From Rhodopirellula baltica SH 1 (GTDB lineage: Bacteria; Planctomycetota; Planctomycetia; Pirellulales; Pirellulaceae), in the NCBI RefSeq assembly GCF_000196115.1, contig NC_005027.1, positions 7,002,001 to 7,066,000 on the forward strand: DNA of 64,000 nucleotides, written 5' to 3'. This document shows positions 1-64,000 of the stretch, one piece after another (the first letter of the stretch is position 1; each line of letters opens with the position of its first letter). Position numbers and translations under genes: made by a program. Below the pieces are notes generated by a model. It worked only from the letters and a program-made list of their open reading frames with translations, was not told the origin of the DNA and ran no database searches.

Positions 1-803
1 AGCACCGCCCAGGCTTGGGCAATTCGTTGCCACAGCAGCATGCCTCGCGGGCTCACTCCCAGCTGGATGGCTGGGTCGTTGCGAGTCGCCTCGACCAAGT
101 CGACCAAGTATCCCTGGACCTTCGGATGAACCGATGTCGTTTGCACTTGCTGTTGAATCTGCATCAGTTCCGTCAACGACAACGTGTTGCATGCTCGCTC
201 GTTGACGCTGTCGGCTCGTGCTGCGTTTTCAAGAATTCCAAGTTGAGCTTCGCGGTCGGGGTATCCGATCTGAAGTTTGATGGTGAAGCGATCCAGTTGA
301 GCTTCGGGCAGCGGATAAGCACCGTGTGAGTCAATCGGGTTTTGCGTCGCGATGACGAGAAAGGTCTCGGACAACGAATGCGGTACCGAATCAATCGTGA
401 CCTGCCGTTCCGCCATCGCCTCCAGCAACGCGCTTTGAGTCCGAGGCGTGGTGCGATTCAGTTCGTCCGCCAACAGCACATCAGCGAAGACCGGTCCGGG
501 ATGGAACTCGAACTCGCGGGTCTTTTGATTGAACAAGTTGAATCCCGTCACGTCGGTTGGCAATAAATCCGGCGTGCACTGGATTCGGGCCAATCGTCCA
601 CCGAGGCAATCGGCGAGCGCTTTTGCCAGCGTTGTCTTGCCCGTGCCCGGCAAATCATCCAGCAGCAGGTGGCCTTGTGCGAGCAAGCAGGCGATGACCA
701 TTTCGATCTGCTCAGATTTGCCCAGCAGGACGCTTCCCAATTGGTCGCGTATTGCTTGCAACGCCGTTTGTGTTCGATCTTCTTGTTGGGTTGCCACACT
801 CAT
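1..803 (-). CDS. MoxR-family AAA+ ATPase (partial, runs off left edge)
   Basis: Reading the minus strand from the ATG at 803-801 gives an open frame to base 1 with no stop, so the C-terminus lies outside the window. The N-terminus has Walker A (LPGTGKTTLAKAL, about residues 50-62), a Walker B-like stretch (VLLADELNRTTPRTQSALLEA) and the sensor-1 region (VIATQNPIDSHGAYPLPEAQLDRF), all typical of MoxR AAA+ chaperones. MoxR ATPases usually work with DUF58 (vWA-like) and transglutaminase-like membrane proteins on exported or membrane complexes. Both partners are directly upstream here. The start overlaps the stop of the transglutaminase-like gene as ATGA, which implies translational coupling. The family call is secure; the substrate is unknown. 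Confidence 0.93.
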   Translation of the reverse strand, partial: MSVATQQEDRTQTALQAIRDQLGSVLLGKSEQIEMVIACLLAQGHLLLDDLPGTGKTTLAKALADCLGGRLARIQCTPDLLPTDVTGFNLFNQKTREFEFHPGPVFADVLLADELNRTTPRTQSALLEAMAERQVTIDSVPHSLSETFLVIATQNPIDSHGAYPLPEAQLDRFTIKLQIGYPDREAQLGILENAARADSVNERACNTLSLTELMQIQQQVQTTSVHPKVQGYLVDLVEATRNDPAIQLGVSPRGMLLWQRIAQAWAV

Positions 804-3016
804 GCCATTGTCTCGTTTGTCATCGATTTCAGTTGTTTTGTATTCAAGGCACGGACCAGCGAATTGAGTCGGCGACGATCGATCGGTGCGGGGTTTCCAA
901 AGATGGCTTGGTCGGCGACGTCACAGAATTGTTGGACGTGATCACGCATTTGCAGATCGCGAACGACGAGAGCTTCCAGCCAATCGCGTTGTGGTTTCCC
1001 GGTCGGGCGAGCCTTGCCGATCAAGCTCGCACGGGTTTCCACAATTCGCATCGCGATTCCGAGCTGTTTTCGAGAAGGCAGCAGCAGCGAAAGTGACCAG
1101 ACTGCCGTCAGTAGCCAATCGATCCAGATCAGTCGTGTGAGGAATGTCACCACGCCCAGTGCAACCATCAGCAGACCGTGCATCCAATGAGCCGCGGCAA
1201 AGCGTTTGGTGCTCAGCCACAACGAGGGTGTGTAAACGGGTTGCTGGTATCCGGGCGTCGGTTCCAATTCAAACCACCGTCCATCATCGAGCTTGATTTC
1301 GACCCAGAAGTGGATGTCTTCGGGAGTGATGTTTGCATGCCCCGCCGAGATGTCGTAGGCGTCTGGCGGAACATAGAACCCCGTCACCAATCGAGATTGC
1401 AGTCCGATCTCACGTGCCTTCAAGGCCGCGACGGTTGCGAACAGATGATCGCTACCGCGACGTGTTTGCAAAAATTCCTCGACGGGATTGTCGGTTTGGG
1501 TTGGTGTGTTGCGATCGAAAGTGAACTCGGTTCGCAATTGAGCGACGATGTCCTGTAGTTGTTGGTAAGGGTGTTGGGTGGAATCGGATGTTGGCTGTTC
1601 GCTTGCATCCAATTTGGTTTGACAATCGGGAAGCCGATCCCACAGTTCGTCTTCCATCACTTGGATCGAAGCCAAGTTCACCACCGTCAACGGCGGGATC
1701 TTGTCTCGTTCGGGCATGAATAAAGAACCATCGTGTTCGATCCCGAAGAAGTCTTGACGGTTCACGTCCTTGATATGGAGTCCCGCCGTCATCATCGGCG
1801 CGGGGAACCGTGTCGAATCCAGACGCAGGACTTTCAACAAGTTGACCGTCACCAGATCGCTGTCGCTCAGTGCTCTGGATTCCAACTTGGGATCGAAGAA
1901 CCAAACGTTTTGGTCGATCTCTCGCTGGCTCAGTTTGTCGTTGGAGCGATCGACGGAATTGGTCCAGTCGACGCCATCGAAGGTGTCAAAACGTTGCATT
2001 GCCAGACGAATGCCAGTCGGGCCAGCCCACTGAATCACCGCGTTTTCTTTCGCATCTTCAAAGTGTCGATGCTTCTTCGGTGGCATGCGATCGGTGCTGA
2101 ATGAAGAGCCTCCTTTTTCACTTTTGGCGGCTTGATCGTGGATGGGGATGAAGTTTTCGTTCCCCATCGCTTGGCGTCGGTCCCACTTCATTTTCTGTTT
2201 GGGTTCACCGATCATCTCGTTGACCATGTCGAAGAGTGACGACTCGGTGGATTCCAAAAAGATCTCAGACTCGACTGCTCCAAAGGACTCCGCATGGTCT
2301 TTCGCCGCGATGGCTGCGTCGCCGGATCCGACGCCGGAACGTGCCGCGGGATCCGACCATTTGGATCCGCCACTGGTGGGCATCACACCGTTGGTCATTC
2401 GGTTGGCGGGACCGACATGATTTCGAACCGCCTGTCCGCCGGCGATGCACAAAACGACCGCTATCAGCACGCTGGCCGGGCGAACTCCCACGGTGGGGCG
2501 AACGAAGTCAGGCAAGCAGACACCGAGTTTCTCCCAGTGATTGGCGACCAAGTGCCAAACACAAACGCTCATCCAAGCAACCGCGATCCAAACCGCTTGC
2601 GAATGTTCGGAGATGGAGGTGGCGAACAACACAAGAAAGCCACTGGCGACCAACGACATGGCTCGAGTGCGGTCGGTCTTGGCTGCGATCGCGACGGCTA
2701 GCGAGACCGAACCAAAGGCCGATAGAGTCGACATCTCAAACGCGATTGGTGAACCGAACGATCGAGCGAAGAATGCAAACAGAATGGGAGCAATCGCGAG
2801 CAGCGTCGTCGCGGAACTCATCAAGAGTTTCGATCTACCGGATTCCGCACCGAATGTCTTGACGAGTTCCACGGCAACAAAGAGTGCTAGCAGCGTTCCG
2901 AATTCCGCCAGGAACCAAGGTCGCGACTCAACATAGAATCGCAACGGCAGCACGGAGGCGATCGCAAGGATCGCTAGCAGGATGGTTTCTCTTCGTCTAC
3001 GCGGCGGAGTCTGCAT
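800..3016 (-). CDS. Transglutaminase-like membrane protein with degenerate active site
   Basis: About 738 residues from the ATG at 3016, which I chose because GGAGGT sits 6 bases upstream; the frame is open to 3061. The protein has a multi-spanning hydrophobic N-terminal half, a transglutaminase-like domain (about residues 480-590), a further membrane segment (about 610-650) and a cytoplasmic tail, the architecture of DUF3488/TgpA proteins. In active members the core reads roughly G-H-C-E-Y-F-A. Here it reads GSDHLFA, so the catalytic Cys is replaced by Asp523. The His (HFWVE, His about 569) remains, and the usual Asp of the DPTPG motif is Glu (ELEPTPG). It overlaps DUF58 by 20 bases and moxR by 4. 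The fold assignment is good; loss of thiol chemistry is inferred from the residues. Confidence 0.85.
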   Translation of the reverse strand: MQTPPRRRRETILLAILAIASVLPLRFYVESRPWFLAEFGTLLALFVAVELVKTFGAESGRSKLLMSSATTLLAIAPILFAFFARSFGSPIAFEMSTLSAFGSVSLAVAIAAKTDRTRAMSLVASGFLVLFATSISEHSQAVWIAVAWMSVCVWHLVANHWEKLGVCLPDFVRPTVGVRPASVLIAVVLCIAGGQAVRNHVGPANRMTNGVMPTSGGSKWSDPAARSGVGSGDAAIAAKDHAESFGAVESEIFLESTESSLFDMVNEMIGEPKQKMKWDRRQAMGNENFIPIHDQAAKSEKGGSSFSTDRMPPKKHRHFEDAKENAVIQWAGPTGIRLAMQRFDTFDGVDWTNSVDRSNDKLSQREIDQNVWFFDPKLESRALSDSDLVTVNLLKVLRLDSTRFPAPMMTAGLHIKDVNRQDFFGIEHDGSLFMPERDKIPPLTVVNLASIQVMEDELWDRLPDCQTKLDASEQPTSDSTQHPYQQLQDIVAQLRTEFTFDRNTPTQTDNPVEEFLQTRRGSDHLFATVAALKAREIGLQSRLVTGFYVPPDAYDISAGHANITPEDIHFWVEIKLDDGRWFELEPTPGYQQPVYTPSLWLSTKRFAAAHWMHGLLMVALGVVTFLTRLIWIDWLLTAVWSLSLLLPSRKQLGIAMRIVETRASLIGKARPTGKPQRDWLEALVVRDLQMRDHVQQFCDVADQAIFGNPAPIDRRRLNSLVRALNTKQLKSMTNETMA

Positions 3017-4247
3017 CACGCACCTCCGTCCAAAAACACAAGATCTGGTCGGCCAGTGCATCGCACGATTCGATCTGTTTCATTACCGATCGCCCGCCGG
3101 CTCGGCGTCCGCCGCGAGGATCGATCACTTGCACGATTTCGCTGCCGAAACGATCGGATGAAAACTCGATCCTTGCGTTCTTGCCGGTCCGTTTCCGCTG
3201 GGCGACAGCGGCGGTTCCATCGGCGGGAATCTCGGTGAGAGCGTTGAGGATTTGCTGCCTGCCTTGGCTGCCTCTCGCCAGTCGCAGGCTTTGCGAACCA
3301 ATCGTCACTCGCATCGGGACACCGGATTGCTGCAGGTTGATCAAGACGCTGGCGGCCATGCGAATTCGATTGGCCAGCAGTTCGCGTCCAGTTGGTCCGG
3401 CGTGTTCGTCACACGAGAGCGACATCGCGGTGGATGGATGCAACGTGGTGTCGATGAAGACATCGAGTTCAACCGACTGCGGGCCACCACGTTCCGTCAC
3501 GACCAATGAGTCCACTTTGGCGGATGCGACCCAGTTGATGTGTTTCGCTGAGTCGCCACGTCGATAGTTGCGTACTCCAATGAAGTCTCCGCTGCGACCG
3601 CCGCGATTGCCGTCGCCCTGATCGGTGCTGGTCAGTCCGATGATGGGGCACACGCCCTGCACCGGATAAACCTTGGGCCAGACGGTGAGCGACTTCATCG
3701 TCGTCAAGTTGCGACGCGCCGTCCAAATTCCAAATGGAAAGGAACAAGCCACTTGTGGCAATTGAATGGGGTAGTGACCTCGCAGCGACGGATGGACGGT
3801 GATTCCATATTCACTGACACACAACGGTGCGACGCACGCGAGTCCAACGGTGGGAACCGCTTCATCGCCTTCGCAGTCCAGGTAGCCTTCGACGGCCAAT
3901 CCCCAAACGGGAATGGGAAGTCGGTGGCGGACGGCGACCAGCATTCGGCATGCATCGCCCTCGTGAACGGAGTCCGCCTCGGGACGCAACTCACATGTGG
4001 TGACGTACACGGCGACCAAAGGCCACGCCATGCCGACAACGATGATCGCGGTCAACGATGCGGCTAGGACCCAGCCGATTGGGCTGAGGTACAGACCAAC
4101 GATCACGCTGATTGCGGTTGCGAGAACGAACCAACCGATGGGTTCTTTGAGCCAATAAACAAAACGATTTGCCCAGGGACAAAAGTCGGTTGTCATCACA
4201 CGAGACAACCAACTCACGGACCTAGGCATTTCATGGACAACTGCCAT
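2997..4247 (-). CDS. DUF58 domain protein (MoxR partner)
   Basis: A 416-residue protein with two N-terminal membrane segments (about residues 35-80) and a C-terminal DUF58 domain. The DUF58 signature is clear: GDFIGVRNYRRGDSAKHINW around residues 215-235, followed by a vWA-like half (ELDVFIDTTLHP). DUF58 proteins accompany MoxR ATPases and transglutaminase-like proteins, and the order DUF58, transglutaminase-like, MoxR is kept here on one strand with overlapping ends. The start is not fixed: ATG codons at 4247, 4229 and 4196 are all possible, and the membrane segments follow all three. The cellular role is unknown beyond a probable membrane-associated chaperone complex. Confidence 0.88.
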   Translation of the reverse strand: MAVVHEMPRSVSWLSRVMTTDFCPWANRFVYWLKEPIGWFVLATAISVIVGLYLSPIGWVLAASLTAIIVVGMAWPLVAVYVTTCELRPEADSVHEGDACRMLVAVRHRLPIPVWGLAVEGYLDCEGDEAVPTVGLACVAPLCVSEYGITVHPSLRGHYPIQLPQVACSFPFGIWTARRNLTTMKSLTVWPKVYPVQGVCPIIGLTSTDQGDGNRGGRSGDFIGVRNYRRGDSAKHINWVASAKVDSLVVTERGGPQSVELDVFIDTTLHPSTAMSLSCDEHAGPTGRELLANRIRMAASVLINLQQSGVPMRVTIGSQSLRLARGSQGRQQILNALTEIPADGTAAVAQRKRTGKNARIEFSSDRFGSEIVQVIDPRGGRRAGGRSVMKQIESCDALADQILCFWTEVRDADSAA

Positions 4248-4298
4248 GGAAACGCGCCTCGGGTACGGAAGCGAAACAGGGAAAACAATCGCGCAGCG

Positions 4299-4853
4299 TC
4301 AGACGCTGGGCGGACCCCGTACCCGATGAAGATGGCAAGTCGCTTGCGGGACAAATGCGTTTTCCGCAATCGTCACGTCGCGGTTGGCGGTCAACGGTTC
4401 CAGCTGAACCGTGGTATCCCAAAGAAAGACGGCATGACGCGACGCAGAGAAACTCTGGCAAATCGAACAACGATTCGAGTCATGTGGCTCGGACGGCTGA
4501 TCCGATTCTGACTCGGTCGAAGCGCAACTTGCGTCGCTTTGACAGGTTGTTTCGTGTTCGTCCGCGCTGGTGTGAGCGTGGTGGCAACAGCCGTGCTCAC
4601 CGTGATCGTGCGTGTGGCTGGCGTGCGTTTGGCCATGCGATTCGTCATGCAATCGTGCTGACAAGTCGCAGTGCGAAACGCAGCAACCCGATTGGTGCGA
4701 CGAGCATCCAACGTGAACCCAACCTGCGACATTGCCAAACAGCAAGGCAGCCAGTGTGAGGTAGACGGTGAGGATCCGAAACGACGCCAAGGGTCGGTTG
4801 CCAACGTTGAAAAGCGGAAGAAGCCTGAATCCACTGCAGATTGATTCAGGCAT
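4299..4853 (-). CDS. His/Cys-rich exported protein, copy 1
   Basis: A 184-residue protein with a hydrophobic N-terminal segment (VYLTLAALLFGNVAGWVHVGC) and a low-complexity middle rich in His, Cys, Asp and Ser (HASHTHDHGEHGCCHHAHTS). A conserved-looking block RCSICQSFSAS follows, and the C-terminus ends in RGPPSV. The plus-strand protein at 6596-7024 has the same layout: a hydrophobic start, an HxH-rich middle, SCGICQSLASP and RGPPAISA. The two are therefore paralogues about 1.8 kb apart. The layout resembles the DUF2946 group of small exported proteins, but I do not recognise a named family. Periplasmic or membrane-surface metal binding is inferred from composition only. It lies 51 bases upstream of the DUF58 gene on the same strand and may belong to that transcript. 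Confidence 0.75.
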   Translation of the reverse strand: MPESICSGFRLLPLFNVGNRPLASFRILTVYLTLAALLFGNVAGWVHVGCSSHQSGCCVSHCDLSARLHDESHGQTHASHTHDHGEHGCCHHAHTSADEHETTCQSDASCASTESESDQPSEPHDSNRCSICQSFSASRHAVFLWDTTVQLEPLTANRDVTIAENAFVPQATCHLHRVRGPPSV

Positions 4854-5333
4854 GAATCAACGGTCCGACCAAGGATGCAATAATTGTTCTCGCGACGTTA
4901 CGGCTTGTCAATCGAAAAGGTTCGCAGCCTCCGGCCGTTTGATTTTGATCCTCGCTAAATACGGGGCCTGGTTGGGAAACCGGACACATAATTTCTGGCG
5001 AAACGGTTGACGAATATCGCTCCGGTCGCAATCGTACCGAAACTCTTGCCTTGTCCTTGGTCGGACCACCTGACACGACTTCGTCGACCTCTTCGCTTTC
5101 TTGCGGCTGTCATGTTCCGACCCATTTCTTCTGCATTTTTTGCGGCACAGCGACTCGCACGCAGGCTTTCGCCTGAACGCGAATCACGCCTGGCAAGGTT
5201 GGGATCGGGTTTCGGGCTGCCAGGTGATGGCGTCGCGAAGTTGAGACCTCTGGCGGCACAGCACCGTTCGCCAAACCAACTTTCACGCGGTGCGATTTGC
5301 CCGCCCAGCTTCAACGATGCAAAAAGGATTTCA
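4854..5333. other. Divergent intergenic region with two GGTCSGACC palindromes
   Basis: This 480-base gap separates the minus-strand His-rich gene from the plus-strand propeller gene. It holds two copies of the 9-base palindrome GGTCSGACC, at 4862-4870 (minus orientation TTGGTCGGACCG, about 8 bases before the ATG at 4853) and 5059-5067 (plus orientation TTGGTCGGACCACC). The plus-strand frame is open upstream of 5334, but that extension (Arg-rich, no signal) does not look like real protein. No RNA gene is recognised. Confidence 0.5.
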
Positions 5334-6356
5334 ATGATTCGGACCAACCCATTTTTCGCGATGGTGACGCTCTGCGTTTTGCCATTCACCTTGGTTCTGA
5401 CAAGCGATTCGCATGCCGAGTGGACTTCCTTTCGGGGCGGTGGTTCCTCGCATGGAACCGCCTCGCTTCCGACGAATTGGTCCGAGGATTCAGGGATCGC
5501 TTGGCAGCGTGAGCTCGATGGATATGGGCAGTCGGCACCGATCGTTCACGAGGACGCGGTCTACACAACCAGCGTCAAAGGCTCGATGTCGGAATCCTGC
5601 TTGGTCCAGTGTCACGATCTGGCGACGGGGGTTCTTCGTTGGAGTTTTACAAAAGAATCCACGCACCGGCATCCATCCAATTACATGAACGCTCGCGCCG
5701 CACCTACGCCGGTGGTGGACGATGAAGGTGTGTATGCCTTCTTCGAAACGGGAGACTTGTTCGCTGTCGATTTGCAAGGCAAATTGCTTTGGGCTCGCGA
5801 TGTATCCAAGTCGACTGGCAAGTTCGACAATTCGCACGGTGTGGGAGCTTCGCTGGCCCAAAACGCCACCCATTTGTTTCTCAATTTGGAACATGGTGGA
5901 CCGTCTTTCTTGACCGCAATCGAGAAGCGGACGGGCAAGTCGTCGTGGACGGTCGAGCGTGAATCATCGAAGTCCTGGTCGTCACCCATTGTCGCTGAAG
6001 TCAACGGCGTGGAGCAGTTGATAGTCAGCAGCGGAGGAAGCGTGACCGGCTATGACGCATCCAATGGCGACGTGTTGTGGTCGCTCGATGGCTTGGAGGG
6101 CAACTCAGTGCCCTCGCCGACTTTGGCCGGTGATTTGCTGCTGATTGGTGCTCGTTTGCCGGAGTTTGCTGGCGATGGCGACGCGCAGTCAAACTGCTGT
6201 TTGGATCTTTCGCAAATCGAAAATGGCAAACCTCATGTCGCGTGGCGTGCTGACAAAGCGATTTGTGAATACGCCAGCCCCGTCGTTGCCAATGGGCACG
6301 CGTATTTTATGAACAAGGCCAATGTGCTGCACTGCTTGTTTGTCATCGGCGATTGA
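5334..6356 (+). CDS. PQQ-like beta-propeller repeat protein, exported, apparently shortened
   Basis: A 340-residue protein from the ATG at 5334, chosen because it begins a good signal peptide (MIRTNPFFAMVTLCVLPFTL, then SDSHAEW) and follows AAAAGGA. The body is a PQQ-type/WD40-like propeller. It opens with the planctomycete motif EWTSFRGGG, and repeats read as VTGYDASNGDVLWSLDGL, GDLFAVDLQGKLLWARDV and LTAIEKRTGKSSWTVE. Such proteins in planctomycetes are commonly above 400 residues. This one stops just after NVLHCLFVIGD, where another blade would be expected to continue (usually NVLHCYD-like), so the C-terminus may have been lost. The role is unknown; substrate binding or a dehydrogenase-like function is not supported. 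Confidence 0.8.
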   Translation: MIRTNPFFAMVTLCVLPFTLVLTSDSHAEWTSFRGGGSSHGTASLPTNWSEDSGIAWQRELDGYGQSAPIVHEDAVYTTSVKGSMSESCLVQCHDLATGVLRWSFTKESTHRHPSNYMNARAAPTPVVDDEGVYAFFETGDLFAVDLQGKLLWARDVSKSTGKFDNSHGVGASLAQNATHLFLNLEHGGPSFLTAIEKRTGKSSWTVERESSKSWSSPIVAEVNGVEQLIVSSGGSVTGYDASNGDVLWSLDGLEGNSVPSPTLAGDLLLIGARLPEFAGDGDAQSNCCLDLSQIENGKPHVAWRADKAICEYASPVVANGHAYFMNKANVLHCLFVIGD

Positions 6357-6541
6357 TCACCGGTTGCAGCCAAGCACTGACGGAAGGGCAGAGAGCAACG
6401 GTGAGCGTCCGATCCGAGACGACGGCCCGATGTGATAACGAAGGATCGTGTCGGACAAATATGTTGAAATCCCGAAGTTTTCGATGTTCAACTTGACGAA
6501 CGAATCGGTTGTAGTCATCGTACTAGGCAGCAATCGTCTTT

Positions 6542-6550
6542 GGTCGGACC
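6542..6550 (+). promoter_or_regulatory. GGTCGGACC palindrome before His-rich gene copy 2
   Basis: One of six exact copies of GGTCSGACC found in the window, all intergenic (4862, 5059, 6542, 7201, 19416, 26714). The wider consensus is TTGGTCGGACCR. This copy is 46 bases before the ATG at 6596. The function is unknown; it is reported as a candidate operator or repeat core. Confidence 0.35.
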
Positions 6551-6595
6551 ACTTTGCCACAATCTAAAACTCTCTCTGAATCGAACGTCGCTTCC

Positions 6596-7024
6596 ATGAC
6601 TTCGCTGTTCCGGCCCCTCGTCGCTAGCCTGCTCTGCAGCCTGATCGTTCTCGGTCACGCTCCGGCTTGGTTGCATGTGGCCACCTGTGATAGCGGATCG
6701 CATTCGCATGCGAATGACAAGGCGAACGATGCGGTTTTTGTTTGTCCGCATGGGTGTCATCACCATGTGACGGAATCAGACGCATCGACCAAAGATGCTT
6801 CGGAAACGGTTCCTCACTCGCAAGATTCAAACACCCCTCACGATCACGATAGCTGCGGGATTTGCCAATCATTGGCGAGCCCTGTCGGTGTGACTTGGGA
6901 CTTGGTGGTCGTTCTTCCAACTGAGTTTGTTTCGGAACTCACCAGCGTCCCGGCTGTTCGCCCCTTGTTGGCGACCCTTCTTTCGATCCCGCAGCCTCGC
7001 GGGCCACCGGCGATCTCCGCCTAG
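6596..7024 (+). CDS. His/Cys-rich exported protein, copy 2
   Basis: A 142-residue protein from ATG 6596. An in-frame TTG at 6554 would add 14 polar residues and begins 3 bases after a GGTCSGACC palindrome, so the ATG seems more likely. The hydrophobic N-terminal segment LVASLLCSLIVLGHAPAW is followed by a His/Asp-rich region (GSHSHANDKAND, HGCHHHVTE, TPHDHDSCGICQS) and a tail ending in RGPPAISA. It is a paralogue of the protein at 4299-4853, sharing the CxICQS block and the RGPP ending. Metal binding in the periplasm is inferred from the clustered His residues; no enzymatic domain is visible. Confidence 0.75.
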   Translation: MTSLFRPLVASLLCSLIVLGHAPAWLHVATCDSGSHSHANDKANDAVFVCPHGCHHHVTESDASTKDASETVPHSQDSNTPHDHDSCGICQSLASPVGVTWDLVVVLPTEFVSELTSVPAVRPLLATLLSIPQPRGPPAISA

Positions 7025-7451
7025 GTTTTGCACTCCATCCGTGGGATAGGCTTCCAGCCTGTCGTCCGCGCATGGCAGCTTGCATCTCGAACTTTTCTCC
7101 ACCTCATTTGTTTTGGTGTTCACCGTTGATCGGTGCGCGTCAATCCAACTGGACTCACGACCCAATACGTCCCGCCGCGCGGCGGTGCGATCGGTCAAAC
7201 GGTCCGACCAAACCAGATCGGTTGTGCTTCGCGCGGTGGGGCTCCTTGTACAAGACAAATCGATTCAGCAGCGGAAACGCAAAAGCCATCCGTGAAAGAG
7301 TCACTGCACCGGACGGCTCGCGCCGTTCCGCTAACAAAACAACGTGTGCGGATTGTTCGTCGCCGCCGCACATGCCTGCATTGGTCATGCGGAACCTTTG
7401 GTCAGGCGGCAAAACATTTCTCTGAAACCCGTTTTCTCAAAGGAAAACAAG
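7025..7451. other. Leader region of the Tad/Flp locus
   Basis: This 427-base gap precedes flp. It contains one unpaired arm of the GGGATAGGCTTCCAGCCTGTC repeat (about 7041-7063), a GGTCCGACC palindrome at 7201-7209, and GC-rich palindromic text around 7170-7190. The flp promoter should lie here, but I could not pick a convincing -35/-10 pair. Open frames in this gap look like non-coding composition. Confidence 0.4.
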
Positions 7452-7796
7452 ATGCGTAAGTTGTTTAAGAACAAGAAGGGTCAAGGCCTGGTTGAGTATG
7501 GTTTGATCATCGCCGGTGTGGCTTTGATTTGTGCCGCGGCTATCTCGGTGTTCGGTCACAAGACCAGCGATTTGATCTCCGCAACAGCAGCCGTTTTGCC
7601 TGGGTCTCATGCAGGCGATAACGCTGCAATCACTAGCGGTGCGTTGATCGAAACTAGCGAAGGTGCCGCCGGAGACGCAATTGAACTAGACGCAGATGCA
7701 ATCCTTGCAGCGAGTGGTACCGGTCGGTTGGGAAATAACGTTCTTGGGGCAGGTACTGCCGAAGGGTTCGGCGGATTGGTCGTTGAAGCACCGTAG
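7452..7796 (+). CDS. flp: Flp-type type IVb pilin (long form)
   Basis: A 114-residue prepilin from ATG 7452; AAAGGA lies 8-13 bases upstream. The short basic leader MRKLFKNKKG precedes QGLVEYGLIIAGVALICAAA. The G/QGLVEY junction is the Tad prepilin cleavage site: cleavage after Gly10 leaves Glu at position 5 of the mature pilin, followed by Tyr. Classic Flp pilins are about 50-75 residues. This one carries an Ala/Gly/Glu-rich C-terminal extension of about 60 residues with no Cys. It should be processed by TadV at 7944-8369 and polymerised by CpaF, TadB and TadC. A strong hairpin terminator follows at 7827-7866, so pilin mRNA may be made in excess over the downstream assembly genes. Confidence 0.92.
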   Translation: MRKLFKNKKGQGLVEYGLIIAGVALICAAAISVFGHKTSDLISATAAVLPGSHAGDNAAITSGALIETSEGAAGDAIELDADAILAASGTGRLGNNVLGAGTAEGFGGLVVEAP

Positions 7797-7826
7797 GTCT
7801 ATTTAGCTTCTCGTCAGAAGCTTCGT

Positions 7827-7868
7827 CCACTCGCGGCGAGCCTAGCTCACCGCGAGTGGTTTCTTTGT
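7827..7868 (+). terminator. Rho-independent terminator after flp
   Basis: A perfect 10-bp stem, CCACTCGCGG (7827-7836) pairing with CCGCGAGTGG (7850-7859), with a 13-base loop. The T-rich run TTTCTTTGTTTTTT follows immediately. It lies 31 bases after the flp stop, as expected for an attenuating terminator between an abundant pilin gene and its assembly operon. Confidence 0.88.
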
Positions 7869-7878
7869 TTTTTGAGTG

Positions 7879-7926
7879 CATAGGCTTCCAGCCTGTGTGT
7901 CCTGTCTCAGAGGCTAGAAGCCTATG
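7879..7926. repeat. Palindromic intergenic repeat, GGCTTCCAGCC family
   Basis: CATAGGCTTCCAGCCT at 7879-7894 is mirrored by AGGCTAGAAGCCTATG ending at 7926, giving a stem of about 16 bp with one mismatch. The arms match the repeats at 7041-7063 and 9497-9552. It ends 17 bases before the tadV start and could affect its translation. Confidence 0.8.
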
Positions 7927-7943
7927 CCACTTGGTGGTTTCGG

Positions 7944-8369
7944 ATGTTTTTGTTGATCGCATCGATGATCGCTTGCTTGCTGGTTTGGGCCAGTTTGCAT
8001 GATCTCCGCACTCGAGAGATTCCCGATTGGATCTCGGTGTTGATCGGTGTCGTAGCGATTGTCAGTTCCTTGCTGGGTTGGCTGGGGCTTTCGATCGTTT
8101 GGGTGTTGGCCGGCGGAGTCGTTGGACTTGTGATTGCGTCTGCCTTGTTTCGATTCGCGAAGCTGGGTGGTGGCGATGGCAAACTCATCATCGCGCTCGC
8201 CATGTTGGTCGGGCCCGTTGGAATTTTGATTGTTTTGTTTGGAATGGCCATCACCGGTGGCGTGCTCTCGCTCATCGCGATGCTTCGCGGCCAGCGTGAT
8301 TACGCCTATGTGCCGGCCATTGCGGCGGGGTTCGTGGGCTACGTCGGTTTCGTTCACTTCCTCGTTTGA
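7944..8369 (+). CDS. tadV: Tad prepilin peptidase TadV/CpaA
   Basis: A 141-residue, almost wholly hydrophobic protein of the A24 aspartic prepilin peptidase family. The first catalytic Asp is in SLHDLRTREIPDW (about residue 20) and the second in the GxGD-type motif LGGGDGK (about residue 77). It lacks the N-methylation domain of larger PilD-type enzymes, as is usual for CpaA/TadV. It should cleave the Flp prepilin and the TadE pseudopilin at the G/XXXXE sites seen in both. It acts in the inner membrane. The start at 7944 has GGTGG upstream. Confidence 0.92.
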   Translation: MFLLIASMIACLLVWASLHDLRTREIPDWISVLIGVVAIVSSLLGWLGLSIVWVLAGGVVGLVIASALFRFAKLGGGDGKLIIALAMLVGPVGILIVLFGMAITGGVLSLIAMLRGQRDYAYVPAIAAGFVGYVGFVHFLV

Positions 8370-8408
8370 TTCAAAGATGATCGTTTCCATGTTGATGAGC
8401 GAGAATTG

Positions 8409-9494
8409 ATGCGAAGTCGCCGCCACAATCGATCCGGTCAAGCACTCGTCGAGTTTGGGCTCGTCGCGTTGGTGCTGTACATGCTCGTCGGTGGCGCGAT
8501 CACGTTTGGAATCTGGATTTACGCAGCGGGACAGATTCAACAAGCGGCCAACGTGGGCGCACGTGAGCTTTCACAAACGCCGCTGCCATTTGATGAGACG
8601 TTTGAAAATGCACTTGAGCAAAAAATTGTCCGCCAGCGAGTCTATGACGATCGCTGGTTGGTGATCGATCTGGACGAACTGGAAGAAGAGGATCCTGACT
8701 ACAATTTTTTCCAAGACGTTGTGCCTCGTATGCCGCTGTTGAATCAGCAGCTAGCGGTTCTTTATTCGCTTGACGTATGTGATCACGACAACGACGAAGC
8801 CACTCCGCCAATTCGGTTGATGCGATATCCTGGTGCGTTGTTGAAACGCTCCGAAGGCGATCCCGATGAGTCGGGGATCGAGTATCCCGACTATGTCGCA
8901 GATGAATATGTCGTTCAGATCCCGCTCGTTGTCGAGAGAAAAGATGCCGCGGACGACGATGCCGAGCGGATTCGTTGGGTGTGTGTGGTCGAGGAAATCG
9001 ACACGGAAGAATTGCCCGGCGACGACTCCGGGGCGAACCCAGATCCATTCTCGTTGACCAATGAACCGGCGATTCCTGCTGATCCACTTGATCCAGAACC
9101 ACCCAGGGGCGTCGTGGCACTTCGTGTTCACTACCCTGCCCAGTCGACTTGGTTGAGCAGCTATCGGGATCGCGGTGCGTTTGAATTAAACGCTGGGGAC
9201 CCAAATGCAGCCAACGACGACGCGGTTGAATCGCTCAACCCAGAAGCAATGAAGGGCACGCTGCTCGATAGCAAACCGCTCGTGTTTGAGAATTCTCTTG
9301 GCGAGTCGGTCTACGCAGGAACTTACGGGGGTAAGTATGGGCTTGGCATTCATGGAGCGATGACCAGCCCCGAATTGACAGGCGATGCGATCGGAATTCG
9401 TCCGTACCGACGAGTGCTCGTGTCGCACGCCATTTTTCGCAGGGAAGTGTTTTTACCCTCCATCGAAGATTCCGAGGAAACGTTGACTCCATGA
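8409..9494 (+). CDS. tadE: TadE-like pseudopilin
   Basis: About 361 residues from ATG 8409; an in-frame TTG directly before it is less likely. The N-terminus is the TadE pattern: a basic leader MRSRRHNRSG, then QALVEFGLVALVLYMLVGGAITFGIW, with Glu at +5 after the predicted G/Q cleavage. The remaining 300 or so residues are Asp/Glu-rich, polar and extracytoplasmic (EELEEEDPDYNFF, DNDEATPP). That is much longer than typical TadE proteins (about 150-190), a size seen in planctomycete TadE-like proteins. It is probably a minor pseudopilin of the Flp pilus. A stable inverted repeat (9497-9552) follows. Confidence 0.85.
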   Translation: MRSRRHNRSGQALVEFGLVALVLYMLVGGAITFGIWIYAAGQIQQAANVGARELSQTPLPFDETFENALEQKIVRQRVYDDRWLVIDLDELEEEDPDYNFFQDVVPRMPLLNQQLAVLYSLDVCDHDNDEATPPIRLMRYPGALLKRSEGDPDESGIEYPDYVADEYVVQIPLVVERKDAADDDAERIRWVCVVEEIDTEELPGDDSGANPDPFSLTNEPAIPADPLDPEPPRGVVALRVHYPAQSTWLSSYRDRGAFELNAGDPNAANDDAVESLNPEAMKGTLLDSKPLVFENSLGESVYAGTYGGKYGLGIHGAMTSPELTGDAIGIRPYRRVLVSHAIFRREVFLPSIEDSEETLTP

Positions 9495-9496
9495 AT

Positions 9497-9552
9497 GTGG
9501 GATAGGCGTCCAGCCTGTCATTCGCGATTGACAGGCTGGAAGCCTATCCCAC
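9497..9552. repeat. Long hairpin repeat, GGGATAGG/CCTATCCC
   Basis: GTGGGATAGGCGTCCAGCCT starts the left arm at 9497, and AGGCTGGAAGCCTATCCCAC ends the right arm at 9552. The arms are 24 bases with one mismatch around an 8-base loop. It sits between tadE and cpaB with no U-run, so it is more likely a dispersed REP-like element or RNA-stability hairpin than a terminator. Confidence 0.88.
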
Positions 9553-9572
9553 TGTGAAGCCAACAGTCCATC

Positions 9573-11345
9573 ATGCGAAAACAAAAATCATCCTTCGGGG
9601 CAATCAAAATCCTGCTGGCGTTGCTGCTGGTCGTCATGGTTCTCGGCGGTGGCGTGATCGCTTCGTTGTGGGCATCTGGTGTCCCCATGGAACGACTCGC
9701 GTTTTGGAGTGTCGAAGAGACCCGGCCCGATTCCATTTCGTTGCCGATGAATTGGCAAACGATTCCGGCCTACAGCAAAGTTACTCGCAGCGACTTGGTC
9801 GATCCACGTACGGGCGGCATCCATGGGATTGAAATCCCACTGACGTCACTCGGCGGCATGAATGCAACGATCGTGGATGGCAATGGCGAGTTGATCGAAA
9901 AACGAATTCAACTGGCACAGCGAACCGACGATGCGATTGTGTTGCAGCTCAAGGATGGATCGGTCGTCACCAGTCGTCAGTTGGTGAAGGTCGGCGGTGC
10001 GTTCACGCAAGCGACCGACATCATCGGTCGAGTCGTCAAGAGCGATAAATCGTCGGGCTTCGCATTCGCGGAAGCCAACTTCTTCGAGCGTGGAACGCCG
10101 GCTGGTTTGGCCGGTGCGACTCCGCCGGGCATGCGAGCGATGACGTTGGAAGCCGCACAACTGGCGGGCGTGCATCGCATCAGCATGGGGGAACAGATCG
10201 ATCTGGTGGCCAACATCCCGCTGCAAAAACTCAGCCGCTTTGAGTTCTCGACCGGCAGCCAGTTGCCGGGTGCGGAGTTGATCGCTGATTCAGGGCGTTC
10301 GAATCGCGATCAAGACAAAGAGACAACGGCCAGGTTGGTCGCACGCCAAGCGGTTGTGCTGACACCGGTGATCAAACGCGTCAGCACCGAGACATCGGCT
10401 TCGCTTTCGCAGGGCAAGCGATTGTTGAGCGTGCCGGTCGAAGAAGTCGTGTTGGCCGTTGCCGCGGAAGACGTTTCCGCAGTGACGTCCGCGTTGGAGT
10501 TGGGAGCAACGGTCAACGTTTTGGTCCGCAGCGGACGACCGGACACGGATGAACCGTCGAACAACGTTCCCGAAGGCATGGTTGCCGTTCCGATCCCAGG
10601 TCAGACTTTGTTGGCCTATCAAACGATTCGGCCGACCAGTTTTGAAGATCCAGCGACGGCCTACGTGCGAACGATTCAAGTGCCCGCGGAGACGGCGAGC
10701 CAATCCAATTGGATCACCGATTTGTCGAAGCTGGTGGGACGCATCCCTCGTCACGATCTTCCCGCGACCGTGCCAATCCAAGAAGGTGACTTGATGCCCG
10801 TCGGTACGATGGCGGGGCTTTCCGGTGCAACGCCTCCTGGAAGGGTTTTGTTCTTTTTAGATACCGAGGGGCTCATCGGTGGTGATGCATTCGAGTTCGG
10901 TCAGCACCTGGATCTGGTAGCGAGCCGGACGGCCGATGAACCACGTGGCGGCAGTCGTGGTGGCTTTGCCAATGTGACGCTCACCGATGCTCAGCGGACC
11001 AGCGTGGAACCGATTGCGGACGACGTCATCGTCATGATGCCGACTCGATCACCAGGCAACCCAACGGCCGGGAAATCAAAGGACACCAAGGATTCTCCCT
11101 CGGCGAAGTTGATCGTTGCGGTCCGCCCCGAGCAAGTCGCTCATTTGGAATACGCCGTCGCGGTGGGATCGAACTTGAGGGCAACGGTCCGTTCAGGTCG
11201 AGTTGATTCAACGGATCTTGTCTCCGAACGGCAACCCGCCGGCCGAGTGGCCGCGATGCGATTCGATCCGCTCGCGGACACGAAGCAAACCGATATTTAT
11301 GTCGGTGGATCGTCGCAATCCCAATTGTTCCGGGGGCAGGAATGA
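9573..11345 (+). CDS. cpaB: Flp pilus assembly protein CpaB/RcpC-like, duplicated form
   Basis: A 590-residue protein with a basic N-terminus and one membrane anchor (IKILLALLLVVMVLGGGVIA, about residues 11-30) followed by periplasmic SAF-type domains. CpaB proteins are usually about 250-350 residues. Here two related segments can be aligned: GLAGATPPGMRAMTLEA...GEQIDLVAN near residue 190 and GLSGATPPGRVLFFLDT...GQHLDLVAS near residue 425. The protein therefore appears internally duplicated. CpaB is thought to stabilise the secretin in the periplasm. The ATG at 9573 starts 20 bases after a hairpin repeat. The stop overlaps the tadG start as ATGA. Confidence 0.85.
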   Translation: MRKQKSSFGAIKILLALLLVVMVLGGGVIASLWASGVPMERLAFWSVEETRPDSISLPMNWQTIPAYSKVTRSDLVDPRTGGIHGIEIPLTSLGGMNATIVDGNGELIEKRIQLAQRTDDAIVLQLKDGSVVTSRQLVKVGGAFTQATDIIGRVVKSDKSSGFAFAEANFFERGTPAGLAGATPPGMRAMTLEAAQLAGVHRISMGEQIDLVANIPLQKLSRFEFSTGSQLPGAELIADSGRSNRDQDKETTARLVARQAVVLTPVIKRVSTETSASLSQGKRLLSVPVEEVVLAVAAEDVSAVTSALELGATVNVLVRSGRPDTDEPSNNVPEGMVAVPIPGQTLLAYQTIRPTSFEDPATAYVRTIQVPAETASQSNWITDLSKLVGRIPRHDLPATVPIQEGDLMPVGTMAGLSGATPPGRVLFFLDTEGLIGGDAFEFGQHLDLVASRTADEPRGGSRGGFANVTLTDAQRTSVEPIADDVIVMMPTRSPGNPTAGKSKDTKDSPSAKLIVAVRPEQVAHLEYAVAVGSNLRATVRSGRVDSTDLVSERQPAGRVAAMRFDPLADTKQTDIYVGGSSQSQLFRGQE

Positions 11346-12841
11346 TGTGGGAAGGCGGTAAATGCATCCGAAGTTGTGGGGCGAATTGGTTGTCGTCGTG
11401 CGGGGGTGCGAGGGGTGGATGTCTTCGACCCCTCCGGGGTCGCGCGTTGTTTGGGGGCGCACGATCCGTGGGTGCGCTTCGCGACCCACGGCTACCGTCT
11501 TTGATCCCTTCGGGATCGTTGAGGTGGGAGCGCTGCGGAGCGGTTCATTGCTCGAGTTCAACCCACCGCGGAGCGGTGACAGAGGGTAGCCGGGGGGCGC
11601 GTAGCGCACCCCCGGGACGTCGACCAACTCGCGTGTTTGACCCTGGAGGGGTCAAAGAAACTCGGGGTGGAGCGGTGTTGATTTTGATCGTGATCTTGCT
11701 GTTTGCGTTGTTCGCGATTGCGGGGCTGCTGATCGATATCGGAATGGCTCGGCTCACTCAAGCTCACATGCAGTCGGTTTCGGATGCGGCTTCATTGGAA
11801 GGTGGGTGGCAATTGGCGATGGGGGCTAATCAAACGACGACGCGTATCGCCGTCGTCGACCGTGCCGCAGAGATGTCGGAGAGTTGGGGGCCGCATCGCA
11901 TCGAACTCGAAGATGGCTACAACCTCGGCGGAAGTGGCAAGCCTGAAAGTTCCCAAACGATCAATCGAGACACGCTCGGCGATCCGGTTCGTCCGATGCT
12001 GGATCCGAATGTCGACAACGATCTCGAAGGCGACATCGTGCTCGGTAAGTACTGTGATTGTCGTGAAAACACTGAATGTTGGAAGGAATTTCAGTTGAAC
12101 CCGTTGCCAGGCCAACCTGTTGGATACGGACGAGGCAAAATGTTTGAGCCAACCGATTTCGACGTTGCGAATTCGGTTTTGGTGCGTCTCCGTCGGACTG
12201 GCGAAGACGATCTCGCCGGAGGCACTTCGGCCGAGCGACTGACCTATCTTTGGAGTCGCGGCTCGCTACTCGACTTTGGGTTGAAAGGCTGCGGTATCGC
12301 AGTGCGTAGTGAGTCGATTGCAAGACTACAGCCTGTTGTCCACGTTGGCACGCATACAGATCGCGAACAAGGAATCATGACCGCTACGACCGCCGCAGTC
12401 CGCGTCGCAGATCTTGACTCCCCCACTTACCCGTTCAATTCACTGCTTTCCGTTGAGGAGCCGTTCGACATCGGAGCGATAGCGACGGAGTCTCCTCCTG
12501 TGATCGTACGCGATCCACTGATGACCGACTGGTTTCTGCCGATCGCAAAACAGATACCTGATTCGACGGGCCCTTGGTATGTCGTAGCGTTCACGACGAT
12601 TCGCTTCGATGGCATCAACAACGCCACGCCACTTTCCCTCGCGGAAATCAATCCGACGACCATCAATGCTTCGTCAAACTTACAGCTTGCTTGGGACACG
12701 TTGCGTGCACGATCTTTGGACGCGAGTCGTGAGATCGTTGAAACAAACCGTTCGCTGGCAACAACGCCACTGATTCGTAAACGTCTGTTGCACGCTCCCG
12801 TCCTTGTTCGCAGCCAACAAATTCACGGAGGCACGCCATGA
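11342..12841 (+). CDS. tadG: TadG-like pilus protein with repeat-encoded N-terminal extension
   Basis: A 499-residue ORF. The TadG hallmark (TRGGAVLILIVILLFALFAI, then GMARLTQAHMQSVSDAASLE) begins only at about residue 107, whereas TadG proteins normally start within about 10-30 residues of this helix. The preceding 105 or so residues are Arg/Gly/Cys-rich and are encoded largely by a palindromic repeat (11430-11650) whose relative lies at 16395-16640. The start at 11342 overlaps the cpaB stop as ATGA and follows a GGGGCAGGA run, so it is a plausible coupled start and the repeat is read in frame. A shorter product from GTG 11669 cannot be excluded. The C-terminal part is periplasmic. The stop overlaps cpaE as ATGA. 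Confidence 0.75.
   Translation: MMWEGGKCIRSCGANWLSSCGGARGGCLRPLRGRALFGGARSVGALRDPRLPSLIPSGSLRWERCGAVHCSSSTHRGAVTEGSRGARSAPPGRRPTRVFDPGGVKETRGGAVLILIVILLFALFAIAGLLIDIGMARLTQAHMQSVSDAASLEGGWQLAMGANQTTTRIAVVDRAAEMSESWGPHRIELEDGYNLGGSGKPESSQTINRDTLGDPVRPMLDPNVDNDLEGDIVLGKYCDCRENTECWKEFQLNPLPGQPVGYGRGKMFEPTDFDVANSVLVRLRRTGEDDLAGGTSAERLTYLWSRGSLLDFGLKGCGIAVRSESIARLQPVVHVGTHTDREQGIMTATTAAVRVADLDSPTYPFNSLLSVEEPFDIGAIATESPPVIVRDPLMTDWFLPIAKQIPDSTGPWYVVAFTTIRFDGINNATPLSLAEINPTTINASSNLQLAWDTLRARSLDASREIVETNRSLATTPLIRKRLLHAPVLVRSQQIHGGTP
11430..11650. repeat. Mosaic palindromic repeat inside tadG
   Basis: The unit is made of short palindromes: GACCCCTCCGGGGTC, CCGTGGGTGCGCTTCGCGACCCACGG, GATCCCTTCGGGATC, and CCGGGGG next to CGCGTAGCGCACCCCCGG-type text, ending in TGACCCTGGAGGGGTCA. 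The same modules in the same order occur at 16395-16640. This copy contains no stop in the tadG frame. Confidence 0.85.
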
Positions 12842-14046
12842 CCAAGTTCCTTGCTCTTGTTCAATCGGACTCGCTTGAGATTGAATTGGAAGCCGCCACC
12901 TCGGCTCTCGAAGGCGATCATGCAGTTGATTTCTGCGTCGATCCTTCGTCCGCAATCCACAATATGCGGCACGATGCACCGGACTTGTTGCTTGTCGAAT
13001 TGTCGGGTTCGCGTGAGTCGCTGGATGTCTGGCAACATGCAATCGAAGTGCATCAAATCACTTGCCCGATCATCGGCATTTTGGATGATGATGCTGACCC
13101 CAGCGATGGACTGCTGGTGGAAGCCGTTCGGATTGGGTTTCGTGATTTCCTGCGGCGTCCAGCCAGTGCTGGAGAGCTTGCCGGTGTGATCCGACGCGTC
13201 GCTCGATCTCGTCCCGAATCAGGACGTCGCGGAAGGTTGTTGGCGGTCGCCAGTACCAAGGGAGGCGTTGGGAAATCAACGATCGCGATCAACACCGCCG
13301 TTCACTGGGCGGCGTCGACGAATCAACGAGTGCTGTTGGTCGATGCTTCGTTGCAATTGGGAGTGGCGGCATCGTTGTTGGATCTGACACCGGAGATGAC
13401 GATCGCCGATGTGGCTGCGATGCGAGATCGATTGGATGCGACGATGTTGCGTGAAGTCACCACGCGGCATGAGTCTGGCTTGCACGTCTTGAGTGCACCT
13501 CCGACACCGGCGGACGCGTCGGAAGTGGACGACACGTGCATGTCAATCATTTTGGGAGTGGCCAAGTCGGCGTTCGATTTGGTGATCGTCGATTCGTTCC
13601 CTTTGTTGGATGCCACAACGCTCGCGATTTTTGATCGAGCGGAGCACGTTGCGGTGGTGACGGAGAACGTCGTGCCCACACTGACGGGCACCGCGGCGAT
13701 GCTGAAGACGCTGGACCAATTGGACGTTCGCCGAGATCGCCGCTCGTTGATCCTGAATCGGTTCCAAAGTTGTGCGGGCAGTTTGTCGGCGGCCGAAGTG
13801 GCGGAGCAACTCGGGGAACCAGTCACTGCGGTGATCAAGTATGACCGCCGTGTTTTGGAAGCCGCGAACCTGGGCCGACCGGTCGTCTCGACGCGTAGTT
13901 GGTGGGGTGTCGGCGGAGCGATGCGAAAGCTGGCGGATGAATTGCTACGTCGTGTTGGCACGGACACATCCGTCGTCACGCCAACGGTTGTCCAGCCAAG
14001 TTCAACTTCATCCAAGGAGGAGGCCTCGCCGATAGCGGCGGGGTGA
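12838..14046 (+). CDS. cpaE: CpaE/TadZ-like ParA-family ATPase
   Basis: A 402-residue protein with an atypical receiver-like N-terminal domain (about residues 1-120) and a C-terminal MinD/ParA ATPase domain with the deviant Walker A STKGGVGKSTIAINTAVHW (about residue 140). VLLVDASLQLGVAASLLD follows, and VIVDSFPLLDATTLAI fits the Walker B position. CpaE/TadZ localises the Tad machine at the pole or membrane. The N-terminal half has ELSGSRESL where a phospho-acceptor would be, so it is probably not phosphorylated, as in other TadZ proteins. Overlaps with tadG (ATGA) and cpaF (GTGA) show tight coupling. Confidence 0.9.
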   Translation: MTKFLALVQSDSLEIELEAATSALEGDHAVDFCVDPSSAIHNMRHDAPDLLLVELSGSRESLDVWQHAIEVHQITCPIIGILDDDADPSDGLLVEAVRIGFRDFLRRPASAGELAGVIRRVARSRPESGRRGRLLAVASTKGGVGKSTIAINTAVHWAASTNQRVLLVDASLQLGVAASLLDLTPEMTIADVAAMRDRLDATMLREVTTRHESGLHVLSAPPTPADASEVDDTCMSIILGVAKSAFDLVIVDSFPLLDATTLAIFDRAEHVAVVTENVVPTLTGTAAMLKTLDQLDVRRDRRSLILNRFQSCAGSLSAAEVAEQLGEPVTAVIKYDRRVLEAANLGRPVVSTRSWWGVGGAMRKLADELLRRVGTDTSVVTPTVVQPSSTSSKEEASPIAAG

Positions 14047-15452
14047 CTGCCATGGATGAATCCAATCTACGATCGCGACTGGGCAAGGTTGGCCGCCCGA
14101 CTCGGTTGACGACCAGCAAACCGCAACCAGAACGACTCACCGAAGACACGGCGAAGCAAGCCAGCGACCCGGCACGTCGCGGGCGAGCGGTGACGGTCAA
14201 GGGACGATTGCACGGTCAGTTGCTCGATGATCTCGACCGACGCGGTCTGTTGACCGCCAACAACGAACAGCTCAAAGAGGAAGTCGATGCGTTCGTAGCT
14301 GAGATTGCCGAGACCGAGCAGTTGCCGCTGAACGATTCGGAACGTTCACGTCTGGCGGACGACTTGTTGGAGGAAACGCTCGGGCTGGGGCCGCTGGCAC
14401 CGCTGATGGCCGATCCATCGGTCACCGACATTTTGGTCAACGGTCCGCATCATGTTTTTGTGGAACGCTACGGCAAACTTGAGTTGACCGAAGTTGAGTT
14501 TCGCGATGACGATCACCTGACGCGAATCATTCAGCGGATCGCGACTCGCGTGGGACGCCGAATCGATGAGTCGCAGCCGATGGTGGATGCACGGCTTCCC
14601 GATGGCAGCCGCGTCAACGCAACACTGCCTCCGGTGACCTTGGATGGACCAACGCTTTCGATTCGTCGCTTTGGCCGACGTCGGCTGCGAGCGGAAGAAT
14701 TGCAGCGACTGGGGATGTTCAATCCAACGATGGCGGAATTCTTTTCCGTCGCAGTGCGATCCCGACTGAACATCCTGATCAGTGGAGGAACGGGCAGCGG
14801 CAAGAGTACCTTTCTGGGTGCGATCTGCGAGAGCATTCCAGACGACGAACGCGTGGTAACGATCGAAGACGCGGCGGAATTGGTTTTGGATCAATTGCAT
14901 GTTGTCCGCATGGAAACGCGACCGGCGAACGTCGAAGGGCGAGGAGCGATCGCGGCCCGTGACTTGGTCGTCAACGCGTTGCGAATGCGACCCGATCGTA
15001 TCATCGTCGGCGAAGTTCGTGCCGGCGAGACGCTGGACATGCTGCAAGCGATGAACACGGGGCACGATGGTTCGTTGACAACGGTCCACGCGAACAGCCC
15101 GCGCGATGCGATCTCACGTTTGTCGACGATGGTGTTGATGAGCGGCATGGAGTTGCCGCCGACCGCAATTCGCGAGCAGATTGTTTCGGCGATTGACCTG
15201 ATCTTTCACGTTCGTCGCTACGAGGACGGGGTGCGACGTGTCGAATCGGTGGACGAATTGGTGGGGTTGGAAGGCAACACGCCGCAGCTACAACAGATCT
15301 TTCGGTTCAATGTTTCGGGCCGGAAAGGCAAACGTTTGCAAGGAACTCATGTTGCGACGGGCACGGTGCCTCGCTTGGTCGAGAAGTTGCACGCTCGCGC
15401 GATCGAGGTGCCGACGACTTGGTTTGAGACCGGGGGTGGTTCAGCGTCATGA
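14043..15452 (+). CDS. cpaF: CpaF/TadA secretion ATPase
   Basis: A 469-residue hexameric GspE/PilT-superfamily ATPase that drives Flp pilus assembly from the cytoplasmic face. Visible motifs: SVTDILVNGPHHVFVERYGK (CpaF N-terminal domain), Walker A ISGGTGSGKSTFLGAI (about residue 245), Asp box TIEDAAEL, Walker B MRPDRIIVGEVRAGE and His box GHDGSLTTVHANSPRDA. The annotated start is GTG at 14043, which overlaps the cpaE stop (GTGA). An ATG at 14052 is an alternative, and a strong AAGGAGGAGG lies about 20-30 bases before both. The first 75 residues are polar and variable, as in the family. Confidence 0.95.
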   Translation: MTAMDESNLRSRLGKVGRPTRLTTSKPQPERLTEDTAKQASDPARRGRAVTVKGRLHGQLLDDLDRRGLLTANNEQLKEEVDAFVAEIAETEQLPLNDSERSRLADDLLEETLGLGPLAPLMADPSVTDILVNGPHHVFVERYGKLELTEVEFRDDDHLTRIIQRIATRVGRRIDESQPMVDARLPDGSRVNATLPPVTLDGPTLSIRRFGRRRLRAEELQRLGMFNPTMAEFFSVAVRSRLNILISGGTGSGKSTFLGAICESIPDDERVVTIEDAAELVLDQLHVVRMETRPANVEGRGAIAARDLVVNALRMRPDRIIVGEVRAGETLDMLQAMNTGHDGSLTTVHANSPRDAISRLSTMVLMSGMELPPTAIREQIVSAIDLIFHVRRYEDGVRRVESVDELVGLEGNTPQLQQIFRFNVSGRKGKRLQGTHVATGTVPRLVEKLHARAIEVPTTWFETGGGSAS

Positions 15453-16342
15453 CGGTCCTCCTCATTCTGGCTGTCACCTCGTTCGTGCTCGCCGGTGCGA
15501 CGCTGACTCTGCGTCGTTCGTTGGCTGGTGCGACGGCAGGCAATCGGCTCGGTGACAGCATCGCTTTGCTTTCTCAAACAAGCGATCCGTTGCCGATCGA
15601 TGCGAGCTCGGCACGCGCGGACCGTCGACAAATCATTCAACCACTCTCGCATCCGCTTCGTTTTGTCCCCTTCGTCATTGGCGCGTTGGTTTCGTTGACG
15701 CTTGGCCTGTTGACCTCCATTCCGTTGTCGATCGTGGCGGCGATCGGAGTCGTCATCGCGTTGTTGTTGGCTCAGCTCGAATCGGGTTGGTACGCTTGGC
15801 GACTCAGTCGAATCGAACGTCAATTGATTGATCTGCTGGACATGATGATCCCGATGTTGCGCAGTGGGGCTGGAGCGTCGGCGGCGTTGGCGGCTGCATC
15901 GGAGGTGACGGCATCGCCTTTGCGAGATCAAATTCATTGGTGCGTGCGACGCATCCAATTGGGCGATTCAGGAAGCAGCGTCTTCCGTGAACTGGCCCGC
16001 CGGATGCCCATTGATGCGATGGAATTGTTTTCCACGACGATGAGCGTTCACTGGGAGACAGGTGGTTCGCTCGCTCCGGTGCTGGCTTCCGTCGCACGGG
16101 TCGCTCGAGACCGGCAGGAGGTGGCTCGTCGAATTCGCAGCAACATCGCACAAAGCCAATTTTCGACGATCGCGGTTTTGTTGCTGATCTACTTTGTTGC
16201 TTTGGTGTTGTGGCTGGATCGGCCGGAGTGGATGAAGGAGTTCGCCAGCAGTTCACTTGGATCGGCCGCCATCGCAGCGACGATCGTGCTGCAGGCCGTC
16301 GGAATTATTTGGATGAACGCGATCAGTCGGCCAAAGGCGTGA
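15449..16342 (+). CDS. tadB: TadB-like inner membrane pilus platform protein
   Basis: A 297-residue GspF/T2SSF-type membrane protein. An N-terminal membrane segment (LLILAVTSFVLAGATLTL), a hydrophobic pair (about residues 70-110) and a C-terminal pair (about 235-290) surround the cytoplasmic T2SSF domain. That domain contains LLDMMIPMLRSGAGASAALA and ELFSTTMSVHWETGGSLAPVL. It should form the platform with TadC that CpaF drives. The ATG overlaps the cpaF stop as ATGA. It is separated from tadC by a 311-base gap filled by a palindromic repeat, which breaks the otherwise overlapping operon. Confidence 0.9.
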   Translation: MTVLLILAVTSFVLAGATLTLRRSLAGATAGNRLGDSIALLSQTSDPLPIDASSARADRRQIIQPLSHPLRFVPFVIGALVSLTLGLLTSIPLSIVAAIGVVIALLLAQLESGWYAWRLSRIERQLIDLLDMMIPMLRSGAGASAALAAASEVTASPLRDQIHWCVRRIQLGDSGSSVFRELARRMPIDAMELFSTTMSVHWETGGSLAPVLASVARVARDRQEVARRIRSNIAQSQFSTIAVLLLIYFVALVLWLDRPEWMKEFASSSLGSAAIAATIVLQAVGIIWMNAISRPKA

Positions 16343-16653
16343 GCGATGAATGAAAATCTTCTCGCCCATCGAGGGGCCAATGTTCGATCGACCGTGATGC
16401 TGCGTTATCCGTGGGTGCGCTTCGCGACCAACGGCTACCATCCACGACCCCTCCGGGGTCGAAATCCGTTTTGGGGCGCGTTGACCGTGGGTTCGCTCCG
16501 CGACCCACGGCTACCGTCTTCGATCCCTTCGGGATCGGTGCAGCGGCATGACTGCGAAGCGGTGATAGAAGGTAGCCGGGGGTCGCGTAGCGCACCCTCG
16601 GTACACGAGCGTTCCGGTGAGCCCGACCCCAACGGGGGCGAAGAGGGACGATC
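16343..16653. repeat. tadB-tadC gap filled by mosaic palindromic repeat
   Basis: From about 16395 to 16640 the gap carries the same palindromic modules as 11430-11650: CCGTGGGT..ACCCACGG stems (once with a mismatch), GACCCCTCCGGGGTC, GATCCCTTCGGGATC and GGTAGCCGGGGGTCGCG. The CCGTGGGT module is present twice here. A ribosome site GAGGGAC precedes the tadC ATG. No gene is visible in the gap. Confidence 0.85.
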
Positions 16654-17574
16654 ATGAGCGTATCGTTGCGAGTCACGATCGTCGTTGCCCTTTGGTTGGG
16701 CATCATCCTCGTTTGCTATTCCGTTTGGCGAAGGTACCAACGGCGTGGTGAGGCGTTGGACCGTTTGCAACGGGACGTGACGCGGACGGAATCATCTGAA
16801 GTCGAGGAAAGCCAAATCAGTTGGCTTCGTCGTCGTATGATGCTGGCCGGATACAGCACACCAGCGGCGGGGACACTGTTGGTTGCCGCGACGATCCTGA
16901 TGTTGGTCAGCGGTATCTTCTGTGCGTTGTTGTTTCGCTGGTCCGGGTTGCAGCAAGTTTTTCTGGAAGGCATTGAATCCGTGCCGGGTGGGTTGTCCGG
17001 CATGCTCGCGCCCGTGGTCATTGTTTCGCCTTGGTTGATCGCCATCATCCTTGCTTCCTTGCCAATCCTGGTGGTGCGTGCATCACGTCGTGCCCGAGTG
17101 TTGCAGGTGTCGCGTGATCTGCCGCTTGCGATGGATCTCTGGGCGACGCTCTCCGAAGGAGGCCTCGGATTTGATGCGGCCTTGGATCGTTGGCAGCGGA
17201 CTCAACGTCCCGACCGAGTGCTGGCCAGCGCATGCCGCGGTTTTCAACGCGACTTGCTGGGTGGCATGCGACGGAGCGTTGCGTTTCGCAGATTGGCGGG
17301 CCGGTTGGACGTTCCACCGCTCACTCGATTCACCGCCGCGATGATCCAGTCCGAACAAATGGGAGCCAGCGTTTCGGAAACGTTGCGATTGCAAGCCGAA
17401 GATGTCCGAGCCGAGCGTCGTGAAAAGTCGATGGCGTTCGCACAATCACTTGCGACCAAACGAGTCATCCCGCTGGTGGTTTGTTTCTTGCCAGGCCTAT
17501 TCGTTTGGCCCCTCGGTCCATTCTTCACTCAGCTATTGCGAATCGTCGATTCGTTGACAGGCGGTGGAGGATGA
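16654..17574 (+). CDS. tadC: TadC-like inner membrane pilus platform protein
   Basis: A 306-residue T2SSF-domain protein, paralogous in fold to TadB. It has an N-terminal helix (VTIVVALWLGIILVCYSVW), central helices around residues 70-135, the cytoplasmic T2SSF domain (SRDLPLAMDLWATLSEGGLGFDAAL; LTRFTAAMIQSEQMGASVSETL) and a C-terminal membrane segment (VIPLVVCFLPGLFVWPLGPF). The order tadA-tadB-tadC is conserved in Tad loci. GAGGGAC sits about 4-10 bases before the ATG. The stop overlaps the next gene (DUF192) as ATGA. Confidence 0.9.
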   Translation: MSVSLRVTIVVALWLGIILVCYSVWRRYQRRGEALDRLQRDVTRTESSEVEESQISWLRRRMMLAGYSTPAAGTLLVAATILMLVSGIFCALLFRWSGLQQVFLEGIESVPGGLSGMLAPVVIVSPWLIAIILASLPILVVRASRRARVLQVSRDLPLAMDLWATLSEGGLGFDAALDRWQRTQRPDRVLASACRGFQRDLLGGMRRSVAFRRLAGRLDVPPLTRFTAAMIQSEQMGASVSETLRLQAEDVRAERREKSMAFAQSLATKRVIPLVVCFLPGLFVWPLGPFFTQLLRIVDSLTGGGG

Positions 17575-17936
17575 AACACTTGATTGACGCGACCACCCAC
17601 GAAGTTTTGTTGAACAAAGTCGAAGTCGCCGACACCTTCTGGCAGCGATTCAAAGGCTTGCAGTTCCGATCGCCGTTGCCCGCAGATACCGGATTGTTGA
17701 TCACGCCTTGTTCGTCACTGCACACTTGTTTCATGCGGTTTCCGATCGACGTGGTCATGTTGGACCAAGAACTATGCGTTGTTGGAATTCGGAAACAGGT
17801 TCGTCCTTGGAAAGCCATCCTTTGCGTTTCAGGAACCAAGTCGGTCGTTGAAATGACGGCGGTTTCGAAGGATTGGGAAGTCGGTCGGAAGCTCCAACTT
17901 GTTAGCGGTCTCGAAGAACGTCCTTGTAAGCACTAG
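17571..17936 (+). CDS. DUF192 protein
   Basis: A 121-residue protein matching DUF192: TFWQRFKGLQFR, then the family core PCSSLHTCFMRFPIDVVMLD and a Val/Glu-rich finish (SVVEMTAVS). DUF192 proteins are small beta-rich proteins of unknown function, often exported, but this one has no signal peptide. The ATG at 17571 overlaps the tadC stop (ATGA), so it is co-translated with the pilus genes. That is a common arrangement in planctomycete tad loci only as far as this window shows. No catalytic residues are known for the family. Confidence 0.85.
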   Translation: MKHLIDATTHEVLLNKVEVADTFWQRFKGLQFRSPLPADTGLLITPCSSLHTCFMRFPIDVVMLDQELCVVGIRKQVRPWKAILCVSGTKSVVEMTAVSKDWEVGRKLQLVSGLEERPCKH

Positions 17937-17947
17937 GCGAGAAAATC

Positions 17948-18655
17948 ATGCACACACATTCTCATGAACTGACGCTTGGACTTGCGTTCTTCCTTGGTGC
18001 GTTGCACGCCTTGGAACCGGGGCATGGCAAGACCGCGATGTTGGTTTATCTATCCGGTGAGCGTCGAAGTTTCTGGCACCCGATCGTGATGGGGATTTCG
18101 AGCGGGCTGGCTCACTCCGTTTCGTTGATCGCGATCGCGATGGCGGTGCACCTGACACATCATCTGGTTTCGGGCGCACACCATCACGACGATGAAGTGG
18201 TCACGCAATCGCTGCAGTGGATCAGCGCGGCGTTGGTGATGTGTGTCGGGGTTTGGATGCTGTGGTCAGCTTGGCGGGCGAAGCCGATGGCGTGTGGTTG
18301 CAAGTCGCATCAGCACACAAGTTGCGATGCTGAGCCGGTGTCGAAACGATCGAGCTACTCGATGAGTGCTCTGCTTGGCGTTGCGTTTGGGCTGCTTCCC
18401 TGTCCTTCGGCCTTGGCGGCCTACTTCACCAGCATGTCGACTGGATCGCCAGTCGCAGCCTACGCCGTGATCGGCTTGTTCGCCGCTGGGATTGCCAGCA
18501 GCCTGACGCTGGTCGGAATTCTGTTGCAACGTTTCGGCGGCAGTCTGATCCGCAAGGACAGCCGAATCGGAAAGCTGCCGTGGCCGTATCTGCGTGCCGG
18601 ATTGATCCTGGCGGTTGGCGTTTTCTACTGCAGTCGGCTCGCACTGACCGCTTGA
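17948..18655 (+). CDS. NicO-family Ni/Co (metal) exporter-like membrane protein
   Basis: A 235-residue protein with about six membrane segments and the NicO/RcnA signature FLGALHALEPGHGKTAMLV near the N-terminus, the His-x-Glu-x-x-His pattern thought to bind metal. His-rich loops (THSHE at the start, GAHHHDDE about residue 76) and a CGCKSHQHTSCD loop are consistent with metal handling. RcnA/NicO proteins move Ni(II) or Co(II) across the cytoplasmic membrane. Specificity cannot be read from sequence, and zinc is possible given the nearby zinc genes. It lies 11 bases after the DUF192 stop and probably shares its transcript. Confidence 0.82.
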   Translation: MHTHSHELTLGLAFFLGALHALEPGHGKTAMLVYLSGERRSFWHPIVMGISSGLAHSVSLIAIAMAVHLTHHLVSGAHHHDDEVVTQSLQWISAALVMCVGVWMLWSAWRAKPMACGCKSHQHTSCDAEPVSKRSSYSMSALLGVAFGLLPCPSALAAYFTSMSTGSPVAAYAVIGLFAAGIASSLTLVGILLQRFGGSLIRKDSRIGKLPWPYLRAGLILAVGVFYCSRLALTA

Positions 18656-18833
18656 TCGCCTGGTGGGATTGACTGGTTGCGAGAATCACAAGTGTTTTCT
18701 CGCGTCTCTCGCTCGAACGGAATCGTTGTTAGAATGCGAGAGTTGGCTCAGTGGGCAGTCGGACCGGCTCTGCTTGTTTGCCATCTTCGTAAGAGCCGAC
18801 CGGTTGAGGGGACGCATTTACTAGGAATCAAAT

Positions 18834-19373
18834 ATGTCGAGTGCATACGAGTCTTCGCCGCACTACACCGCAAGCGACTATCAGCACTGGAAGGGTGACT
18901 GGGAATTGTGGGAGGGGATTGCGATCGCGATGAGCCCCAGCCCATTTGGTCGACATCAGCTTGCGTTGACCGAACTTGCAGGATTGCTTCGAAACGCGAT
19001 TCAAGATGCGGGTTGCGACGCGAGAGCGGTCGTGGAGCTCGATTGGATCGTCAGTGACGATACCGTTGTGCGACCGGACGTGATGGTTGTCTGCGGCGAT
19101 CCACCCGAACGGCATCTGGAGAAGGCTCCCGCAGTCGCTATCGAAGTGCTCTCGGAATCCACGCGAAAAAACGACTTGGGTTACAAGCGGCGTCTCTATC
19201 ATCAGCATGGCATCGAAGCCTATCTCATCGTTGACCCGCAAGACAAAACGGTCGTTCTCGATCGACGCCAAGAGGATGGTGGCTATCAAACCGAAGACGT
19301 GAGCGGTTCGGTCGCCTTTCGTGTCTGCGACGACTACGAGATCAAATTCTCGGTTGAAACGCTGTTCCGGTAA
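18834..19373 (+). CDS. Uma2-family (DUF820) restriction endonuclease-like protein
   Basis: A 179-residue protein of the Uma2 family, a PD-(D/E)XK nuclease fold expanded in cyanobacteria and planctomycetes. Family landmarks: WELWEGIAIAMSPSPFGRHQ at the N-terminus, VVRPDVMVVC (catalytic Asp), PAVAIEVLSESTRKNDLGYKR (Glu-x-Leu-Ser and Lys), and YLIVDPQDKTVVLDR. The nuclease residues seem intact. The cellular role of the family is unknown; many copies are solitary, as here. It is separated from the NicO gene by 178 bases and converges on the 19677 gene. Confidence 0.88.
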   Translation: MSSAYESSPHYTASDYQHWKGDWELWEGIAIAMSPSPFGRHQLALTELAGLLRNAIQDAGCDARAVVELDWIVSDDTVVRPDVMVVCGDPPERHLEKAPAVAIEVLSESTRKNDLGYKRRLYHQHGIEAYLIVDPQDKTVVLDRRQEDGGYQTEDVSGSVAFRVCDDYEIKFSVETLFR

Positions 19374-19676
19374 TTGAAAATTTGTCTCGCCGCATGGCGG
19401 TTACCAACTTGGCTTGGTCGGACCGGTCGCTAGTTTCCGCACACGCGATGGAACAATCGGTGGTAGCGGGGCCTCAAAACTCAGCCAACTGTCGTCTTGC
19501 ACCGCATTTGTTCGGCCACAAAGGCACAGAGGCCACAAAGAAAGATCGACTTTGTAGCCAAAACCTCTGTGCTCTGTGTGTCTCTGTGGCAAGCATGATT
19601 CATCCAGGAACGTTAGACCGCAACGAATGGTGAAGTAGTCACGCCACTGCTCGTAATTTGGGGAATCACGCTGCTG
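19374..19676. repeat. Convergent intergenic region with degenerate inverted repeat
   Basis: A GGTCGGACC palindrome lies at 19416-19424. At about 19510-19595 an imperfect inverted repeat runs from GGCCACAAAGGCACAGAGGC to CTCTGTGTGTCTCTGTGGC, a CACAGAG-rich element type seen scattered in many bacterial genomes. It could form a long imperfect hairpin between two converging genes. No coding potential is seen. Confidence 0.6.
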
Positions 19677-20309
19677 TCATTCATCGTCCGGTTCCATTTG
19701 CATCAACAAATCCGATTCCGGCTCAGATCGAATTGGAATCCATGTGTGAGCATTGGCCGCGACCGTCTGCGAAAGCCTTCGCCATGACGAGGCAAGTTGT
19801 TCGGCAGGAATGAACAATCGCTCGCCATTGTTCCATTGAACGAGTGTTTGGCGGCGATAGCCGAGTCCCAGCGTGGTCGCGACCCGCGATTCATAGCCAC
19901 GGATCCAATCCAATAGCCGTAACAGCAAACTGACGCAGTCATATTGACGCTTCGGTGGTGGATCGGCGAACTCGGGCAAGTCGTCGTTCGACCAGGGTGG
20001 GCACTTCAGATTCGACAGCGGGGTGTACTTGGGGGTGAAGCCGAAACGTTCGATGAACAAGCCTCCGATGGAGTCGTCACCGATGTAGACGCCAAAGCCG
20101 CGCAAAACGATTCTGCAGCTCGGAGAAAGTTCCAGTGTGTAAACGCTGGAACAGTTCTTTCGATCTCGTGGTGGTGAGCGTTTGTGAAAGCCGTTCTGAA
20201 TCAACCAATTGCCGTCCGGGCAAGCGACATCCTGTCCCCAACACCAACATTGTTGACTGAGCAGTCCGGCGGCCCACTTTCGATCGGATACCACATCTCG
20301 ATCGGACAT
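19677..20309 (-). CDS. Uncharacterised protein, last gene of the zinc-GTPase operon
   Basis: A 210-residue soluble protein with no signal peptide or membrane segment. It is rich in Cys and Trp near the N-terminus (LLSQQCWCWGQDVAC, KNCSSVYTLELSPSC) and has FLIPAEQL-like text (ERLFIPAEQLASSWRRL) in the second half. I recognise no family. The ATG overlaps the stop of the 73-residue protein as ATGA. That chain continues upstream to a flavoprotein and a COG0523 GTPase, so it is probably translated with zinc-homeostasis genes. The N-terminal Cys cluster could bind metal, which is inference only. Confidence 0.7.
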   Translation of the reverse strand: MSDRDVVSDRKWAAGLLSQQCWCWGQDVACPDGNWLIQNGFHKRSPPRDRKNCSSVYTLELSPSCRIVLRGFGVYIGDDSIGGLFIERFGFTPKYTPLSNLKCPPWSNDDLPEFADPPPKRQYDCVSLLLRLLDWIRGYESRVATTLGLGYRRQTLVQWNNGERLFIPAEQLASSWRRLSQTVAANAHTWIPIRSEPESDLLMQMEPDDE

Positions 20310-20530
20310 CAGGTCGACTCACGCAGGGCGGCGAGGTTGGCGATCATCCAGGCAGATGCCGCAGCCAGTTGCATGCTGTCACCCGCCGTCGATATGCCAT
20401 AGGCAAAGACGCTGGCGATCCAACAGGCACTCGCGATTGTTTGGCCGAACCAGGAAAGGGTCAGCGCGTTTCGCCATGATTTTGGAAATTCGCTCTCTTT
20501 CTCCAATGCCTTCGTACTCAACACACGCAC
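20309..20530 (-). CDS. Small membrane protein of unknown function
   Basis: A 73-residue protein with two hydrophobic stretches (LSWFGQTIASACWIASVFAY and LAAASAWMIANLAAL) and a polar N-terminus. It overlaps the C-terminal coding end of the flavoprotein gene by 13 bases and the next gene by 4 (ATGA), which supports it as a real gene. No family is recognised. It is probably an inner-membrane component of the same operon. Confidence 0.65.
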   Translation of the reverse strand: MRVLSTKALEKESEFPKSWRNALTLSWFGQTIASACWIASVFAYGISTAGDSMQLAAASAWMIANLAALREST

Positions 20531-21642
20531 TCCTCACCACAACACGAAAGATCATCCAGATACATACCCCACCTGCGATACGTTTCCAGTTCTTCGGCGG
20601 GCAAGCCGAGTGAAGTGGCGATCGCTTTAGCAACCACAGCGAACCGTTGCCGATACTTGTAGATAAAACAGAAAATATGGTGGTCATGGCGGACCAGCGG
20701 ACCACACAGGAACATCCCCGGAACGAGCGACGACTCGTCATTCTCGGTGAGCAGCGGGAAACCATCCCCGCGAAGCTCAAACATGTTTTCGATCAGAAGA
20801 TGGCTTCCGCTGAAACCGCCCGCATACAGCGGACGCGTGGAGGTTCGAAACACACGGCCATCGACTGCTCTGACCTCGTAGCCAACGTCGACCCGATCCA
20901 CGGAAGCAATGGGCGTGTTGGGTAACAACTCGACTTGCTCTTCGAACCACTCTTCACGCATGCGTTCGAGCGTGCAGGGCGAAAGGGAAACACTAGGATC
21001 CGAGCTTTCGTCTTCCCACGGTTGAGCGTTGTCGAACAGGCGGACTGACTTGTCGTTAGAGGACAAGTGGAAGGCCGCATCCACGCCGCTTTCCGAACCG
21101 CCAATCACAATGAATTCCTCTCCCTTCAGTTCGGCGAAGCTCGGCACCGTCGCCGTGTGCATGCAATGTTCGCATCCCGGAAAACCATGCCTTCGTGGAT
21201 ACTGGAATTCACCGGCTGCCCAAATCACGTGCGTGGCGAAAAGGGTTTCCGAACTGGTTGTGATCTGAAACAGACTCTTTGCCTGGTCGATGCATTGGAC
21301 ATCGACACCTTCTTGAACGGGCAATTCAAAGAACTGTGAGACGCCACGCAGATGGGACGCATACTCCTGGCCTGTGGGGTGTTCCACTTCAAGGCTGTAC
21401 CCGGGGGAGACGCCGATCGCGATGGAGTTCAGGTCCAACATGCCGATGGAATTCGTCGGAAATGACGGCGTGATGAATCGGGTTTCAGCAGGCCAGCGGT
21501 CGAAGGACTCACCCACCCGCTGCCGGTCGAGAATTCGGAAGTTCTCAATCCCGGCGTGTTTGAGTGCGACTGCCACGCCGATTCCGGCTGCACCAGCGCC
21601 GATGACAATGACGTCGTAGACATATTGCCCGACTTGAGTCAC
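20518..21642 (-). CDS. FAD-dependent oxidoreductase (CzcO/thioredoxin-reductase-like)
   Basis: A 374-residue flavoprotein. An N-terminal Rossmann motif [17 protein letters not shown] binds FAD, a second dinucleotide motif [17 protein letters not shown] (about residue 175) suits NAD(P)H, and the FAD-closing [14 protein letters not shown] lies near residue 320. The pattern matches the CzcO-type / putative flavin monooxygenase group rather than any enzyme of known substrate. The C-terminus ends in a Cys cluster ([10 protein letters not shown]), unusual for the family and possibly a metal or redox site. The ATG overlaps the upstream GTPase stop (ATGA), which ties it to a zinc-chaperone operon. 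Confidence 0.8.
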
Positions 21643-22934
21643 TGCAGAACCTCATGTGCAGTTGCTTCATCTGAAGCGAGCATTTCGTCGAGGTCCGTTT
21701 CCAGTTCAATCGGCGGCAATGGATCTTCCATGTTCGTCCAGGCTTCCGGGCCTTGAGCAAACTCCATGTCAGTCAGCAAGCAGTCATCGAGAATCTGGGT
21801 AATTCGTTCTTGGCTCATCGCGTTTCCGATGAAGACCAATTCTTGATGGCGATCGCCGTGTTCGCCGACGAATTTCGATCGAATCTCTGCAATGGACTCG
21901 GAATCATCCGGCCATTCGTTTTCCGGTGCGGCCGCCCACCAGAAACCGGCTGGGTTCATGCGGATCGAGCAACCGGCTTGTGACCAGTCGTAGGCCCAGT
22001 CGTGACGCGACGCGATCCACATCAATCCTTTGCTGCGAAGCACTCCGGTGAACAAGCCTTCTTCCATGTCAGCATCCAGAGCGTTCGTCAACCGCTTGGG
22101 ATGGAATGGGCGATGGGCTCGATAAACGAAATTCGAGATGCCGTATTCTTCGGTCTCGGTTTCCTCTTCCCCACGAGGCACCTCCAACCACCCTGGCTGC
22201 GTCTCGGCTTCACTCAGAGAATAGAGCCCGGTGCCCATGATTTCGGATAGCTCAACACGGCTTTCCGTCGTGGTCAGAATTTTGGATTCAGCGTTGAGTT
22301 GACGCAGAATCCGTGTGAGCTGCTCCAGTTCATACGGCGAGATCAAATCGGTTTTGTTGACAAGGATGACGTTGGCGAATTCAACTTGATCGACCAACAA
22401 GTCCACAATGTTGCGAGTGTCCTCTTCGCTCAAACCCAACCGTCGGTCGGTGAGATCATCCCAGGAGCCGAAGTCTTTCATGAAATTTCCCGCGTCGACC
22501 ACGGTCACCATCGTGTCCAGTTCCGCGACCAGCGACAGACTATCACCCTCTTCGTCTTCGAAAGTGAAGGTTTCCGCGACCGGCATCGGTTCGGAGATAC
22601 CAGTGGATTCGATCAGCAGATAATCAAAGCGGCCATCGCGAGCCAATCGGCGAACTTCGATGAGCAAGTCTTCGCGAAGCGTGCAGCAGATGCAGCCGTT
22701 GGACATCTCGACGAGCTGTTCCTCGGTGCGAGATAGATTCGCGTCGCCCGATTTGACCAGCGCCGCGTCGATGTTGACTTCGCTCATGTCGTTGACGATC
22801 ACCGCGACTCGCAATCCGTCTCGATTGATCAGGATGTGGTTGAGCAGTGTCGTCTTGCCGGCTCCGAGGAATCCGGAAAGCACGGTAACAGGAAGACGTT
22901 CAGCTTGGGGCGTTTTGGAATCGGTTTGGTTCAT
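21639..22934 (-). CDS. COG0523 GTPase, ZigA-like zinc chaperone
   Basis: A 431-residue G3E-family GTPase. Walker A is [17 protein letters not shown] near residue 20. The metal-binding CxCC motif is [14 protein letters not shown] (about residue 80), the switch/Walker [14 protein letters not shown] follows, and the NKxD motif is ILVNKTDLI. The C-terminal CobW_C domain (about residues 265-400) matches the long-form ZigA subgroup ([37 protein letters not shown]). Such GTPases are usually Zur-repressed and supply zinc to client enzymes during scarcity. It is part of an overlapping minus-strand operon with a flavoprotein and two small unknown genes. Confidence 0.9.
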
Positions 22935-22983
22935 TGAATTATCGAGAGGGTGGTTGGGATGGGGGATTAGGCTGGAGGGAAAC

Positions 22984-23065
22984 TTTGCTGTTGTAGCGAA
23001 ACGTGCGGAGCGTTTCGGTTGAAGCAGGGATTGCCGAAAGCCTTGGCGGCTTCCGCTACAGCAAA
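22984..23065. repeat. Structured palindromic repeat (TTTGCTGTAGCG type)
   Basis: Outer arms TTTGCTGTTGTAGCG (22984-22998) and CGCTACAGCAAA (23054-23065) enclose two inner stems, GAAACG..CGTTTC and GAAAGCC..GGCTTC. The fold is cloverleaf-like. It fills the gap between the secreted-protein gene and the GTPase gene and looks like a dispersed REP-type element. Confidence 0.75.
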
Positions 23066-23100
23066 TGGGACACGTGTTATGCGTTCGGTTCGATTGCTGC

Positions 23101-23577
23101 TCACTGCAACTTGGCCAGCAGCGAACTCTTCTGCAATTCTTGATTGCGACGCGGGGACGGTGATGCGACGGGAACGACCTTCACGCCATGGTTTGCCAGA
23201 CGCTCTCGATAGATGGCTTCGATTGGCAGTTCCTCACTTGGGCAGTAGAGGTAGCACTTCGCGTTGAGCAATCGAGCGATGGGTAGAGCTGGGACCGTCC
23301 GCCGGTTGTCGTTGGCGGGTAGGTCTTCTCGATCAAAAAGACACACCGCAGGAGCGTCGGTCCACGTCGATATCTGGTCGAGCAATCGCTTGTGGGCAAC
23401 GACAAGAATCGGACCACTTTGGTGTGACGACTCAGTCGTCGATTCGGCACTTCGGTTCGCAACGTTGCTGCCGCGAATATCCGTGGGCTGTTGCAGAGAG
23501 GGTTGGTCGGCGACCGCGAAGGCCCCACCACCGGATAACGCAACGATCAAGCAGAGTGTTCGGAACTTGAGCAACAT
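23101..23577 (-). CDS. Exported protein of unknown function
   Basis: A 158-residue protein with a clear signal peptide ([25 protein letters not shown] cleavage region) and a mature part without recognisable domain ([53 protein letters not shown]). Its promoter region is shared with the plus-strand GTPase gene and contains a 17-bp inverted repeat that matches two others near the Fur-family gene. It is therefore a probable first gene of the zinc-responsive minus-strand operon. Function is unknown. Confidence 0.7.
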
Positions 23578-23651
23578 GGAAGAACCCTTCGAAGGAGAAG
23601 AAGCGATAGCAGCCGATACGACGCGATTTAGTGTATGACAACACGACGCAC

Positions 23652-23668
23652 CTGCAATACGTATGCAT
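23652..23668. promoter_or_regulatory. Putative Zur box, site 3
   Basis: CTGCA-N7-TGCAT, one mismatch from a perfect 5-7-5 inverted repeat. On the reverse strand it fits the shared consensus ATGCAYAnnnnTTGCAk with the sites at 25545 and 25595. It lies in the divergent region between the exported-protein gene and the second COG0523 GTPase gene. Confidence 0.6.
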
Positions 23669-23677
23669 GTGGAAAGT

Positions 23678-23708
23678 GTTCTCGAAAATCTGTTAAACTC
23701 TCGAGAAC
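23678..23708. promoter_or_regulatory. GTTCTCGA inverted repeat upstream of GTPase gene
   Basis: GTTCTCGA (23678-23685) and TCGAGAAC (23701-23708) are perfect 8-base inverted arms around a 15-base A/T-rich spacer containing TGTTAAACT, which resembles an extended -10 hexamer. It may be an operator over the promoter of the 23755 gene or a leader hairpin. The binding factor is unknown. Confidence 0.5.
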
Positions 23709-23754
23709 GGATGCCAATCCGCAGACTGCAAGTTAGCCCTGTTCGATTTTGACG

Positions 23755-24762
23755 ATGCCAATACCAACCAATTTGATCACCGGGTTCCTTGGGTCAGGGA
23801 AGACGACCGCGATCAATCGTTTGCTCACGCATCGACCTGACGGTGAGCGATGGTCGATCTTTGTCAACGAATACGGCATGGTGACTGTGGACGAGATGCT
23901 GATCGACTCGGAGTCACCGGAGGTTAGCGTGCAGGAACTCGGTGGCGGTTGCTTGTGCTGCACCGTCGCGTTTGCTTTTGATGCAGTCTTCAGTCAATTC
24001 ATTCGTCGCAGCAAACCAGACCGGTTGTTCTTGGAACCCAGCGGCGCGGGGCATCCAGCGGCCTTGATCGACAAGTTGAGGGACGAGAACTTTCGTCGAG
24101 CGATCGATCTTCGGGCAACAATTTGTTTGGTTGATCCTGAAGATTGGAGCAAACCGCAGTGGCGGGATTCCGAGGTCTTTCATGACCAGGTTCAAATGGC
24201 CGATGTCGTCGCGATCAACTTCACCGACAAGCGAGACCCCGAGTTGACGCAGCAATGCCGTGAATGGATTGAATCATTCGACCCGCCCAAGATGCTGATT
24301 GTTGAAACGGACCATGGGCGAATCGATCCCGCGTGGCTCGATATCCAAAACACGGTTGTCCGCCCACCCAAGTTTGGCGAGGCTCATTCGCACAATCATT
24401 CCTATGCGGCCGGGCATGTGGATGCGGGCGGGCTGACTTCGATTGAGGCCCCGCCGATGTTGGGAAAGCCCAAACGGATTGAAAACGAGGGCGACGGGCA
24501 GTGGGCGTGCGGGTGGATCTTTTCCGTCGATGAAGTTTTTGATCGGGATCAGTTGCTGGACCTACTTGGCTATCTGCAGCCGGTCGTGCGGCTCAAAGGC
24601 GTGTTTCGGTGCCAGGATGATTGGTGGGTGATCAATCGCAGCAAGAATGAGACCTCATTCAGCACCACGGCGTATCGTCGCGACAGCCGATTGGAAGTCA
24701 TCACTGACAGAGCGACCTCGGGCTGGGACGAAGTGGAACAGCTGCTACTGAAGTGCAAGTAG
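23755..24762 (+). CDS. COG0523 GTPase (CobW/YjiA-like), second copy
   Basis: About 335 residues from ATG 23755; a TTG two codons earlier is less likely. G3E motifs: Walker A ITGFLGSGKTTAINRLL at the N-terminus, CxCC motif GGGCLCCTVAFAF (about residue 75), and LEPSGAGHPAAL. The NKxD position is degenerate (AINFTDKRDPE). A His-rich stretch EAHSHNHSYAAGHVDAGG (about residues 210-227) links the GTPase to the CobW_C domain, a typical metal-binding insert in metallochaperone members. It is a shorter, more YjiA/CobW-like form than the 21639-22934 copy. Both flank the same putative Zur-controlled promoter region. The likely job is zinc delivery under zinc limitation. Confidence 0.88.
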   Translation: MPIPTNLITGFLGSGKTTAINRLLTHRPDGERWSIFVNEYGMVTVDEMLIDSESPEVSVQELGGGCLCCTVAFAFDAVFSQFIRRSKPDRLFLEPSGAGHPAALIDKLRDENFRRAIDLRATICLVDPEDWSKPQWRDSEVFHDQVQMADVVAINFTDKRDPELTQQCREWIESFDPPKMLIVETDHGRIDPAWLDIQNTVVRPPKFGEAHSHNHSYAAGHVDAGGLTSIEAPPMLGKPKRIENEGDGQWACGWIFSVDEVFDRDQLLDLLGYLQPVVRLKGVFRCQDDWWVINRSKNETSFSTTAYRRDSRLEVITDRATSGWDEVEQLLLKCK

Positions 24763-24794
24763 CGATTGGAGGTCGCGTCGTGATGCTCACCGGA

Positions 24795-25439
24795 TCAGGC
24801 AGCTTGCATTTCCGGTTCGCAGCAACCGCAGAGGCATCCGTATCGTCGATTCAGCAAGTGAGCGCAAACCAGGAGGAGTCCGCCGATCGGTGTGATCCAG
24901 AGTGCAAAGGGAGCGACCAAGGCTTGCAACCCAGATTGCTCCGGGGTGCTCCCACTAGCAGCCAAACTGCTCAGGGTGGATTCCGCACCATCGGAACCGG
25001 CATCTGCACCAGCCGCGGCGGTGCAATGTTCACAGCATGCGTCGGTGCAAACGGCGGCATCGGTCGCCGCGATGGTGGATGTCTCACAGGCTGCACAGCA
25101 GTCGCCGGCCGAGCCAAATGCTGCGCTGGTGATCAGGACCAGTCCCACGCTGGCGATTGCGATCGGTGTCATCCGGCGATGCTTGCGGAAGCCAGGGACG
25201 AAAGCCGCGATCGCGATCAAGAAGCAAGCCAGCGCCATCCACTGATGAAAGGATTCGTCTGCCAGGAAGCTGAGTCCCAGCGCTGGCAAGAATGCGATCA
25301 CAAACGGCATTGCCGCACAATGAATCGCACATCCGATCGATGCAACGATCCCAACCCAGTCGCGCCAAGTGGAAATTCTCGTGGGCTCGGAACTGCTGAG
25401 CGGCAGAGCACTGGCGGGTTGATAGGGGACATCGCTCAT
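24795..25439 (-). CDS. MerC-domain membrane protein
   Basis: A 214-residue membrane protein. The MerC-like core has DWVGIVASIGCAIHCAAMPFVI (the CAIHC pattern of MerC-domain proteins) and helices at about residues 25-125. A Cys-rich periplasmic or cytoplasmic insert follows (GDCCAACETS, CTDACCEHC; about residues 112-142), then a last helix and a Cys-rich tail (RYGCLCGCCEPEM). MerC proteins import Hg(II), but MerC-domain proteins outside mer operons occur with zinc genes. Its promoter faces the Fur-family gene and holds two putative Zur boxes. A role in zinc movement is inferred from that context. Confidence 0.82.
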   Translation of the reverse strand: MSDVPYQPASALPLSSSEPTRISTWRDWVGIVASIGCAIHCAAMPFVIAFLPALGLSFLADESFHQWMALACFLIAIAAFVPGFRKHRRMTPIAIASVGLVLITSAAFGSAGDCCAACETSTIAATDAAVCTDACCEHCTAAAGADAGSDGAESTLSSLAASGSTPEQSGLQALVAPFALWITPIGGLLLVCAHLLNRRYGCLCGCCEPEMQAA

Positions 25440-25544
25440 TGATCAGGCTCCGTCATGGTCGTTGGGGCTTCTTTTCCCAGTGCTGGTAAAGGAAAAGACA
25501 CGCAATTGGCTTTTGGGAAACATGTCTAGGTATCGTGCATGCAG

Positions 25545-25561
25545 ATGCAAGTTATGTGCAT
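25545..25561. promoter_or_regulatory. Putative Zur box, site 1
   Basis: ATGCAAGTTATGTGCAT, a perfect 5-7-5 inverted repeat (ATGCA-N7-TGCAT). The size and symmetry fit a Fur/Zur dimer operator. It lies about 105 bases before the MerC-type start. Confidence 0.68.
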
Positions 25562-25594
25562 TAAAGGATGCGGGTGATCGCTTGTCAATCTGAA

Positions 25595-25611
25595 ATGCAA
25601 CGCTTGTGCAT
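25595..25611. promoter_or_regulatory. Putative Zur box, site 2
   Basis: ATGCAACGCTTGTGCAT, sharing ATGCAA at the left and TGTGCAT at the right with site 1. It starts exactly 50 bases downstream of site 1, about five helical turns, so bound dimers would lie on the same DNA face. Confidence 0.68.
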
Positions 25612-25806
25612 AAACAACTGAAGTGATGTCTATGGAAAAGAGCGAATGGGTCACTGGGAAGCTCGGGGAAGCAGCTATTCCGGGGACATCCACGCCCCAC
25701 AGGATCGTGCCTGCCGATTTTGTGGATTTGCAAAAGAATTGCAGGTTGATATGCTGGAGGATCGTCGTCGAATCCTGGTCAGGTTCATTTCTTTTAGGTC
25801 ACCTCT

Positions 25807-26238
25807 GTGAGCAAGTCGTCTGAGTCAATCGAAGCTATCAAGCAGGCCATTCGTGATGCGGGGTTGCGAGCAACCCCTGCGAGAATCGCCACACTCGTCA
25901 TGCTTCGAGAGGCGAAGGCACCTCTGACCCACGCGGATGTCGCTGAGCAACTGGCCGCCAGCGGCGTGGACAAAGCGACTGCGTTTCGCAACTTGAACGA
26001 CATGACGGACTCCGGTTTGCTGCGTCGGACCGAGTTGGGGGATCACGTTTGGCGATTCGAAGCGATCGCGGAGGGGGAGAACGACCAATCGGCCCACCCG
26101 CACTTCCTGTGCGTCGATTGCGGCACGGTGTCTTGCCTGAACGACGTGAAATTGACCGCGGGCAGCCAGCGAGAGAGCGGCAAGGTTGGCGAAGTGACCG
26201 AAATTCTGCTTCGCGGCCATTGCAACGACTGCCAATAG
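25807..26238 (+). CDS. zur: Fur-family repressor, probably Zur
   Basis: A 143-residue Fur-family protein starting at GTG 25807. The N-terminal winged helix (about residues 1-80) reads DAGLRATPARIATLVMLRE and DVAEQLAASGVDKATAFRNL, with recognition-helix-like KATAFRNLNDM. The dimerisation/metal domain has HPHFLCVDCGTVSCL and ends GHCNDCQ, giving the two CxxC structural zinc pairs. The neighbours (MerC-type protein, two COG0523 GTPases, a NicO exporter) favour Zur over Fur, Mur or Nur. Two matching inverted repeats upstream suggest it represses itself and the divergent gene. Metal specificity is inference. Confidence 0.82.
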   Translation: MSKSSESIEAIKQAIRDAGLRATPARIATLVMLREAKAPLTHADVAEQLAASGVDKATAFRNLNDMTDSGLLRRTELGDHVWRFEAIAEGENDQSAHPHFLCVDCGTVSCLNDVKLTAGSQRESGKVGEVTEILLRGHCNDCQ

Positions 26239-26798
26239 GTTGGGGCCGCATTCCGCGCGTCCGATCTGCGACTCCCGGTGGGGTCGATGTGAACGTTGCG
26301 TAAGCTTCCGGCGGTATTCGCTACGCTCGACCGCCAGCTACCTTCTTAAAACGCCTTTGGCGTAAAGATGACCGTGGGGTTGTTGATGACGCGCTGGATC
26401 CAATGCAGAGCCCTCGCTTCGCTCGATCCTCCCAATGGCAGGGTGGTGATAACCGCCTGCCAATACAGCACTTAAAAACTGCACAGCCTCTGCGTTCAGT
26501 AGGGTGAATAGACCCTGCGATCACGGCCGTTTTAGACCTTCCGGCTGAAGCTGCATGGGGTACCAGGATCAAGAGCACCACGCGTGTTCTTGGCGAAATT
26601 CATGGCTGTGAATAACCAGCGGCAATCGCCAGCGTGATCGACGGGACACCGCCAACGATGTGAACGCGGCTCAAGTTGTCTTCCGATTGTGCCGATTGGG
26701 AGGGTTGTCCTGTGGTCGGACCCGTCCTGCTGGTGCTGCGTCGATTACGGCGACGCTTTGCGCAGGTCTTTTTGCAGTCCATTCACGGAAGACGTTTC
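26239..26798. other. Intergenic region with repeat hairpins before the secretin gene
   Basis: This 560-base gap begins with GC-rich text. It contains a hairpin GGCGGT (26310-26315) / ACCGCC (26330-26335) with loop ATTCGCTACGCTCG, and a second small one, ACGCC-TTT-GGCGT (26351-26363). Both resemble the dispersed palindromic modules elsewhere in the window. A GGTCGGACC palindrome lies at 26714-26722. The frame of the secretin gene is open back to 26676, but the signal peptide starts at 26799. The cpaC promoter should be in this gap. Confidence 0.5.
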
Positions 26799-28826
26799 AT
26801 GACCCCTAAGTCGGCAATGCCGCTGAGATCTCCGCTGCGTCGCGTTTTGGCGACGCTGCTCATGGGGTGGATCGCGATGCCAGCGTTCGCACAAGAACGC
26901 GGTCCGGTCCGATTGCCAGAAACCAATCTGCAAATCGGTGAGCCTCGGCCGCTCCGTTCTGACTTGGAACTTCCAAGCGATGATCGTGCGATCCCATGGC
27001 AACCGATTCCGGATGTCGGCCCTTCACGCATTCAATCGGGGTTGCCCGCGGAGTTGATCCTGCCGCCGCCCAGTGACGCTGCCAAGCAACGAGCGAGTCG
27101 CTTTGTTGAATCCGAGATCGACCCCGAGATACCACTTTCGCTGGTCCTCGGTCGTCCCAAGATTCTACGCCTTGCCGATACGCCAACGCGAATTTATGTC
27201 CCCGATGAGGACACCATTCGCACGGAAATCATCGATCAAGAAAGCGGACGTGAATTGGCCGTCACTGGCGTTCAGCCGGGAACGACGACCTTGATGCTGT
27301 GGTTCAAAGACAGCGGTGCGCCGAGCGGTCAAAGTGTGGTCAGCTACTTGGTGCGGGTTTACGAGGATCCGATTCTTGCCAAGCCGGTTGGCGACCTGGA
27401 AACGGAACTGAATGAGAAGTTTCCAAACAGCTTTGTTGAACTCGACGAAATCGCCGATCGTTTGATCGTTCGCGGGCAAGCACCGGATGCGATCGAGATG
27501 TCACAAATCTTGCAAATCTTGACCGGTGCACGCGGAGTTCGGGCGGGTCTGACCCGACCTGCGAACCCGGTCACCGTTGCGGCGGCTTATGACTTCGTCG
27601 GAGCGGTGGATCCACTCACCAGCGAAGAGGCTGCCGCGGAGCGACGACGCAACCTGGACCCGATCGCATTGTCGCAAGCCGGGATCATCAACCAGATGAA
27701 GATCGTTGGCGAGCAACAGGTCATGTTGAAAGTCACCGTTGCGGAAGTCAACCGAAGTGCCGCTCGCAGCATCGGGTTGAATTTTGGCGTCGACAACGAC
27801 AACGGTTTGACGGTCTTTCAGTCATTGACCGGCAATCTCGCCAGCACTCAAAGCCAATCCGGCGCCAACATTCTTGCGTCGTTGGACATGGGGCAAGTCC
27901 GCTTGGCCATCGAAGCACTCCGACGATTGAATCTTTCGCGAACATTGGCCGAGCCCAACTTGGTCGCGATGAACGGCCAGCCGGCAGATTTCCAAGCCGG
28001 CGGTCAGTTCCCCATTCCGATCATCAGCAGCGGCGGTGTTGGCAACAACCTGCAAGGCGTCTCGTTTGTTCCCTTTGGTGTGCAATTGCAGTTCACTCCG
28101 TTCATCCAAGATCGCGACGTGATCCGATTGCAAATGAACGCCGAAGTCAGCACTCGCGATGAATCGTTGGGAACAAGCATCGGCGGCGGAGGCGGGGGGA
28201 CTCAGGTCTCGGGCCTGAACAGTCGCAACTTTTCCACGACGGTGCAGCTTCGAAGTGGCCAAACGATTGCGGTCGCCGGTTTGCTGCAGACGAACTATGG
28301 GGCCAGTTCGGATCGGACGCCGTTCTGGGGTGACTTGCCGATCATTGGAGCAACCGGTGGCGTCAATCGCAGCAGCAGCGGTGAACAGGAACTTGTCATT
28401 CTCGTCACGCCTCATTTGGTCGCCCCGGTTGATGCTTGCGAAACTCCCGCTCTACCGGGCAGCGACGTGTACGAGCCCAGCGACATTGAGTTCTTCATCG
28501 CGAATCGTTTGGAGAGTCGACGGTCCAAAGACCATCGGTCCTCTGTTCGGACGGACTATGCAAGACAGAAACGTGCAGAGCATTGCTGTCCAGAGCTCTT
28601 CATGATTGGCGAGGTTGGTCCGACGGATCGCTGTTGTCCTCGACCATCACCCGTACCACACACGGCCATTCGATCTCAAAACCAACCGGTGAGTTACCAA
28701 CCGATGACCACCATCGAGAAGGGTTCCACTGAACCACTCCCGGTTGCGGTGCCAGCCCAGCAAGGTGCTGTCTTGGAAGGTTCGTCGCTACGCCAAATGA
28801 TTCAGCGAGGCAGTCATGCTCAATAA
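26799..28826 (+). CDS. cpaC: Tad/Flp outer membrane secretin (RcpA/CpaC)
   Basis: About 675 residues from ATG 26799, selected for its signal peptide (LRRVLATLLMGWIAMPAFAQ) and GGAAGA upstream. It has an N-terminal pilus-formation/BON-like part (LGRPKILRLADTPTRIYVP; ELDEIADRLIVRGQAPDAIE, about residues 150-260) and a secretin domain (about 330-590). Secretin landmarks are LRRLNLSRTLAEPNLVAMNG, FQAGGQFPIPI, VAVAGLLQTNYG and TPFWGDLPIIGA, closing with QELVILVTPHLVAPV. The C-terminal 110 residues are variable. It forms the outer-membrane channel for the Flp pilus whose other parts are encoded 9 kb upstream. It overlaps the next gene by 11 bases. Confidence 0.93.
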   Translation: MTPKSAMPLRSPLRRVLATLLMGWIAMPAFAQERGPVRLPETNLQIGEPRPLRSDLELPSDDRAIPWQPIPDVGPSRIQSGLPAELILPPPSDAAKQRASRFVESEIDPEIPLSLVLGRPKILRLADTPTRIYVPDEDTIRTEIIDQESGRELAVTGVQPGTTTLMLWFKDSGAPSGQSVVSYLVRVYEDPILAKPVGDLETELNEKFPNSFVELDEIADRLIVRGQAPDAIEMSQILQILTGARGVRAGLTRPANPVTVAAAYDFVGAVDPLTSEEAAAERRRNLDPIALSQAGIINQMKIVGEQQVMLKVTVAEVNRSAARSIGLNFGVDNDNGLTVFQSLTGNLASTQSQSGANILASLDMGQVRLAIEALRRLNLSRTLAEPNLVAMNGQPADFQAGGQFPIPIISSGGVGNNLQGVSFVPFGVQLQFTPFIQDRDVIRLQMNAEVSTRDESLGTSIGGGGGGTQVSGLNSRNFSTTVQLRSGQTIAVAGLLQTNYGASSDRTPFWGDLPIIGATGGVNRSSSGEQELVILVTPHLVAPVDACETPALPGSDVYEPSDIEFFIANRLESRRSKDHRSSVRTDYARQKRAEHCCPELFMIGEVGPTDRCCPRPSPVPHTAIRSQNQPVSYQPMTTIEKGSTEPLPVAVPAQQGAVLEGSSLRQMIQRGSHAQ

Positions 28827-29394
28827 ACCAAAGATGATCGGGCTCGCCGCGACAAGTTTGGCGTTCGCTTTGGCGACGACCGTCGGTTGCACTTCTCGAG
28901 GCGGAATCTTGGGCGTCGATCGATGCGCGGACATTCCCGCCGGGGCAATCCCAGAGCCTGCTGGTTCCAAGGTTTGCAACTGGCAAACGGCCCAAGTCAC
29001 CGGTGCGGTTGCCGATCAAACGGTGCTGTACAACGCTGACTTCATCGGCATGAGTGCGGAGCTTTCACCGGGAGCGACCGAGCGAATGGCTCGCAATGCA
29101 AACAGCGGGTTGGCCGTCACTCAGCCGTCGTTGATCGAGCCATCTGGCAACCATGAATTGGACGCCGCGAGAGTCAACGCGGTCGTCGGCCAACTGGCAT
29201 CATTCGGAATCACTTCACCGGTCGTCGAAGTTGCCACGCCTGCTGCACTGGGGTTGCGTGGTCCTCAGGCGGAGCGAGTCGCCAGTGGATTCGGAGCCAT
29301 CCGCAATTCGTCCTCTGGAACGGAGGCACCAATTTCGCAACCCTCGGGCTTGGGCGGTCAGTCCTTTGGCAGCCAGGTTGGGGGAATCTTTTGA
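28816..29394 (+). CDS. Lipoprotein in the CpaD position of the Tad locus
   Basis: A 192-residue protein with a lipoprotein signal peptide (IGLAATSLAFALATTVGCTS, lipobox VGC at about Cys25). The mature part is low complexity, with Gly/Ser/Ala-rich text and a Gly-rich end (GLGGQSFGSQVGGIF). It starts inside the secretin ORF (11-base overlap) and its stop overlaps the TadD gene as TGATG. The CpaD/RcpB lipoproteins that assist the secretin occupy the same place in other Tad loci, but I see no sequence signature, so homology is not claimed. Confidence 0.72.
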   Translation: MLNKPKMIGLAATSLAFALATTVGCTSRGGILGVDRCADIPAGAIPEPAGSKVCNWQTAQVTGAVADQTVLYNADFIGMSAELSPGATERMARNANSGLAVTQPSLIEPSGNHELDAARVNAVVGQLASFGITSPVVEVATPAALGLRGPQAERVASGFGAIRNSSSGTEAPISQPSGLGGQSFGSQVGGIF

Positions 29395-30119
29395 TGCACC
29401 TTTGCCGCATCGCACGTCGACGAAATCGGATCCTGCTTTTGATGTTGTTGCCGCTGGCCATTGGTTGCAACAGCATCGAAAAAGATCACCAGTCTGATTT
29501 TTTGAAGCCGTTCGCATCGACTGAATCAACAGGTACCAGGGCGGCGAGTCAGCCGATGCCCAGCGAACGTGCTCTTTGCATCGAAACCGCAAAGACGGTC
29601 GCCCAAAAGGGGCACGCTGAAGAAGCCCTCAAACTCTTTGAGCGAGCCGAAGAACTGGATCCGACCGCCATGTCGCTGGATGCCGATCTCGCGCCTTTGT
29701 ATGCGGAAGTTCGCGACCATGATTCTGCCATCGAACGATACAAGCTCTGCGTTCAGCGGATGCCTGATGACGCTGAGTTGATCAACAACTATGCCTGGAC
29801 ATTGATGGAAGCGGGACGTTTCGAACAAGCGATCGCGGAAGCAAGCAGTGGCGTGCAGAAATTTCCGGAGGACACACGTCTGAGATCAACGCTTGCGATG
29901 GTCCACTATCGAAATGGCGACCATGCCAAGTCGTTCCAGCATTGGGAACTCGCGATTGGAAAGACGGCGGCGCACCACAATCTCGCATTGCTGGACATCG
30001 ATGCCGGAAACGTCGACTCCGCAAGAGAACACCTGCGTCAAGCAAAGCAGGATCCCGAACTGGATAGCCGAGCCAACGTCATGATGGCGGCTTTTGAGAC
30101 GTCATCGCAAAAACACTGA
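29394..30119 (+). CDS. tadD: TadD-like TPR lipoprotein
   Basis: A 241-residue protein from ATG 29394, overlapping the preceding stop. The lipoprotein signal (ILLLMLLPLAIGCNS) is followed by TPR repeats at about residues 60-230: AQKGHAEEALKLFERAEELDP, YAEVRDHDSAIERYKLCVQR, DAELINNYAWTLMEAGRFEQ and EDTRLRSTLAMVHYRNGDHA. TadD proteins are outer-membrane-associated TPR lipoproteins needed for Flp pilus assembly. It is the last gene of the secretin cluster; a 366-base gap follows. Confidence 0.85.
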   Translation: MHLCRIARRRNRILLLMLLPLAIGCNSIEKDHQSDFLKPFASTESTGTRAASQPMPSERALCIETAKTVAQKGHAEEALKLFERAEELDPTAMSLDADLAPLYAEVRDHDSAIERYKLCVQRMPDDAELINNYAWTLMEAGRFEQAIAEASSGVQKFPEDTRLRSTLAMVHYRNGDHAKSFQHWELAIGKTAAHHNLALLDIDAGNVDSAREHLRQAKQDPELDSRANVMMAAFETSSQKH

Positions 30120-30485
30120 GCGGTGACGTAGTTGCCCCATGGCTCCGCCGTTCTTTTGGAGTGAGGTTCCAGTAGGCTTTCGCTCTGGCCTTCCACTCGG
30201 CCGGCTCTGCATTTCTACGCGAAAGCGTTGATGATCGAGCGATGTGACACGCGTTCTGAACGAATGATGGTCGCAATCATGGGATTGGACTTGGGACGCG
30301 TCTGAACAGGCGGATGCCCTCCCGCATCGAGGCACAAACCCTGGCAGGTCTTGGTTTCAGCGGTGCCGCGTGATGTTAGGGATCGACGAGGTGTTTGATG
30401 ATCTTGCTCGCCCAGCAAGCCATCATTGATTGCTATGATGGCTCCGGAATGGAACCGGGCCACCCAGCAATCAGGATGACAGATT
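30120..30485. other. Intergenic gap after the Tad secretin cluster
   Basis: A 366-base stretch between tadD and the phosphatase gene. I found no convincing gene, terminator or named repeat. AGGA at about 30474-30477 serves the next gene. Confidence 0.35.
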
Positions 30486-31415
30486 TTGCCTCAGCACTAC
30501 GACATCATTGGCGATATTCATGGGCATGCGGAGGAGTTGGTTCGGTTGTTGTTGGATTTGGAGTACCAGCGACACGGCCACGGTTTTCGACACGCGGATC
30601 GGATGGTGCTTTTCGTTGGAGACTTGATCGATCGTGGACCCGCGATCGCGGATGTGATCCAGATCGTTCGTTCGATGGTCGATGCCGGTGACGCTCTCGT
30701 GGTGATGGGCAACCACGAGTTCAATGCGATTGCTTTTCATACCGCCGTGCCAGGGACCACAAAGCAATGGTATCGCGAGCACTCTGATAAGAATCGCAAC
30801 CAGCACCAAGCCACTTTGGATCAGTTGTCGACGCGAGAATTGACCGATGCGATCGCTTGGTTTCGAACTTTACCGGTGGCGTTGGAACTCAACGGCGTCC
30901 GCGTCGTTCATGCGGCTTGGATGGAGGATAGGATCGGCGAAATCAATCGGTCGTTGGATACATTCGGTCCTTTCACGCCTGAATTTTTGGCGGAGGCCAC
31001 GAGACCGTGCAGTGAATTGCACGCGGCCGTCGAAGATGTGCTCAAGGGACCGGAATTGAGGTTGCCCAGTGGGTATGAAATCGTGGACAAGTCCGGACAT
31101 GTGCGAGACACGGTTCGGGTGAAGTGGTATGAGCAGCCAGCGGGACGTACCTACCGCGGCTATCATTTTGGGTCAGACGACGTACCCGACCTGGCAATCG
31201 ATCCTGCTGCCGCTGAGCGACTGGTTGGTTACTCGCTCGATGCTCCACCGGTGTTGGTGGGCCATTATTGGTTGACGGGCATGCCTGTTCCGTTGGCGGC
31301 CAATGTGGCCTGCACCGATTACAGCGTCGCCAAGAACGGCAAGTTGGTGGCGTACCGATGGGATGGCGAAATCGCGTTGTCAGCGCAGAAGTTTCATTGG
31401 GTTGGAAAGGAGTGA
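30486..31415 (+). CDS. PrpE-like metallophosphoesterase
   Basis: A 309-residue calcineurin-like phosphoesterase. Motifs in order: YDIIGDIHGHAEEL (residues 4-17), VLFVGDLIDRGPAIADV (about residue 41), VVMGNHEFNAIA (about residue 71), later VVHAAWM and PPVLVGHYW. These are the metal-binding residues of the PPP/PrpE-type bis(5-nucleosyl)-tetraphosphatase or protein phosphatase group. The start is the TTG at 30486; no in-frame ATG precedes it, and AGGA sits 9 bases upstream. It is followed after 3 bases by a Nudix-like gene, so the pair may act on nucleotide polyphosphates or related signals, though the substrate is unknown. Confidence 0.85.
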   Translation: MPQHYDIIGDIHGHAEELVRLLLDLEYQRHGHGFRHADRMVLFVGDLIDRGPAIADVIQIVRSMVDAGDALVVMGNHEFNAIAFHTAVPGTTKQWYREHSDKNRNQHQATLDQLSTRELTDAIAWFRTLPVALELNGVRVVHAAWMEDRIGEINRSLDTFGPFTPEFLAEATRPCSELHAAVEDVLKGPELRLPSGYEIVDKSGHVRDTVRVKWYEQPAGRTYRGYHFGSDDVPDLAIDPAAAERLVGYSLDAPPVLVGHYWLTGMPVPLAANVACTDYSVAKNGKLVAYRWDGEIALSAQKFHWVGKE

Positions 31416-31418
31416 CCG

Positions 31419-31949
31419 ATGCTGGATTGGATCAAGGTGGCCGGGAAGCTGGCGTATGACCGCCCGACTCGCGAGCGATTGCTGGGTTACCGGCCGGTGG
31501 TGATTTGTTTGATCCAGTCGCTCGAACGAGATGCGTTTCTATTTGTTCAGCCGGCAGCAGGTCGCGGAGCTTGGATGCCACCGCAAGAAGGCATCCCGCC
31601 GAACGCATCGGTCGAAGAAGCGACGTCCCAATGTTTGAACGTTGAACTTGGTGTCAGTCGAAACCAAATGCATTTCCGGCGTTCGGTTTGGTTGGGACGC
31701 AAAGCGATCCCGGAGCGACAAGGTAGTCGCGACGTCGAGTTTTCGATCCGACCGATGCAGGGCAAGGCTTACTATGGGTCGCTGAGTAAGGTCGCCGAAG
31801 ACACGCTGATCACATGCAACCCCGCGGAGGTTTCTGGCCACGAGTGGATGAGCATGGCCGAAATTCGAGATCGGATGACCGGGAATTCGGATCGCAAACG
31901 TGAGCTGTTACGAGTGTTGTTCGCGAAGCTGGTGCAGATGGAACTTTAG
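31419..31949 (+). CDS. Nudix-like hydrolase with degenerate Nudix box
   Basis: A 176-residue protein whose fold resembles Nudix hydrolases: LLGYRPVVICLIQSLERDAF, AWMPPQEGIPPNASVEEA, then TSQCLNVELGV where the Nudix box REUxEExGU should be. The catalytic REUxEE positions read SQCLNVE, so key Glu residues are missing. It may be inactive or may have shifted function. The C-terminal half contains YYGSLSKVAEDTLITCNPAEV and a helix. The ATG is 3 bases after the phosphatase stop, so the two are co-translated. Confidence 0.72.
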   Translation: MLDWIKVAGKLAYDRPTRERLLGYRPVVICLIQSLERDAFLFVQPAAGRGAWMPPQEGIPPNASVEEATSQCLNVELGVSRNQMHFRRSVWLGRKAIPERQGSRDVEFSIRPMQGKAYYGSLSKVAEDTLITCNPAEVSGHEWMSMAEIRDRMTGNSDRKRELLRVLFAKLVQMEL

Positions 31950-32034
31950 GATGCTGATGTAGCCTGTACTGCGGGCTGATGTCACAGCAACCCGGAATCG
32001 CTGACGATTGGTGCGTCAGGATGTGAGCCGTACG

Positions 32035-34128
32035 CTATGCCGTCAGCAAACGGTCGATCATCCGTATCAGCAGTTTGCTATCGAGCGGTTTGGTGGTGTA
32101 GTCCGTGCATCCAACGCTGAGGCACACGTCGCGATCGCTGTTCATGGCATTCGCCGTCAATGCGATGATGGGAAGCTCGAAGCCGCGTTTTCGCAATTCG
32201 CTCGTCGCGTCATAGCCATCCATGATTGGCATCTGCATGTCCATCACGATCAAGTCAACGTCGTCGGCATCACCGGTTTCCATGAACTCGACCGCTTCCT
32301 TTCCGTTGGTGGCCGTGACCACTTCACCGCCGGCACGTTCAATGAAGTGCTGGGCTAAGTACCGGATGTCTCGTCGGTCATCAACGACCAACACTTTTGC
32401 GTCAAGGTGGATTTCCCCGTGAGGAACATCGGCCGAGATCGAAAGGGCCAAGTTCGGATTGACCAGCTGAACATCAGGGTCGACTTTGACCGACAAAGTG
32501 AACCGGCTTCCAACTCCATACTGGCTCTCAACATCGACTTGCCCGTTCAACGCGTGAGCGAGTCGGTGACAGATGGCGAGCCCCAACCCCGTGCCACCGA
32601 ACGATCGCGTCGAGGTGTTGTCGACTTGCACGAAAGGATCAAACAGTTTGTCGATTTCGTCGGATTGGATTCCGATACCGGTGTCAATCACATGAAATTG
32701 AAGGCAGCTGTTGGCTTCGTCGAATCGAACAGTTAGTCGTACGACGCCCTCATCGGTGAATTTGATTGCGTTGCCGACCAAGTTCACCAAAATCTGTCGA
32801 ATCCGGATCGCATCGGTGTGAATGACCGCGGGAACCGGACCGTCAAACTCGATCTGAAGTGGCAGCTTCTTTTCCGCCGCACGCACGTCCATCAGCGATC
32901 GCACTTCTGCCACGATCGCATCTGGCCGAACCGGTTGTTTGGCCACTTCAAGTTTGCCCGCGTCGATTTTGGACAAATCCAAAATGTCGTTGATGATACC
33001 CAGCAAGAAATTGCCGTTGCGACGGATGGTATCAACGACTTGCAAATTGTCCGGATCCCGTAGGTGGTCGCGAAGAATATCCGCATGCCCCAGGATGGCG
33101 GCCATCGGCGTGCGAATTTCATGCGACATGTTCGCAAGAAACTCGCCGCGAGATCGGTTTGCTGCTTCGGCCGCGTCTCGAGCGTCCTGCAGCGATTGCT
33201 CAAAGAGTTTGCGATCGGTGATGTCTTGCATCGTTCCGATCACTCGTTCGGGGATGGAACCCGGGTGCCGCTCATCGAACAAAAGCAGCCCTGAATTGAT
33301 GATCCAGCGGACTTCGCCATCGGGACGCACGATCCGGTGTTCCAACTTGAAGCTGTGCTTGGCGTCTTTGCCGGACAACGACAAAAATAGTTGGCGGTAT
33401 CGAGCACGATCTTCCGGGTGCACTCGATCGAACATCGCGGTTCGCGTGAATGTCTCTCCGATTTCAATGCCAAAGATACGATAGATTTCGTCGGACCAAA
33501 CGCAGTCCGAACTACGGATGTCCAAATCGTAAGTGCCGAAGCCGGTCACCTCAGCGGCGAGCTTCAGACGTGTCTCACCCGTGCGAATGTTGTGTTCTGT
33601 TTCTTTCTGTTCGGTGATATCAATCGCGGCGACCATGCCAGAAACGGGCACGCGTTTTCCATCGACCTCATCAAAGAAAATTCGTTTGCGAACACTCACC
33701 CACCGAACTTCGCCCTTGGGGTGAACCACTCGGTGTTGAGTGGCGAATTCGCCGGTGCCATCGGGTTCGAGGGATTGCTTCACCTTGCGTTCAATGTCGA
33801 AGACATCATCCGGATGAAATCTGCGATGCACTTCCTCTCGGGTGACTTCCTGGTTGGCTGGCAAACCAAACAGCACGGCGGCTTTCTCGTCCGCAACTGC
33901 TACACCACTCAGGTAGTCGATCTCGATGATCCCGAATTCAGCCACCGACACGGCAAGTCGCAAACGCTCTTCTGTCGTGCTCTGACGTCTCAAGGATCTG
34001 GTCCGGTGGGTCGCTCTGGAGGAACTAAATCGAAAGAAGGGGATCCGTCTTGGACTGTCGATGCATCGAGAGGAAAGATGCCAGTGCCACGGCGTCGGTG
34101 CGAAGGGATAATGTAGCGAAAGGAGCAA
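32035..34128 (-). CDS. PAS-domain hybrid sensor histidine kinase
   Basis: A 697-residue frame starting at TTG 34128. The first 50 residues are low-quality (Arg/Ser/Pro rich) and the true start is probably further in, before STTEERLRLAVSVAEFG. Domains: two PAS/PAC units (about residues 52-175 and 185-310, each ending in DITEQKE or DITDRKL), HisKA with phospho-His in FLANMSHEIRTPMAAILGHA (about residue 336), and HATPase_c (DTGIGIQSDEIDKLFDPF; FGGTGLGLAI). The C-terminal receiver has LIVMDMQMPIMDGYDA (phospho-Asp) and TTKPLDS (Lys). No membrane segment is visible, so the kinase is probably cytoplasmic. It is divergent from the ANTAR pair. Confidence 0.87.
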   Translation of the reverse strand: MLLSLHYPFAPTPWHWHLSSRCIDSPRRIPFFRFSSSRATHRTRSLRRQSTTEERLRLAVSVAEFGIIEIDYLSGVAVADEKAAVLFGLPANQEVTREEVHRRFHPDDVFDIERKVKQSLEPDGTGEFATQHRVVHPKGEVRWVSVRKRIFFDEVDGKRVPVSGMVAAIDITEQKETEHNIRTGETRLKLAAEVTGFGTYDLDIRSSDCVWSDEIYRIFGIEIGETFTRTAMFDRVHPEDRARYRQLFLSLSGKDAKHSFKLEHRIVRPDGEVRWIINSGLLLFDERHPGSIPERVIGTMQDITDRKLFEQSLQDARDAAEAANRSRGEFLANMSHEIRTPMAAILGHADILRDHLRDPDNLQVVDTIRRNGNFLLGIINDILDLSKIDAGKLEVAKQPVRPDAIVAEVRSLMDVRAAEKKLPLQIEFDGPVPAVIHTDAIRIRQILVNLVGNAIKFTDEGVVRLTVRFDEANSCLQFHVIDTGIGIQSDEIDKLFDPFVQVDNTSTRSFGGTGLGLAICHRLAHALNGQVDVESQYGVGSRFTLSVKVDPDVQLVNPNLALSISADVPHGEIHLDAKVLVVDDRRDIRYLAQHFIERAGGEVVTATNGKEAVEFMETGDADDVDLIVMDMQMPIMDGYDATSELRKRGFELPIIALTANAMNSDRDVCLSVGCTDYTTKPLDSKLLIRMIDRLLTA

Positions 34129-34600
34129 ACTTTGGGCCGCTCGAAACAGCGTTCGGTTACAGAAAGCTGAGAGATCTGAATCGTCCGGTGCTATTCACAG
34201 TGTCGAGTGATCGGCCCCGGAATGCAATGCGAGATGCGCTGCGAAAACTGCTACGTCTTCTGACTTGATGCTATCGCAAAGGAAGGCGATCAGCTCGGTT
34301 TCGGCACGAAAGCGAGCAGGTCGTACCATCAGCGAGCAACTTGCGACAAAAAATCGAACGCGGGTTTTCTAATGGAGCGACGGACGGTCTTCCATGAAAA
34401 TGGCAGACGACCGATTGAGGAACGGTTTCTTGGTCGGCCGAATTGCTGCTCCCATTGCTGAGTCGCAACCGCTACGAGCGAAATCGCTGTTGGGAGGAAC
34501 GATGTTGCAATTGCAATCTAAGCAAAGGCGGCACGATACTTGCGTTTTAGTGGCAAGGTGAAGTGTTCCACAGACTGCCGCCGGCGGATCCGTTTTGAGA
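34129..34600. other. Divergent intergenic region with sigma-54 promoter
   Basis: About 470 bases between the kinase gene and the receiver pair. It contains the 12-base perfect palindrome TTGCAATTGCAA (34505-34516) and the sigma-54-type promoter at 34530-34543. No gene is evident in the rest. Confidence 0.55.
34530..34543 (+). promoter_or_regulatory. Putative sigma-54 (-24/-12) promoter
   Basis: GGCACGATACTTGC has GG-N10-GC spacing and matches the RpoN consensus TGGCACG-N4-TTGCW at nearly every position (CGGCACG-ATAC-TTGCG). Transcription would start near 34555, about 45 bases before the ATG at 34601. A 12-base palindrome just upstream could belong to an activator site, though enhancers normally lie further away. 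Confidence 0.72.
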
Positions 34601-35065
34601 ATGAAAGACAGCAACTTGAAAATCTATTTGGCGAGCGGCGACGACGGTCAGCGAAAGGTGCTGCAGGCCAACTTGGAATTGCTCACACATCAGGTTGAAC
34701 TGTCGACGTCGTCACCAGCAGTCATGATCCGGCGATGCCAAGAAAATCCTCCCGACATCGCAGTGGTTGGAACGCGTTTTGAGAGTGACGATTGTTTCAA
34801 ATTGTTGAATGAGCTGAGCGAGCTCAATGTCTGCCCAGCAGTTGCGGTTTTGGAGCATCAGGACATCGATCGCTCTCATCGGCTGATGGCGGACCAAGTC
34901 ATGGGAGTCCTGGTTCAACCCGTGAACGACCGTGATCTTCGCACCGCGATCTACCTGGCTCGACGCCGGTTTGATCAATCCACGCTGATGAAGCAACGGA
35001 TTGATGAACTAAAGGAAACACTCGAAAACATCGACGACGAAAGTGAAGAAGCTTCGCATGAATGA
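34601..35065 (+). CDS. Receiver-like protein without phospho-acceptor or ANTAR domain
   Basis: About 154 residues from ATG 34601; a TTG two codons earlier is possible. A REC-type alpha/beta fold is followed by a short coiled coil (STLMKQRIDELKETLENIDD). The acidic pair is present (ASGDDGQ), but the phospho-acceptor strand reads PDIAVVGTRFESDD, so Gly replaces the acceptor Asp. The conserved Lys region reads VLVQPVNDRDL, so Gln replaces Lys. It resembles the N-terminal part of the next protein (AIYLARRRF against AIFLAERRF), which carries an ANTAR domain. It may heterodimerise with that protein through the coiled coil. It overlaps the next gene by 8 bases and lies just downstream of a sigma-54 promoter. 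Confidence 0.82.
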   Translation: MKDSNLKIYLASGDDGQRKVLQANLELLTHQVELSTSSPAVMIRRCQENPPDIAVVGTRFESDDCFKLLNELSELNVCPAVAVLEHQDIDRSHRLMADQVMGVLVQPVNDRDLRTAIYLARRRFDQSTLMKQRIDELKETLENIDDESEEASHE

Positions 35066-35675
35066 TGACATCGGCCGATCGAGAACAATCTACTTGGCTC
35101 ACGGTGACGAATGCGCGCGTCGTGTCATCTCGACGATGTTGGAAGCGCTTGGGCATACAGTCCCTGTTGTCACAGAATCGGGCAAGTGTCTGATCGAGCA
35201 CTCGGTACACCGTCCACCGGATATCATCGTCGCTGCGCCACGGTTATCCGATATGGACGGCATTGAAGCTTTGATTCGAATTGGTGAGAGACGCCCGGTT
35301 CCCGCGATCATCGTTGCACGCAGCGATGACCTCGACAAAGTCGAACGAGCATTGGAAGACCATGTGATGGCATACCTGGTTGAACCGCTGACGACGGAGA
35401 GTTTGCAGCCGGCCATCTTCCTTGCTGAGCGACGATTCAAACACTTCGAGGACTTGCGTCGCCAGGTCACCGAGCTTGAAGAAAAACTGGAGCATCGACG
35501 AATCATCGAACGAGCAAAGGGGATCGTGATGCAGGTTCGTGATCTGGGCGAATCCGATGCTCATCGGCTTTTACAAAACACCGCCACCCGAAGTCGTCAG
35601 AAACTCATCGATCTTGCAAAGCACGTTTGCGCGACTGGTGATCTGTTCTCGGAAGTTCCAAAACCGAAACGTTGA
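35058..35675 (+). CDS. AmiR/NasT-type ANTAR RNA-binding antiterminator, pseudo-receiver
   Basis: About 205 residues from ATG 35058. An N-terminal receiver-like domain (about residues 10-125), a coiled coil (FEDLRRQVTELEEKLEHRR) and a C-terminal ANTAR domain (IIERAKGIVMQVRDLGESDA, then LLQNTATRSRQKLIDLA; about residues 150-200) give the AmiR/NasT architecture. The receiver strand reads DIIVAAPRLSDMDG, so Ala replaces the phospho-acceptor Asp, and YLVEPLT has Glu instead of Lys. Phosphorylation is therefore unlikely, as in AmiR. ANTAR proteins bind paired hairpins in leader RNA and prevent termination. A sigma-54 promoter upstream suggests nitrogen-linked control. Target RNAs are not evident nearby. 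Confidence 0.88.
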   Translation: MNDDIGRSRTIYLAHGDECARRVISTMLEALGHTVPVVTESGKCLIEHSVHRPPDIIVAAPRLSDMDGIEALIRIGERRPVPAIIVARSDDLDKVERALEDHVMAYLVEPLTTESLQPAIFLAERRFKHFEDLRRQVTELEEKLEHRRIIERAKGIVMQVRDLGESDAHRLLQNTATRSRQKLIDLAKHVCATGDLFSEVPKPKR

Positions 35676-35743
35676 TGTCGTGAGGTCTTGATCGGTGAAC
35701 AATGGCGGATGCACGTTTGCCAATGTTGCTTGGCCATGCTCGG

Positions 35744-36451
35744 TCAAGACGCGTTGGACAGAGCAGCGTTTGGACTGGGGGCTACGGTTGGTTTCCGGGA
35801 CTTACTTGGCAAGTGGTTTGGAAGAAAGGTTTTCAACGCCAAGTGAGTTGGATAGTAAAGCAGTGCGGGTAGTCCAATAAACAGCATGCCGAGCCAAGCT
35901 TGCGGGGGCATCCATTGCTGCGGCTGCGTGTCATCCATTCCATAGACGTAGTTGATGTTGTGGGGCTGGTTTGGGAAGTCCAAGGTGGCACCGGCTGGTG
36001 GCATTAAGAAATAGCAGATCAACAGCAATAGCCATGCGGTACCGGTCCATGCGAGCAATGCTCGGCGGTCGTAGCCGAGACGCCACACGAGATAGAGCAA
36101 CAGGATCGGCAACCAAAAGTGAAAGAACGACAGGCCGCGAGCGAAGAGTGAGATACCCGGGTCAAACATGTAGTCGGTCATGCCCGTTGCGGGCACACCA
36201 AACAATTGCCCAACGAAGTCGACTTGCCAAAGTAACTGCGGAATGGTGATCCCAACTGCTGCCATCGATGCAAAGATTGGACGCTGTGTCCACACCGCGG
36301 CGACTGCCAAAAACAATGCGACATCACAAAAATAGAGAAAGTTGGTCGGGCCATACTCTCGCCAGTAGTACGGTGTGAGAACCGCAACGAAAGCGGTGAA
36401 CGCGAGCTTGATCCAAAGTGGGATTGGCTGGGAGGAGGATTGATCGTTCAT
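35744..36451 (-). CDS. Multi-pass membrane protein of unknown function
   Basis: A 235-residue protein with about six to seven hydrophobic segments (LWIKLAFTAFVAVLTPYYW; LYFCDVALFLAVAAVW; FFHFWLPILLLYLVWRLGY; ALLAWTGTAWLLLLICYFLM). The YREYGPTNFLYFCD region and the PQQWMPPQAWLG segment recur in uncharacterised membrane proteins, but I cannot name a family. The C-terminus is Ser/Pro-rich and polar. It is convergent with the ANTAR gene and monocistronic as far as the window shows. Confidence 0.75.
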   Translation of the reverse strand: MNDQSSSQPIPLWIKLAFTAFVAVLTPYYWREYGPTNFLYFCDVALFLAVAAVWTQRPIFASMAAVGITIPQLLWQVDFVGQLFGVPATGMTDYMFDPGISLFARGLSFFHFWLPILLLYLVWRLGYDRRALLAWTGTAWLLLLICYFLMPPAGATLDFPNQPHNINYVYGMDDTQPQQWMPPQAWLGMLFIGLPALLYYPTHLALKTFLPNHLPSKSRKPTVAPSPNAALSNAS

Positions 36452-36707
36452 GATTTGTCTTCCGGCGTTGGTTTGGGCGGGGTGCTCCTAACCCTGAGCC
36501 CGGGAACTCGCGATCGCTTCGCGAAAATCGACGCGATTTCCGAAGAAATTCCAGGCCTCGTTGCCGTCCCAATTTCGGCTGATTATCCAGCCAAATGAAA
36601 TTGAAGCTCTGACTGACTCTTCGCTTCGATGGCCAACGCGACGGCAGACACATTGCCAGTCCCATCTGAGTGAATCGGTTGCGAACGTCGGAATCGCTGC
36701 AACGCGA

Positions 36708-38645
36708 TCAGTCGATGGTGACGAATTCGTTGCTGTTAAAAAGAGCCAAACACAAATGAGCCAGTTTCTCCGTGTCGGTCGATGTGCTTGAACTTAGGAA
36801 GTCTTGTACTTCGATCCGTTCTTCAGGTGCCGGAAGCCGGCTGAATGAGCGAAGGAAGATTGCATCAATGCGTTCCGCATCGGTCGAATAGTCGTTGACG
36901 ACCGTTGTGGCCATTAATCGTGAAAGACTCAGCGAGAACTGCGAATTCAAAAGATGCAGCGATTGTGGTGCTGTTGTCGAGATGTCTCGTCGGGAACAAC
37001 TGGTGTTTGCACTCGGGCGATCGAAGACTTCGAAGATTGGGTATCGCAAGTTTCGCCGAGCAAAGACGTAGATGCTGCGACGAGCATGCTCGGAGCGATC
37101 CTCCGTGACGTTCCATTGGTTGACGAGCAGTGTTCCGACCAATTCTTTAGGAAGTGGCGGACGAACACCCGGACCGCTGGGCTTCCAATTGACCTGTCCC
37201 GAGGCAACCAGCATCGCGTCACGAATCGCTTCGCCTTCGAGACGCCAACGCGGGTAGCGGGAAAGTAGTTGGGCATTTGGGTCCGCTTTCTGTGCGTCCG
37301 CCCAGACATTTTTTTCTGTGTCGGTTGCATCTTCCGAGAGTCGGCTTCGTTGACGATAGGTGGCCGACGTCACAATCATTCGATGCAGCGACTTGAGGCT
37401 CCATCCTCGCTTCATGAACGACGACGCGAGCCAGTCCAGCAGTTCGGGATGGCTGGGCTCGGAACCCATCACACCGAAATCGCTGGGCGTACTGGATAGT
37501 CCAACACCGAAATGATGTTGCCAGACGCGATTAACGATGACTCTCGCAGTCAACGGGTTTTCAGTCGCGACCAACCAATCAGCCAAGGCTGTGCGAAGGC
37601 CGGCAGAATGATTTGTTGGTCTTGGCGAGTAAGCAAGCGTTTTCGACGAAACGACTCGGATAGCACCAGGGCTCAGTTCAGGACCTGGACTGCGGAAATC
37701 CCCACGCAGCATCAGATGGCTGGAGTGTGGGGATGGGAACGATTCGCGCAGTGTTGAGAGTGAGCGGTTCTTTTTAAGAGGGACAGATGGTTCAAAGATG
37801 GCTCGCAGTCGGTAGAAGTCCGCTTGGCTGATCGGGTCGTACTTGTGGTCGTGGCACTGCGCACAGCCAACTTGCAAGCCGAGGAATACCTCGCCGATGG
37901 TCGACGTCAATTCGTTCAACACAGTGTGCCGACGTTCGTCGATCAGATTGATGTCTGGCATGTCCGGTCCAGACAGACAAAACCGTGTTGCTGTTGAAGC
38001 GGACTCGTCATTCGGGCTTGTTTCGTCTCCAGCAATTTGATGCCGGATGAATTGGTCATAGGGCATGTCAGCGTTGAGGGCGTTGATCACCCAATCCCGA
38101 TACTTCCACGCATTAGGACGAAGCTTGTCATGTTCGAACCCGTCCGTCTCTGCAAAACGTGCCAAATCGAGCCAGTGCTGTGCCCACCGTTCGCCATATT
38201 GAGGTGAGTCAAGCAAGCGATTGACAAGCCGCTCATACGCATCGGTTCGATTGTCCGTTTCGAACTCGGCGATCTGTTCTGGCGTCGGTGGCAATCCGGT
38301 CAGGTCGAAGCTCAGTCGCCGGAGTAGTGTTCGCCGTGAAGCTTGAGGTTGTGGATGCAACCCACGTTGATTCAGTTCGAATTGGATAAAACTATCGATT
38401 GGATTTCGGAGCCAGACTGAGTCGAGAGTTGGCGTCACCTCAACTTGTTCGATTGGCAGGAACGCCCAGTGATCGCGGTCGTATTCGTCGATGGGCAACT
38501 CGACGTAGTCGGCTGCACCGTCGTCGGCCAAGACACCACGTTTGAAGATCGATGTGCTGATTGCAAAGGCACACAACACGATCAACGCATACAGACAATC
38601 CACGTCTGTGATCGGCGACGATTTTCGTCGGTGAATACACATCAA
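36708..38645 (-). CDS. DUF1549/DUF1553 planctomycete protein without PSCyt1 domain
   Basis: A 645-residue exported protein. An N-terminal signal/anchor (LYALIVLCAFAISTSIF) precedes a DUF1549 region (NPIDSFIQFEL; RRLSFDLTGLPPTPEQIAEF; YGERWAQHWLDLARFAETDG) with the heme-like motif CAQCHDHKYDPIS (about residue 255). The DUF1553 C-terminal half follows (PLTARVIVNRVWQHHFG; RYPRWRLEGEAIRDAML; LHLLNSQFSLSLSRLMA). Unlike the protein at 43937-46285 it has no N-terminal cytochrome-like PSCyt1 domain. Such proteins are planctomycete-specific, occur next to DUF1501 genes and are of unknown function. The ATG overlaps the DUF1501 stop as ATGA. Confidence 0.9.
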   Translation of the reverse strand: MMCIHRRKSSPITDVDCLYALIVLCAFAISTSIFKRGVLADDGAADYVELPIDEYDRDHWAFLPIEQVEVTPTLDSVWLRNPIDSFIQFELNQRGLHPQPQASRRTLLRRLSFDLTGLPPTPEQIAEFETDNRTDAYERLVNRLLDSPQYGERWAQHWLDLARFAETDGFEHDKLRPNAWKYRDWVINALNADMPYDQFIRHQIAGDETSPNDESASTATRFCLSGPDMPDINLIDERRHTVLNELTSTIGEVFLGLQVGCAQCHDHKYDPISQADFYRLRAIFEPSVPLKKNRSLSTLRESFPSPHSSHLMLRGDFRSPGPELSPGAIRVVSSKTLAYSPRPTNHSAGLRTALADWLVATENPLTARVIVNRVWQHHFGVGLSSTPSDFGVMGSEPSHPELLDWLASSFMKRGWSLKSLHRMIVTSATYRQRSRLSEDATDTEKNVWADAQKADPNAQLLSRYPRWRLEGEAIRDAMLVASGQVNWKPSGPGVRPPLPKELVGTLLVNQWNVTEDRSEHARRSIYVFARRNLRYPIFEVFDRPSANTSCSRRDISTTAPQSLHLLNSQFSLSLSRLMATTVVNDYSTDAERIDAIFLRSFSRLPAPEERIEVQDFLSSSTSTDTEKLAHLCLALFNSNEFVTID

Positions 38646-40063
38646 CCAAGGATCCCTTCGACCGCTTCCGCTTCATCGGGACCGGTCAACCGCTTGTCCA
38701 GACCGTTGTGAAAGTACGTTAGGTCGTAGTGATCCATTCCCAATAAATGCAGCAGCGTCGCGTGGAAATTGTTGACAGAAACTTTGTCTGTCACTGCTCG
38801 CAGTCCGATTTCGTCGGTTGCACCAAACGCACGGCCACCGTGAATTCCGGCACCAGCGAGCCAGACGCTGTATCCCCAAGGGTTGTGGTCGCGACCCTTT
38901 CCCTGTTCGCTCATGGGCATTCGTCCGAATTCACCACCCCAGATCACCAACGTGTCTTCCATCAGCCCACGCTGTTTGAGATCTTGCAGCAATCCAGCGA
39001 TCGGTTTGTCGGTTCGTTTGCAATACTCGGTGTGGTTTTTTTCAACGTTTGCATGGGCATCCCAGCCATTGGTGTCGCCGGAATACAACTGGACAAAACG
39101 CACACCGCTTTCAAGCATCCGACGGGCCAGCAAACAGCGTTCGCCAAATTCGCGAGTTTCTTTCTGGTCGATGCCGTACATCTGTTTCGTTTGATGAGTC
39201 TCCTGCTGAATATCGACCAATTCCGGTGCTTCGGATTGCATTCGAAACGCTAATTCGTACGCCTTCACGCGAGCGTTCAATCGATCGTCGAAGTCGCGTT
39301 GTTGGAGGTGCCTTTGGTTCAGCTTTTGAATCAGGGAAAGGTCGAGTCGTTGTTGTGTTTCGGTGACGCCCGGTTGTGGTTGCAAGTCAAGGATCGGTGA
39401 GTTGCCCGGACGCATGGTGACGCCTTGATAGGAGGCGGGCAGATAGCCGTTTCCCCACGCGGGAGGTCCACCTTTGAGTCCTCCGCCTGGATCGGGCAAA
39501 ACGACAAACGCTGGCATGTTCTGGTTTTCGGATCCCAATCCATAAGCGACCCAACTGCCGACACTGGGATTGCCCATCAGGATGCTGCCCGTGTTCATTT
39601 GATAGACGGACTGCGGATGGTTCACGCTGTCGCCGTGCATCGAACGGATCACACAAAGATCGTCGGCATGCTCAGACATATGTGGGAGGAAATCACTGAT
39701 CTCCAAACCCGATTGGCCTCGCGGTCGAAAGCGACGGATTGGAGCGAGCAAAGGATTCTTCTTGACGTCGCGACGCGTCATCACGTTGCCAAAGCTTTCC
39801 GGCAATGGCTGGCCACTGTACTTCGTCAACGCGGGTTTCGGATCAAACAGATCCACGTGACTGGGGCCACCGTGCATGAAAAGCCAAATCACTCTTTTGG
39901 CACGCGGGGCAAAATGCGGCTGATGAACGTTTGCACCTGAGTCGGCCTGGGCAAGTGAAGCACAAGCCAGCATTCCCATTCCACCACCTGCGTTGGCAAG
40001 GAAGCTTCGCCGAGTTTGCATGTGGATTTGATTCATAGTGTGCGTGTTCATGGCCGCGTGCAT
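38642..40063 (-). CDS. DUF1501 (sulfatase-fold) Tat-exported protein, pair 1
   Basis: About 473 residues from ATG 40063; the frame is open to 40150, with further ATGs at 40051, 40036 and 40021 and no clear ribosome site. A twin-arginine signal (QTRRSFLANAGGGMGMLACA) is followed by the DUF1501 body: RVIWLFMHGGPSHVDLFDPKP, GSWVAYGLGSENQNMPAFV, ARRMLESGVRFVQLYSG and DTLVIWGGEFGRMPMSE, ending with GRDHNPWGYSVWLAGAGI. The fold relates to alkaline phosphatases and sulfatases, but the enzymatic role is unknown. It is upstream of its DUF1549/DUF1553 partner, the reverse order of the second pair. Confidence 0.88.
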   Translation of the reverse strand: MHAAMNTHTMNQIHMQTRRSFLANAGGGMGMLACASLAQADSGANVHQPHFAPRAKRVIWLFMHGGPSHVDLFDPKPALTKYSGQPLPESFGNVMTRRDVKKNPLLAPIRRFRPRGQSGLEISDFLPHMSEHADDLCVIRSMHGDSVNHPQSVYQMNTGSILMGNPSVGSWVAYGLGSENQNMPAFVVLPDPGGGLKGGPPAWGNGYLPASYQGVTMRPGNSPILDLQPQPGVTETQQRLDLSLIQKLNQRHLQQRDFDDRLNARVKAYELAFRMQSEAPELVDIQQETHQTKQMYGIDQKETREFGERCLLARRMLESGVRFVQLYSGDTNGWDAHANVEKNHTEYCKRTDKPIAGLLQDLKQRGLMEDTLVIWGGEFGRMPMSEQGKGRDHNPWGYSVWLAGAGIHGGRAFGATDEIGLRAVTDKVSVNNFHATLLHLLGMDHYDLTYFHNGLDKRLTGPDEAEAVEGILG

Positions 40064-40469
40064 CAGCGGGGCGGTCCCGGCCGGAACTCGATGGTTTCCG
40101 ACGGAGCAATCTAGTTCTGAGTCTGTCGTCCTGAATCTGTTTGGGTCCACTATAACGAAGTCGCGAAGCCGCTGCGTCGAAAAGATCTATCGGCGGTTCA
40201 AGCGGATTCCCACCGAATTGAATCGTTCAACGCATGATGAATGTAGAAAGGTCATATTTCACGCGATTGAGCAAAGCGTTTGCACCGTGTGATTGCAGAA
40301 TGTCTTTGGTGTCAACTCAGCGGCGAGGTTGGTTTTATGCGATCATGTGTCGATCGAATGTCCGACGTTTTGACCGACTCACGTTTCACCTGAGTTCGGA
40401 GTCCGGACTTCGCCCCTCCGTCGCGCAACGTCTATGTGCGGGACAACTCCCTCGGCAAGGTCTTTCAAT
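40064..40469. other. Divergent intergenic region between DUF1501 and FG-GAP genes
   Basis: About 400 bases. Nothing beyond probable promoter sequence is recognised. Palindromic text CGGAGTCCGGACTTCG occurs near 40399-40413. The FG-GAP frame is open back to 40434, but the signal peptide starts at 40470. Confidence 0.4.
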
Positions 40470-42236
40470 ATGATTGTGTCTCGAATTTTTTTGTTGGTCA
40501 GCATCGCCATGCCTGTGATGGCAATGGCCGATGAGCATGCCGTTCATTCGTTCGAACGAAAACAGTTGACCGGCACCTATTTCTCAGAAGGTGCGAATGC
40601 GGCAGACATCAATGGAGACGGAATGGCTGACGTTGTTTATGGTCCGTATTGGTTTGAAGGACCAAGCTTTTCAGCGAAACATGAGATCTACCAGCCTGTT
40701 CCGCAGAACATGGATCGTTATGCGGACAATTTCTTTAGCTGGTTGTATGACTTCAACGGCGACGGACGCAATGATGTCTTTGTGGTGGGATTTCCGGGGA
40801 CCCCCGCCTACGTTTATGAAAACCCCGGCCAAGGCGGCTTGAATCGACATTGGCCAAAACACCAAGTGTTCGACTGGGTTTCGAATGAGTCACCCCAATG
40901 GTTGGATATCGTTGGTGATGAAAGACCCGAGCTGATCTGCACCCGAGATGGCTTCTTCGGGTTTGCGACGGTTGATTGGGCACGACCCTTTGATACGTGG
41001 GATTTTCATCCGATCTCGGAACAGACCGCATCGAAGAAGTTTGGCCACGGATTGGGGATTGGAGACGTCAACGGAGATGGACGTCAAGACTTGATTCATT
41101 CACAGGGTTGGTTCGAGCAACCGATGACGGGAGCGTTGTCGACGCGATGGTTCCATCACCCGGTTTCTTTGAGCGAAGGATACGGCGGTGCTGAGATGTA
41201 TGTGTACGATGTCGACGGCGATGGTGACAACGATATCATCACCAGTCATCGTGCTCATGATTTCGGCTTGGCGTGGTATGAACAACTTCCGGGCGACGGA
41301 GATTCGCCTGAGTTCAGGCATCATTTGATCATGGGCGAACATCCATCGGAAAACAAATACGGCATCGCATTCAGCGAATTACATTCCGTGGCGTTGGCCG
41401 ACATCGACGGCGATGGGTTGAAGGACATCGTTACCGGAAAGACTTATTGGTCTCATCACCGCCAAAGTCCCCAATGGGACGCAGGTGCGGTTGTGTATTG
41501 GTTCAAGCTAATTCGCAGCAGTGACGGTGTGGACTGGGTGCCGTACAAGGCGGATGGCGAAGCCGGGATCGGTCGGCAGATTTCAATTGTCGACATCAAC
41601 GACGACAAACTTCCCGACATCGTAGTCGGTGGAATGCTGGGAGCTCACGTTTTGACACATCGGGTGAAGTCAGTCAGTGAGCCGGAGTATCAAACGGCAC
41701 AACCGAAGATCTACGACGGTCCGAAGCTGCCGCAGGTGAAAGACGCGCAGGCGTTGCGTGGTCCGAAATCAACGATTGACGCAAAGACAGGAAAGGTGCC
41801 AGGTGCGATCGAAGGCGAAACACTGATGGGCAAAGCGACCGCCGGTTCCACGAAACCGCAGGATATGTCTCGTTTCAAATCGGACCAGTGGAGTAACCAA
41901 TCGCAGCTTTGGTGGACGGGGGCTAAGCCGGCCGACACATTGACACTCGCACTGCCAGAGTTCACCGGCACCGTTGACGTGGAAGTGGTGCTCACGTGCG
42001 CGGGCGACTATGGCATTGTGCAATTGACACTCGATGATCAACCGCTCGGCCCGCCGATCGATCTGTATAGCAAAAACGTGGTGACAACGGGAGTTTTGTC
42101 GTTTTCGAAGATCACGGTCGAGGGAACCGGGCATTCGCTGAATGTCCAAATGCTGGGATCCAATCCCAAAGCGAAAAGGGCATACATGTTCGCGTTGGAT
42201 TACCTTCGAATCGTTCCCGCTGATACAGCCGATTGA
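40470..42236 (+). CDS. Exported FG-GAP/VCBS repeat protein
   Basis: About 588 residues from ATG 40470, which starts the signal peptide MIVSRIFLLVSIAMPVMAMA. Repeated Ca-binding-type FG-GAP motifs follow: AADINGDGMADVVYG, LYDFNGDGRNDVFVV, GIGDVNGDGRQDLIHS, VYDVDGDGDNDIITS, ALADIDGDGLKDIVTG and IVDINDDKLPDIVVG. They make a seven-bladed propeller over about residues 25-400. The C-terminal 170 residues (DGPKLPQVKDAQALRG; TVDVEVVLTCAGDYGIVQL) form a beta-rich domain resembling planctomycete carbohydrate-binding-like modules. Function is unknown; it is secreted or periplasmic. It is divergent from the DUF1501 pair. Confidence 0.88.
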   Translation: MIVSRIFLLVSIAMPVMAMADEHAVHSFERKQLTGTYFSEGANAADINGDGMADVVYGPYWFEGPSFSAKHEIYQPVPQNMDRYADNFFSWLYDFNGDGRNDVFVVGFPGTPAYVYENPGQGGLNRHWPKHQVFDWVSNESPQWLDIVGDERPELICTRDGFFGFATVDWARPFDTWDFHPISEQTASKKFGHGLGIGDVNGDGRQDLIHSQGWFEQPMTGALSTRWFHHPVSLSEGYGGAEMYVYDVDGDGDNDIITSHRAHDFGLAWYEQLPGDGDSPEFRHHLIMGEHPSENKYGIAFSELHSVALADIDGDGLKDIVTGKTYWSHHRQSPQWDAGAVVYWFKLIRSSDGVDWVPYKADGEAGIGRQISIVDINDDKLPDIVVGGMLGAHVLTHRVKSVSEPEYQTAQPKIYDGPKLPQVKDAQALRGPKSTIDAKTGKVPGAIEGETLMGKATAGSTKPQDMSRFKSDQWSNQSQLWWTGAKPADTLTLALPEFTGTVDVEVVLTCAGDYGIVQLTLDDQPLGPPIDLYSKNVVTTGVLSFSKITVEGTGHSLNVQMLGSNPKAKRAYMFALDYLRIVPADTAD

Positions 42237-42278
42237 ATGTCGGCTGCCGTCGCGGCGTACCCGTCTGAGGCAGTTGCT

Positions 42279-42400
42279 TAGCAGGCTGTTGATTTATTGA
42301 GCCGCACCACGTTAGCGGCGGTTGATTAGACGCCAACCGGGGCTAACGCCCAACGGCTAATGATTGTCATTCGGTATACGACTAAATCAACAGCCTGCTA
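42279..42400. mobile_element. 122-bp MITE-like element, copy 1
   Basis: The terminal inverted repeats are 18 bases and perfect: TAGCAGGCTGTTGATTTA at 42279-42296 and its reverse complement at 42383-42400. If the outer TA is a target-site duplication, the core is GCAGGCTG...CAGCCTGC, consistent with TA-targeting (IS630/Tc1-like) elements. No ORF is inside. The right end supplies TAG, the stop codon of the DUF1501 gene (42398-42400). Copy 2 lies at 46348-46469 in the same orientation. Confidence 0.88.
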
Positions 42401-43837
42401 GGCGAGAATCTCCTGGATGACTTTGCCGGCGACATCCGTCAGTCGATAACTGCGTCCGTTGTGGAAGTAGGTGAGGCGTTCGTGGTCCAGGCCGAGAAGG
42501 TGAAGGATCGTCGCGTGCAGGTCATTCACGCTGACGGGATTTTCGACCGCTTCGTATCCGATCTCGTCGGTTTCGCCGTAGCTGACGCCTCCTTTGATAC
42601 CGGCGCCCGCCATCCACTGCATGAAGCCTTTGGGATTGTGATCGCGTCCTTTGCCGTTTTGTGAGATTGGCATGCGACCAAATTCGCCACCCCAAATCAC
42701 GAGAGTCGAATCGAGCAACCCACGTTGTTCCAAATCAGAAAGCAAACCCGCCACGGGCACATCCGTCGCGGCGCAGTGATGGGTGTGGTTTTCTTCGAGG
42801 TTGTCGTGTGCGTCCCATTCACCGTCGCTGTAAACCTGCACAAACCGAACGCCGCTCTCGACGAGTCGTCGTGCCATCAAGCATTTGGAGCCGTACGACT
42901 TCGATCTTGGCTGGTCGATCCCATAAAGCTGCTGCGTTTCTTTGGTCTCACGCGAAAGGTCGACGACTTCGGTGGCTTCTTTCTGCATTCGAAACGCGAG
43001 TTCGAAGGATTGCATTCGGTTCGCAAACTCGGCATCTCGCGTGTGACGCCGCATGTGTTCATCGTTCAGCTTCGCCATCAAGTCAAGCTGTGCGACTTGG
43101 TCTTGTTTGGTGATTTGCGGTTGTCGGTTGAGGTTGAGAACCGGGGCCCCTTGGGACCGAAAGAGCGTTCCTTGAAAGGTTGATGGAAGAAAGCCTGCGC
43201 CCCAGTTGTGAGGGCCGCCTTTGGCACCCTGCGTGTTGCCCAACACGACGTAGCCGGGAAGGTTTTGGTTTTCGCTGCCCAATCCATACGTCACCCAGGC
43301 TCCGGCGGTGGGGAAACCCGGACGAGGCAGCCCGCTGTTGATTTGGTAGATCGCCGGGACGTGGTCGTTCGATTCGCTGTAGCAAGATTTGATGAATGCC
43401 ATTTTGTCGACGTGCTTGGCGACGTTGGTGTATCGGTCGCAAACCCATTGTCCGCTTTCGCCATATTGCTTGAACGAAAACGGCGACTTCATCAGCGGAC
43501 CAGGATTTCCAAAGAACGCTTGAATGTCGGTCGTATCGCCATCTCGTTTGTCGAGTTCTGGTTTGCGGTCGAACATGTCGACGGCACTGGGAGCACCTTC
43601 CATGAACAACCAGATGACCGACTTCACTTTCGCGGGAAAATGCCCCGGTCGTGGCGCGAGTGAAGTCACCGGAGCGGATGGCGTTTCTGCCGGCGCTGCG
43701 CCGAGCAAATTCTGCTCTGCCATCAAGTTGGCCAATCCGAGCATTCCCGCCCCGGCACCGGCGCGGCACAGCCATTCGCGACGACTAAGCATGTTCGCGA
43801 CACGACCGCAGGGAAACAATAAAGAGTTCTTTGTCAT
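42398..43837 (-). CDS. DUF1501 (sulfatase-fold) Tat-exported protein, pair 2
   Basis: A 479-residue protein from ATG 43837; ATG 43792, just before the twin-arginine motif, is an alternative. Tat signal: LSRREWLCRAGAGAGMLGLA. DUF1501 body: SVIWLFMEGAPSAVDMFDRKP, GAWVTYGLGSENQNLPGYV, ARRLVESGVRFVQVYSDG and DSTLVIWGGEFGRMPISQNG. It ends KVIQEILA, and its TAG stop is the terminal TA plus G of a 122-bp MITE-like element, so the insertion fixed the gene end. Stop-codon use at the junction is seen in the sequence; whether residues were lost is unknown. It follows its DUF1549/DUF1553 partner by about 100 bases. Confidence 0.88.
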   Translation of the reverse strand: MTKNSLLFPCGRVANMLSRREWLCRAGAGAGMLGLANLMAEQNLLGAAPAETPSAPVTSLAPRPGHFPAKVKSVIWLFMEGAPSAVDMFDRKPELDKRDGDTTDIQAFFGNPGPLMKSPFSFKQYGESGQWVCDRYTNVAKHVDKMAFIKSCYSESNDHVPAIYQINSGLPRPGFPTAGAWVTYGLGSENQNLPGYVVLGNTQGAKGGPHNWGAGFLPSTFQGTLFRSQGAPVLNLNRQPQITKQDQVAQLDLMAKLNDEHMRRHTRDAEFANRMQSFELAFRMQKEATEVVDLSRETKETQQLYGIDQPRSKSYGSKCLMARRLVESGVRFVQVYSDGEWDAHDNLEENHTHHCAATDVPVAGLLSDLEQRGLLDSTLVIWGGEFGRMPISQNGKGRDHNPKGFMQWMAGAGIKGGVSYGETDEIGYEAVENPVSVNDLHATILHLLGLDHERLTYFHNGRSYRLTDVAGKVIQEILA

Positions 43838-43936
43838 GTTGATTGACCTTTGACTCGGTGAGTTTTTTCAGGCGGTGCGGCTGGTTTGCTTCACCGCGAT
43901 GTGAGCGTATCGTTCGGCTTCGAGTCGATCGCGTGA

Positions 43937-46285
43937 TCAGTCGATGTAAATGAATTCATTGAGTCCGAAGAGCGACTGACAAAAATCGGCCAGTGCTTCG
44001 ATCCGAGGATCACGCTCGTCTCGTTCGGTTCTCACGATCGATTGTGCTTCGATGAATTGCATGGATGCGTCGACTTCGGCGTCCGTTGGTCGACGTGCAA
44101 AGGACATCTCAAACGCGTCGGCGATGATTGGTTTCAGTTCTGCATCATCGGATGTCAACTCGCAGGATTGCTTTTTGATCAAGCGATTCGCAAAGTCGCT
44201 CGCCACAGTGCGAACGAAGCGATCGTTGAGAATCACCATGGCTTGAGGTGCCACGGTGGTGTTCTGACGGCGATCGCAACTGGTCATCAAATCCGGACGG
44301 TCGAATGCCTGGAACATCGGATAGGGAATCAGACGCTTGTGGAACATGTAGACACTTCGCCGCCGCGTGGTCGCATCATCGGGGGCGTCTTTGGGGTAAC
44401 CTTCCCCTTGGATGTTTCGGGCCAAGTTGGCTTCCGGAGCGATGTAAGGCTTGTACCCTGGGCCGCCCGCTTGCAGGTTGAGTGTATCGCTGACGGCGAG
44501 CATCGCGTCTCGCAACACCTCGACTTCCAACCGCTGCGGGTTCATCTTCCAAAGCAGTTCATTGCCGAGGTCGACGTCCAGTCCTCGTTCGTCAGATGCT
44601 TCGCGGGTGCTCGCCTGTTGCCACACGGCACTGCTGAGAATCTCACGGTGAAGAGTCTTGAGGCTCCAACCGCTGTCAACAAATGCTTTCGTCAAATACT
44701 CCAGCAATGGAGGGTGAGACGGCGCGTCGCCGTTGACACCAAAGTCGCTTGTCGTGTGAACGATGCCCTTTCCAAAGTGATGGTGCCAAACCCGATTGAC
44801 GATGACGCGAGCCAGCAACGCACCGCCGCCGCGGTCGGTGTCGGTGATCCAATCCGCTAATGCACGGCGTTGCAGCGTGCTCTTTGGCTCGCCGATTTCG
44901 TTGTAGGCTTCCTGGGCTTTTTCCCAGTAGTCATGGGCGTCTGCTCCGGATGAAAGCATTGCGGGAAAACCAATGTCGACTTCGATCTCTCGGTCATAGA
45001 AGTCGCTGCGTCGGAACAGCCAAGTGGTTTGACGTTCCTTGCCAAAGTCGCGGAAAAAGAATCCGTCTTTCCCGCTTGGCAACTTGTCGGACACGCGATC
45101 GCCGCTGTGGAAAACGCCCAGCAGTTGGTAGTACTCTTTCGCTGAGAAGGCGTCGTACTTGTGGTCGTGGCAACGGGCACAGGCGACCGTGATCCCCAGC
45201 ATGCCAGCACCCAACGTCGAGATCACGTCGTCCATCTCGTTGTAGCGGTTGGCGAGACGTTCACTTTCGAGAAACGAGTCAGGCAATTTGAAAGACGTGC
45301 CGGCAGTCAGGAAACCGGTGGCTGAAACAGCAGCGTCGTTGTCCGGTTCGATCTCGTCGCCTGCGATTTGCCAGCGTACGAATTGCTCGTAGGGCATGTC
45401 ATCGTTGAAGGCTTGAATCACAAAGTCGCGATAGTGATATGCATGCGGACGGTCTTGGTCGGCTTCTTGTCCGTCGCTGTCCGCGTAGCGAGCCACGTCC
45501 AACCAATGCCTTCCCCAACGTTCGCCGTAGCGAGTCGAGCTCAAAAGTTTGTCGACCAAATCTTGGACAGCCGTCTTCGGGTTCACCGAATGGGCTACAG
45601 CAAACTCCGATATCTGTTCTTGGGTTGGCGGTAGCCCGTTGAGGTCAAAATACAATCGCCGAATCAGCGTTCTCGCATCGGCGGGGGCCGCAGGACGGAT
45701 GCCAGCCTCATCCAATCGATGCTTGATGAACAAGTCGATCGGGGTTTGGGACCAGTTGTCATCGGAGGACCGTGAAGGCGGAGCGACATTTTGTAGTCGT
45801 TGAAATGCCCAGTGCGTTTTGGCTCGATCCATTTTGGGATCGATGACGTCGGCGTCGTCGGGCCAGTTCGCGCCTTGATCAATCCAAGCACGAAGCAGGG
45901 CGACTTGTTCGTCGGTCAAAGGTTCGGATCCTTCCGGTGGCATCAACGCGTTGTCTTTGCCGCCGGAGACCAATTCGATCAGCAGGCTGTCTTGGCTGTT
46001 GCCCGCGAGAATGACTTCGTCGCTGTCTCCTCCTTGGAACGCCTTGGCTTTGATTCCTAGATTCAGGCCGCCCTCTTCCGTTGTCCCAGCGTGGCACTCG
46101 AAGCAGTTGTCGCGAAAGATTGGTTGAATATCGCGAACAAAGTCGACGGGGCCGGATCGTTGTTGCTGATCGGAGTGGGGCGATTCCGCTTCGTCGGCCA
46201 GGCCAACGTTGCCTAGCAGCAAGAAACAAAATGCGACAAAAGGAGATCGAAAACCAAACGGAAAGATCATCGGATATTCCGTCAT
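43937..46285 (-). CDS. Planctomycete cytochrome C (PSCyt1)-DUF1549-DUF1553 protein
   Basis: About 782 residues from ATG 46285; the open frame upstream of it runs into the MITE and is not protein. A signal peptide (FVAFCFLLLGNVGLA) precedes the PSCyt1 domain with heme motif CFECH (DIQPIFRDNCFECHAGTTEEGG), then DUF1549 (WARHWLDVARYADSDGQE-type text and CARCHDHKYDAFS) and DUF1553 (ALLARVIVNRVWHHHFG; NPQRLEVEVLRDAML; PQAMVILNDRFVRTVASD). Two CxxCH motifs suggest covalent heme. It is probably periplasmic. The order PSCyt1-DUF1549-DUF1553 followed by DUF1501 is the usual planctomycete pair. Confidence 0.9.
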   Translation of the reverse strand: MTEYPMIFPFGFRSPFVAFCFLLLGNVGLADEAESPHSDQQQRSGPVDFVRDIQPIFRDNCFECHAGTTEEGGLNLGIKAKAFQGGDSDEVILAGNSQDSLLIELVSGGKDNALMPPEGSEPLTDEQVALLRAWIDQGANWPDDADVIDPKMDRAKTHWAFQRLQNVAPPSRSSDDNWSQTPIDLFIKHRLDEAGIRPAAPADARTLIRRLYFDLNGLPPTQEQISEFAVAHSVNPKTAVQDLVDKLLSSTRYGERWGRHWLDVARYADSDGQEADQDRPHAYHYRDFVIQAFNDDMPYEQFVRWQIAGDEIEPDNDAAVSATGFLTAGTSFKLPDSFLESERLANRYNEMDDVISTLGAGMLGITVACARCHDHKYDAFSAKEYYQLLGVFHSGDRVSDKLPSGKDGFFFRDFGKERQTTWLFRRSDFYDREIEVDIGFPAMLSSGADAHDYWEKAQEAYNEIGEPKSTLQRRALADWITDTDRGGGALLARVIVNRVWHHHFGKGIVHTTSDFGVNGDAPSHPPLLEYLTKAFVDSGWSLKTLHREILSSAVWQQASTREASDERGLDVDLGNELLWKMNPQRLEVEVLRDAMLAVSDTLNLQAGGPGYKPYIAPEANLARNIQGEGYPKDAPDDATTRRRSVYMFHKRLIPYPMFQAFDRPDLMTSCDRRQNTTVAPQAMVILNDRFVRTVASDFANRLIKKQSCELTSDDAELKPIIADAFEMSFARRPTDAEVDASMQFIEAQSIVRTERDERDPRIEALADFCQSLFGLNEFIYID

Positions 46286-46347
46286 GCGTGTTTGCCGAGG
46301 GGGAGGTGGTGGGTGGGAAGCTGGCACGCCATCACTGCTCAATGCGT

Positions 46348-46469
46348 TAGCAGGCTGTTGATTTATTGAGCCGCACCGCGTTAGCGGCGGTTGATTAGAC
46401 GCCAACCGGGGCTAACGCCCAACGGCTAATGATTGTCATTCGGTATGCGACTAAATCAACAGCCTGTTA
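46348..46469. mobile_element. 122-bp MITE-like element, copy 2
   Basis: Nearly identical to copy 1 (42279-42400), with the same length and orientation. The left arm at 46348-46365 is identical and the right arm at 46452-46469 has one change (CCTGTTA for CCTGCTA). Internal differences are few (CACCGCG for CACCACG, GGTATGCG for GGTATACG). It lies 62 bases upstream of the PSCyt1-DUF1549 start, so it may sit in or replace that promoter. Confidence 0.88.
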
Positions 46470-46624
46470 GGCGTCGAGTGGAGTGTCAATGGCGGTCTGG
46501 TCCACCGTGGTGGATTGTTATGGTGCCGGTGCGAGGTTTAAGGATAAACGATCGGGATCTCGTAACCATTCGCAGACGCGCAAATCACTTTCGATTTTTC
46601 GTTGTGCCGGGCGCTCTCGGAAAC

Positions 46625-47875
46625 TCACGTCGCGTGGTTTTGACGTCGGTATTCGCCGGGAGTGGTTCCGAAATGCTGGCGGAAGGCTTGCGACAAAGAC
46701 GCCCCCGTCGCGAAGCCGGATTCATACGCGATTGTTGAAATGGGTTTGTCTGAATCCAGCAGCAGGCGAGCGACGTGAGACATGCGAACCCGACGGATTT
46801 CTTCCGCGGGACTGCGATTCAGTTCCGCTCGAAAACGCTGTTCCAGACGTCTCCGAGAAATGGGGAACTCGTTCAGCAAATCAGTGACGGTGATGCCATC
46901 GCGAGCCTTGTCGCGAATGTAACGCAGAATCTCCGCGATTTCGTTGTCTGGTATGGCAAGAATATCGGTGGAGTGCCGGCCTCGCACCTGAAGCGGAGGA
47001 ATCAGCCTTTCGCGTTTCGGGGTGGCACTCCCGCTCATCATTTTCGCGAGCATCCGTGAAGCCGTTTCGCCGATCTGGTGGCTGGCCAGTTCGACCGCCG
47101 AGATTTGGGGCGTGGCGACATTGCATAGCAGTTCATCGTCGTCCCCAGACAACACCGACAATTCGTCGGGGATTCGGATCGAGTCGGCCGAACAAATTTC
47201 GACCAGTTGTCTGGCTGGGTAAGGATCGGCGGCGAAGATCCCGAGCGGACGCGGAAGAGTGGACAGCCATCGACGCACGTTGGAATAGTTCGTCAACCAA
47301 CCGGCGCTGTCGTCGTGGGGTGCTTCGTACATGGCGCACTCGTACCCGCCCTCAGTCACGGCATGGACGAAGGCCGCGGATCGAACGTCCGAGTAACGGC
47401 CAATCGGAGGCGCGTAGCAGGCGAAGTGAGTCAGGCCTCGTTCGCGAAGATGTTCAAAGGCCATCTTGGCACGAGCCGCGTCATCGGTGGCGACGCGAGC
47501 GAACCAATCGCACTTGGGGATCATGATCCCGACATCTACCACCGGTAGGTTCAGACTTTTGACGTGGCGGACCGAAGAGGCGGTTCGCAATGAAGCGATG
47601 ATGCCGTCACCATTCCAGACTTTTGGTAGGCGCAGGCGGCCTTGCGAGTCACGCGGTGAAATCAGAACCGTCCAATCGCTCGAGTGACCAAATCGACAGA
47701 TGGCTTCGACAACATTGCGACCCCAGGAATCGTCGGTCTCAACAAGGATGCCAACATGTCGCGGTCGTGGAGTGGTTGTCACGGGGCGAGATCCCAAGGG
47801 CGGTCCGAGGTTTTTTTGATGCGCATTAGCGTAGCAGAAGTGCGTATCTGCGCAGGGGCGGAAAGGGGATCTCAT
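46625..47875 (-). CDS. XylR-like transcription regulator (LacI-type sensor, AraC HTH)
   Basis: A 416-residue protein. The N-terminal sugar-binding LacI-like domain (about residues 38-290) includes RHVGILVETDDSWGRNVVEA, GIFAADPYPARQLVEICSAD and DELSVLSGDDDELLCNVATP. The C-terminal AraC domain (about residues 315-410) shows NEFPISRRRLEQRFRAELNR and ISTIAYESGFATGASLSQAF. This matches XylR of the AraC class, which senses a sugar and activates catabolic genes. ATG 47875 adds about 30 non-homologous residues, and GTG 47782 is a likely alternative. It diverges from the dehydrogenase gene and lies next to the sulfatase operon, so it probably controls one or both. Confidence 0.85.
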   Translation of the reverse strand: MRSPFRPCADTHFCYANAHQKNLGPPLGSRPVTTTPRPRHVGILVETDDSWGRNVVEAICRFGHSSDWTVLISPRDSQGRLRLPKVWNGDGIIASLRTASSVRHVKSLNLPVVDVGIMIPKCDWFARVATDDAARAKMAFEHLRERGLTHFACYAPPIGRYSDVRSAAFVHAVTEGGYECAMYEAPHDDSAGWLTNYSNVRRWLSTLPRPLGIFAADPYPARQLVEICSADSIRIPDELSVLSGDDDELLCNVATPQISAVELASHQIGETASRMLAKMMSGSATPKRERLIPPLQVRGRHSTDILAIPDNEIAEILRYIRDKARDGITVTDLLNEFPISRRRLEQRFRAELNRSPAEEIRRVRMSHVARLLLDSDKPISTIAYESGFATGASLSQAFRQHFGTTPGEYRRQNHAT

Positions 47876-47991
47876 CTACAATTCACTCCGGTCCGCTGTA
47901 TCGCTGCGTGAGCACTCGATCAATCATTCACCAAGAGTTGTCCTGCCCACGGTGGGACCCAACCTCAAACAACGCCGAGAGAAAGAAATCC

Positions 47992-48891
47992 ATGACGACT
48001 GCCACGAAGATTGCTGTGATTGGCTTGGGGGCGATGGGTTATGGCATGGCCAAGTCCTGTTTGAGGGCCGGACACGAGGTGTGGGGGGCAGATATTTCTC
48101 CAAATCCGGTCGAACGATTTCGCGCCGATGGTGGCCAGCCCGGCGATATCCAGGATGTCGCGAAGACGCTGGACATCGTGGTTGTTTCAGTCCTCAATGC
48201 GGATCAGACATCTGCGGTGTTGTTCGGCCCGGACGGAGTCGCATGTTCGATGAAGAAGGGCAGCGTCGTGATCGCCTGCGCGACCGTGGCTCCTGACTTT
48301 GCACGTGAAATGGCCAGCCGGTGCAATGAACGCGGCTTGCACTACTTGGATGCTCCGATTTCGGGTGGCGCTGCCAAGTCGGCCAAGGGACAACTTTCGA
48401 TCATGGCGGCGGGCTCGGATGAGGCGTTCGAGGTGGCGAGTCCGGCGCTCGACGCGATGGCCGAAATCGTCTTTCGGTTGGGGGACGTCGGTGCTGGATC
48501 GGCCATGAAAGCGGTCAATCAATTGCTCGCGGGCGTGCACATCGCCGTGATGGCCGAAGCGATGACGTTTGGCATGACCCAGGGCGTGTCACCGGAAAAA
48601 TTCCTGGAAGTGATCCCGCAATGCGCTGGGACCAGTTGGATGCTCGAGAACCGTGGCCCGCACATCGCCGCCGGCGACTACACGCCGCTGAGCCAAGTGA
48701 ACATTTGGCCCAAGGATCTGGGCATCGTTTTGGACATCGCTCGCGACGCGAAGTTTTCCGCTCCGCTGACCGCTGCGGCGCTGCAGCAATTCCTGGCCGC
48801 CGCAGGAATGGGATTGGGCGGTGAAGACGATGCGGCCGTTGCGAAGGTCTACGCTCGCAACGCGAGCCTTAACCTGCCGGGCGAGGAATGA
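47992..48891 (+). CDS. 3-hydroxyisobutyrate/L-threonate dehydrogenase-like oxidoreductase (LtnD type)
   Basis: A 299-residue protein from ATG 47992; GAGAGAAAG lies upstream. The N-terminal Rossmann domain reads KIAVIGLGAMGYGMAKSCL (GxGxxG). The beta-hydroxyacid dehydrogenase substrate motif is LDAPISGGAAKSAKGQL (about residue 118), and the catalytic Lys is in GSAMKAVNQLLAGVHIAVMAE (about residue 170). WPKDLGIVLDIARD near residue 240 is typical of LtnD-like members. It probably oxidises a sugar acid with NAD. Its promoter is shared with the XylR-like regulator, so the substrate may come from polysaccharide breakdown by the neighbouring operon. Confidence 0.87.
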   Translation: MTTATKIAVIGLGAMGYGMAKSCLRAGHEVWGADISPNPVERFRADGGQPGDIQDVAKTLDIVVVSVLNADQTSAVLFGPDGVACSMKKGSVVIACATVAPDFAREMASRCNERGLHYLDAPISGGAAKSAKGQLSIMAAGSDEAFEVASPALDAMAEIVFRLGDVGAGSAMKAVNQLLAGVHIAVMAEAMTFGMTQGVSPEKFLEVIPQCAGTSWMLENRGPHIAAGDYTPLSQVNIWPKDLGIVLDIARDAKFSAPLTAAALQQFLAAAGMGLGGEDDAAVAKVYARNASLNLPGEE

Positions 48892-49237
48892 CCCAAGCGG
48901 TTGTGCCGTTTCAAGGCGTAGGATGGGCACTCTTGCCCGTCAGAGTGGCCAGGGCCACCCATCACAACCCGACGCGTGAGTTTTGAAGTTGCGCTTTTGG
49001 ATCGGTTTTGTTGGCCAAAGGCCTTCATTATCGTAGCCTGGGGCATCGCCCCAGGAATCGAGAGCGAAGGGAAATGAGTTGGCCAACGGCCAACATCAGC
49101 CCACACGTTTTGGATTGAATTTGGCCGTTGGCCAAAATGGGGCCGTGTTCTTCTAGCCCAGGGGCGTTGCCCACTGGCTATGTTGAAGAAGGCCGTTGGC
49201 CATTCAACGAAAAAACGCAACTTCAAAACGCGTGAGC
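48892..49237. repeat. Intergenic region with 248-bp nested inverted repeat
   Basis: Outer arms TTTTGAAGTTGCG (48981-48993) and CGCAACTTCAAAA (49216-49228) bracket several small palindromes: TTGGCCAACGGCCAA-type units (repeated four times in both directions) and GGGGCATCGCCCC. The whole can fold into one branched hairpin. Its right arm ends 9 bases from the stop of the DUF6786 gene, so it may also end that operon. It is probably a MITE-like or REP-type element; no gene is present. Confidence 0.75.
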
Positions 49238-50479
49238 TTAGAAAGCCGCTTTGATTTCTTTTAGCGTCACGCCAAGCAGTTGTTGAGCAAGTGGCTCGAG
49301 TTCCGCTTCGGTGCCGTGAATGTGGAACGTTCTCTGCACGTGTTTCATCGTGCTGCCGGGTTGCAACGCCGCGGCGGGCGAGGATGTTTCTAATTCGTAG
49401 AACGGACCCAACGGCGGCTTGTTAGGCTCGGGCGAACCATCGTTGTAAGAGTTGATGACATCGCCGGCGTAAGGTTGGTCTTGCAGTTCCCACATGGAAT
49501 TGACGTATCCATTCGGAGAGTCCTGAACGTTGTAGGTGACGATGTTCAGCACTTTTCCTGCGGCATCGTAACTGCCGGCGATTCCTTTGGATCGTTCCGC
49601 GGAGATGCCGATTTTTCCTCGGCGAGTTCCATCGCCCCGGAAGAACAGTTCTTGATCTTCCACGCGCAGGTAGTCGGGCGGGACCTCTCCAAAGTACGCG
49701 TCGTTGACTTTCGGGCCGAGCGATTCTTCATCGCCAGGGCGAAACGGAATGACGACGGTTGTTTCGGGCGAAGGGTTGTACATGCCGAGGATCCAAATCG
49801 AGAGCAAACCGGTATCGCTCTTCCAGGGATTCTTGCCGGTGTTGGTGATTCGATTGTCGGTTTCATAACCGACGACCCGCAGGTCCTCACCAAACTCGAC
49901 CTGCAACTGATCCGCTGCTTCTTCTGGGCTGAGCAGCTTGATGGTGCGCTCGATCCCGATGTCGAACTTGGTGCCACTGTGATTGGTCAGTTTCGCCGAG
50001 TGTTGGAATTTGGCGGAGACGTCTGTTTGCTCGACCAGTTCGTAGGTCTCAGTGTCGATCGCAGGGGGCGTCGTCCAGTCCGAGAACTCGAATTGGGTGC
50101 CTGGTTCAAAAAACAATCCGTATTGTCCGCCTTCGGGACCGAGCCAGAAACGTTCTTCGCCGCCGAAGATGTAGATGTGTTCTTCGAGTTTGCCCTGTCG
50201 TTCGTCTTCGGAAAGGAAGCCTTGTTCGATGACCGGGCGATTGATCCATCCAAAGCTTGGGCCGGCTTTGCGATCAAACGTGCTGGTCATCACGCGTGCT
50301 TGGTAGGCCGGTGCGACAGCGATCGCCGCATCCGCCCGGTGCAGCACAACGACGTCGGTATGATTCTGCATGAACGCCAAGTCTTCGGCGAATCCGTCGA
50401 CCGCGACGGCTGGGGCGGAATGCAAACTCATGACGGTTCCCATCAATCCAGCGAGCACTGTGAAGGTGATTTTCTGCAT
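49238..50479 (-). CDS. DUF6786-like exported protein
   Basis: A 413-residue protein from ATG 50479, which starts the signal peptide (ITFTVLAGLMGTVMSLHSAPAVAV). The mature part is beta-rich: SFGWINRPVIEQGFLSEDE, EHIYIFGGEERFWLGPEGGQ, FDIGIERTIKLLS and YVNSMWELQDQPYAGDVINSYN. It resembles galactose-mutarotase-like DUF6786 proteins found in planctomycete and Bacteroidetes polysaccharide clusters. A role in handling sugar or an exported lyase-like function is inferred only. It is the last gene of the ten-gene sulfatase operon; 1 base separates it from the GH gene. Confidence 0.75.
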   Translation of the reverse strand: MQKITFTVLAGLMGTVMSLHSAPAVAVDGFAEDLAFMQNHTDVVVLHRADAAIAVAPAYQARVMTSTFDRKAGPSFGWINRPVIEQGFLSEDERQGKLEEHIYIFGGEERFWLGPEGGQYGLFFEPGTQFEFSDWTTPPAIDTETYELVEQTDVSAKFQHSAKLTNHSGTKFDIGIERTIKLLSPEEAADQLQVEFGEDLRVVGYETDNRITNTGKNPWKSDTGLLSIWILGMYNPSPETTVVIPFRPGDEESLGPKVNDAYFGEVPPDYLRVEDQELFFRGDGTRRGKIGISAERSKGIAGSYDAAGKVLNIVTYNVQDSPNGYVNSMWELQDQPYAGDVINSYNDGSPEPNKPPLGPFYELETSSPAAALQPGSTMKHVQRTFHIHGTEAELEPLAQQLLGVTLKEIKAAF

Positions 50480-50480
50480 C

Positions 50481-51470
50481 TCAGTCTTTCTCCGTGACAT
50501 CGAACCGTTGAATGCAAGGCAGCCGACCGCTTTGCTTGCGTTGAGGCGTTCCAATTTCGACACCCCACTTCGGGAGTTTGCCTTCACCACTTTGAGTGAA
50601 TGCCTCTGGCCGAAACGCACCGCCAGCCCAGGGGCCGTTCTTGACGTTGTGAGTTTTGGTGAAGTGGATTCCGTCTTCCGCATACAGGATTGAATTGGTG
50701 ATCGCTTTTGGGCCTGTCGTGCCGATCATGGCTGCCACGCCTTTGCCTTGAGGCCACACCAAAACCTCGTGGTTGCCTGGGATGACAGGGTTCGACTCAT
50801 GTCGCACATAGGGGCCCTCTGGTTTGTCAGCGATCGCCAATCCCATTTGAGTTTGTCCAGGACCTTTGCCCAGTTGGCGGCCTTTGTAGTAGAACCAAAT
50901 CTTTCCTTCTCGGACGATCAAGCAAGCGTCGTCGACAAGGTGGCTGTCGAAATCAGCAGCGTTGGGGCTGTTCGAAAGAGCTGGGTTGGTGGCCAGTCGT
51001 TCCCAAGGGCCGTCGGGTGAATCCGAAACCGCGATGCCGATTTTGGAGTCGGGTTGAAACCCCTTGCCGTACTTCTTGGACGTCCCCGTGTAAAACAGCC
51101 AATAGCGTCCTTCAGCGACCAGGATATTCGGAGTGAAGACGCTGGTTCCCTCCCAACTGCCGGGTTCGCCTTTGTCCAGTGCCATGCCTTTCTCGGTCCA
51201 CTGGTGGCCGTCCTTCGAAGTCGCGTACCAAACGGTGGCATCGTATCCCGGCGAGATCTTTCCTTTCGAATACCACACGTAGTAGAGATCGCCGACTCGA
51301 ATGATGTCGCTGGGGTCTCGACGCATGACACCGGGCTGGGCACCAATGCCTTCGAGTTCTGAATGCATGACAACCACGGTGGGTACAGCGACGGCATCGT
51401 CCGCGTAGGTTGGGACCGCCAGCAGTGTGAGGATGGCGAGTGACAGAAGTATTTGCATGTTGGTTTTCAC
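50481..51470 (-). CDS. GH43/GH117-like five-bladed beta-propeller glycoside hydrolase
   Basis: A 329-residue protein with signal peptide (ILLSLAILTLLAVPTYADD). Motifs: GVMRRDPSDIIRVGDLYYVW near residue 50 (an early Asp near the first blade, as in clan GH-F/J type propellers), EGTSVFTPNILVAEGRYWLF, IGIAVSDSPDGPWERLATNP and FDSHLVDDACLIVREGKIWF. The RRDPS...YYVWYSKG pattern is close to GH117 (alpha-1,3-L-neoagarooligosaccharide hydrolases), but I cannot assign it with certainty; GH43 is the alternative. Substrate: a galactan-type algal sugar is possible. Spacing to the sulfatase upstream is 51 bases. Confidence 0.68.
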   Translation of the reverse strand: MKTNMQILLSLAILTLLAVPTYADDAVAVPTVVVMHSELEGIGAQPGVMRRDPSDIIRVGDLYYVWYSKGKISPGYDATVWYATSKDGHQWTEKGMALDKGEPGSWEGTSVFTPNILVAEGRYWLFYTGTSKKYGKGFQPDSKIGIAVSDSPDGPWERLATNPALSNSPNAADFDSHLVDDACLIVREGKIWFYYKGRQLGKGPGQTQMGLAIADKPEGPYVRHESNPVIPGNHEVLVWPQGKGVAAMIGTTGPKAITNSILYAEDGIHFTKTHNVKNGPWAGGAFRPEAFTQSGEGKLPKWGVEIGTPQRKQSGRLPCIQRFDVTEKD

Positions 51471-51521
51471 GATGGTTTCTTCGAGAGACGTCTTTGGTTT
51501 GCGAGAGCGAGATGGAAAGGG

Positions 51522-52958
51522 TCAACGTTCCTGAGGGTTCGATAAACGGATGGGATATTGGTCCGTTCCGATGGTTTGAACGTCGCCGAGTTCCGTTCGG
51601 ATGAGTTCCGCTTGCTCGTTCAAGCGAGCAACAATTTCGGGATGACGATCGGCAACGTTCTTCTTCTCGCCCAGGTCTCGGTCGAGATTGAACAGCCTCA
51701 TCTCATTCAGCGTCACGAAGCCCTTCGTCTTGTCAGGCTTCTTGGACCAAAACGGTTGGTCGTCCGTCGTGCGTGGCAAGTGCAGTTTCCACTTGCCTTC
51801 GCGGACGGCCTGCAGGTTGGTTCCGTTGTAGTAGTAGAGGAATTGGTGGGGTGATTCGGAGGTCTGGCCAAGGAGCACCGGGAGAATGCTCTTGCCATCG
51901 ATCTGGCGATCGTCGGGGATCGGGACTCCAGCGAGTTCACAAAAAAGCGGAAGCAGATCCATGCTCGTCAGCGTGACGTCGGAGACTTGGTTGGGGGCGA
52001 TTTTGCTTGTCCAGCGGAACATCCCCGGGACGCGGTGCCCGCCTTCCATCGTGCAGTACTTGCCACCGCTCAGTTCGCCGCTGGATCCGTTGCGGGTGGG
52101 GCCGTTGTCCGATGTGAAGATGACGAGCGTGTTTTCATCAAGGCCAGCGTCACGGATTGTTTGCATGATCCGCCCCGTGCTGTGATCGAGTTCTTTGATG
52201 AAGTCGCCGTACTTTCCTTTTTCAGATGTGCCGACAAAGTCCGGGCTGGGTTTGAGCGGATTGTGCACAATGTGGTGCGAGACATAAATGAAAAACGGGT
52301 CGTCTTTCTGACGCTCGATGAAATCGATCACTTCATCGGTGTAGCGTTTTGTCAGCTCCTCACAGGCAACGTTCTTCTGTTCGACTTGTTTTCCTCGATA
52401 AAGCGTGTTGTGATTCTTGCCTCGCCGAGGCTCGTAGTTGCTGGGGATTCCAAGGTATTCATCAAACCCGGCATCGAGAGGATGGGAGCCTTCGAGTTCC
52501 ATGCCCAGATGCCACTTGCCGACCATCAAGGAACGGTACCCGGCGGGGCCGAGCAGTTCGGGGATGGTGATTTCGTCCGGGGCGAAACCGTAGTCTTTGT
52601 ACTTCGCCACGTTTTCGTTTCGGGCGACCGGCATGCCGCATCGCATCGGGTAGCGGCCCGTTAACAACGCGGCCCGCGAAGGGCTGCAAACATTCGCAGG
52701 GACGAAGAAGTCCTTGCTGCGAAACCCTTCGGCGGCCAATTGATCGAGGTGCGGTGTTTTCACGCCCGATGAATCGTAGCAACTGATGTCACCGTAACCG
52801 AGATCATCGGCGAAGATGAGGACGAAGTTGGGTGGTCTGTCAGCGGCTGCGATGGAGGAACCAACCTGCCAAGACATGACAAAGGTCATCAGCAGACAGA
52901 TCAAAAAACAGCTTTGGCGCCGCTGGTTCGGAACACCGGATCGGACAAAGGTGGGCAT
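51522..52958 (-). CDS. Type I sulfatase (S1), single domain
   Basis: A 478-residue exported sulfatase with signal peptide (CFLICLLMTFVMSWQVGSSI). Active-site signature NVCSPSRAALLTGRYP (formylglycine Cys-x-Pro-x-Arg near residue 92), N-terminal metal-site FADDLGYGDISCYDS, and a second metal region FIYVSHHIVHNPLKPSP and LVIFTSDNGPTRNG. Conversion of the Cys to formylglycine needs a separate maturase not in this window. It probably removes sulfate from a sulfated glycan. It lies 9 bases after the tandem sulfatase gene. Confidence 0.93.
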   Translation of the reverse strand: MPTFVRSGVPNQRRQSCFLICLLMTFVMSWQVGSSIAAADRPPNFVLIFADDLGYGDISCYDSSGVKTPHLDQLAAEGFRSKDFFVPANVCSPSRAALLTGRYPMRCGMPVARNENVAKYKDYGFAPDEITIPELLGPAGYRSLMVGKWHLGMELEGSHPLDAGFDEYLGIPSNYEPRRGKNHNTLYRGKQVEQKNVACEELTKRYTDEVIDFIERQKDDPFFIYVSHHIVHNPLKPSPDFVGTSEKGKYGDFIKELDHSTGRIMQTIRDAGLDENTLVIFTSDNGPTRNGSSGELSGGKYCTMEGGHRVPGMFRWTSKIAPNQVSDVTLTSMDLLPLFCELAGVPIPDDRQIDGKSILPVLLGQTSESPHQFLYYYNGTNLQAVREGKWKLHLPRTTDDQPFWSKKPDKTKGFVTLNEMRLFNLDRDLGEKKNVADRHPEIVARLNEQAELIRTELGDVQTIGTDQYPIRLSNPQER

Positions 52959-52967
52959 CGTGTATTC

Positions 52968-55900
52968 TCAGTTTGAAAGTGACTTTGGGTTGGCATTGAA
53001 AGCAGCGGGCCGACTGTTGCTGGCAATGTCAGCGGCGAAGTCTTTCAGTTGGTGTTGCAGTTTCTTGACCACTTCCGGATTCGTTTCGATGACGTTCACC
53101 TTTTCACCGAGGTCATTCTCCAAGTCATAAAGCTGTTTGGCGACGCCGTTGTTCACATGAAGTTTCCACTTGCCAGACCTCACCGCTGCCAATTGGTTGC
53201 CGCGGTGGTAGAAGAAGGCATCGTGCGGTGTTTGCGTTTCGCCTTTCAGCGTGGGCCAGATGTCTTTGCCGTCGATGACTCGATCGGTTGGGATGGCGGC
53301 TCCGGCGAGCTTCGCGAATGTGGGGAGCAGATCCATGGCTGTCATGAGTTCGTCGTTTTGGTGTCCCGCGGGAATTTGTCCTGGCCAGCGGACAACGGTG
53401 GGTTCACGCATGCCGCCTTCGAATGTGGTTCCTTTGTGGCCACGCAGTTCGCCGGGGCTGGCGTAGAGCGTGTTCTTCGGCGGGCCGTTGTCGGATGTGA
53501 ACAACACCATGGTTTTTTCGTCGAGACCATTGGATCGAAGTGCATCGAGGATTTGCCCGACCGACCAATCGATTTCGGCGATCGCTTGACGGAACAGATT
53601 CGCACGCGTCGCGTAGTCGATGTTCCCGTCTTCTTTCTCAATCGCAGCGATGACGTCATCGGCAACGCCTTCCATGAACGGAGGCGAAGCGTGCAGGGGA
53701 GCGTGGGGGATTGGATGGGGCAAATACAAAAAGAATGGCTGGTCTTTGTTTCTCTCGATGAAAGAGACGGCCTGTTCAGTCAAGCGTTTGGTCAGGAAGT
53801 CCGCGTCGGGATCCATCTCAATCACGGTGTCATTCTGCAAGAGAGGCAGGGGTGGGAAGTGATAATGGTTTTGTCTCGGATGAAACGGGTGGATGTCATG
53901 GCTGTAGGGGATGCCAAAGAACTCATCAAAGCCTTGTTTGGTGGGAAGGAACTCCGGTTGATCGCCGAGGTGCCATTTGCCAAACATGCCGGTTCGATAG
54001 CCCGCTGTTTTCAAGACTTCCGCGATCGTGATTTCATCGGGATGCAAACCTTTCGGATCGCCGGCAAGCAGCACTCCGAAATTGGATCCCATCGCCATGT
54101 CGATCCGCTTTGGATAACAACCCGTCATCAGTCCCGCTCGCGATGGCGTGCAAACGGGAGCGGCCACGTAGAAGCTGGTCAGCCGGGATCCTTCAGCCGC
54201 CATTTGGTCGATGCGGGGAGTGTCGACATGCTTTGCCCCAAAGCAACTGAGGTCACCGTAACCTTGGTCGTCCGTGAGAATGACGATGAAGTTGGGCTTG
54301 GTCGTTTCCGCCGTTTTCTCGCGACCGGCAGGCGATACGGACGCGGTAGGGGATGAAGGTTGGTTTGCGGCTCGTGGTTTCTTTTTGGGCGTCGGTTTCT
54401 TTGACGGCTGGCCTTGGGATCCTTGTTTGGGACGATAGGATTCCAACATGGCTTTCATCTCTTCCACGACTTCGGGATGTTCGCGAAAGACATTGGTGGT
54501 CTGTGACCGGTCGTTTTCCAGATCGTAGAGCTGCGCGGGAGGAGCATTCTTTTTGATGCGACCGTTGACGATGTCGCTGTTTTTTTGACCGGAGAACTGA
54601 ACCGCGGCGGGGCCTCCCCAGGCATGGTGCTGCGGTTTGGAACCGTTGAATCCGCCGCTGCCACGGGCTCCGATGTACAACCACTTGCCTTTGCGAATCG
54701 CCAAATTGCGTGGCTGGCGTGGGGCAAGGACCAACTCCGTCCGCAAGGGTTCGTTCGGGTCGTCTAGCAATGCAGGTAGCATGTTGATGCTGTCTTTCTG
54801 CTCGGACGATGGCATCTCCTGCTCGGTGAGTGCAGAGAACGTGGCGAACAGGTCGACTTGGCTGATCAATTGATCGGACTGAGTCCCCGCTTTGATTTTG
54901 CCAGGCCATTTGGCGATCAAGGGAACGCGGTGTCCGCCTTCCCACACGCCGAACTTGAACCCAAGCAATTCGCCGTTGGGTTGATGTCCAGCCTTGATCG
55001 CATCGCGTCCTGCTCGGTTGAGCATGGCGCCGTTGTCGCTGGTGAAAAGGACAAGCGTGTTGTCCGTCAATCCATTGTCTTCGAGCGACTGAACGATCTC
55101 GCCGACCATCCAATCCAACTCATGGACGAAATCGCCGTACAGGCCGCACTGGCTTGTCCCCTTGAAACGCGGCGCTGGGGTGAATGGGTGGTGAATGTTG
55201 GGAGTGGCAAAATACAAAAAGAATGGTTCGTTCTTCTTTTCGGTGATCCACTTCACTGCACGCTCTGTCAGAAGCGTTCCCGTTTTCTCGTCGTCGTAGA
55301 TTTCGTGTGCTTTGAGAGCACCGCTGAATCGGTTGGGACTTTTGACCGATGCCTCTTCCGGAAACATGGGTGTGGGTGAAACCGGTTTGCCGCCGTACAC
55401 CAGCGGATCGCTCGGGTCGTATCCGAAGATGCTGTCATCGTTGACATAGACGTACGGACTGCCGCTGTTGACCAATGGCACGCCAAAGTAATGGTCAAAC
55501 CCAACGTCTTGTGGTCCCGGCCTCAGCGGGACCTGCCAGTCGCAGGGTTCCTCTTTGAATCCAAGATGCCACTTCCCGAGACAGGCGGTCGCGTAACCTT
55601 TGTTCTTGAAAACCTTTCCGATCGTTTTCGTGTTCGTGTCGATGATCAAACCGGAGGTCGTCGGAAGCGGCCCCCAAATTCCCTGGCCGCCCATCGCGCG
55701 AACCGGGTACTGGCCCGTCAGCAACCCATAACGCGAAGGTGTGCAGACGGCGGAGGCGGAGTGGGCGTCGGTGAACCGTCTTCCTTCCGCGGCAAGGCGA
55801 TCGATGTTCGGTGTCGAAAGTTTGGTCGCTCCATAGCAACCCAGGTCTCCGTAGCCGAGGTCGTCCACAAAGATCAGAACCACATTGGGTGGTCGTTCCG

Positions 55901-56006
55901 CCGCGACGGACGTGCCACAACCAAGGAGCATCATCAATGCGACGGCGTAAAGTTTCATCGCAGAAGAATTTATGAAAGGCATGTGCATGGACGGGGATGA
56001 TGTCAT
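52968..56006 (-). CDS. Tandem type I sulfatase fusion (two complete domains)
   Basis: A 1012-residue single ORF with two full sulfatase domains. Domain 1 (about residues 38-515) begins RPPNVVLIFVDDLGYGDLGC, has ASAVCTPSRYGLLTGQYP (Cys88) and TLVLFTSDNGAML. A Lys/Pro/Ser-rich linker (about 520-569) leads to domain 2 (about 570-1012): KPNFIVILTDDQGYGDLSCF, AAPVCTPSRAGLMTGCYP (Cys619) and TMVLFTSDNGPPK. Both keep the Cys-x-Pro-x-Arg formylglycine signature and metal residues, so both should be active. The signal peptide is KLYAVALMMLLGCGTSVA. The start at 56006 overlaps the preceding stop (ATGA); ATG 55958 is an alternative. It may attack two sulfate positions on one chain. Confidence 0.92.
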   Translation of the reverse strand: MTSSPSMHMPFINSSAMKLYAVALMMLLGCGTSVAAERPPNVVLIFVDDLGYGDLGCYGATKLSTPNIDRLAAEGRRFTDAHSASAVCTPSRYGLLTGQYPVRAMGGQGIWGPLPTTSGLIIDTNTKTIGKVFKNKGYATACLGKWHLGFKEEPCDWQVPLRPGPQDVGFDHYFGVPLVNSGSPYVYVNDDSIFGYDPSDPLVYGGKPVSPTPMFPEEASVKSPNRFSGALKAHEIYDDEKTGTLLTERAVKWITEKKNEPFFLYFATPNIHHPFTPAPRFKGTSQCGLYGDFVHELDWMVGEIVQSLEDNGLTDNTLVLFTSDNGAMLNRAGRDAIKAGHQPNGELLGFKFGVWEGGHRVPLIAKWPGKIKAGTQSDQLISQVDLFATFSALTEQEMPSSEQKDSINMLPALLDDPNEPLRTELVLAPRQPRNLAIRKGKWLYIGARGSGGFNGSKPQHHAWGGPAAVQFSGQKNSDIVNGRIKKNAPPAQLYDLENDRSQTTNVFREHPEVVEEMKAMLESYRPKQGSQGQPSKKPTPKKKPRAANQPSSPTASVSPAGREKTAETTKPNFIVILTDDQGYGDLSCFGAKHVDTPRIDQMAAEGSRLTSFYVAAPVCTPSRAGLMTGCYPKRIDMAMGSNFGVLLAGDPKGLHPDEITIAEVLKTAGYRTGMFGKWHLGDQPEFLPTKQGFDEFFGIPYSHDIHPFHPRQNHYHFPPLPLLQNDTVIEMDPDADFLTKRLTEQAVSFIERNKDQPFFLYLPHPIPHAPLHASPPFMEGVADDVIAAIEKEDGNIDYATRANLFRQAIAEIDWSVGQILDALRSNGLDEKTMVLFTSDNGPPKNTLYASPGELRGHKGTTFEGGMREPTVVRWPGQIPAGHQNDELMTAMDLLPTFAKLAGAAIPTDRVIDGKDIWPTLKGETQTPHDAFFYHRGNQLAAVRSGKWKLHVNNGVAKQLYDLENDLGEKVNVIETNPEVVKKLQHQLKDFAADIASNSRPAAFNANPKSLSN

Positions 56007-57559
56007 GGTTGGAAGGTGTCGGTGCGGAATGGGTAGGCGGGAAGTTTCGCAGCGTTGACCAAGTTCACCTTTGGTTTTCCCGCGAATGCGTAGCGAACGT
56101 AGAGAGGGTGTAGCAGTTCAGATGAACTCAGGATCACGGTTTGACCACGCAGTTCGGCGTCTGCGGGCACCCATTTCTGGGAAGCATCCGCCAACCAAAA
56201 TCCCAAAGGTGCTTTTCCATCGAGAGTTTGCAGGCCTTCGGCATGTTCGAAGTGGACCACCAATCGGTCGTCCAAAACGTCGACGCGTTTCATCTTCGGA
56301 CCCTCCGCTTCGATGGCGTGCCCCAACGTTTCGCGAGAAGCCAGCCATGCCAGTCGCTGACCGATCGGCAGTTTGTCTTTCGGATGAATGTTTTTGATGT
56401 CGCCCAAGTCGATTGTGTTGACGACGGAAGTGTGTGGCAGGTCAAGCGATTGCAACTGCGACTCTCGCATCCAAGCCCATGAGTGAGTGCTTGGATGTTC
56501 GGCTCCCTTTTGAGGACCGGTTGGCAGCGGTTTGAAATATCCGGGCAACATCACAATCAGGAAGTGCATGTCCTCGTTGCCCCATTCCTTTCGGTACCGC
56601 TTGATCCATTCCACGAGCGTGTCCCCATACTTGAGCATGCCCGAGTTTCTCGAGAACCAAGGATCCTTCAGCATGCCAAACATCGACTGAGTGTTCCGTT
56701 CGCCTTGGTACCAAACCAGCCCACGGCAAGCGTAAGGCACCAACGGATGGATCATCGCGTTGTAGAGAATGTTCGATTGGCGACGCAGGAAGATATCGTC
56801 GGTTCGGCTCCACGGCTTTTTGCCATTCAGGATAGAAGCGATCCGGTCTTGGGTGGCGGTGTCCGCATCGAATTCCTCCATCATCGTTTGGAAGTGCGGC
56901 ACCGTTTCAGTCATCTCTCGCGGCATCCACGCTTCGATCGATGAGCTTCCCCAGCACGTCAGGATGATTCCCACTGGAACATCGCCAGCTTGTTCTAAGA
57001 AGTGGGCGAACGAAAACGCCACGGCGCTATTGGGAGGCTGCTCAGTCCATTTGCCTTCCAAGCGATCTTGTTGGGTCATCGCGACCGTTCGTTTCACTTC
57101 GAAGCATCGAATGTTTTCCGAGGTGGCGGTCAAGGATTGGATTTCAGGAACCGCTGCGGTTGAGAACTGCATGTTGGATTGTCCGGAGCAAATCCAGACC
57201 TCTCCAACGACAACGTTGGCGAAGGAAACGGTTGAGTCGGGGCTTGAGACCTGCAGCGTTTTCGGGTCTGCACTGGCAGACATTGGAGTCAACTCGACCG
57301 TCCATTTTCCATCCGCATTGGCGATGGTTTCCTTCGTCTGTCCGGCGAACTCGACCGTGATTGCGGTCCCAGGATCAGCCGATCCCCAAACCGGCACCTT
57401 CGTCTTTTGTTGCAGCACCGCGTTGTCGGTGAACGGCGACGCGACCGACAACGCGGCCATCGCAGTTGCGGGGCACGACACCAGAACGCATCCAGTGATG
57501 AACGCGAGACGGATCAGTTGACTGGGCGAACGGTGCCGCATGGGTTGGTCATTTGACAT
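56003..57559 (-). CDS. Sialate O-acetylesterase-like SGNH hydrolase
   Basis: A 518-residue exported protein from ATG 57559, chosen because GAGG lies 6 bases upstream; a TTG at 57586 is less likely. Signal region LIRLAFITGCVLVSCPATAM, then a beta-sandwich N-terminal part (DNAVLQQKTKVPVWGSADPG). The SASA domain follows with VVGEVWICSGQSNMQFSTAA (nucleophile Ser in GQSNM), TCWGSSSIEAWMPREM and GLVWYQGERNTQS. SASA enzymes remove acetyl groups from sugars. It overlaps both neighbours by a few bases. In this operon it fits deacetylation of an algal polysaccharide. Confidence 0.9.
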   Translation of the reverse strand: MSNDQPMRHRSPSQLIRLAFITGCVLVSCPATAMAALSVASPFTDNAVLQQKTKVPVWGSADPGTAITVEFAGQTKETIANADGKWTVELTPMSASADPKTLQVSSPDSTVSFANVVVGEVWICSGQSNMQFSTAAVPEIQSLTATSENIRCFEVKRTVAMTQQDRLEGKWTEQPPNSAVAFSFAHFLEQAGDVPVGIILTCWGSSSIEAWMPREMTETVPHFQTMMEEFDADTATQDRIASILNGKKPWSRTDDIFLRRQSNILYNAMIHPLVPYACRGLVWYQGERNTQSMFGMLKDPWFSRNSGMLKYGDTLVEWIKRYRKEWGNEDMHFLIVMLPGYFKPLPTGPQKGAEHPSTHSWAWMRESQLQSLDLPHTSVVNTIDLGDIKNIHPKDKLPIGQRLAWLASRETLGHAIEAEGPKMKRVDVLDDRLVVHFEHAEGLQTLDGKAPLGFWLADASQKWVPADAELRGQTVILSSSELLHPLYVRYAFAGKPKVNLVNAAKLPAYPFRTDTFQP

Positions 57560-58442
57560 TGAGTGCCTCGATCCGTTGCTGGTCAACTGGTCCGGTGAGG
57601 TATCCCAGTTTGACCAGGAATTGATCTGTCTTTGCCAGCGTGTCGCTGAAGCCGCCTCGCTTTGGATTGAAGAACCCGTGCGGTTGGCCTTTGTACAAGT
57701 GAAGTTCTGTTTGGATGCCCGCGGCGATCATCTTGTCACGAAAGGCTTCCGCGGTGGCGACTGGAATGTGTTGGTCTTTTGTTCCCAGGAAGACGATCGC
57801 GGGTGGATCATCCGGCGTGATGTTGTGGGCGGGTGAGATGGCGGGGAACCACTCTTTGATCCGGTCGTAGCCATAACCACCCTCTTTTGCGTTGTCGTAA
57901 ACCGGGTTGAACAAGATCAACGCGTTCGGTTTGGAAGAGACGGAATGATCTTCTCCCTCGGCTTCAAATCCCTCGCAGAAACCAGCCGCCGCTGCGACGT
58001 GCCCGCCCGCGGATCCGCCTCCCGCGATGATTTGCTCAGGATTGATCCCCAGTCGCTTTGAGTTTTGACGAACCCAGCGAATGGCTGACTTGCCGTCTTC
58101 CACGCAAGCGTTGGGCGTGACCTTTTGACGACTCTTGACGCGGTAGTCAGCCACGAACGCGACGATTCCGCGAGAGGCCAGGTAGCGACTTTGCGGTGCC
58201 AGTTGGTCCACACTGCCTCCGTTCCATCCGCCGCCGAAGAAGAACACGACTGCCGGCCGTTTGTCTTTGGCTGGATCGTGACCTTCCGGGTCAAACCGGT
58301 AAATGAAAAAGTCGTCGTCGGAAGCGGTCTTGTAAATTTCCGCGGTGGCGCCGGGCATGGCGACTTGTTCGGTCTTTGCCATCGCGGGCGTTGCCATCAA
58401 AAGGAACGCGATCAACAGCGGTAACTTCGGTGTGTCTTTCAT
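57549..58442 (-). CDS. Exported alpha/beta hydrolase (carboxylesterase/BD-FAE-like)
   Basis: A 297-residue protein from ATG 58442. The signal peptide LPLLIAFLLMATPAMA is followed by VVFFFGGGWNGGSVDQLAP (oxyanion loop HGGG-like, here FGGGW), AGGGSAGGHVAAAAGF (nucleophile Ser in GGSAGG) and an Asp/His end (GTKDQHIPVATAEAFRD; GQPHGFFNP). It is likely an acetyl- or feruloyl-type esterase of the carbohydrate esterase kind. It overlaps the SASA gene start by 11 bases. Confidence 0.87.
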   Translation of the reverse strand: MKDTPKLPLLIAFLLMATPAMAKTEQVAMPGATAEIYKTASDDDFFIYRFDPEGHDPAKDKRPAVVFFFGGGWNGGSVDQLAPQSRYLASRGIVAFVADYRVKSRQKVTPNACVEDGKSAIRWVRQNSKRLGINPEQIIAGGGSAGGHVAAAAGFCEGFEAEGEDHSVSSKPNALILFNPVYDNAKEGGYGYDRIKEWFPAISPAHNITPDDPPAIVFLGTKDQHIPVATAEAFRDKMIAAGIQTELHLYKGQPHGFFNPKRGGFSDTLAKTDQFLVKLGYLTGPVDQQRIEALNVK

Positions 58443-58504
58443 GGGGATGTTTCTTGTTGCGTGGTTGTTCTTGCGTGGCTGTGGAGATAAATGTTTCGGA
58501 CGAC

Positions 58505-59893
58505 TCAATAATTCACTGTTCCACCGCGAGCCGGTTTCTGTCGTTCGTTCTTCCACCAGTGATCGGGACCCTCAGTTTCGATGTCTCGCCAGACCTTCAT
58601 CAGTTGGTCTTTCATTTCTTTTGTTTTTTCCGGCATGGCGGCTGCCAAGTCGTGTTCTTCCTTCCAGTCTTTCTGGATCTCGTACAGTTGAAACTTCGTC
58701 AGCGTTTCGTCGCCGACCAATTTCCAATCCCCGATGCGAAGTGCGACGCGGTCCTCGGGAGGTGAAACGTGAGTTCTCCAAAACAACGGCGTTGATCGTT
58801 CAACGGGTTTGCCTTCGAAGGCAGGCAGCATGCTGACGCCGTCGATCGTGCGATCCGTTGGCAGCGGGATGCCGGCGATGTCCAACACCGTCGCGAAAAC
58901 GTCGGTGCCGATCACCGGGGTGTCGCTGATCGTTCCGGGTTGAATGTGCCCTGGCCAACGAGCGACACCCGGGACGCGGATGCCACCTTCGTGGTCGCTG
59001 CGTTTGTTGCCTCGCAGTCCGCCTGACGATCCGCCGAAGGCTGGCACGGGACCGTTGTCGGAAGTGAAGAACAGCAGCGTGTTGTCGGTGACCTCTTGAG
59101 CGTCCAAGGCATCCATCACCATGCCCAACGCGTGATCCATTTGGGTGATGTTGCCCATGTACTTGCTGTTTTCGTGTCCGTTGTACAAGGATTGAAAACG
59201 CGAATCGGTTGCGATGGGTGAATGCGGCTCATGCACCCACACCGTCATCGCGAACGGTTTGGACGGATCATGGATGTCTTTCAACCAGCGTGCCGCTTCC
59301 GAGGCAACCAACTGAGCTGAGTAGCCTTCGAGCTGCCCGACGGGTTCGCCGTTGCGAACAAAGTTGTCTGGGTTTTGATGGCTTGGACTGGCGTTGTTCT
59401 GCGTGCACATCCAGTGATCGAATCCGTGCTCGCCCGGATGAGGGAACTCCGGATTGTTGAACTGTTGCCTCGAGAGCAAATGCCATTTTCCAACGTGGCA
59501 TGTTTCATACCCCACTTCTTTCAACAACTCTGGAAACGTGATCTCGCTGGCACGCAGATGTGCTTCGTGGTTTCCCGACAAGTGTCGGTAGACGCCGTTT
59601 CGATACGGAGTTCGTCCCGTCAGAATCGCAGAACGCGAAGGCGAGCAAACACCGCAGGCGGAATAACACTGGGTGAACTTCACTCCCTGAGACGCCAATC
59701 GATCCAGATTGGGCGTTTGAATCAGTTCGTGGCCGTAGGTGTGGGAGTCACCCCAGCCCATGTCATCGGCGACGAACACCACAAAGTTGGGACGGGCCGC
59801 ATCAGCAGCGTTCGCATCCGCCATCGCAAATGGCTGCGTGGCCAGCATGCAAACGAACAATGAAGCTATCGAAATCGCAGAGGTCGTCTTCAT
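58505..59893 (-). CDS. Type I sulfatase (S1), second single-domain copy
   Basis: About 462 residues from ATG 59893, which starts the signal peptide (TTSAISIASLFVCMLATQPF). Active-site signature CGVCSPSRSAILTGRTPYRN (Cys-x-Pro-x-Arg), metal site VVFVADDMGWGDSHTYGHEL, FAMTVWVHEPHSPIATDSRF, and LLFFTSDNGPVPAFGGSSGG. The C-terminus holds KDWKEEHDLAAAMPEKTKE, a short helical region. Between it and the esterase gene is a 62-base gap. Substrate unknown. Confidence 0.92.
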   Translation of the reverse strand: MKTTSAISIASLFVCMLATQPFAMADANAADAARPNFVVFVADDMGWGDSHTYGHELIQTPNLDRLASQGVKFTQCYSACGVCSPSRSAILTGRTPYRNGVYRHLSGNHEAHLRASEITFPELLKEVGYETCHVGKWHLLSRQQFNNPEFPHPGEHGFDHWMCTQNNASPSHQNPDNFVRNGEPVGQLEGYSAQLVASEAARWLKDIHDPSKPFAMTVWVHEPHSPIATDSRFQSLYNGHENSKYMGNITQMDHALGMVMDALDAQEVTDNTLLFFTSDNGPVPAFGGSSGGLRGNKRSDHEGGIRVPGVARWPGHIQPGTISDTPVIGTDVFATVLDIAGIPLPTDRTIDGVSMLPAFEGKPVERSTPLFWRTHVSPPEDRVALRIGDWKLVGDETLTKFQLYEIQKDWKEEHDLAAAMPEKTKEMKDQLMKVWRDIETEGPDHWWKNERQKPARGGTVNY

Positions 59894-59903
59894 GTTGGCG
59901 CAA

Positions 59904-61085
59904 TCAGTGCGGGAGGTTGTCGAGGAAAAACTGCACGGTTCGGTCGACGATGGCATCTCGTGATGGATCGATCTCGGCGTCGACTTGCCGCCAATTGTGC
60001 CCCGCATTTCGAATGATCATGACTTCGACGGGGGCTTTGATCGCATCCGCTTTTTGTTTCATGTGGTGAGCGTGTTTGACTGGGATGGTCGTGTCCTTGT
60101 CACCTTGGATCATCAGAAGTGGATGACTGTCCGCTCGCAGGTAATTGACCGGGCTCATCTCTCGGTAGAGTTCCAGTTTGTTTGCGGGGGACGAATTTGA
60201 ACCCAGAATGCGAGGTCCAAATCGATCGCGGAAGTCGGCTCGGTCGTCGTGATTGAACAGTTCGGTCTTCTCGAAATCACTCGGGCCGTACCACGAAACC
60301 CCTGCCAGCATCGTGTAAGGCGTGGCCGCCAATTCCTTGTCGCCTGGCAGCGTTTCGGGCGATGTCAGCAACAGCATCTGAGCGATCTGACCGCCCGCCG
60401 AATCGCCCATGACGAAGAACTTCGTTGCATCCAGTCGAAGCGTTTCGCTGTGCTTGGCCAAATAACGCGCCGCGTCCTTTGAGTCGATGACGCAGTCCCG
60501 CATCATGACGCCGGTGTTTGGTTTGCAAAGCCGATAGTTCACCGAAGCCACGGCGAACCCGTGATCAAGCAGTTGCTGGAACACAACTTTGAATGAACCA
60601 TTGGCCGCACCTTGTTTGCTGCCCGCGGCCCATCCGCCACCGTGGGTGTAAACGATCAATGGGCAAGGGAAACTGGCATCGTGTTGAGTGGGATAATAGA
60701 GGTCGAGCAGCAACTCCTTCTTGTCGACGGTCTTGTACACCAGATCGAGTTTGCGTTCTCCGCCGGTCTCCAGGTATCCGGTTCGGTCACGCCGGAGTTC
60801 GTCGATCGTCAGCTTGCCGTTCTGGTCCGTGTCGAGTTTGCGATAACGATTCCACGCACGTGTGTTTTCGGTTCGGTCCCAAACGCTGTTGTCGTTCTCG
60901 TCGAACTTCTGCAGCAAACGCGTCGCACGACCAAGTGATTCGCGATCGCGGTCCGGTTCGGATGCGGTCGCTTGTTCAGCGTCCGGTGTTGTGGCACTTG
61001 CAGGCGGCGTTGCCACGAACAGGTAGCTGCCGATGAGCAAGAGCGGGAGAAGGGGTTGGTGTCGAATCACGGCGTGGCATCTCAT
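59904..61085 (-). CDS. Alpha/beta hydrolase with N-terminal EF-hand-like pair
   Basis: A 393-residue exported esterase. After the signal peptide ([20 protein letters not shown]) come two Ca-binding EF-hand-like loops, [12 protein letters not shown] (about residue 62) and [12 protein letters not shown] (about residue 85), then the hydrolase domain. [17 protein letters not shown] (HGGGW oxyanion loop), [15 protein letters not shown] (nucleophile Ser) and [16 protein letters not shown] complete it. The fusion of EF-hands to a carbohydrate-esterase-like domain suggests Ca-stabilised extracellular action. It lies 10 bases before the sulfatase at 59893. Confidence 0.87.
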
Positions 61086-61120
61086 TGGGGTGATGGGAAG
61101 AGCGGGCTGCCTACGTTTGT

Positions 61121-62665
61121 CTATTTGCTCTTTCGTTTCGCTTGTCGTTTGAGAAACGGCTGTTTGTCATCCATCGAGATCGTACGATCGAACAGCGTGC
61201 CGTAGCGTTGGTAGTCGTTGTAATTGACGGCTTGCTGCTTCCATTTCGCGACCTCTTCGTCGTATCGCGTCCGCATGGTTTCTAAGACAGCGGAGCTTTC
61301 CGAATCGCTGGCCAAATTGACCAGTTCCAGTGGGTCGTTTTGCGTGTCAAACAGTTCTTCGGTGGGTTGCATCTGATCGTCGCCGTACCACCAGTACGTG
61401 TATTTGTAGCGTTTCGTCAGACATGTCAGGCTGTGAGTCGGCAGTGGGCCGAACACGTTGATGAATGACATTTGTTCGTGTCCGTCCTGCTCTGGTGAAC
61501 GCAGCAGTTTGATCAGGCTTTTGCCATCCATGTTGGATGGGGCCGGCAGACCCGCGAATTCCAAAATCGTTGGCGCGAAATCGATGTTGCCGGTCAGCTC
61601 GTTGCAGCGGTGTTGCTGGCCGTTGAGTGGACTGCGAGGGTCGTAGATGATCAGCGGCACGCGAGACGACTCTTCCATTGGCAACACCTTGGAGCCGTAG
61701 CCATGTGACCCGCAGATGTACCCGTTGTCGCTGGTGTAGATCACCACGGTGTTGTCGGAGATGCCTTGGGCTTTCAGTTCGTCGCGAATCATCCCGAGAG
61801 CGACATCGATCGCGTAAACCTGTTGGTGGTACTTGGCCATTTCATCGTCGTAATCGGTGTCGTATTTCCACTCGCTGAACCGAGGGTATTGCCGACCGAG
61901 TTTGCTTTGCGGCGCCAGGTGCTTGCTGTATTCGCGTCCAAAGTTCAACGGTTTGGTGAATTGTTTTCCTGCGTAAACATGATCAAAGCGTGGGTCCGGC
62001 GTCGCCGGTTTGTGGGGTGCTTTGAAGCTGATCGACAAACAGAACGGTTGGTCTTGTTTCGTCGCTTCGCGGATGACGTCTTTCCCGAAGGCTGCGTAAG
62101 AAAGCGTGGAGTGGGGATACTGTTTGGCATACTTCCGCATCGACTCATTTTTGGCGGTCGCGTAGTTCGTTTGGCCCGGACCGCCGCCCCAAAAATCAAA
62201 GTCGTCTTCGCACAAACCTTTGCCGTCCACGACCAGTCCAAACTTGCCCGCGAATGCGGTGAGATAACCTGCCTCGCGCAGGAGAACCGGATATGACTTG
62301 GCCCAAACTTCTTGACGCATGTTTCCGTGTTCGAAATTGCAGCCAGTTTTGTATTCGTACATGCCTGTAAACACATTGGCCCGGCTGGCCATGCAGATTG
62401 CCGTGGTGTTGTAGTGCTTGTCAAACAGCACGCCATCGCGAGCGAGTTGGTCCATGCTGGGTGTCAGGACGTCTTGGTTCCCATAGCAGCCAACGGAGTA
62501 GGTGGATTGGTCGTCCGCGAACAGGAAGACGATGTTGGGTGATGTTTTGGCGTTGTTCGTCTCGGTGCGTTCGTTTTGTTGAGCGGACGCGGGGATGCCA
62601 AACGTTCCGCAAGCGAACAGGACGCCGAGGATGAGAGCAAGGTAGTGATTCATAGGAGGGTTCAT
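61121..62665 (-). CDS. Type I sulfatase with CMASR active-site signature
   Basis: A 514-residue protein from ATG 62665 (overlaps the upstream stop as ATGA); ATG 62653 is another possibility. Signal: [20 protein letters not shown]. The formylglycine signature is [20 protein letters not shown]. Here Ala replaces the usual Pro (Cys-x-Ala-x-Arg), a variant known in some S1 subfamilies. Other motifs: [39 protein letters not shown] and [19 protein letters not shown]. The C-terminus ([20 protein letters not shown]) is helical. It would act on a sulfated glycan with the neighbouring enzymes. Confidence 0.9.
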
Positions 62666-64000
62666 TGAAGAGGTTCTTGGAGATGTTCGGAGGAGTCTTC
62701 TTTGATCAGCCCGGCCTTTGTATGGTCCCAACCCGCAAAGCCTAAACGTAGTGCCGGGGAATCCAGGCTCAGTCGGAAGTCGCCATTGGCGGGATCCACA
62801 AACAACGGATCGACGGCCAAGCTTTGCGTGTCGACCCCGTCTCGCCTTTGCTTTTCTAACATCTGCTCGCCCAAGGCAGGGTCGCTGGCGCAATAGTAGA
62901 TGTTGTGATCGGTGTCGGCGTCTTTGGATCGAGCCAAGGCCCTGCCTCGCCGATCCTCACTGGTTCTGCCTTTGCCAGGAGGCAACTCATCGATGAACGT
63001 GCAGACGTCTGACGAGGAGTAGAAAATGTTCCGCTGGATCGTTGCTCCGGTGAGCGGGCCTTCGCGAACCGAGAGGTAATAACCTCGAGGCGGAGCGATG
63101 ATGTCGGCCACGATGTTGTTCTCAACACGCGTGTTCAACTTCATCAGGATGCCTTGGGACGTGCACTTGTAGATCAGGTTCTCAGCAATCAGCGTGTCGC
63201 GTTGTCCGCCGTCAGTGCGAATCGCGGCTTGCATGATCATCGGAGCAACGAGGTGATGAATGTAGTTGCGGCGAATCACGTTCCCTGAACCTGCTCCGCG
63301 AATGTAGATCGCGTTGCCGTCGCCGAGCATCTCCATCGCGTGGTGGATCTCGTTGCGTTCGATCTGGTTGCCGCGCGTGTGCAGGTAGGGAAGCACGTCT
63401 TCCTGTTTCGGGTTCTTCGGCAGGGATCCGATCTCGTGCCGGCGAATGGTTCGTCCGAGTTCTCTGCCTTGACGGCGGAAGAAATCCGTCATGCAACCGG
63501 AGAGAATGATTCCGGTGTAGGGAGTGTTGTGGACAAGGTTGTTCGCGACACGATTTTCGCTGCTCTGCCAAAGCATGATCCCCGGCGAGTGCGAATGGAT
63601 GCGACCAGTGTGGTGGATGTGGTTGTTGAAGATGACGTTTCCACCATTCACATCTTTGGTGCCCGGGCCGTAACCGCACAATAGAACGCCAGCACCTCCC
63701 ATGTGCTCGATCACGTTGCTGTCAATCACGTTGTATCGCCCATGCAGGTCGACACGAATCGCGGATCCACCGCTGTGAGCAAAGTGGCACTGCTGGATCG
63801 TGCAACGTTCTGTTCCCCGCAACCGGACCAGCGCGTTGGCTTTGTCGTGCATGTCCCAGTCGTGCTGCAATCCCGCGTCGTCGGGAGCGATGCTGAATCT
63901 TTCGCCGTGCGTGAAAGTCAGACCACGCAAGCAGAGGTTTGTCACTGGAATGTCGCGAGGCCCTTCCTTGTCAATCTTGCCTTCGATGCGGATTAATTCC
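62662..64000 (-). CDS. Right-handed parallel beta-helix protein (partial, cut by right edge)
   Basis: The frame runs from the right edge of the window to the stop at 62662. The first bases encode [18 protein letters not shown] before [18 protein letters not shown], so the true start is outside. Repeated coils are clear: [120 protein letters not shown] and [13 protein letters not shown]. These match right-handed beta-helix (pectate-lyase-like/DUF1565) proteins. A polysaccharide lyase or hydrolase role is inferred. It is the first visible gene of the ten-gene operon. Confidence 0.85.

Follow-up and report, generated by a model that had tools for sequence, protein, structure and literature searches.

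Predicted Zur operators in a metal-related gene block of Rhodopirellula baltica, very probably switches of a planctomycete zinc-starvation response

A 64,000-nucleotide stretch of the Rhodopirellula baltica SH 1 chromosome, hereafter the window, carries a Fur-family regulator gene among metal-related neighbours, and raises the question of which metal this regulator senses and through which DNA sites it would act. From left to right the block encodes a YpdA-like oxidoreductase, ZigA and a 158-aa protein, which are transcribed leftward, a second COG0523 protein (COG0523-2) rightward, a MerC-type protein leftward and the Fur-family regulator rightward (Table 1). A preliminary description of this DNA had noticed three 17-bp inverted repeats at 23652-23668, 25545-25561 and 25595-25611 and proposed a candidate Zur regulon. 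The coordinates are correct, all three repeats match MTGCA-N7-TGCAT on the plus strand and ATGCAYAnnnnTTGCAK on the minus strand, the starts at 25545 and 25595 are exactly 50 bases apart, and the neighbours it had named (Fur-family, MerC-type and two COG0523 genes) encode the corresponding Pfam or NCBIfam domains above cut-off. ZigA passes the equivalog cut-off of its NCBIfam model, a link between the block and zinc that does not depend on the palindromes. The oxidoreductase reached 79.2 bits against TIGR04018, under the cut-off of 339.9; its start overlaps the stop of zigA by 4 bp, and a relative is present in 10 of the 79 loci compared below, with a ZigA homologue near each. The 158-aa protein, probably secreted to judge from its first residues, matched no Pfam family; residues 54-158 were predicted to fold in a way that may resemble a single lobe of ZnuA/TroA-type proteins, and a comparison with ZnuA by sequence found no homology. 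We consider it highly probable that the gene at 25807 encodes the zinc sensor Zur, which when bound to zinc would repress this block via four operators.

Table 1. Genes, predicted operators and candidate promoters of the block (positions in the window)
Feature	Coordinates	Strand	Remarks
YpdA-like flavin disulfide oxidoreductase	20518..21642	-	PF13738, 327.5 bits
zigA, zinc metallochaperone GTPase (COG0523)	21639..22934	-	NCBIfam NF038288, 606.3 bits (equivalog cut-off 600)
158-aa protein, first gene of presumed zigA operon	23101..23577	-	Signal-peptide-like start (by eye)
Operator A, extended 23-bp form CACCTGCAATACGTATGCATGTG	23649..23671	.	Predicted Zur operator; 17-bp core 23652-23668; PWM 24.2, top score of window
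Second COG0523 GTPase (COG0523-2)	23749..24762	+	PF02492 and PF07683 over cut-off; GGGCLCCTV in translation
merC-type membrane protein, 214 aa, divergent from zur	24795..25439	-	PF03203, 76.9 bits (cut-off 27.6)
Operator B, merC side	25545..25561	.	Predicted Zur operator; PWM 20.2, window rank 3
Candidate merC promoter, TTGACA-N17-TTTAAT	25560..25588	-	-35 25588-25583; -10 25565-25560
Operator C (weak)	25595..25611	.	Predicted; PWM 12.6, window rank 5
Operator D, TTGCAAAAGAATTGCAG	25728..25744	.	Predicted Zur operator; PWM 22.1, window rank 2
Candidate zur promoter	25728..25755	+	-35 TTGCAA 25728-25733; 16-bp spacer; -10 TATGCT 25750-25755
zur, Fur-family repressor (best reading), 143 aa, GTG start	25807..26238	+	PF01475, 47.9-48.3 bits (cut-off 23.1)

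Eighty loci with orthologues of the regulator were fetched and 79 were used, L070 being dropped as it had no upstream sequence; in L052 the upstream DNA was limited to 251 bp. In an unbiased count of 4-base dyads over 350 bp upstream of the orthologues, TGCA-N7-TGCA came out on top, occurring in 41 of the 79 regions against 3.1 expected in the same loci. The palindrome is thus conserved ahead of zur orthologues, as it is ahead of zinc genes (see below), which supports the proposed Zur regulon. A position weight matrix (PWM) trained on 46 sites from the zur-orthologue promoters of other planctomycetes, none of them from the window, has the core WTGCAA-n5-TTGCAW with an outer CA (71-74%) and the mirror TG. 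The reverse-strand consensus of the preliminary description fits its three sites, but the relatives show (C)A-n-WTGCAA-nnnnn-TTGCAW-n-T(G) instead. In 1.06 Mb of loci the full PWM found 78 sites scoring at least 20, of which 37 were unused in training, whereas ten column-permuted PWMs found none each. Similar results were obtained with a PWM trained on distant loci only (54 loci, 24 sites): the same five places led in the window, and among the 25 nearer loci 18 had a site of at least 16 upstream of zur. We rejected TGCA-N13-TGCA as a second spacing class, which in 18 of 25 loci is an extra TGCA 6 bp outside the same operator, and also the core with one mismatch as a genome probe, which is unspecific (252 strand matches against 130 in the control).

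The full PWM ranks in the window, from the top, operators A, D and B, a match at 13037-13053 (14.5) and operator C. The earlier statement that there is no other close match is contradicted twice: operator D, the second-best site, has two mismatches to the claimed pattern and is part of the promoter of the regulator gene itself, and the match at 13037-13053 has the exact plus-strand form and the reverse-strand form with one mismatch. This last match, scoring above operator C but placed inside a 402-aa ORF, is probably due to chance. Four of the five best matches fall within two divergent promoter regions of 540 bp together (binomial P 2.5e-8, the cut at five matches having been chosen post hoc). 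The presumed 158-aa-protein/zigA operon and COG0523-2 diverge from the region that holds operator A, whose extended pattern CANNTGCA-N7-TGCANNTG occurs exactly once in the genome, at 23649-23671. With a profile from other genomes, operator A was also the top match in the 7.1-Mb genome (E 0.16), while operators D and B stood in rows 4 and 8 of 11, 150 of 3571 candidates being scored; the E-values of 0.16-2.9 are weak taken alone. Operator D, which ranks first in the window under distant-only training, starts 79 bp and ends 62 bp ahead of the zur GTG, and in L009, L010, L012, L013 and L015 the site starts 60-65 bp ahead of the zur orthologue. Operators B and C have counterparts in a congener at L218 7834 and 7884, with the same 50-bp spacing; operator C in the window is without the CA/TG edges and scores 12.6 against 20.2-24.2 for the other three sites. 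As the whole-genome profile searches scored 150 candidates in this genome and 124 per genome in a set of 60, misses in them are certain: for the congener genome G045 one match, elsewhere, was listed among 124 candidates, while the PWM gives its zur-merC sites 21.1, 19.5 and 15.5. Profile matches at 5314891, 2993222, 2911920 and 2224704 lie inside long ORFs and are not claimed as operators; by eye, without a Pfam scan, no zinc gene was seen beside them. An HMA-like ORF is found near 2224704. Near a ZIP gene, the DNA at 1498294 matches the core exactly, but this match (PWM 3.2, downstream of the gene) was also put aside.

The genes behind the site were then counted with a PWM score of at least 16 within 450 bp upstream of tblastn matches in the 79 loci. 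A site precedes ZIP in 26 of 30 matches, the ArsR-type regulator in 12 of 14, the 158-aa family in all 3, MerC in 10 of 18, COG0523-2 in 2 of 4 and ZigA-like proteins in 18 of 37, distant paralogues and split matches included; none precedes the oxidoreductase (10 matches), whose gene would lie inside the operon. For zur itself the count is 42 of 79 loci, and the ZIP, MerC and zur counts are not independent because many share one intergenic site. It counts against the Zur reading that the other 37 orthologues have no site of at least 16 within 450 bp upstream. Eleven of these 37 share 62% identity or more with the regulator of the window; eight of the eleven have a site ahead of the ZIP/ArsR pair in the same locus instead, and three (L025, L039 and L044) have none there either. 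At a cut-off of 20, 9 of 15 ZigA ORFs (at least 60% identity) have a site, which in 5 was unused in training, as do 43 of 786 unlabelled ORFs; by eye, many of the 43 resemble ZIP, ArsR-type or 158-aa proteins. Sites were also seen ahead of ZigA in L177, L179, L180, L181 and L184, the last four on a contig different from that of zur, ahead of ZnuA in L059 and L178, and ahead of COG0523-2 in L197. Pfam confirmed ZIP, ZnuA, ArsR and COG0523 in the examples tested; many of the 30 loci fetched from profile matches in the 60 genomes had no recognisable gene nearby.

Furthermore, the site goes together with the regulator across these 60 genomes. Profile matches averaged 5.8 in the 41 genomes with an orthologue against 1.2 in the 19 without (Mann-Whitney P 2e-5), and the best match had E<0.1 in 25 of 41 against 2 of 19. 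On the other hand, five of the 41 orthologue-bearing genomes, whose orthologues are 42-50% identical, gave no profile match at E<=1, genome G005 has six matches without an orthologue, and this genome's own ZIP gene and znuABC have no site, all of which counts against the proposed regulon. In R. baltica the sites precede the zigA operon, COG0523, merC and zur only. Zinc-free ribosomal protein paralogues are common, though not universal, members of Zur regulons.

The placement of the sites relative to promoter-like hexamers is that of repressor sites, and repression would follow from the way Fur-family repressors work. The candidate -35 of zur is the left half of operator D, and the congener has TATGAT at the position of the zur -10. 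On the merC side, operator B shares 2 bp with the candidate -10 and also overlaps the region where transcription should start, and operator C lies 6 bp from the candidate -35. A direct pattern match placed operators B and C on both flanks of this promoter in the window and in the congener alike, the congener elements lying at L218 7877-7849 between the sites at 7834 and 7884; in Rubripirellula obstinata (L017) the sites at 7635 and 7685 are also 50 bp apart. The most plausible reading of the 50 bp is therefore that they span one promoter held from both sides. In site-gene pairs of the relatives, -10-like hexamers were commonest at an offset of 22 bases from the 17-mer start (27% of 113 pairs, the next offset having 9%), most clearly for ZIP (56% of 25 pairs), followed by MerC (33% of 12) and zur (27% of 41), so the first half-site TTGCAA takes the position of a -35, 16 bp before the -10. 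A site could enter this test with two genes, and promoters of orthologues are not independent observations. Two groups count against a fixed offset, namely 20 ZigA pairs that peak one base further, at 23 (25%), and 12 ArsR pairs with no peak at 22. A sigma-70 promoter scan found no promoter at all, neither that of zur nor that of merC; the tool requires A at the second -10 position, and TTTAAT of merC is therefore unlisted. A leftward TTGCAG-N16-TACACT for the 158-aa-protein operon, seen by eye, is too weak to claim.

Could the three repeats be a chance cluster? The core has only about 12 specified bases, and the numbers obtained with the originally claimed pattern are near chance: two mismatches allowed, it has 8 matches in the window against 4.3 expected, a count reached by 6 of 100 shuffles, and its three exact matches in the 7,145,576-bp genome are the three repeats themselves, where about one is the estimated expectation. 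As a genome-wide probe the pattern was rejected, giving 27 places with one mismatch (three of them exact) against 12 for the reversed control. The weight is therefore carried by clustering and conservation; the dyad count, the empty permuted profiles and the co-occurrence with the orthologue refute a chance cluster, to which we attach practically no credence. A narrower doubt concerns operator C, which may be a chance or decayed copy beside a real Zur acting on operators A, B and D only, so that the 50-bp spacing would be meaningless. Its low score and missing edges fit this, all the more as the probable chance site at 13037 scores higher, but the congener has its pair in the corresponding position, C scoring higher there (19.5), the R. 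obstinata pair has the same spacing, and the pair brackets the same TTGACA-N17-TTTAAT in window and congener, which makes a meaningless operator C somewhat unlikely.

The identity of the regulator is a more general matter, as Zur cannot be told from Fur or PerR by the protein sequence alone. C102/C105, C139/C142, H80, H97, H99, D79, E85 and E132 are invariant among 16 aligned sequences, and the two CxxC pairs C102/C105 and C139/C142 we take to be a structural zinc site. Were the protein an iron or peroxide sensor, the block would be an iron or oxidative-stress regulon. This would agree with the public names of its relatives (Fur-family, Fur or PerR; some close ones 'Transcriptional regulator PerR' or 'Ferric uptake regulation protein'), with its PDB matches at E<=1e-8, which are Fur and PerR, and with its NCBIfam matches, among which no Zur model was listed and the Fur/PerR/Irr models were far below cut-off. 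Yet the targets in relatives are ZIP, ZnuA and ZigA, another Fur-family gene in this genome scores better on Pfam FUR (82.3 against 47.9 bits), and the 19 orthologue-less genomes have few profile matches at E<=1, although 8 of them contain a weak match to the regulator, presumably another Fur-family gene. We therefore find a Fur or PerR identity improbable, and Zur, resting on targets and operator, is the best reading. A still smaller probability goes to the palindrome being bound by some other regulator, such as the ArsR-type protein so often encoded behind the same site; for this genome such a regulator was rejected, its best match being 31% identical, and among the 60 genomes an ArsR relative at least 51% identical occurs in 7 against 27 with a profile match at E<0.1.

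In the Zur mechanism that we infer, zinc would be the signal and repression, not activation, the outcome. Zinc-bound Zur dimers would occupy the four 17-bp operators in the two divergent promoter regions: operator D, covering the zur -35, would bring about autorepression, operators B and C would clamp the merC promoter, and operator A would act between the divergent promoters of the predicted 158-aa-protein/zigA/oxidoreductase operon and of COG0523-2. Under zinc shortage Zur would be released, and ZigA, the COG0523 protein, the MerC-type protein and the probably secreted protein would be made, with functions as predicted for each.

MerC is the likely surprise member of this response. In nine aligned sequences C37-x2-H40-C41, H65, C72, H87, C114-C115, H194, C204 and C206-C207 are invariant, and no other membrane protein has so far been found behind a Zur-type site in this genome, where the ZIP gene sits, without a site, ahead of a cation-efflux gene. 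Of the 79 loci, which reach up to 8 kb to either side of zur, 25 have ZIP only, 12 MerC only, 4 both and 38 neither. It is conceivable, if rather unlikely, that the MerC-family proteins of Pirellulaceae are zinc importers that replace the ZIP permease in the Zur regulon, with the 158-aa protein as a single-lobe ZnuA-like carrier feeding MerC; a ZIP match somewhere in 22 of the 24 genomes that have a MerC match speaks against a plain replacement. The window protein has the Pfam MerC domain in common with MerC mercury transporters, but its gene is divergent from zur with Zur-type sites between, and Pfam and NCBIfam found no other mer gene among the six scanned proteins of the block.

The kind of system is already known. 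Leaving aside the Desulfovibrio box described below, we know of no published Zur box that the planctomycete operator sequence resembles. Upstream of znuABC-zur in Desulfovibrio vulgaris and D. desulfuricans, a Zur box ATGCAACnnnGTTGCAT has been predicted (Rodionov 2004, PMC545781), which is likewise a 17-bp palindrome with ATGCAA/TTGCAT arms ahead of zinc uptake and zur genes. The four window sites differ from it at 2-4 positions, operator C at 2 of 14 specified bases. In contrast to that box, C7 and G11 are not conserved in the planctomycete sites, CA/TG edges are present in most of the training sites and an additional TGCA in some, and the targets include zigA, COG0523, merC and ZIP. Zur regulons with COG0523 members have been described (Haas 2009, PMC2770081; Mikhaylina 2018, PMC6103462); they likewise combine Zur, COG0523 and zinc import, the boxes often lie over the -35 and some promoters have more than one, while the E. 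coli box TRWNAYRWTATAWYRTNWCA (PMC6103462) is unlike the planctomycete operator. A word search of the main texts of these two articles found no Planctomycetes. Planctomycetota and other phyla possess ZepA zinc acquisition loci (PMC10957091) with a Fur-family gene, inferred there to be Zur, beside zinc genes; the blind motif search reported there matched cyanobacterial and proteobacterial zepA upstream regions and a Clostridia-like site in Luteolibacter, and the text of its motif section has no TTGCAA-type box. In word searches of further articles, the R. baltica stress transcriptomes (PMC2754498) mention neither zinc nor the Fur family, RegPrecise 3.0 (PMC3840689) does not mention Planctomycetes, and PMC4628125 gave only a primer match. 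Among the titles listed from an open-access library, we found no report of a TTGCAA-type Zur operator in Planctomycetes, and no relevant title joining MerC with Zur.

Thus, as far as searched, the novelty lies in a predicted Zur operator for Pirellulaceae, in a proposed zinc role of a regulator whose relatives carry the public names Fur or PerR, and in MerC as a possible zinc importer. These sites are very probably the switches of a planctomycete zinc-starvation response. Pirellulaceae gain a Zur operator that can be scanned for, the findings argue that a regulator with relatives named PerR or Fur is the zinc sensor, and a little-studied group obtains a testable list of zinc-starvation genes, including MerC, named after mercury, and a probably secreted protein that has no known family.

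Among the zur loci, a predicted operator of the Zur type precedes an ArsR-type regulator gene in 12 of 14 matches, and this regulator may be a second metal sensor placed under Zur. The ZIP gene of the R. baltica genome belongs to the same family as the ZIP genes found behind Zur sites in relatives; no Zur-type site was found at this gene. Strong sites were also observed shortly before DUF1559 prepilin-like genes in three relatives. In the window itself, the sequence at 13037-13053 is a good match to the core, lies inside an open reading frame and is probably a chance occurrence.

Genes in or near the loci compared (plain coordinates refer to the window)
Feature	Locus	Position	Strand	Remark
DUF1559 prepilin-like gene	L188	388-1422		Pfam confirmed; strong site shortly before
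DUF1559 prepilin-like gene	L192	456-1466		Pfam confirmed; strong site shortly before
DUF1559 prepilin-like gene	L043	9042-9695		identified by eye; strong site shortly before
NicO/DsbD-type membrane protein gene	L061	1277-2008		site before gene, one relative
ArsR-type regulator gene	L016	277-660		behind Zur-type site; likewise 11 further loci
ZIP gene	L210 (G000:C1:4695000-4698500)	1476-3448		followed by cation-efflux gene
Core match	window	13037-13053		within 402-aa ORF 12838-14046, ParA-like by eye
YpdA-like oxidoreductase gene	window	20518-21642	-	4-bp overlap with zigA
158-aa protein gene	window	23101-23577	-	signal-peptide-like start

In the presumed zigA operon, the 158-aa protein matched no Pfam family and carries a conserved stretch of 19 residues; its predicted model may resemble a single lobe of ZnuA/TroA-type proteins. 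A relative of the YpdA-like oxidoreductase was found in 10 of the 79 relative loci, with a ZigA homologue nearby in every one, and this putative enzyme is possibly a redox partner of the zinc response.
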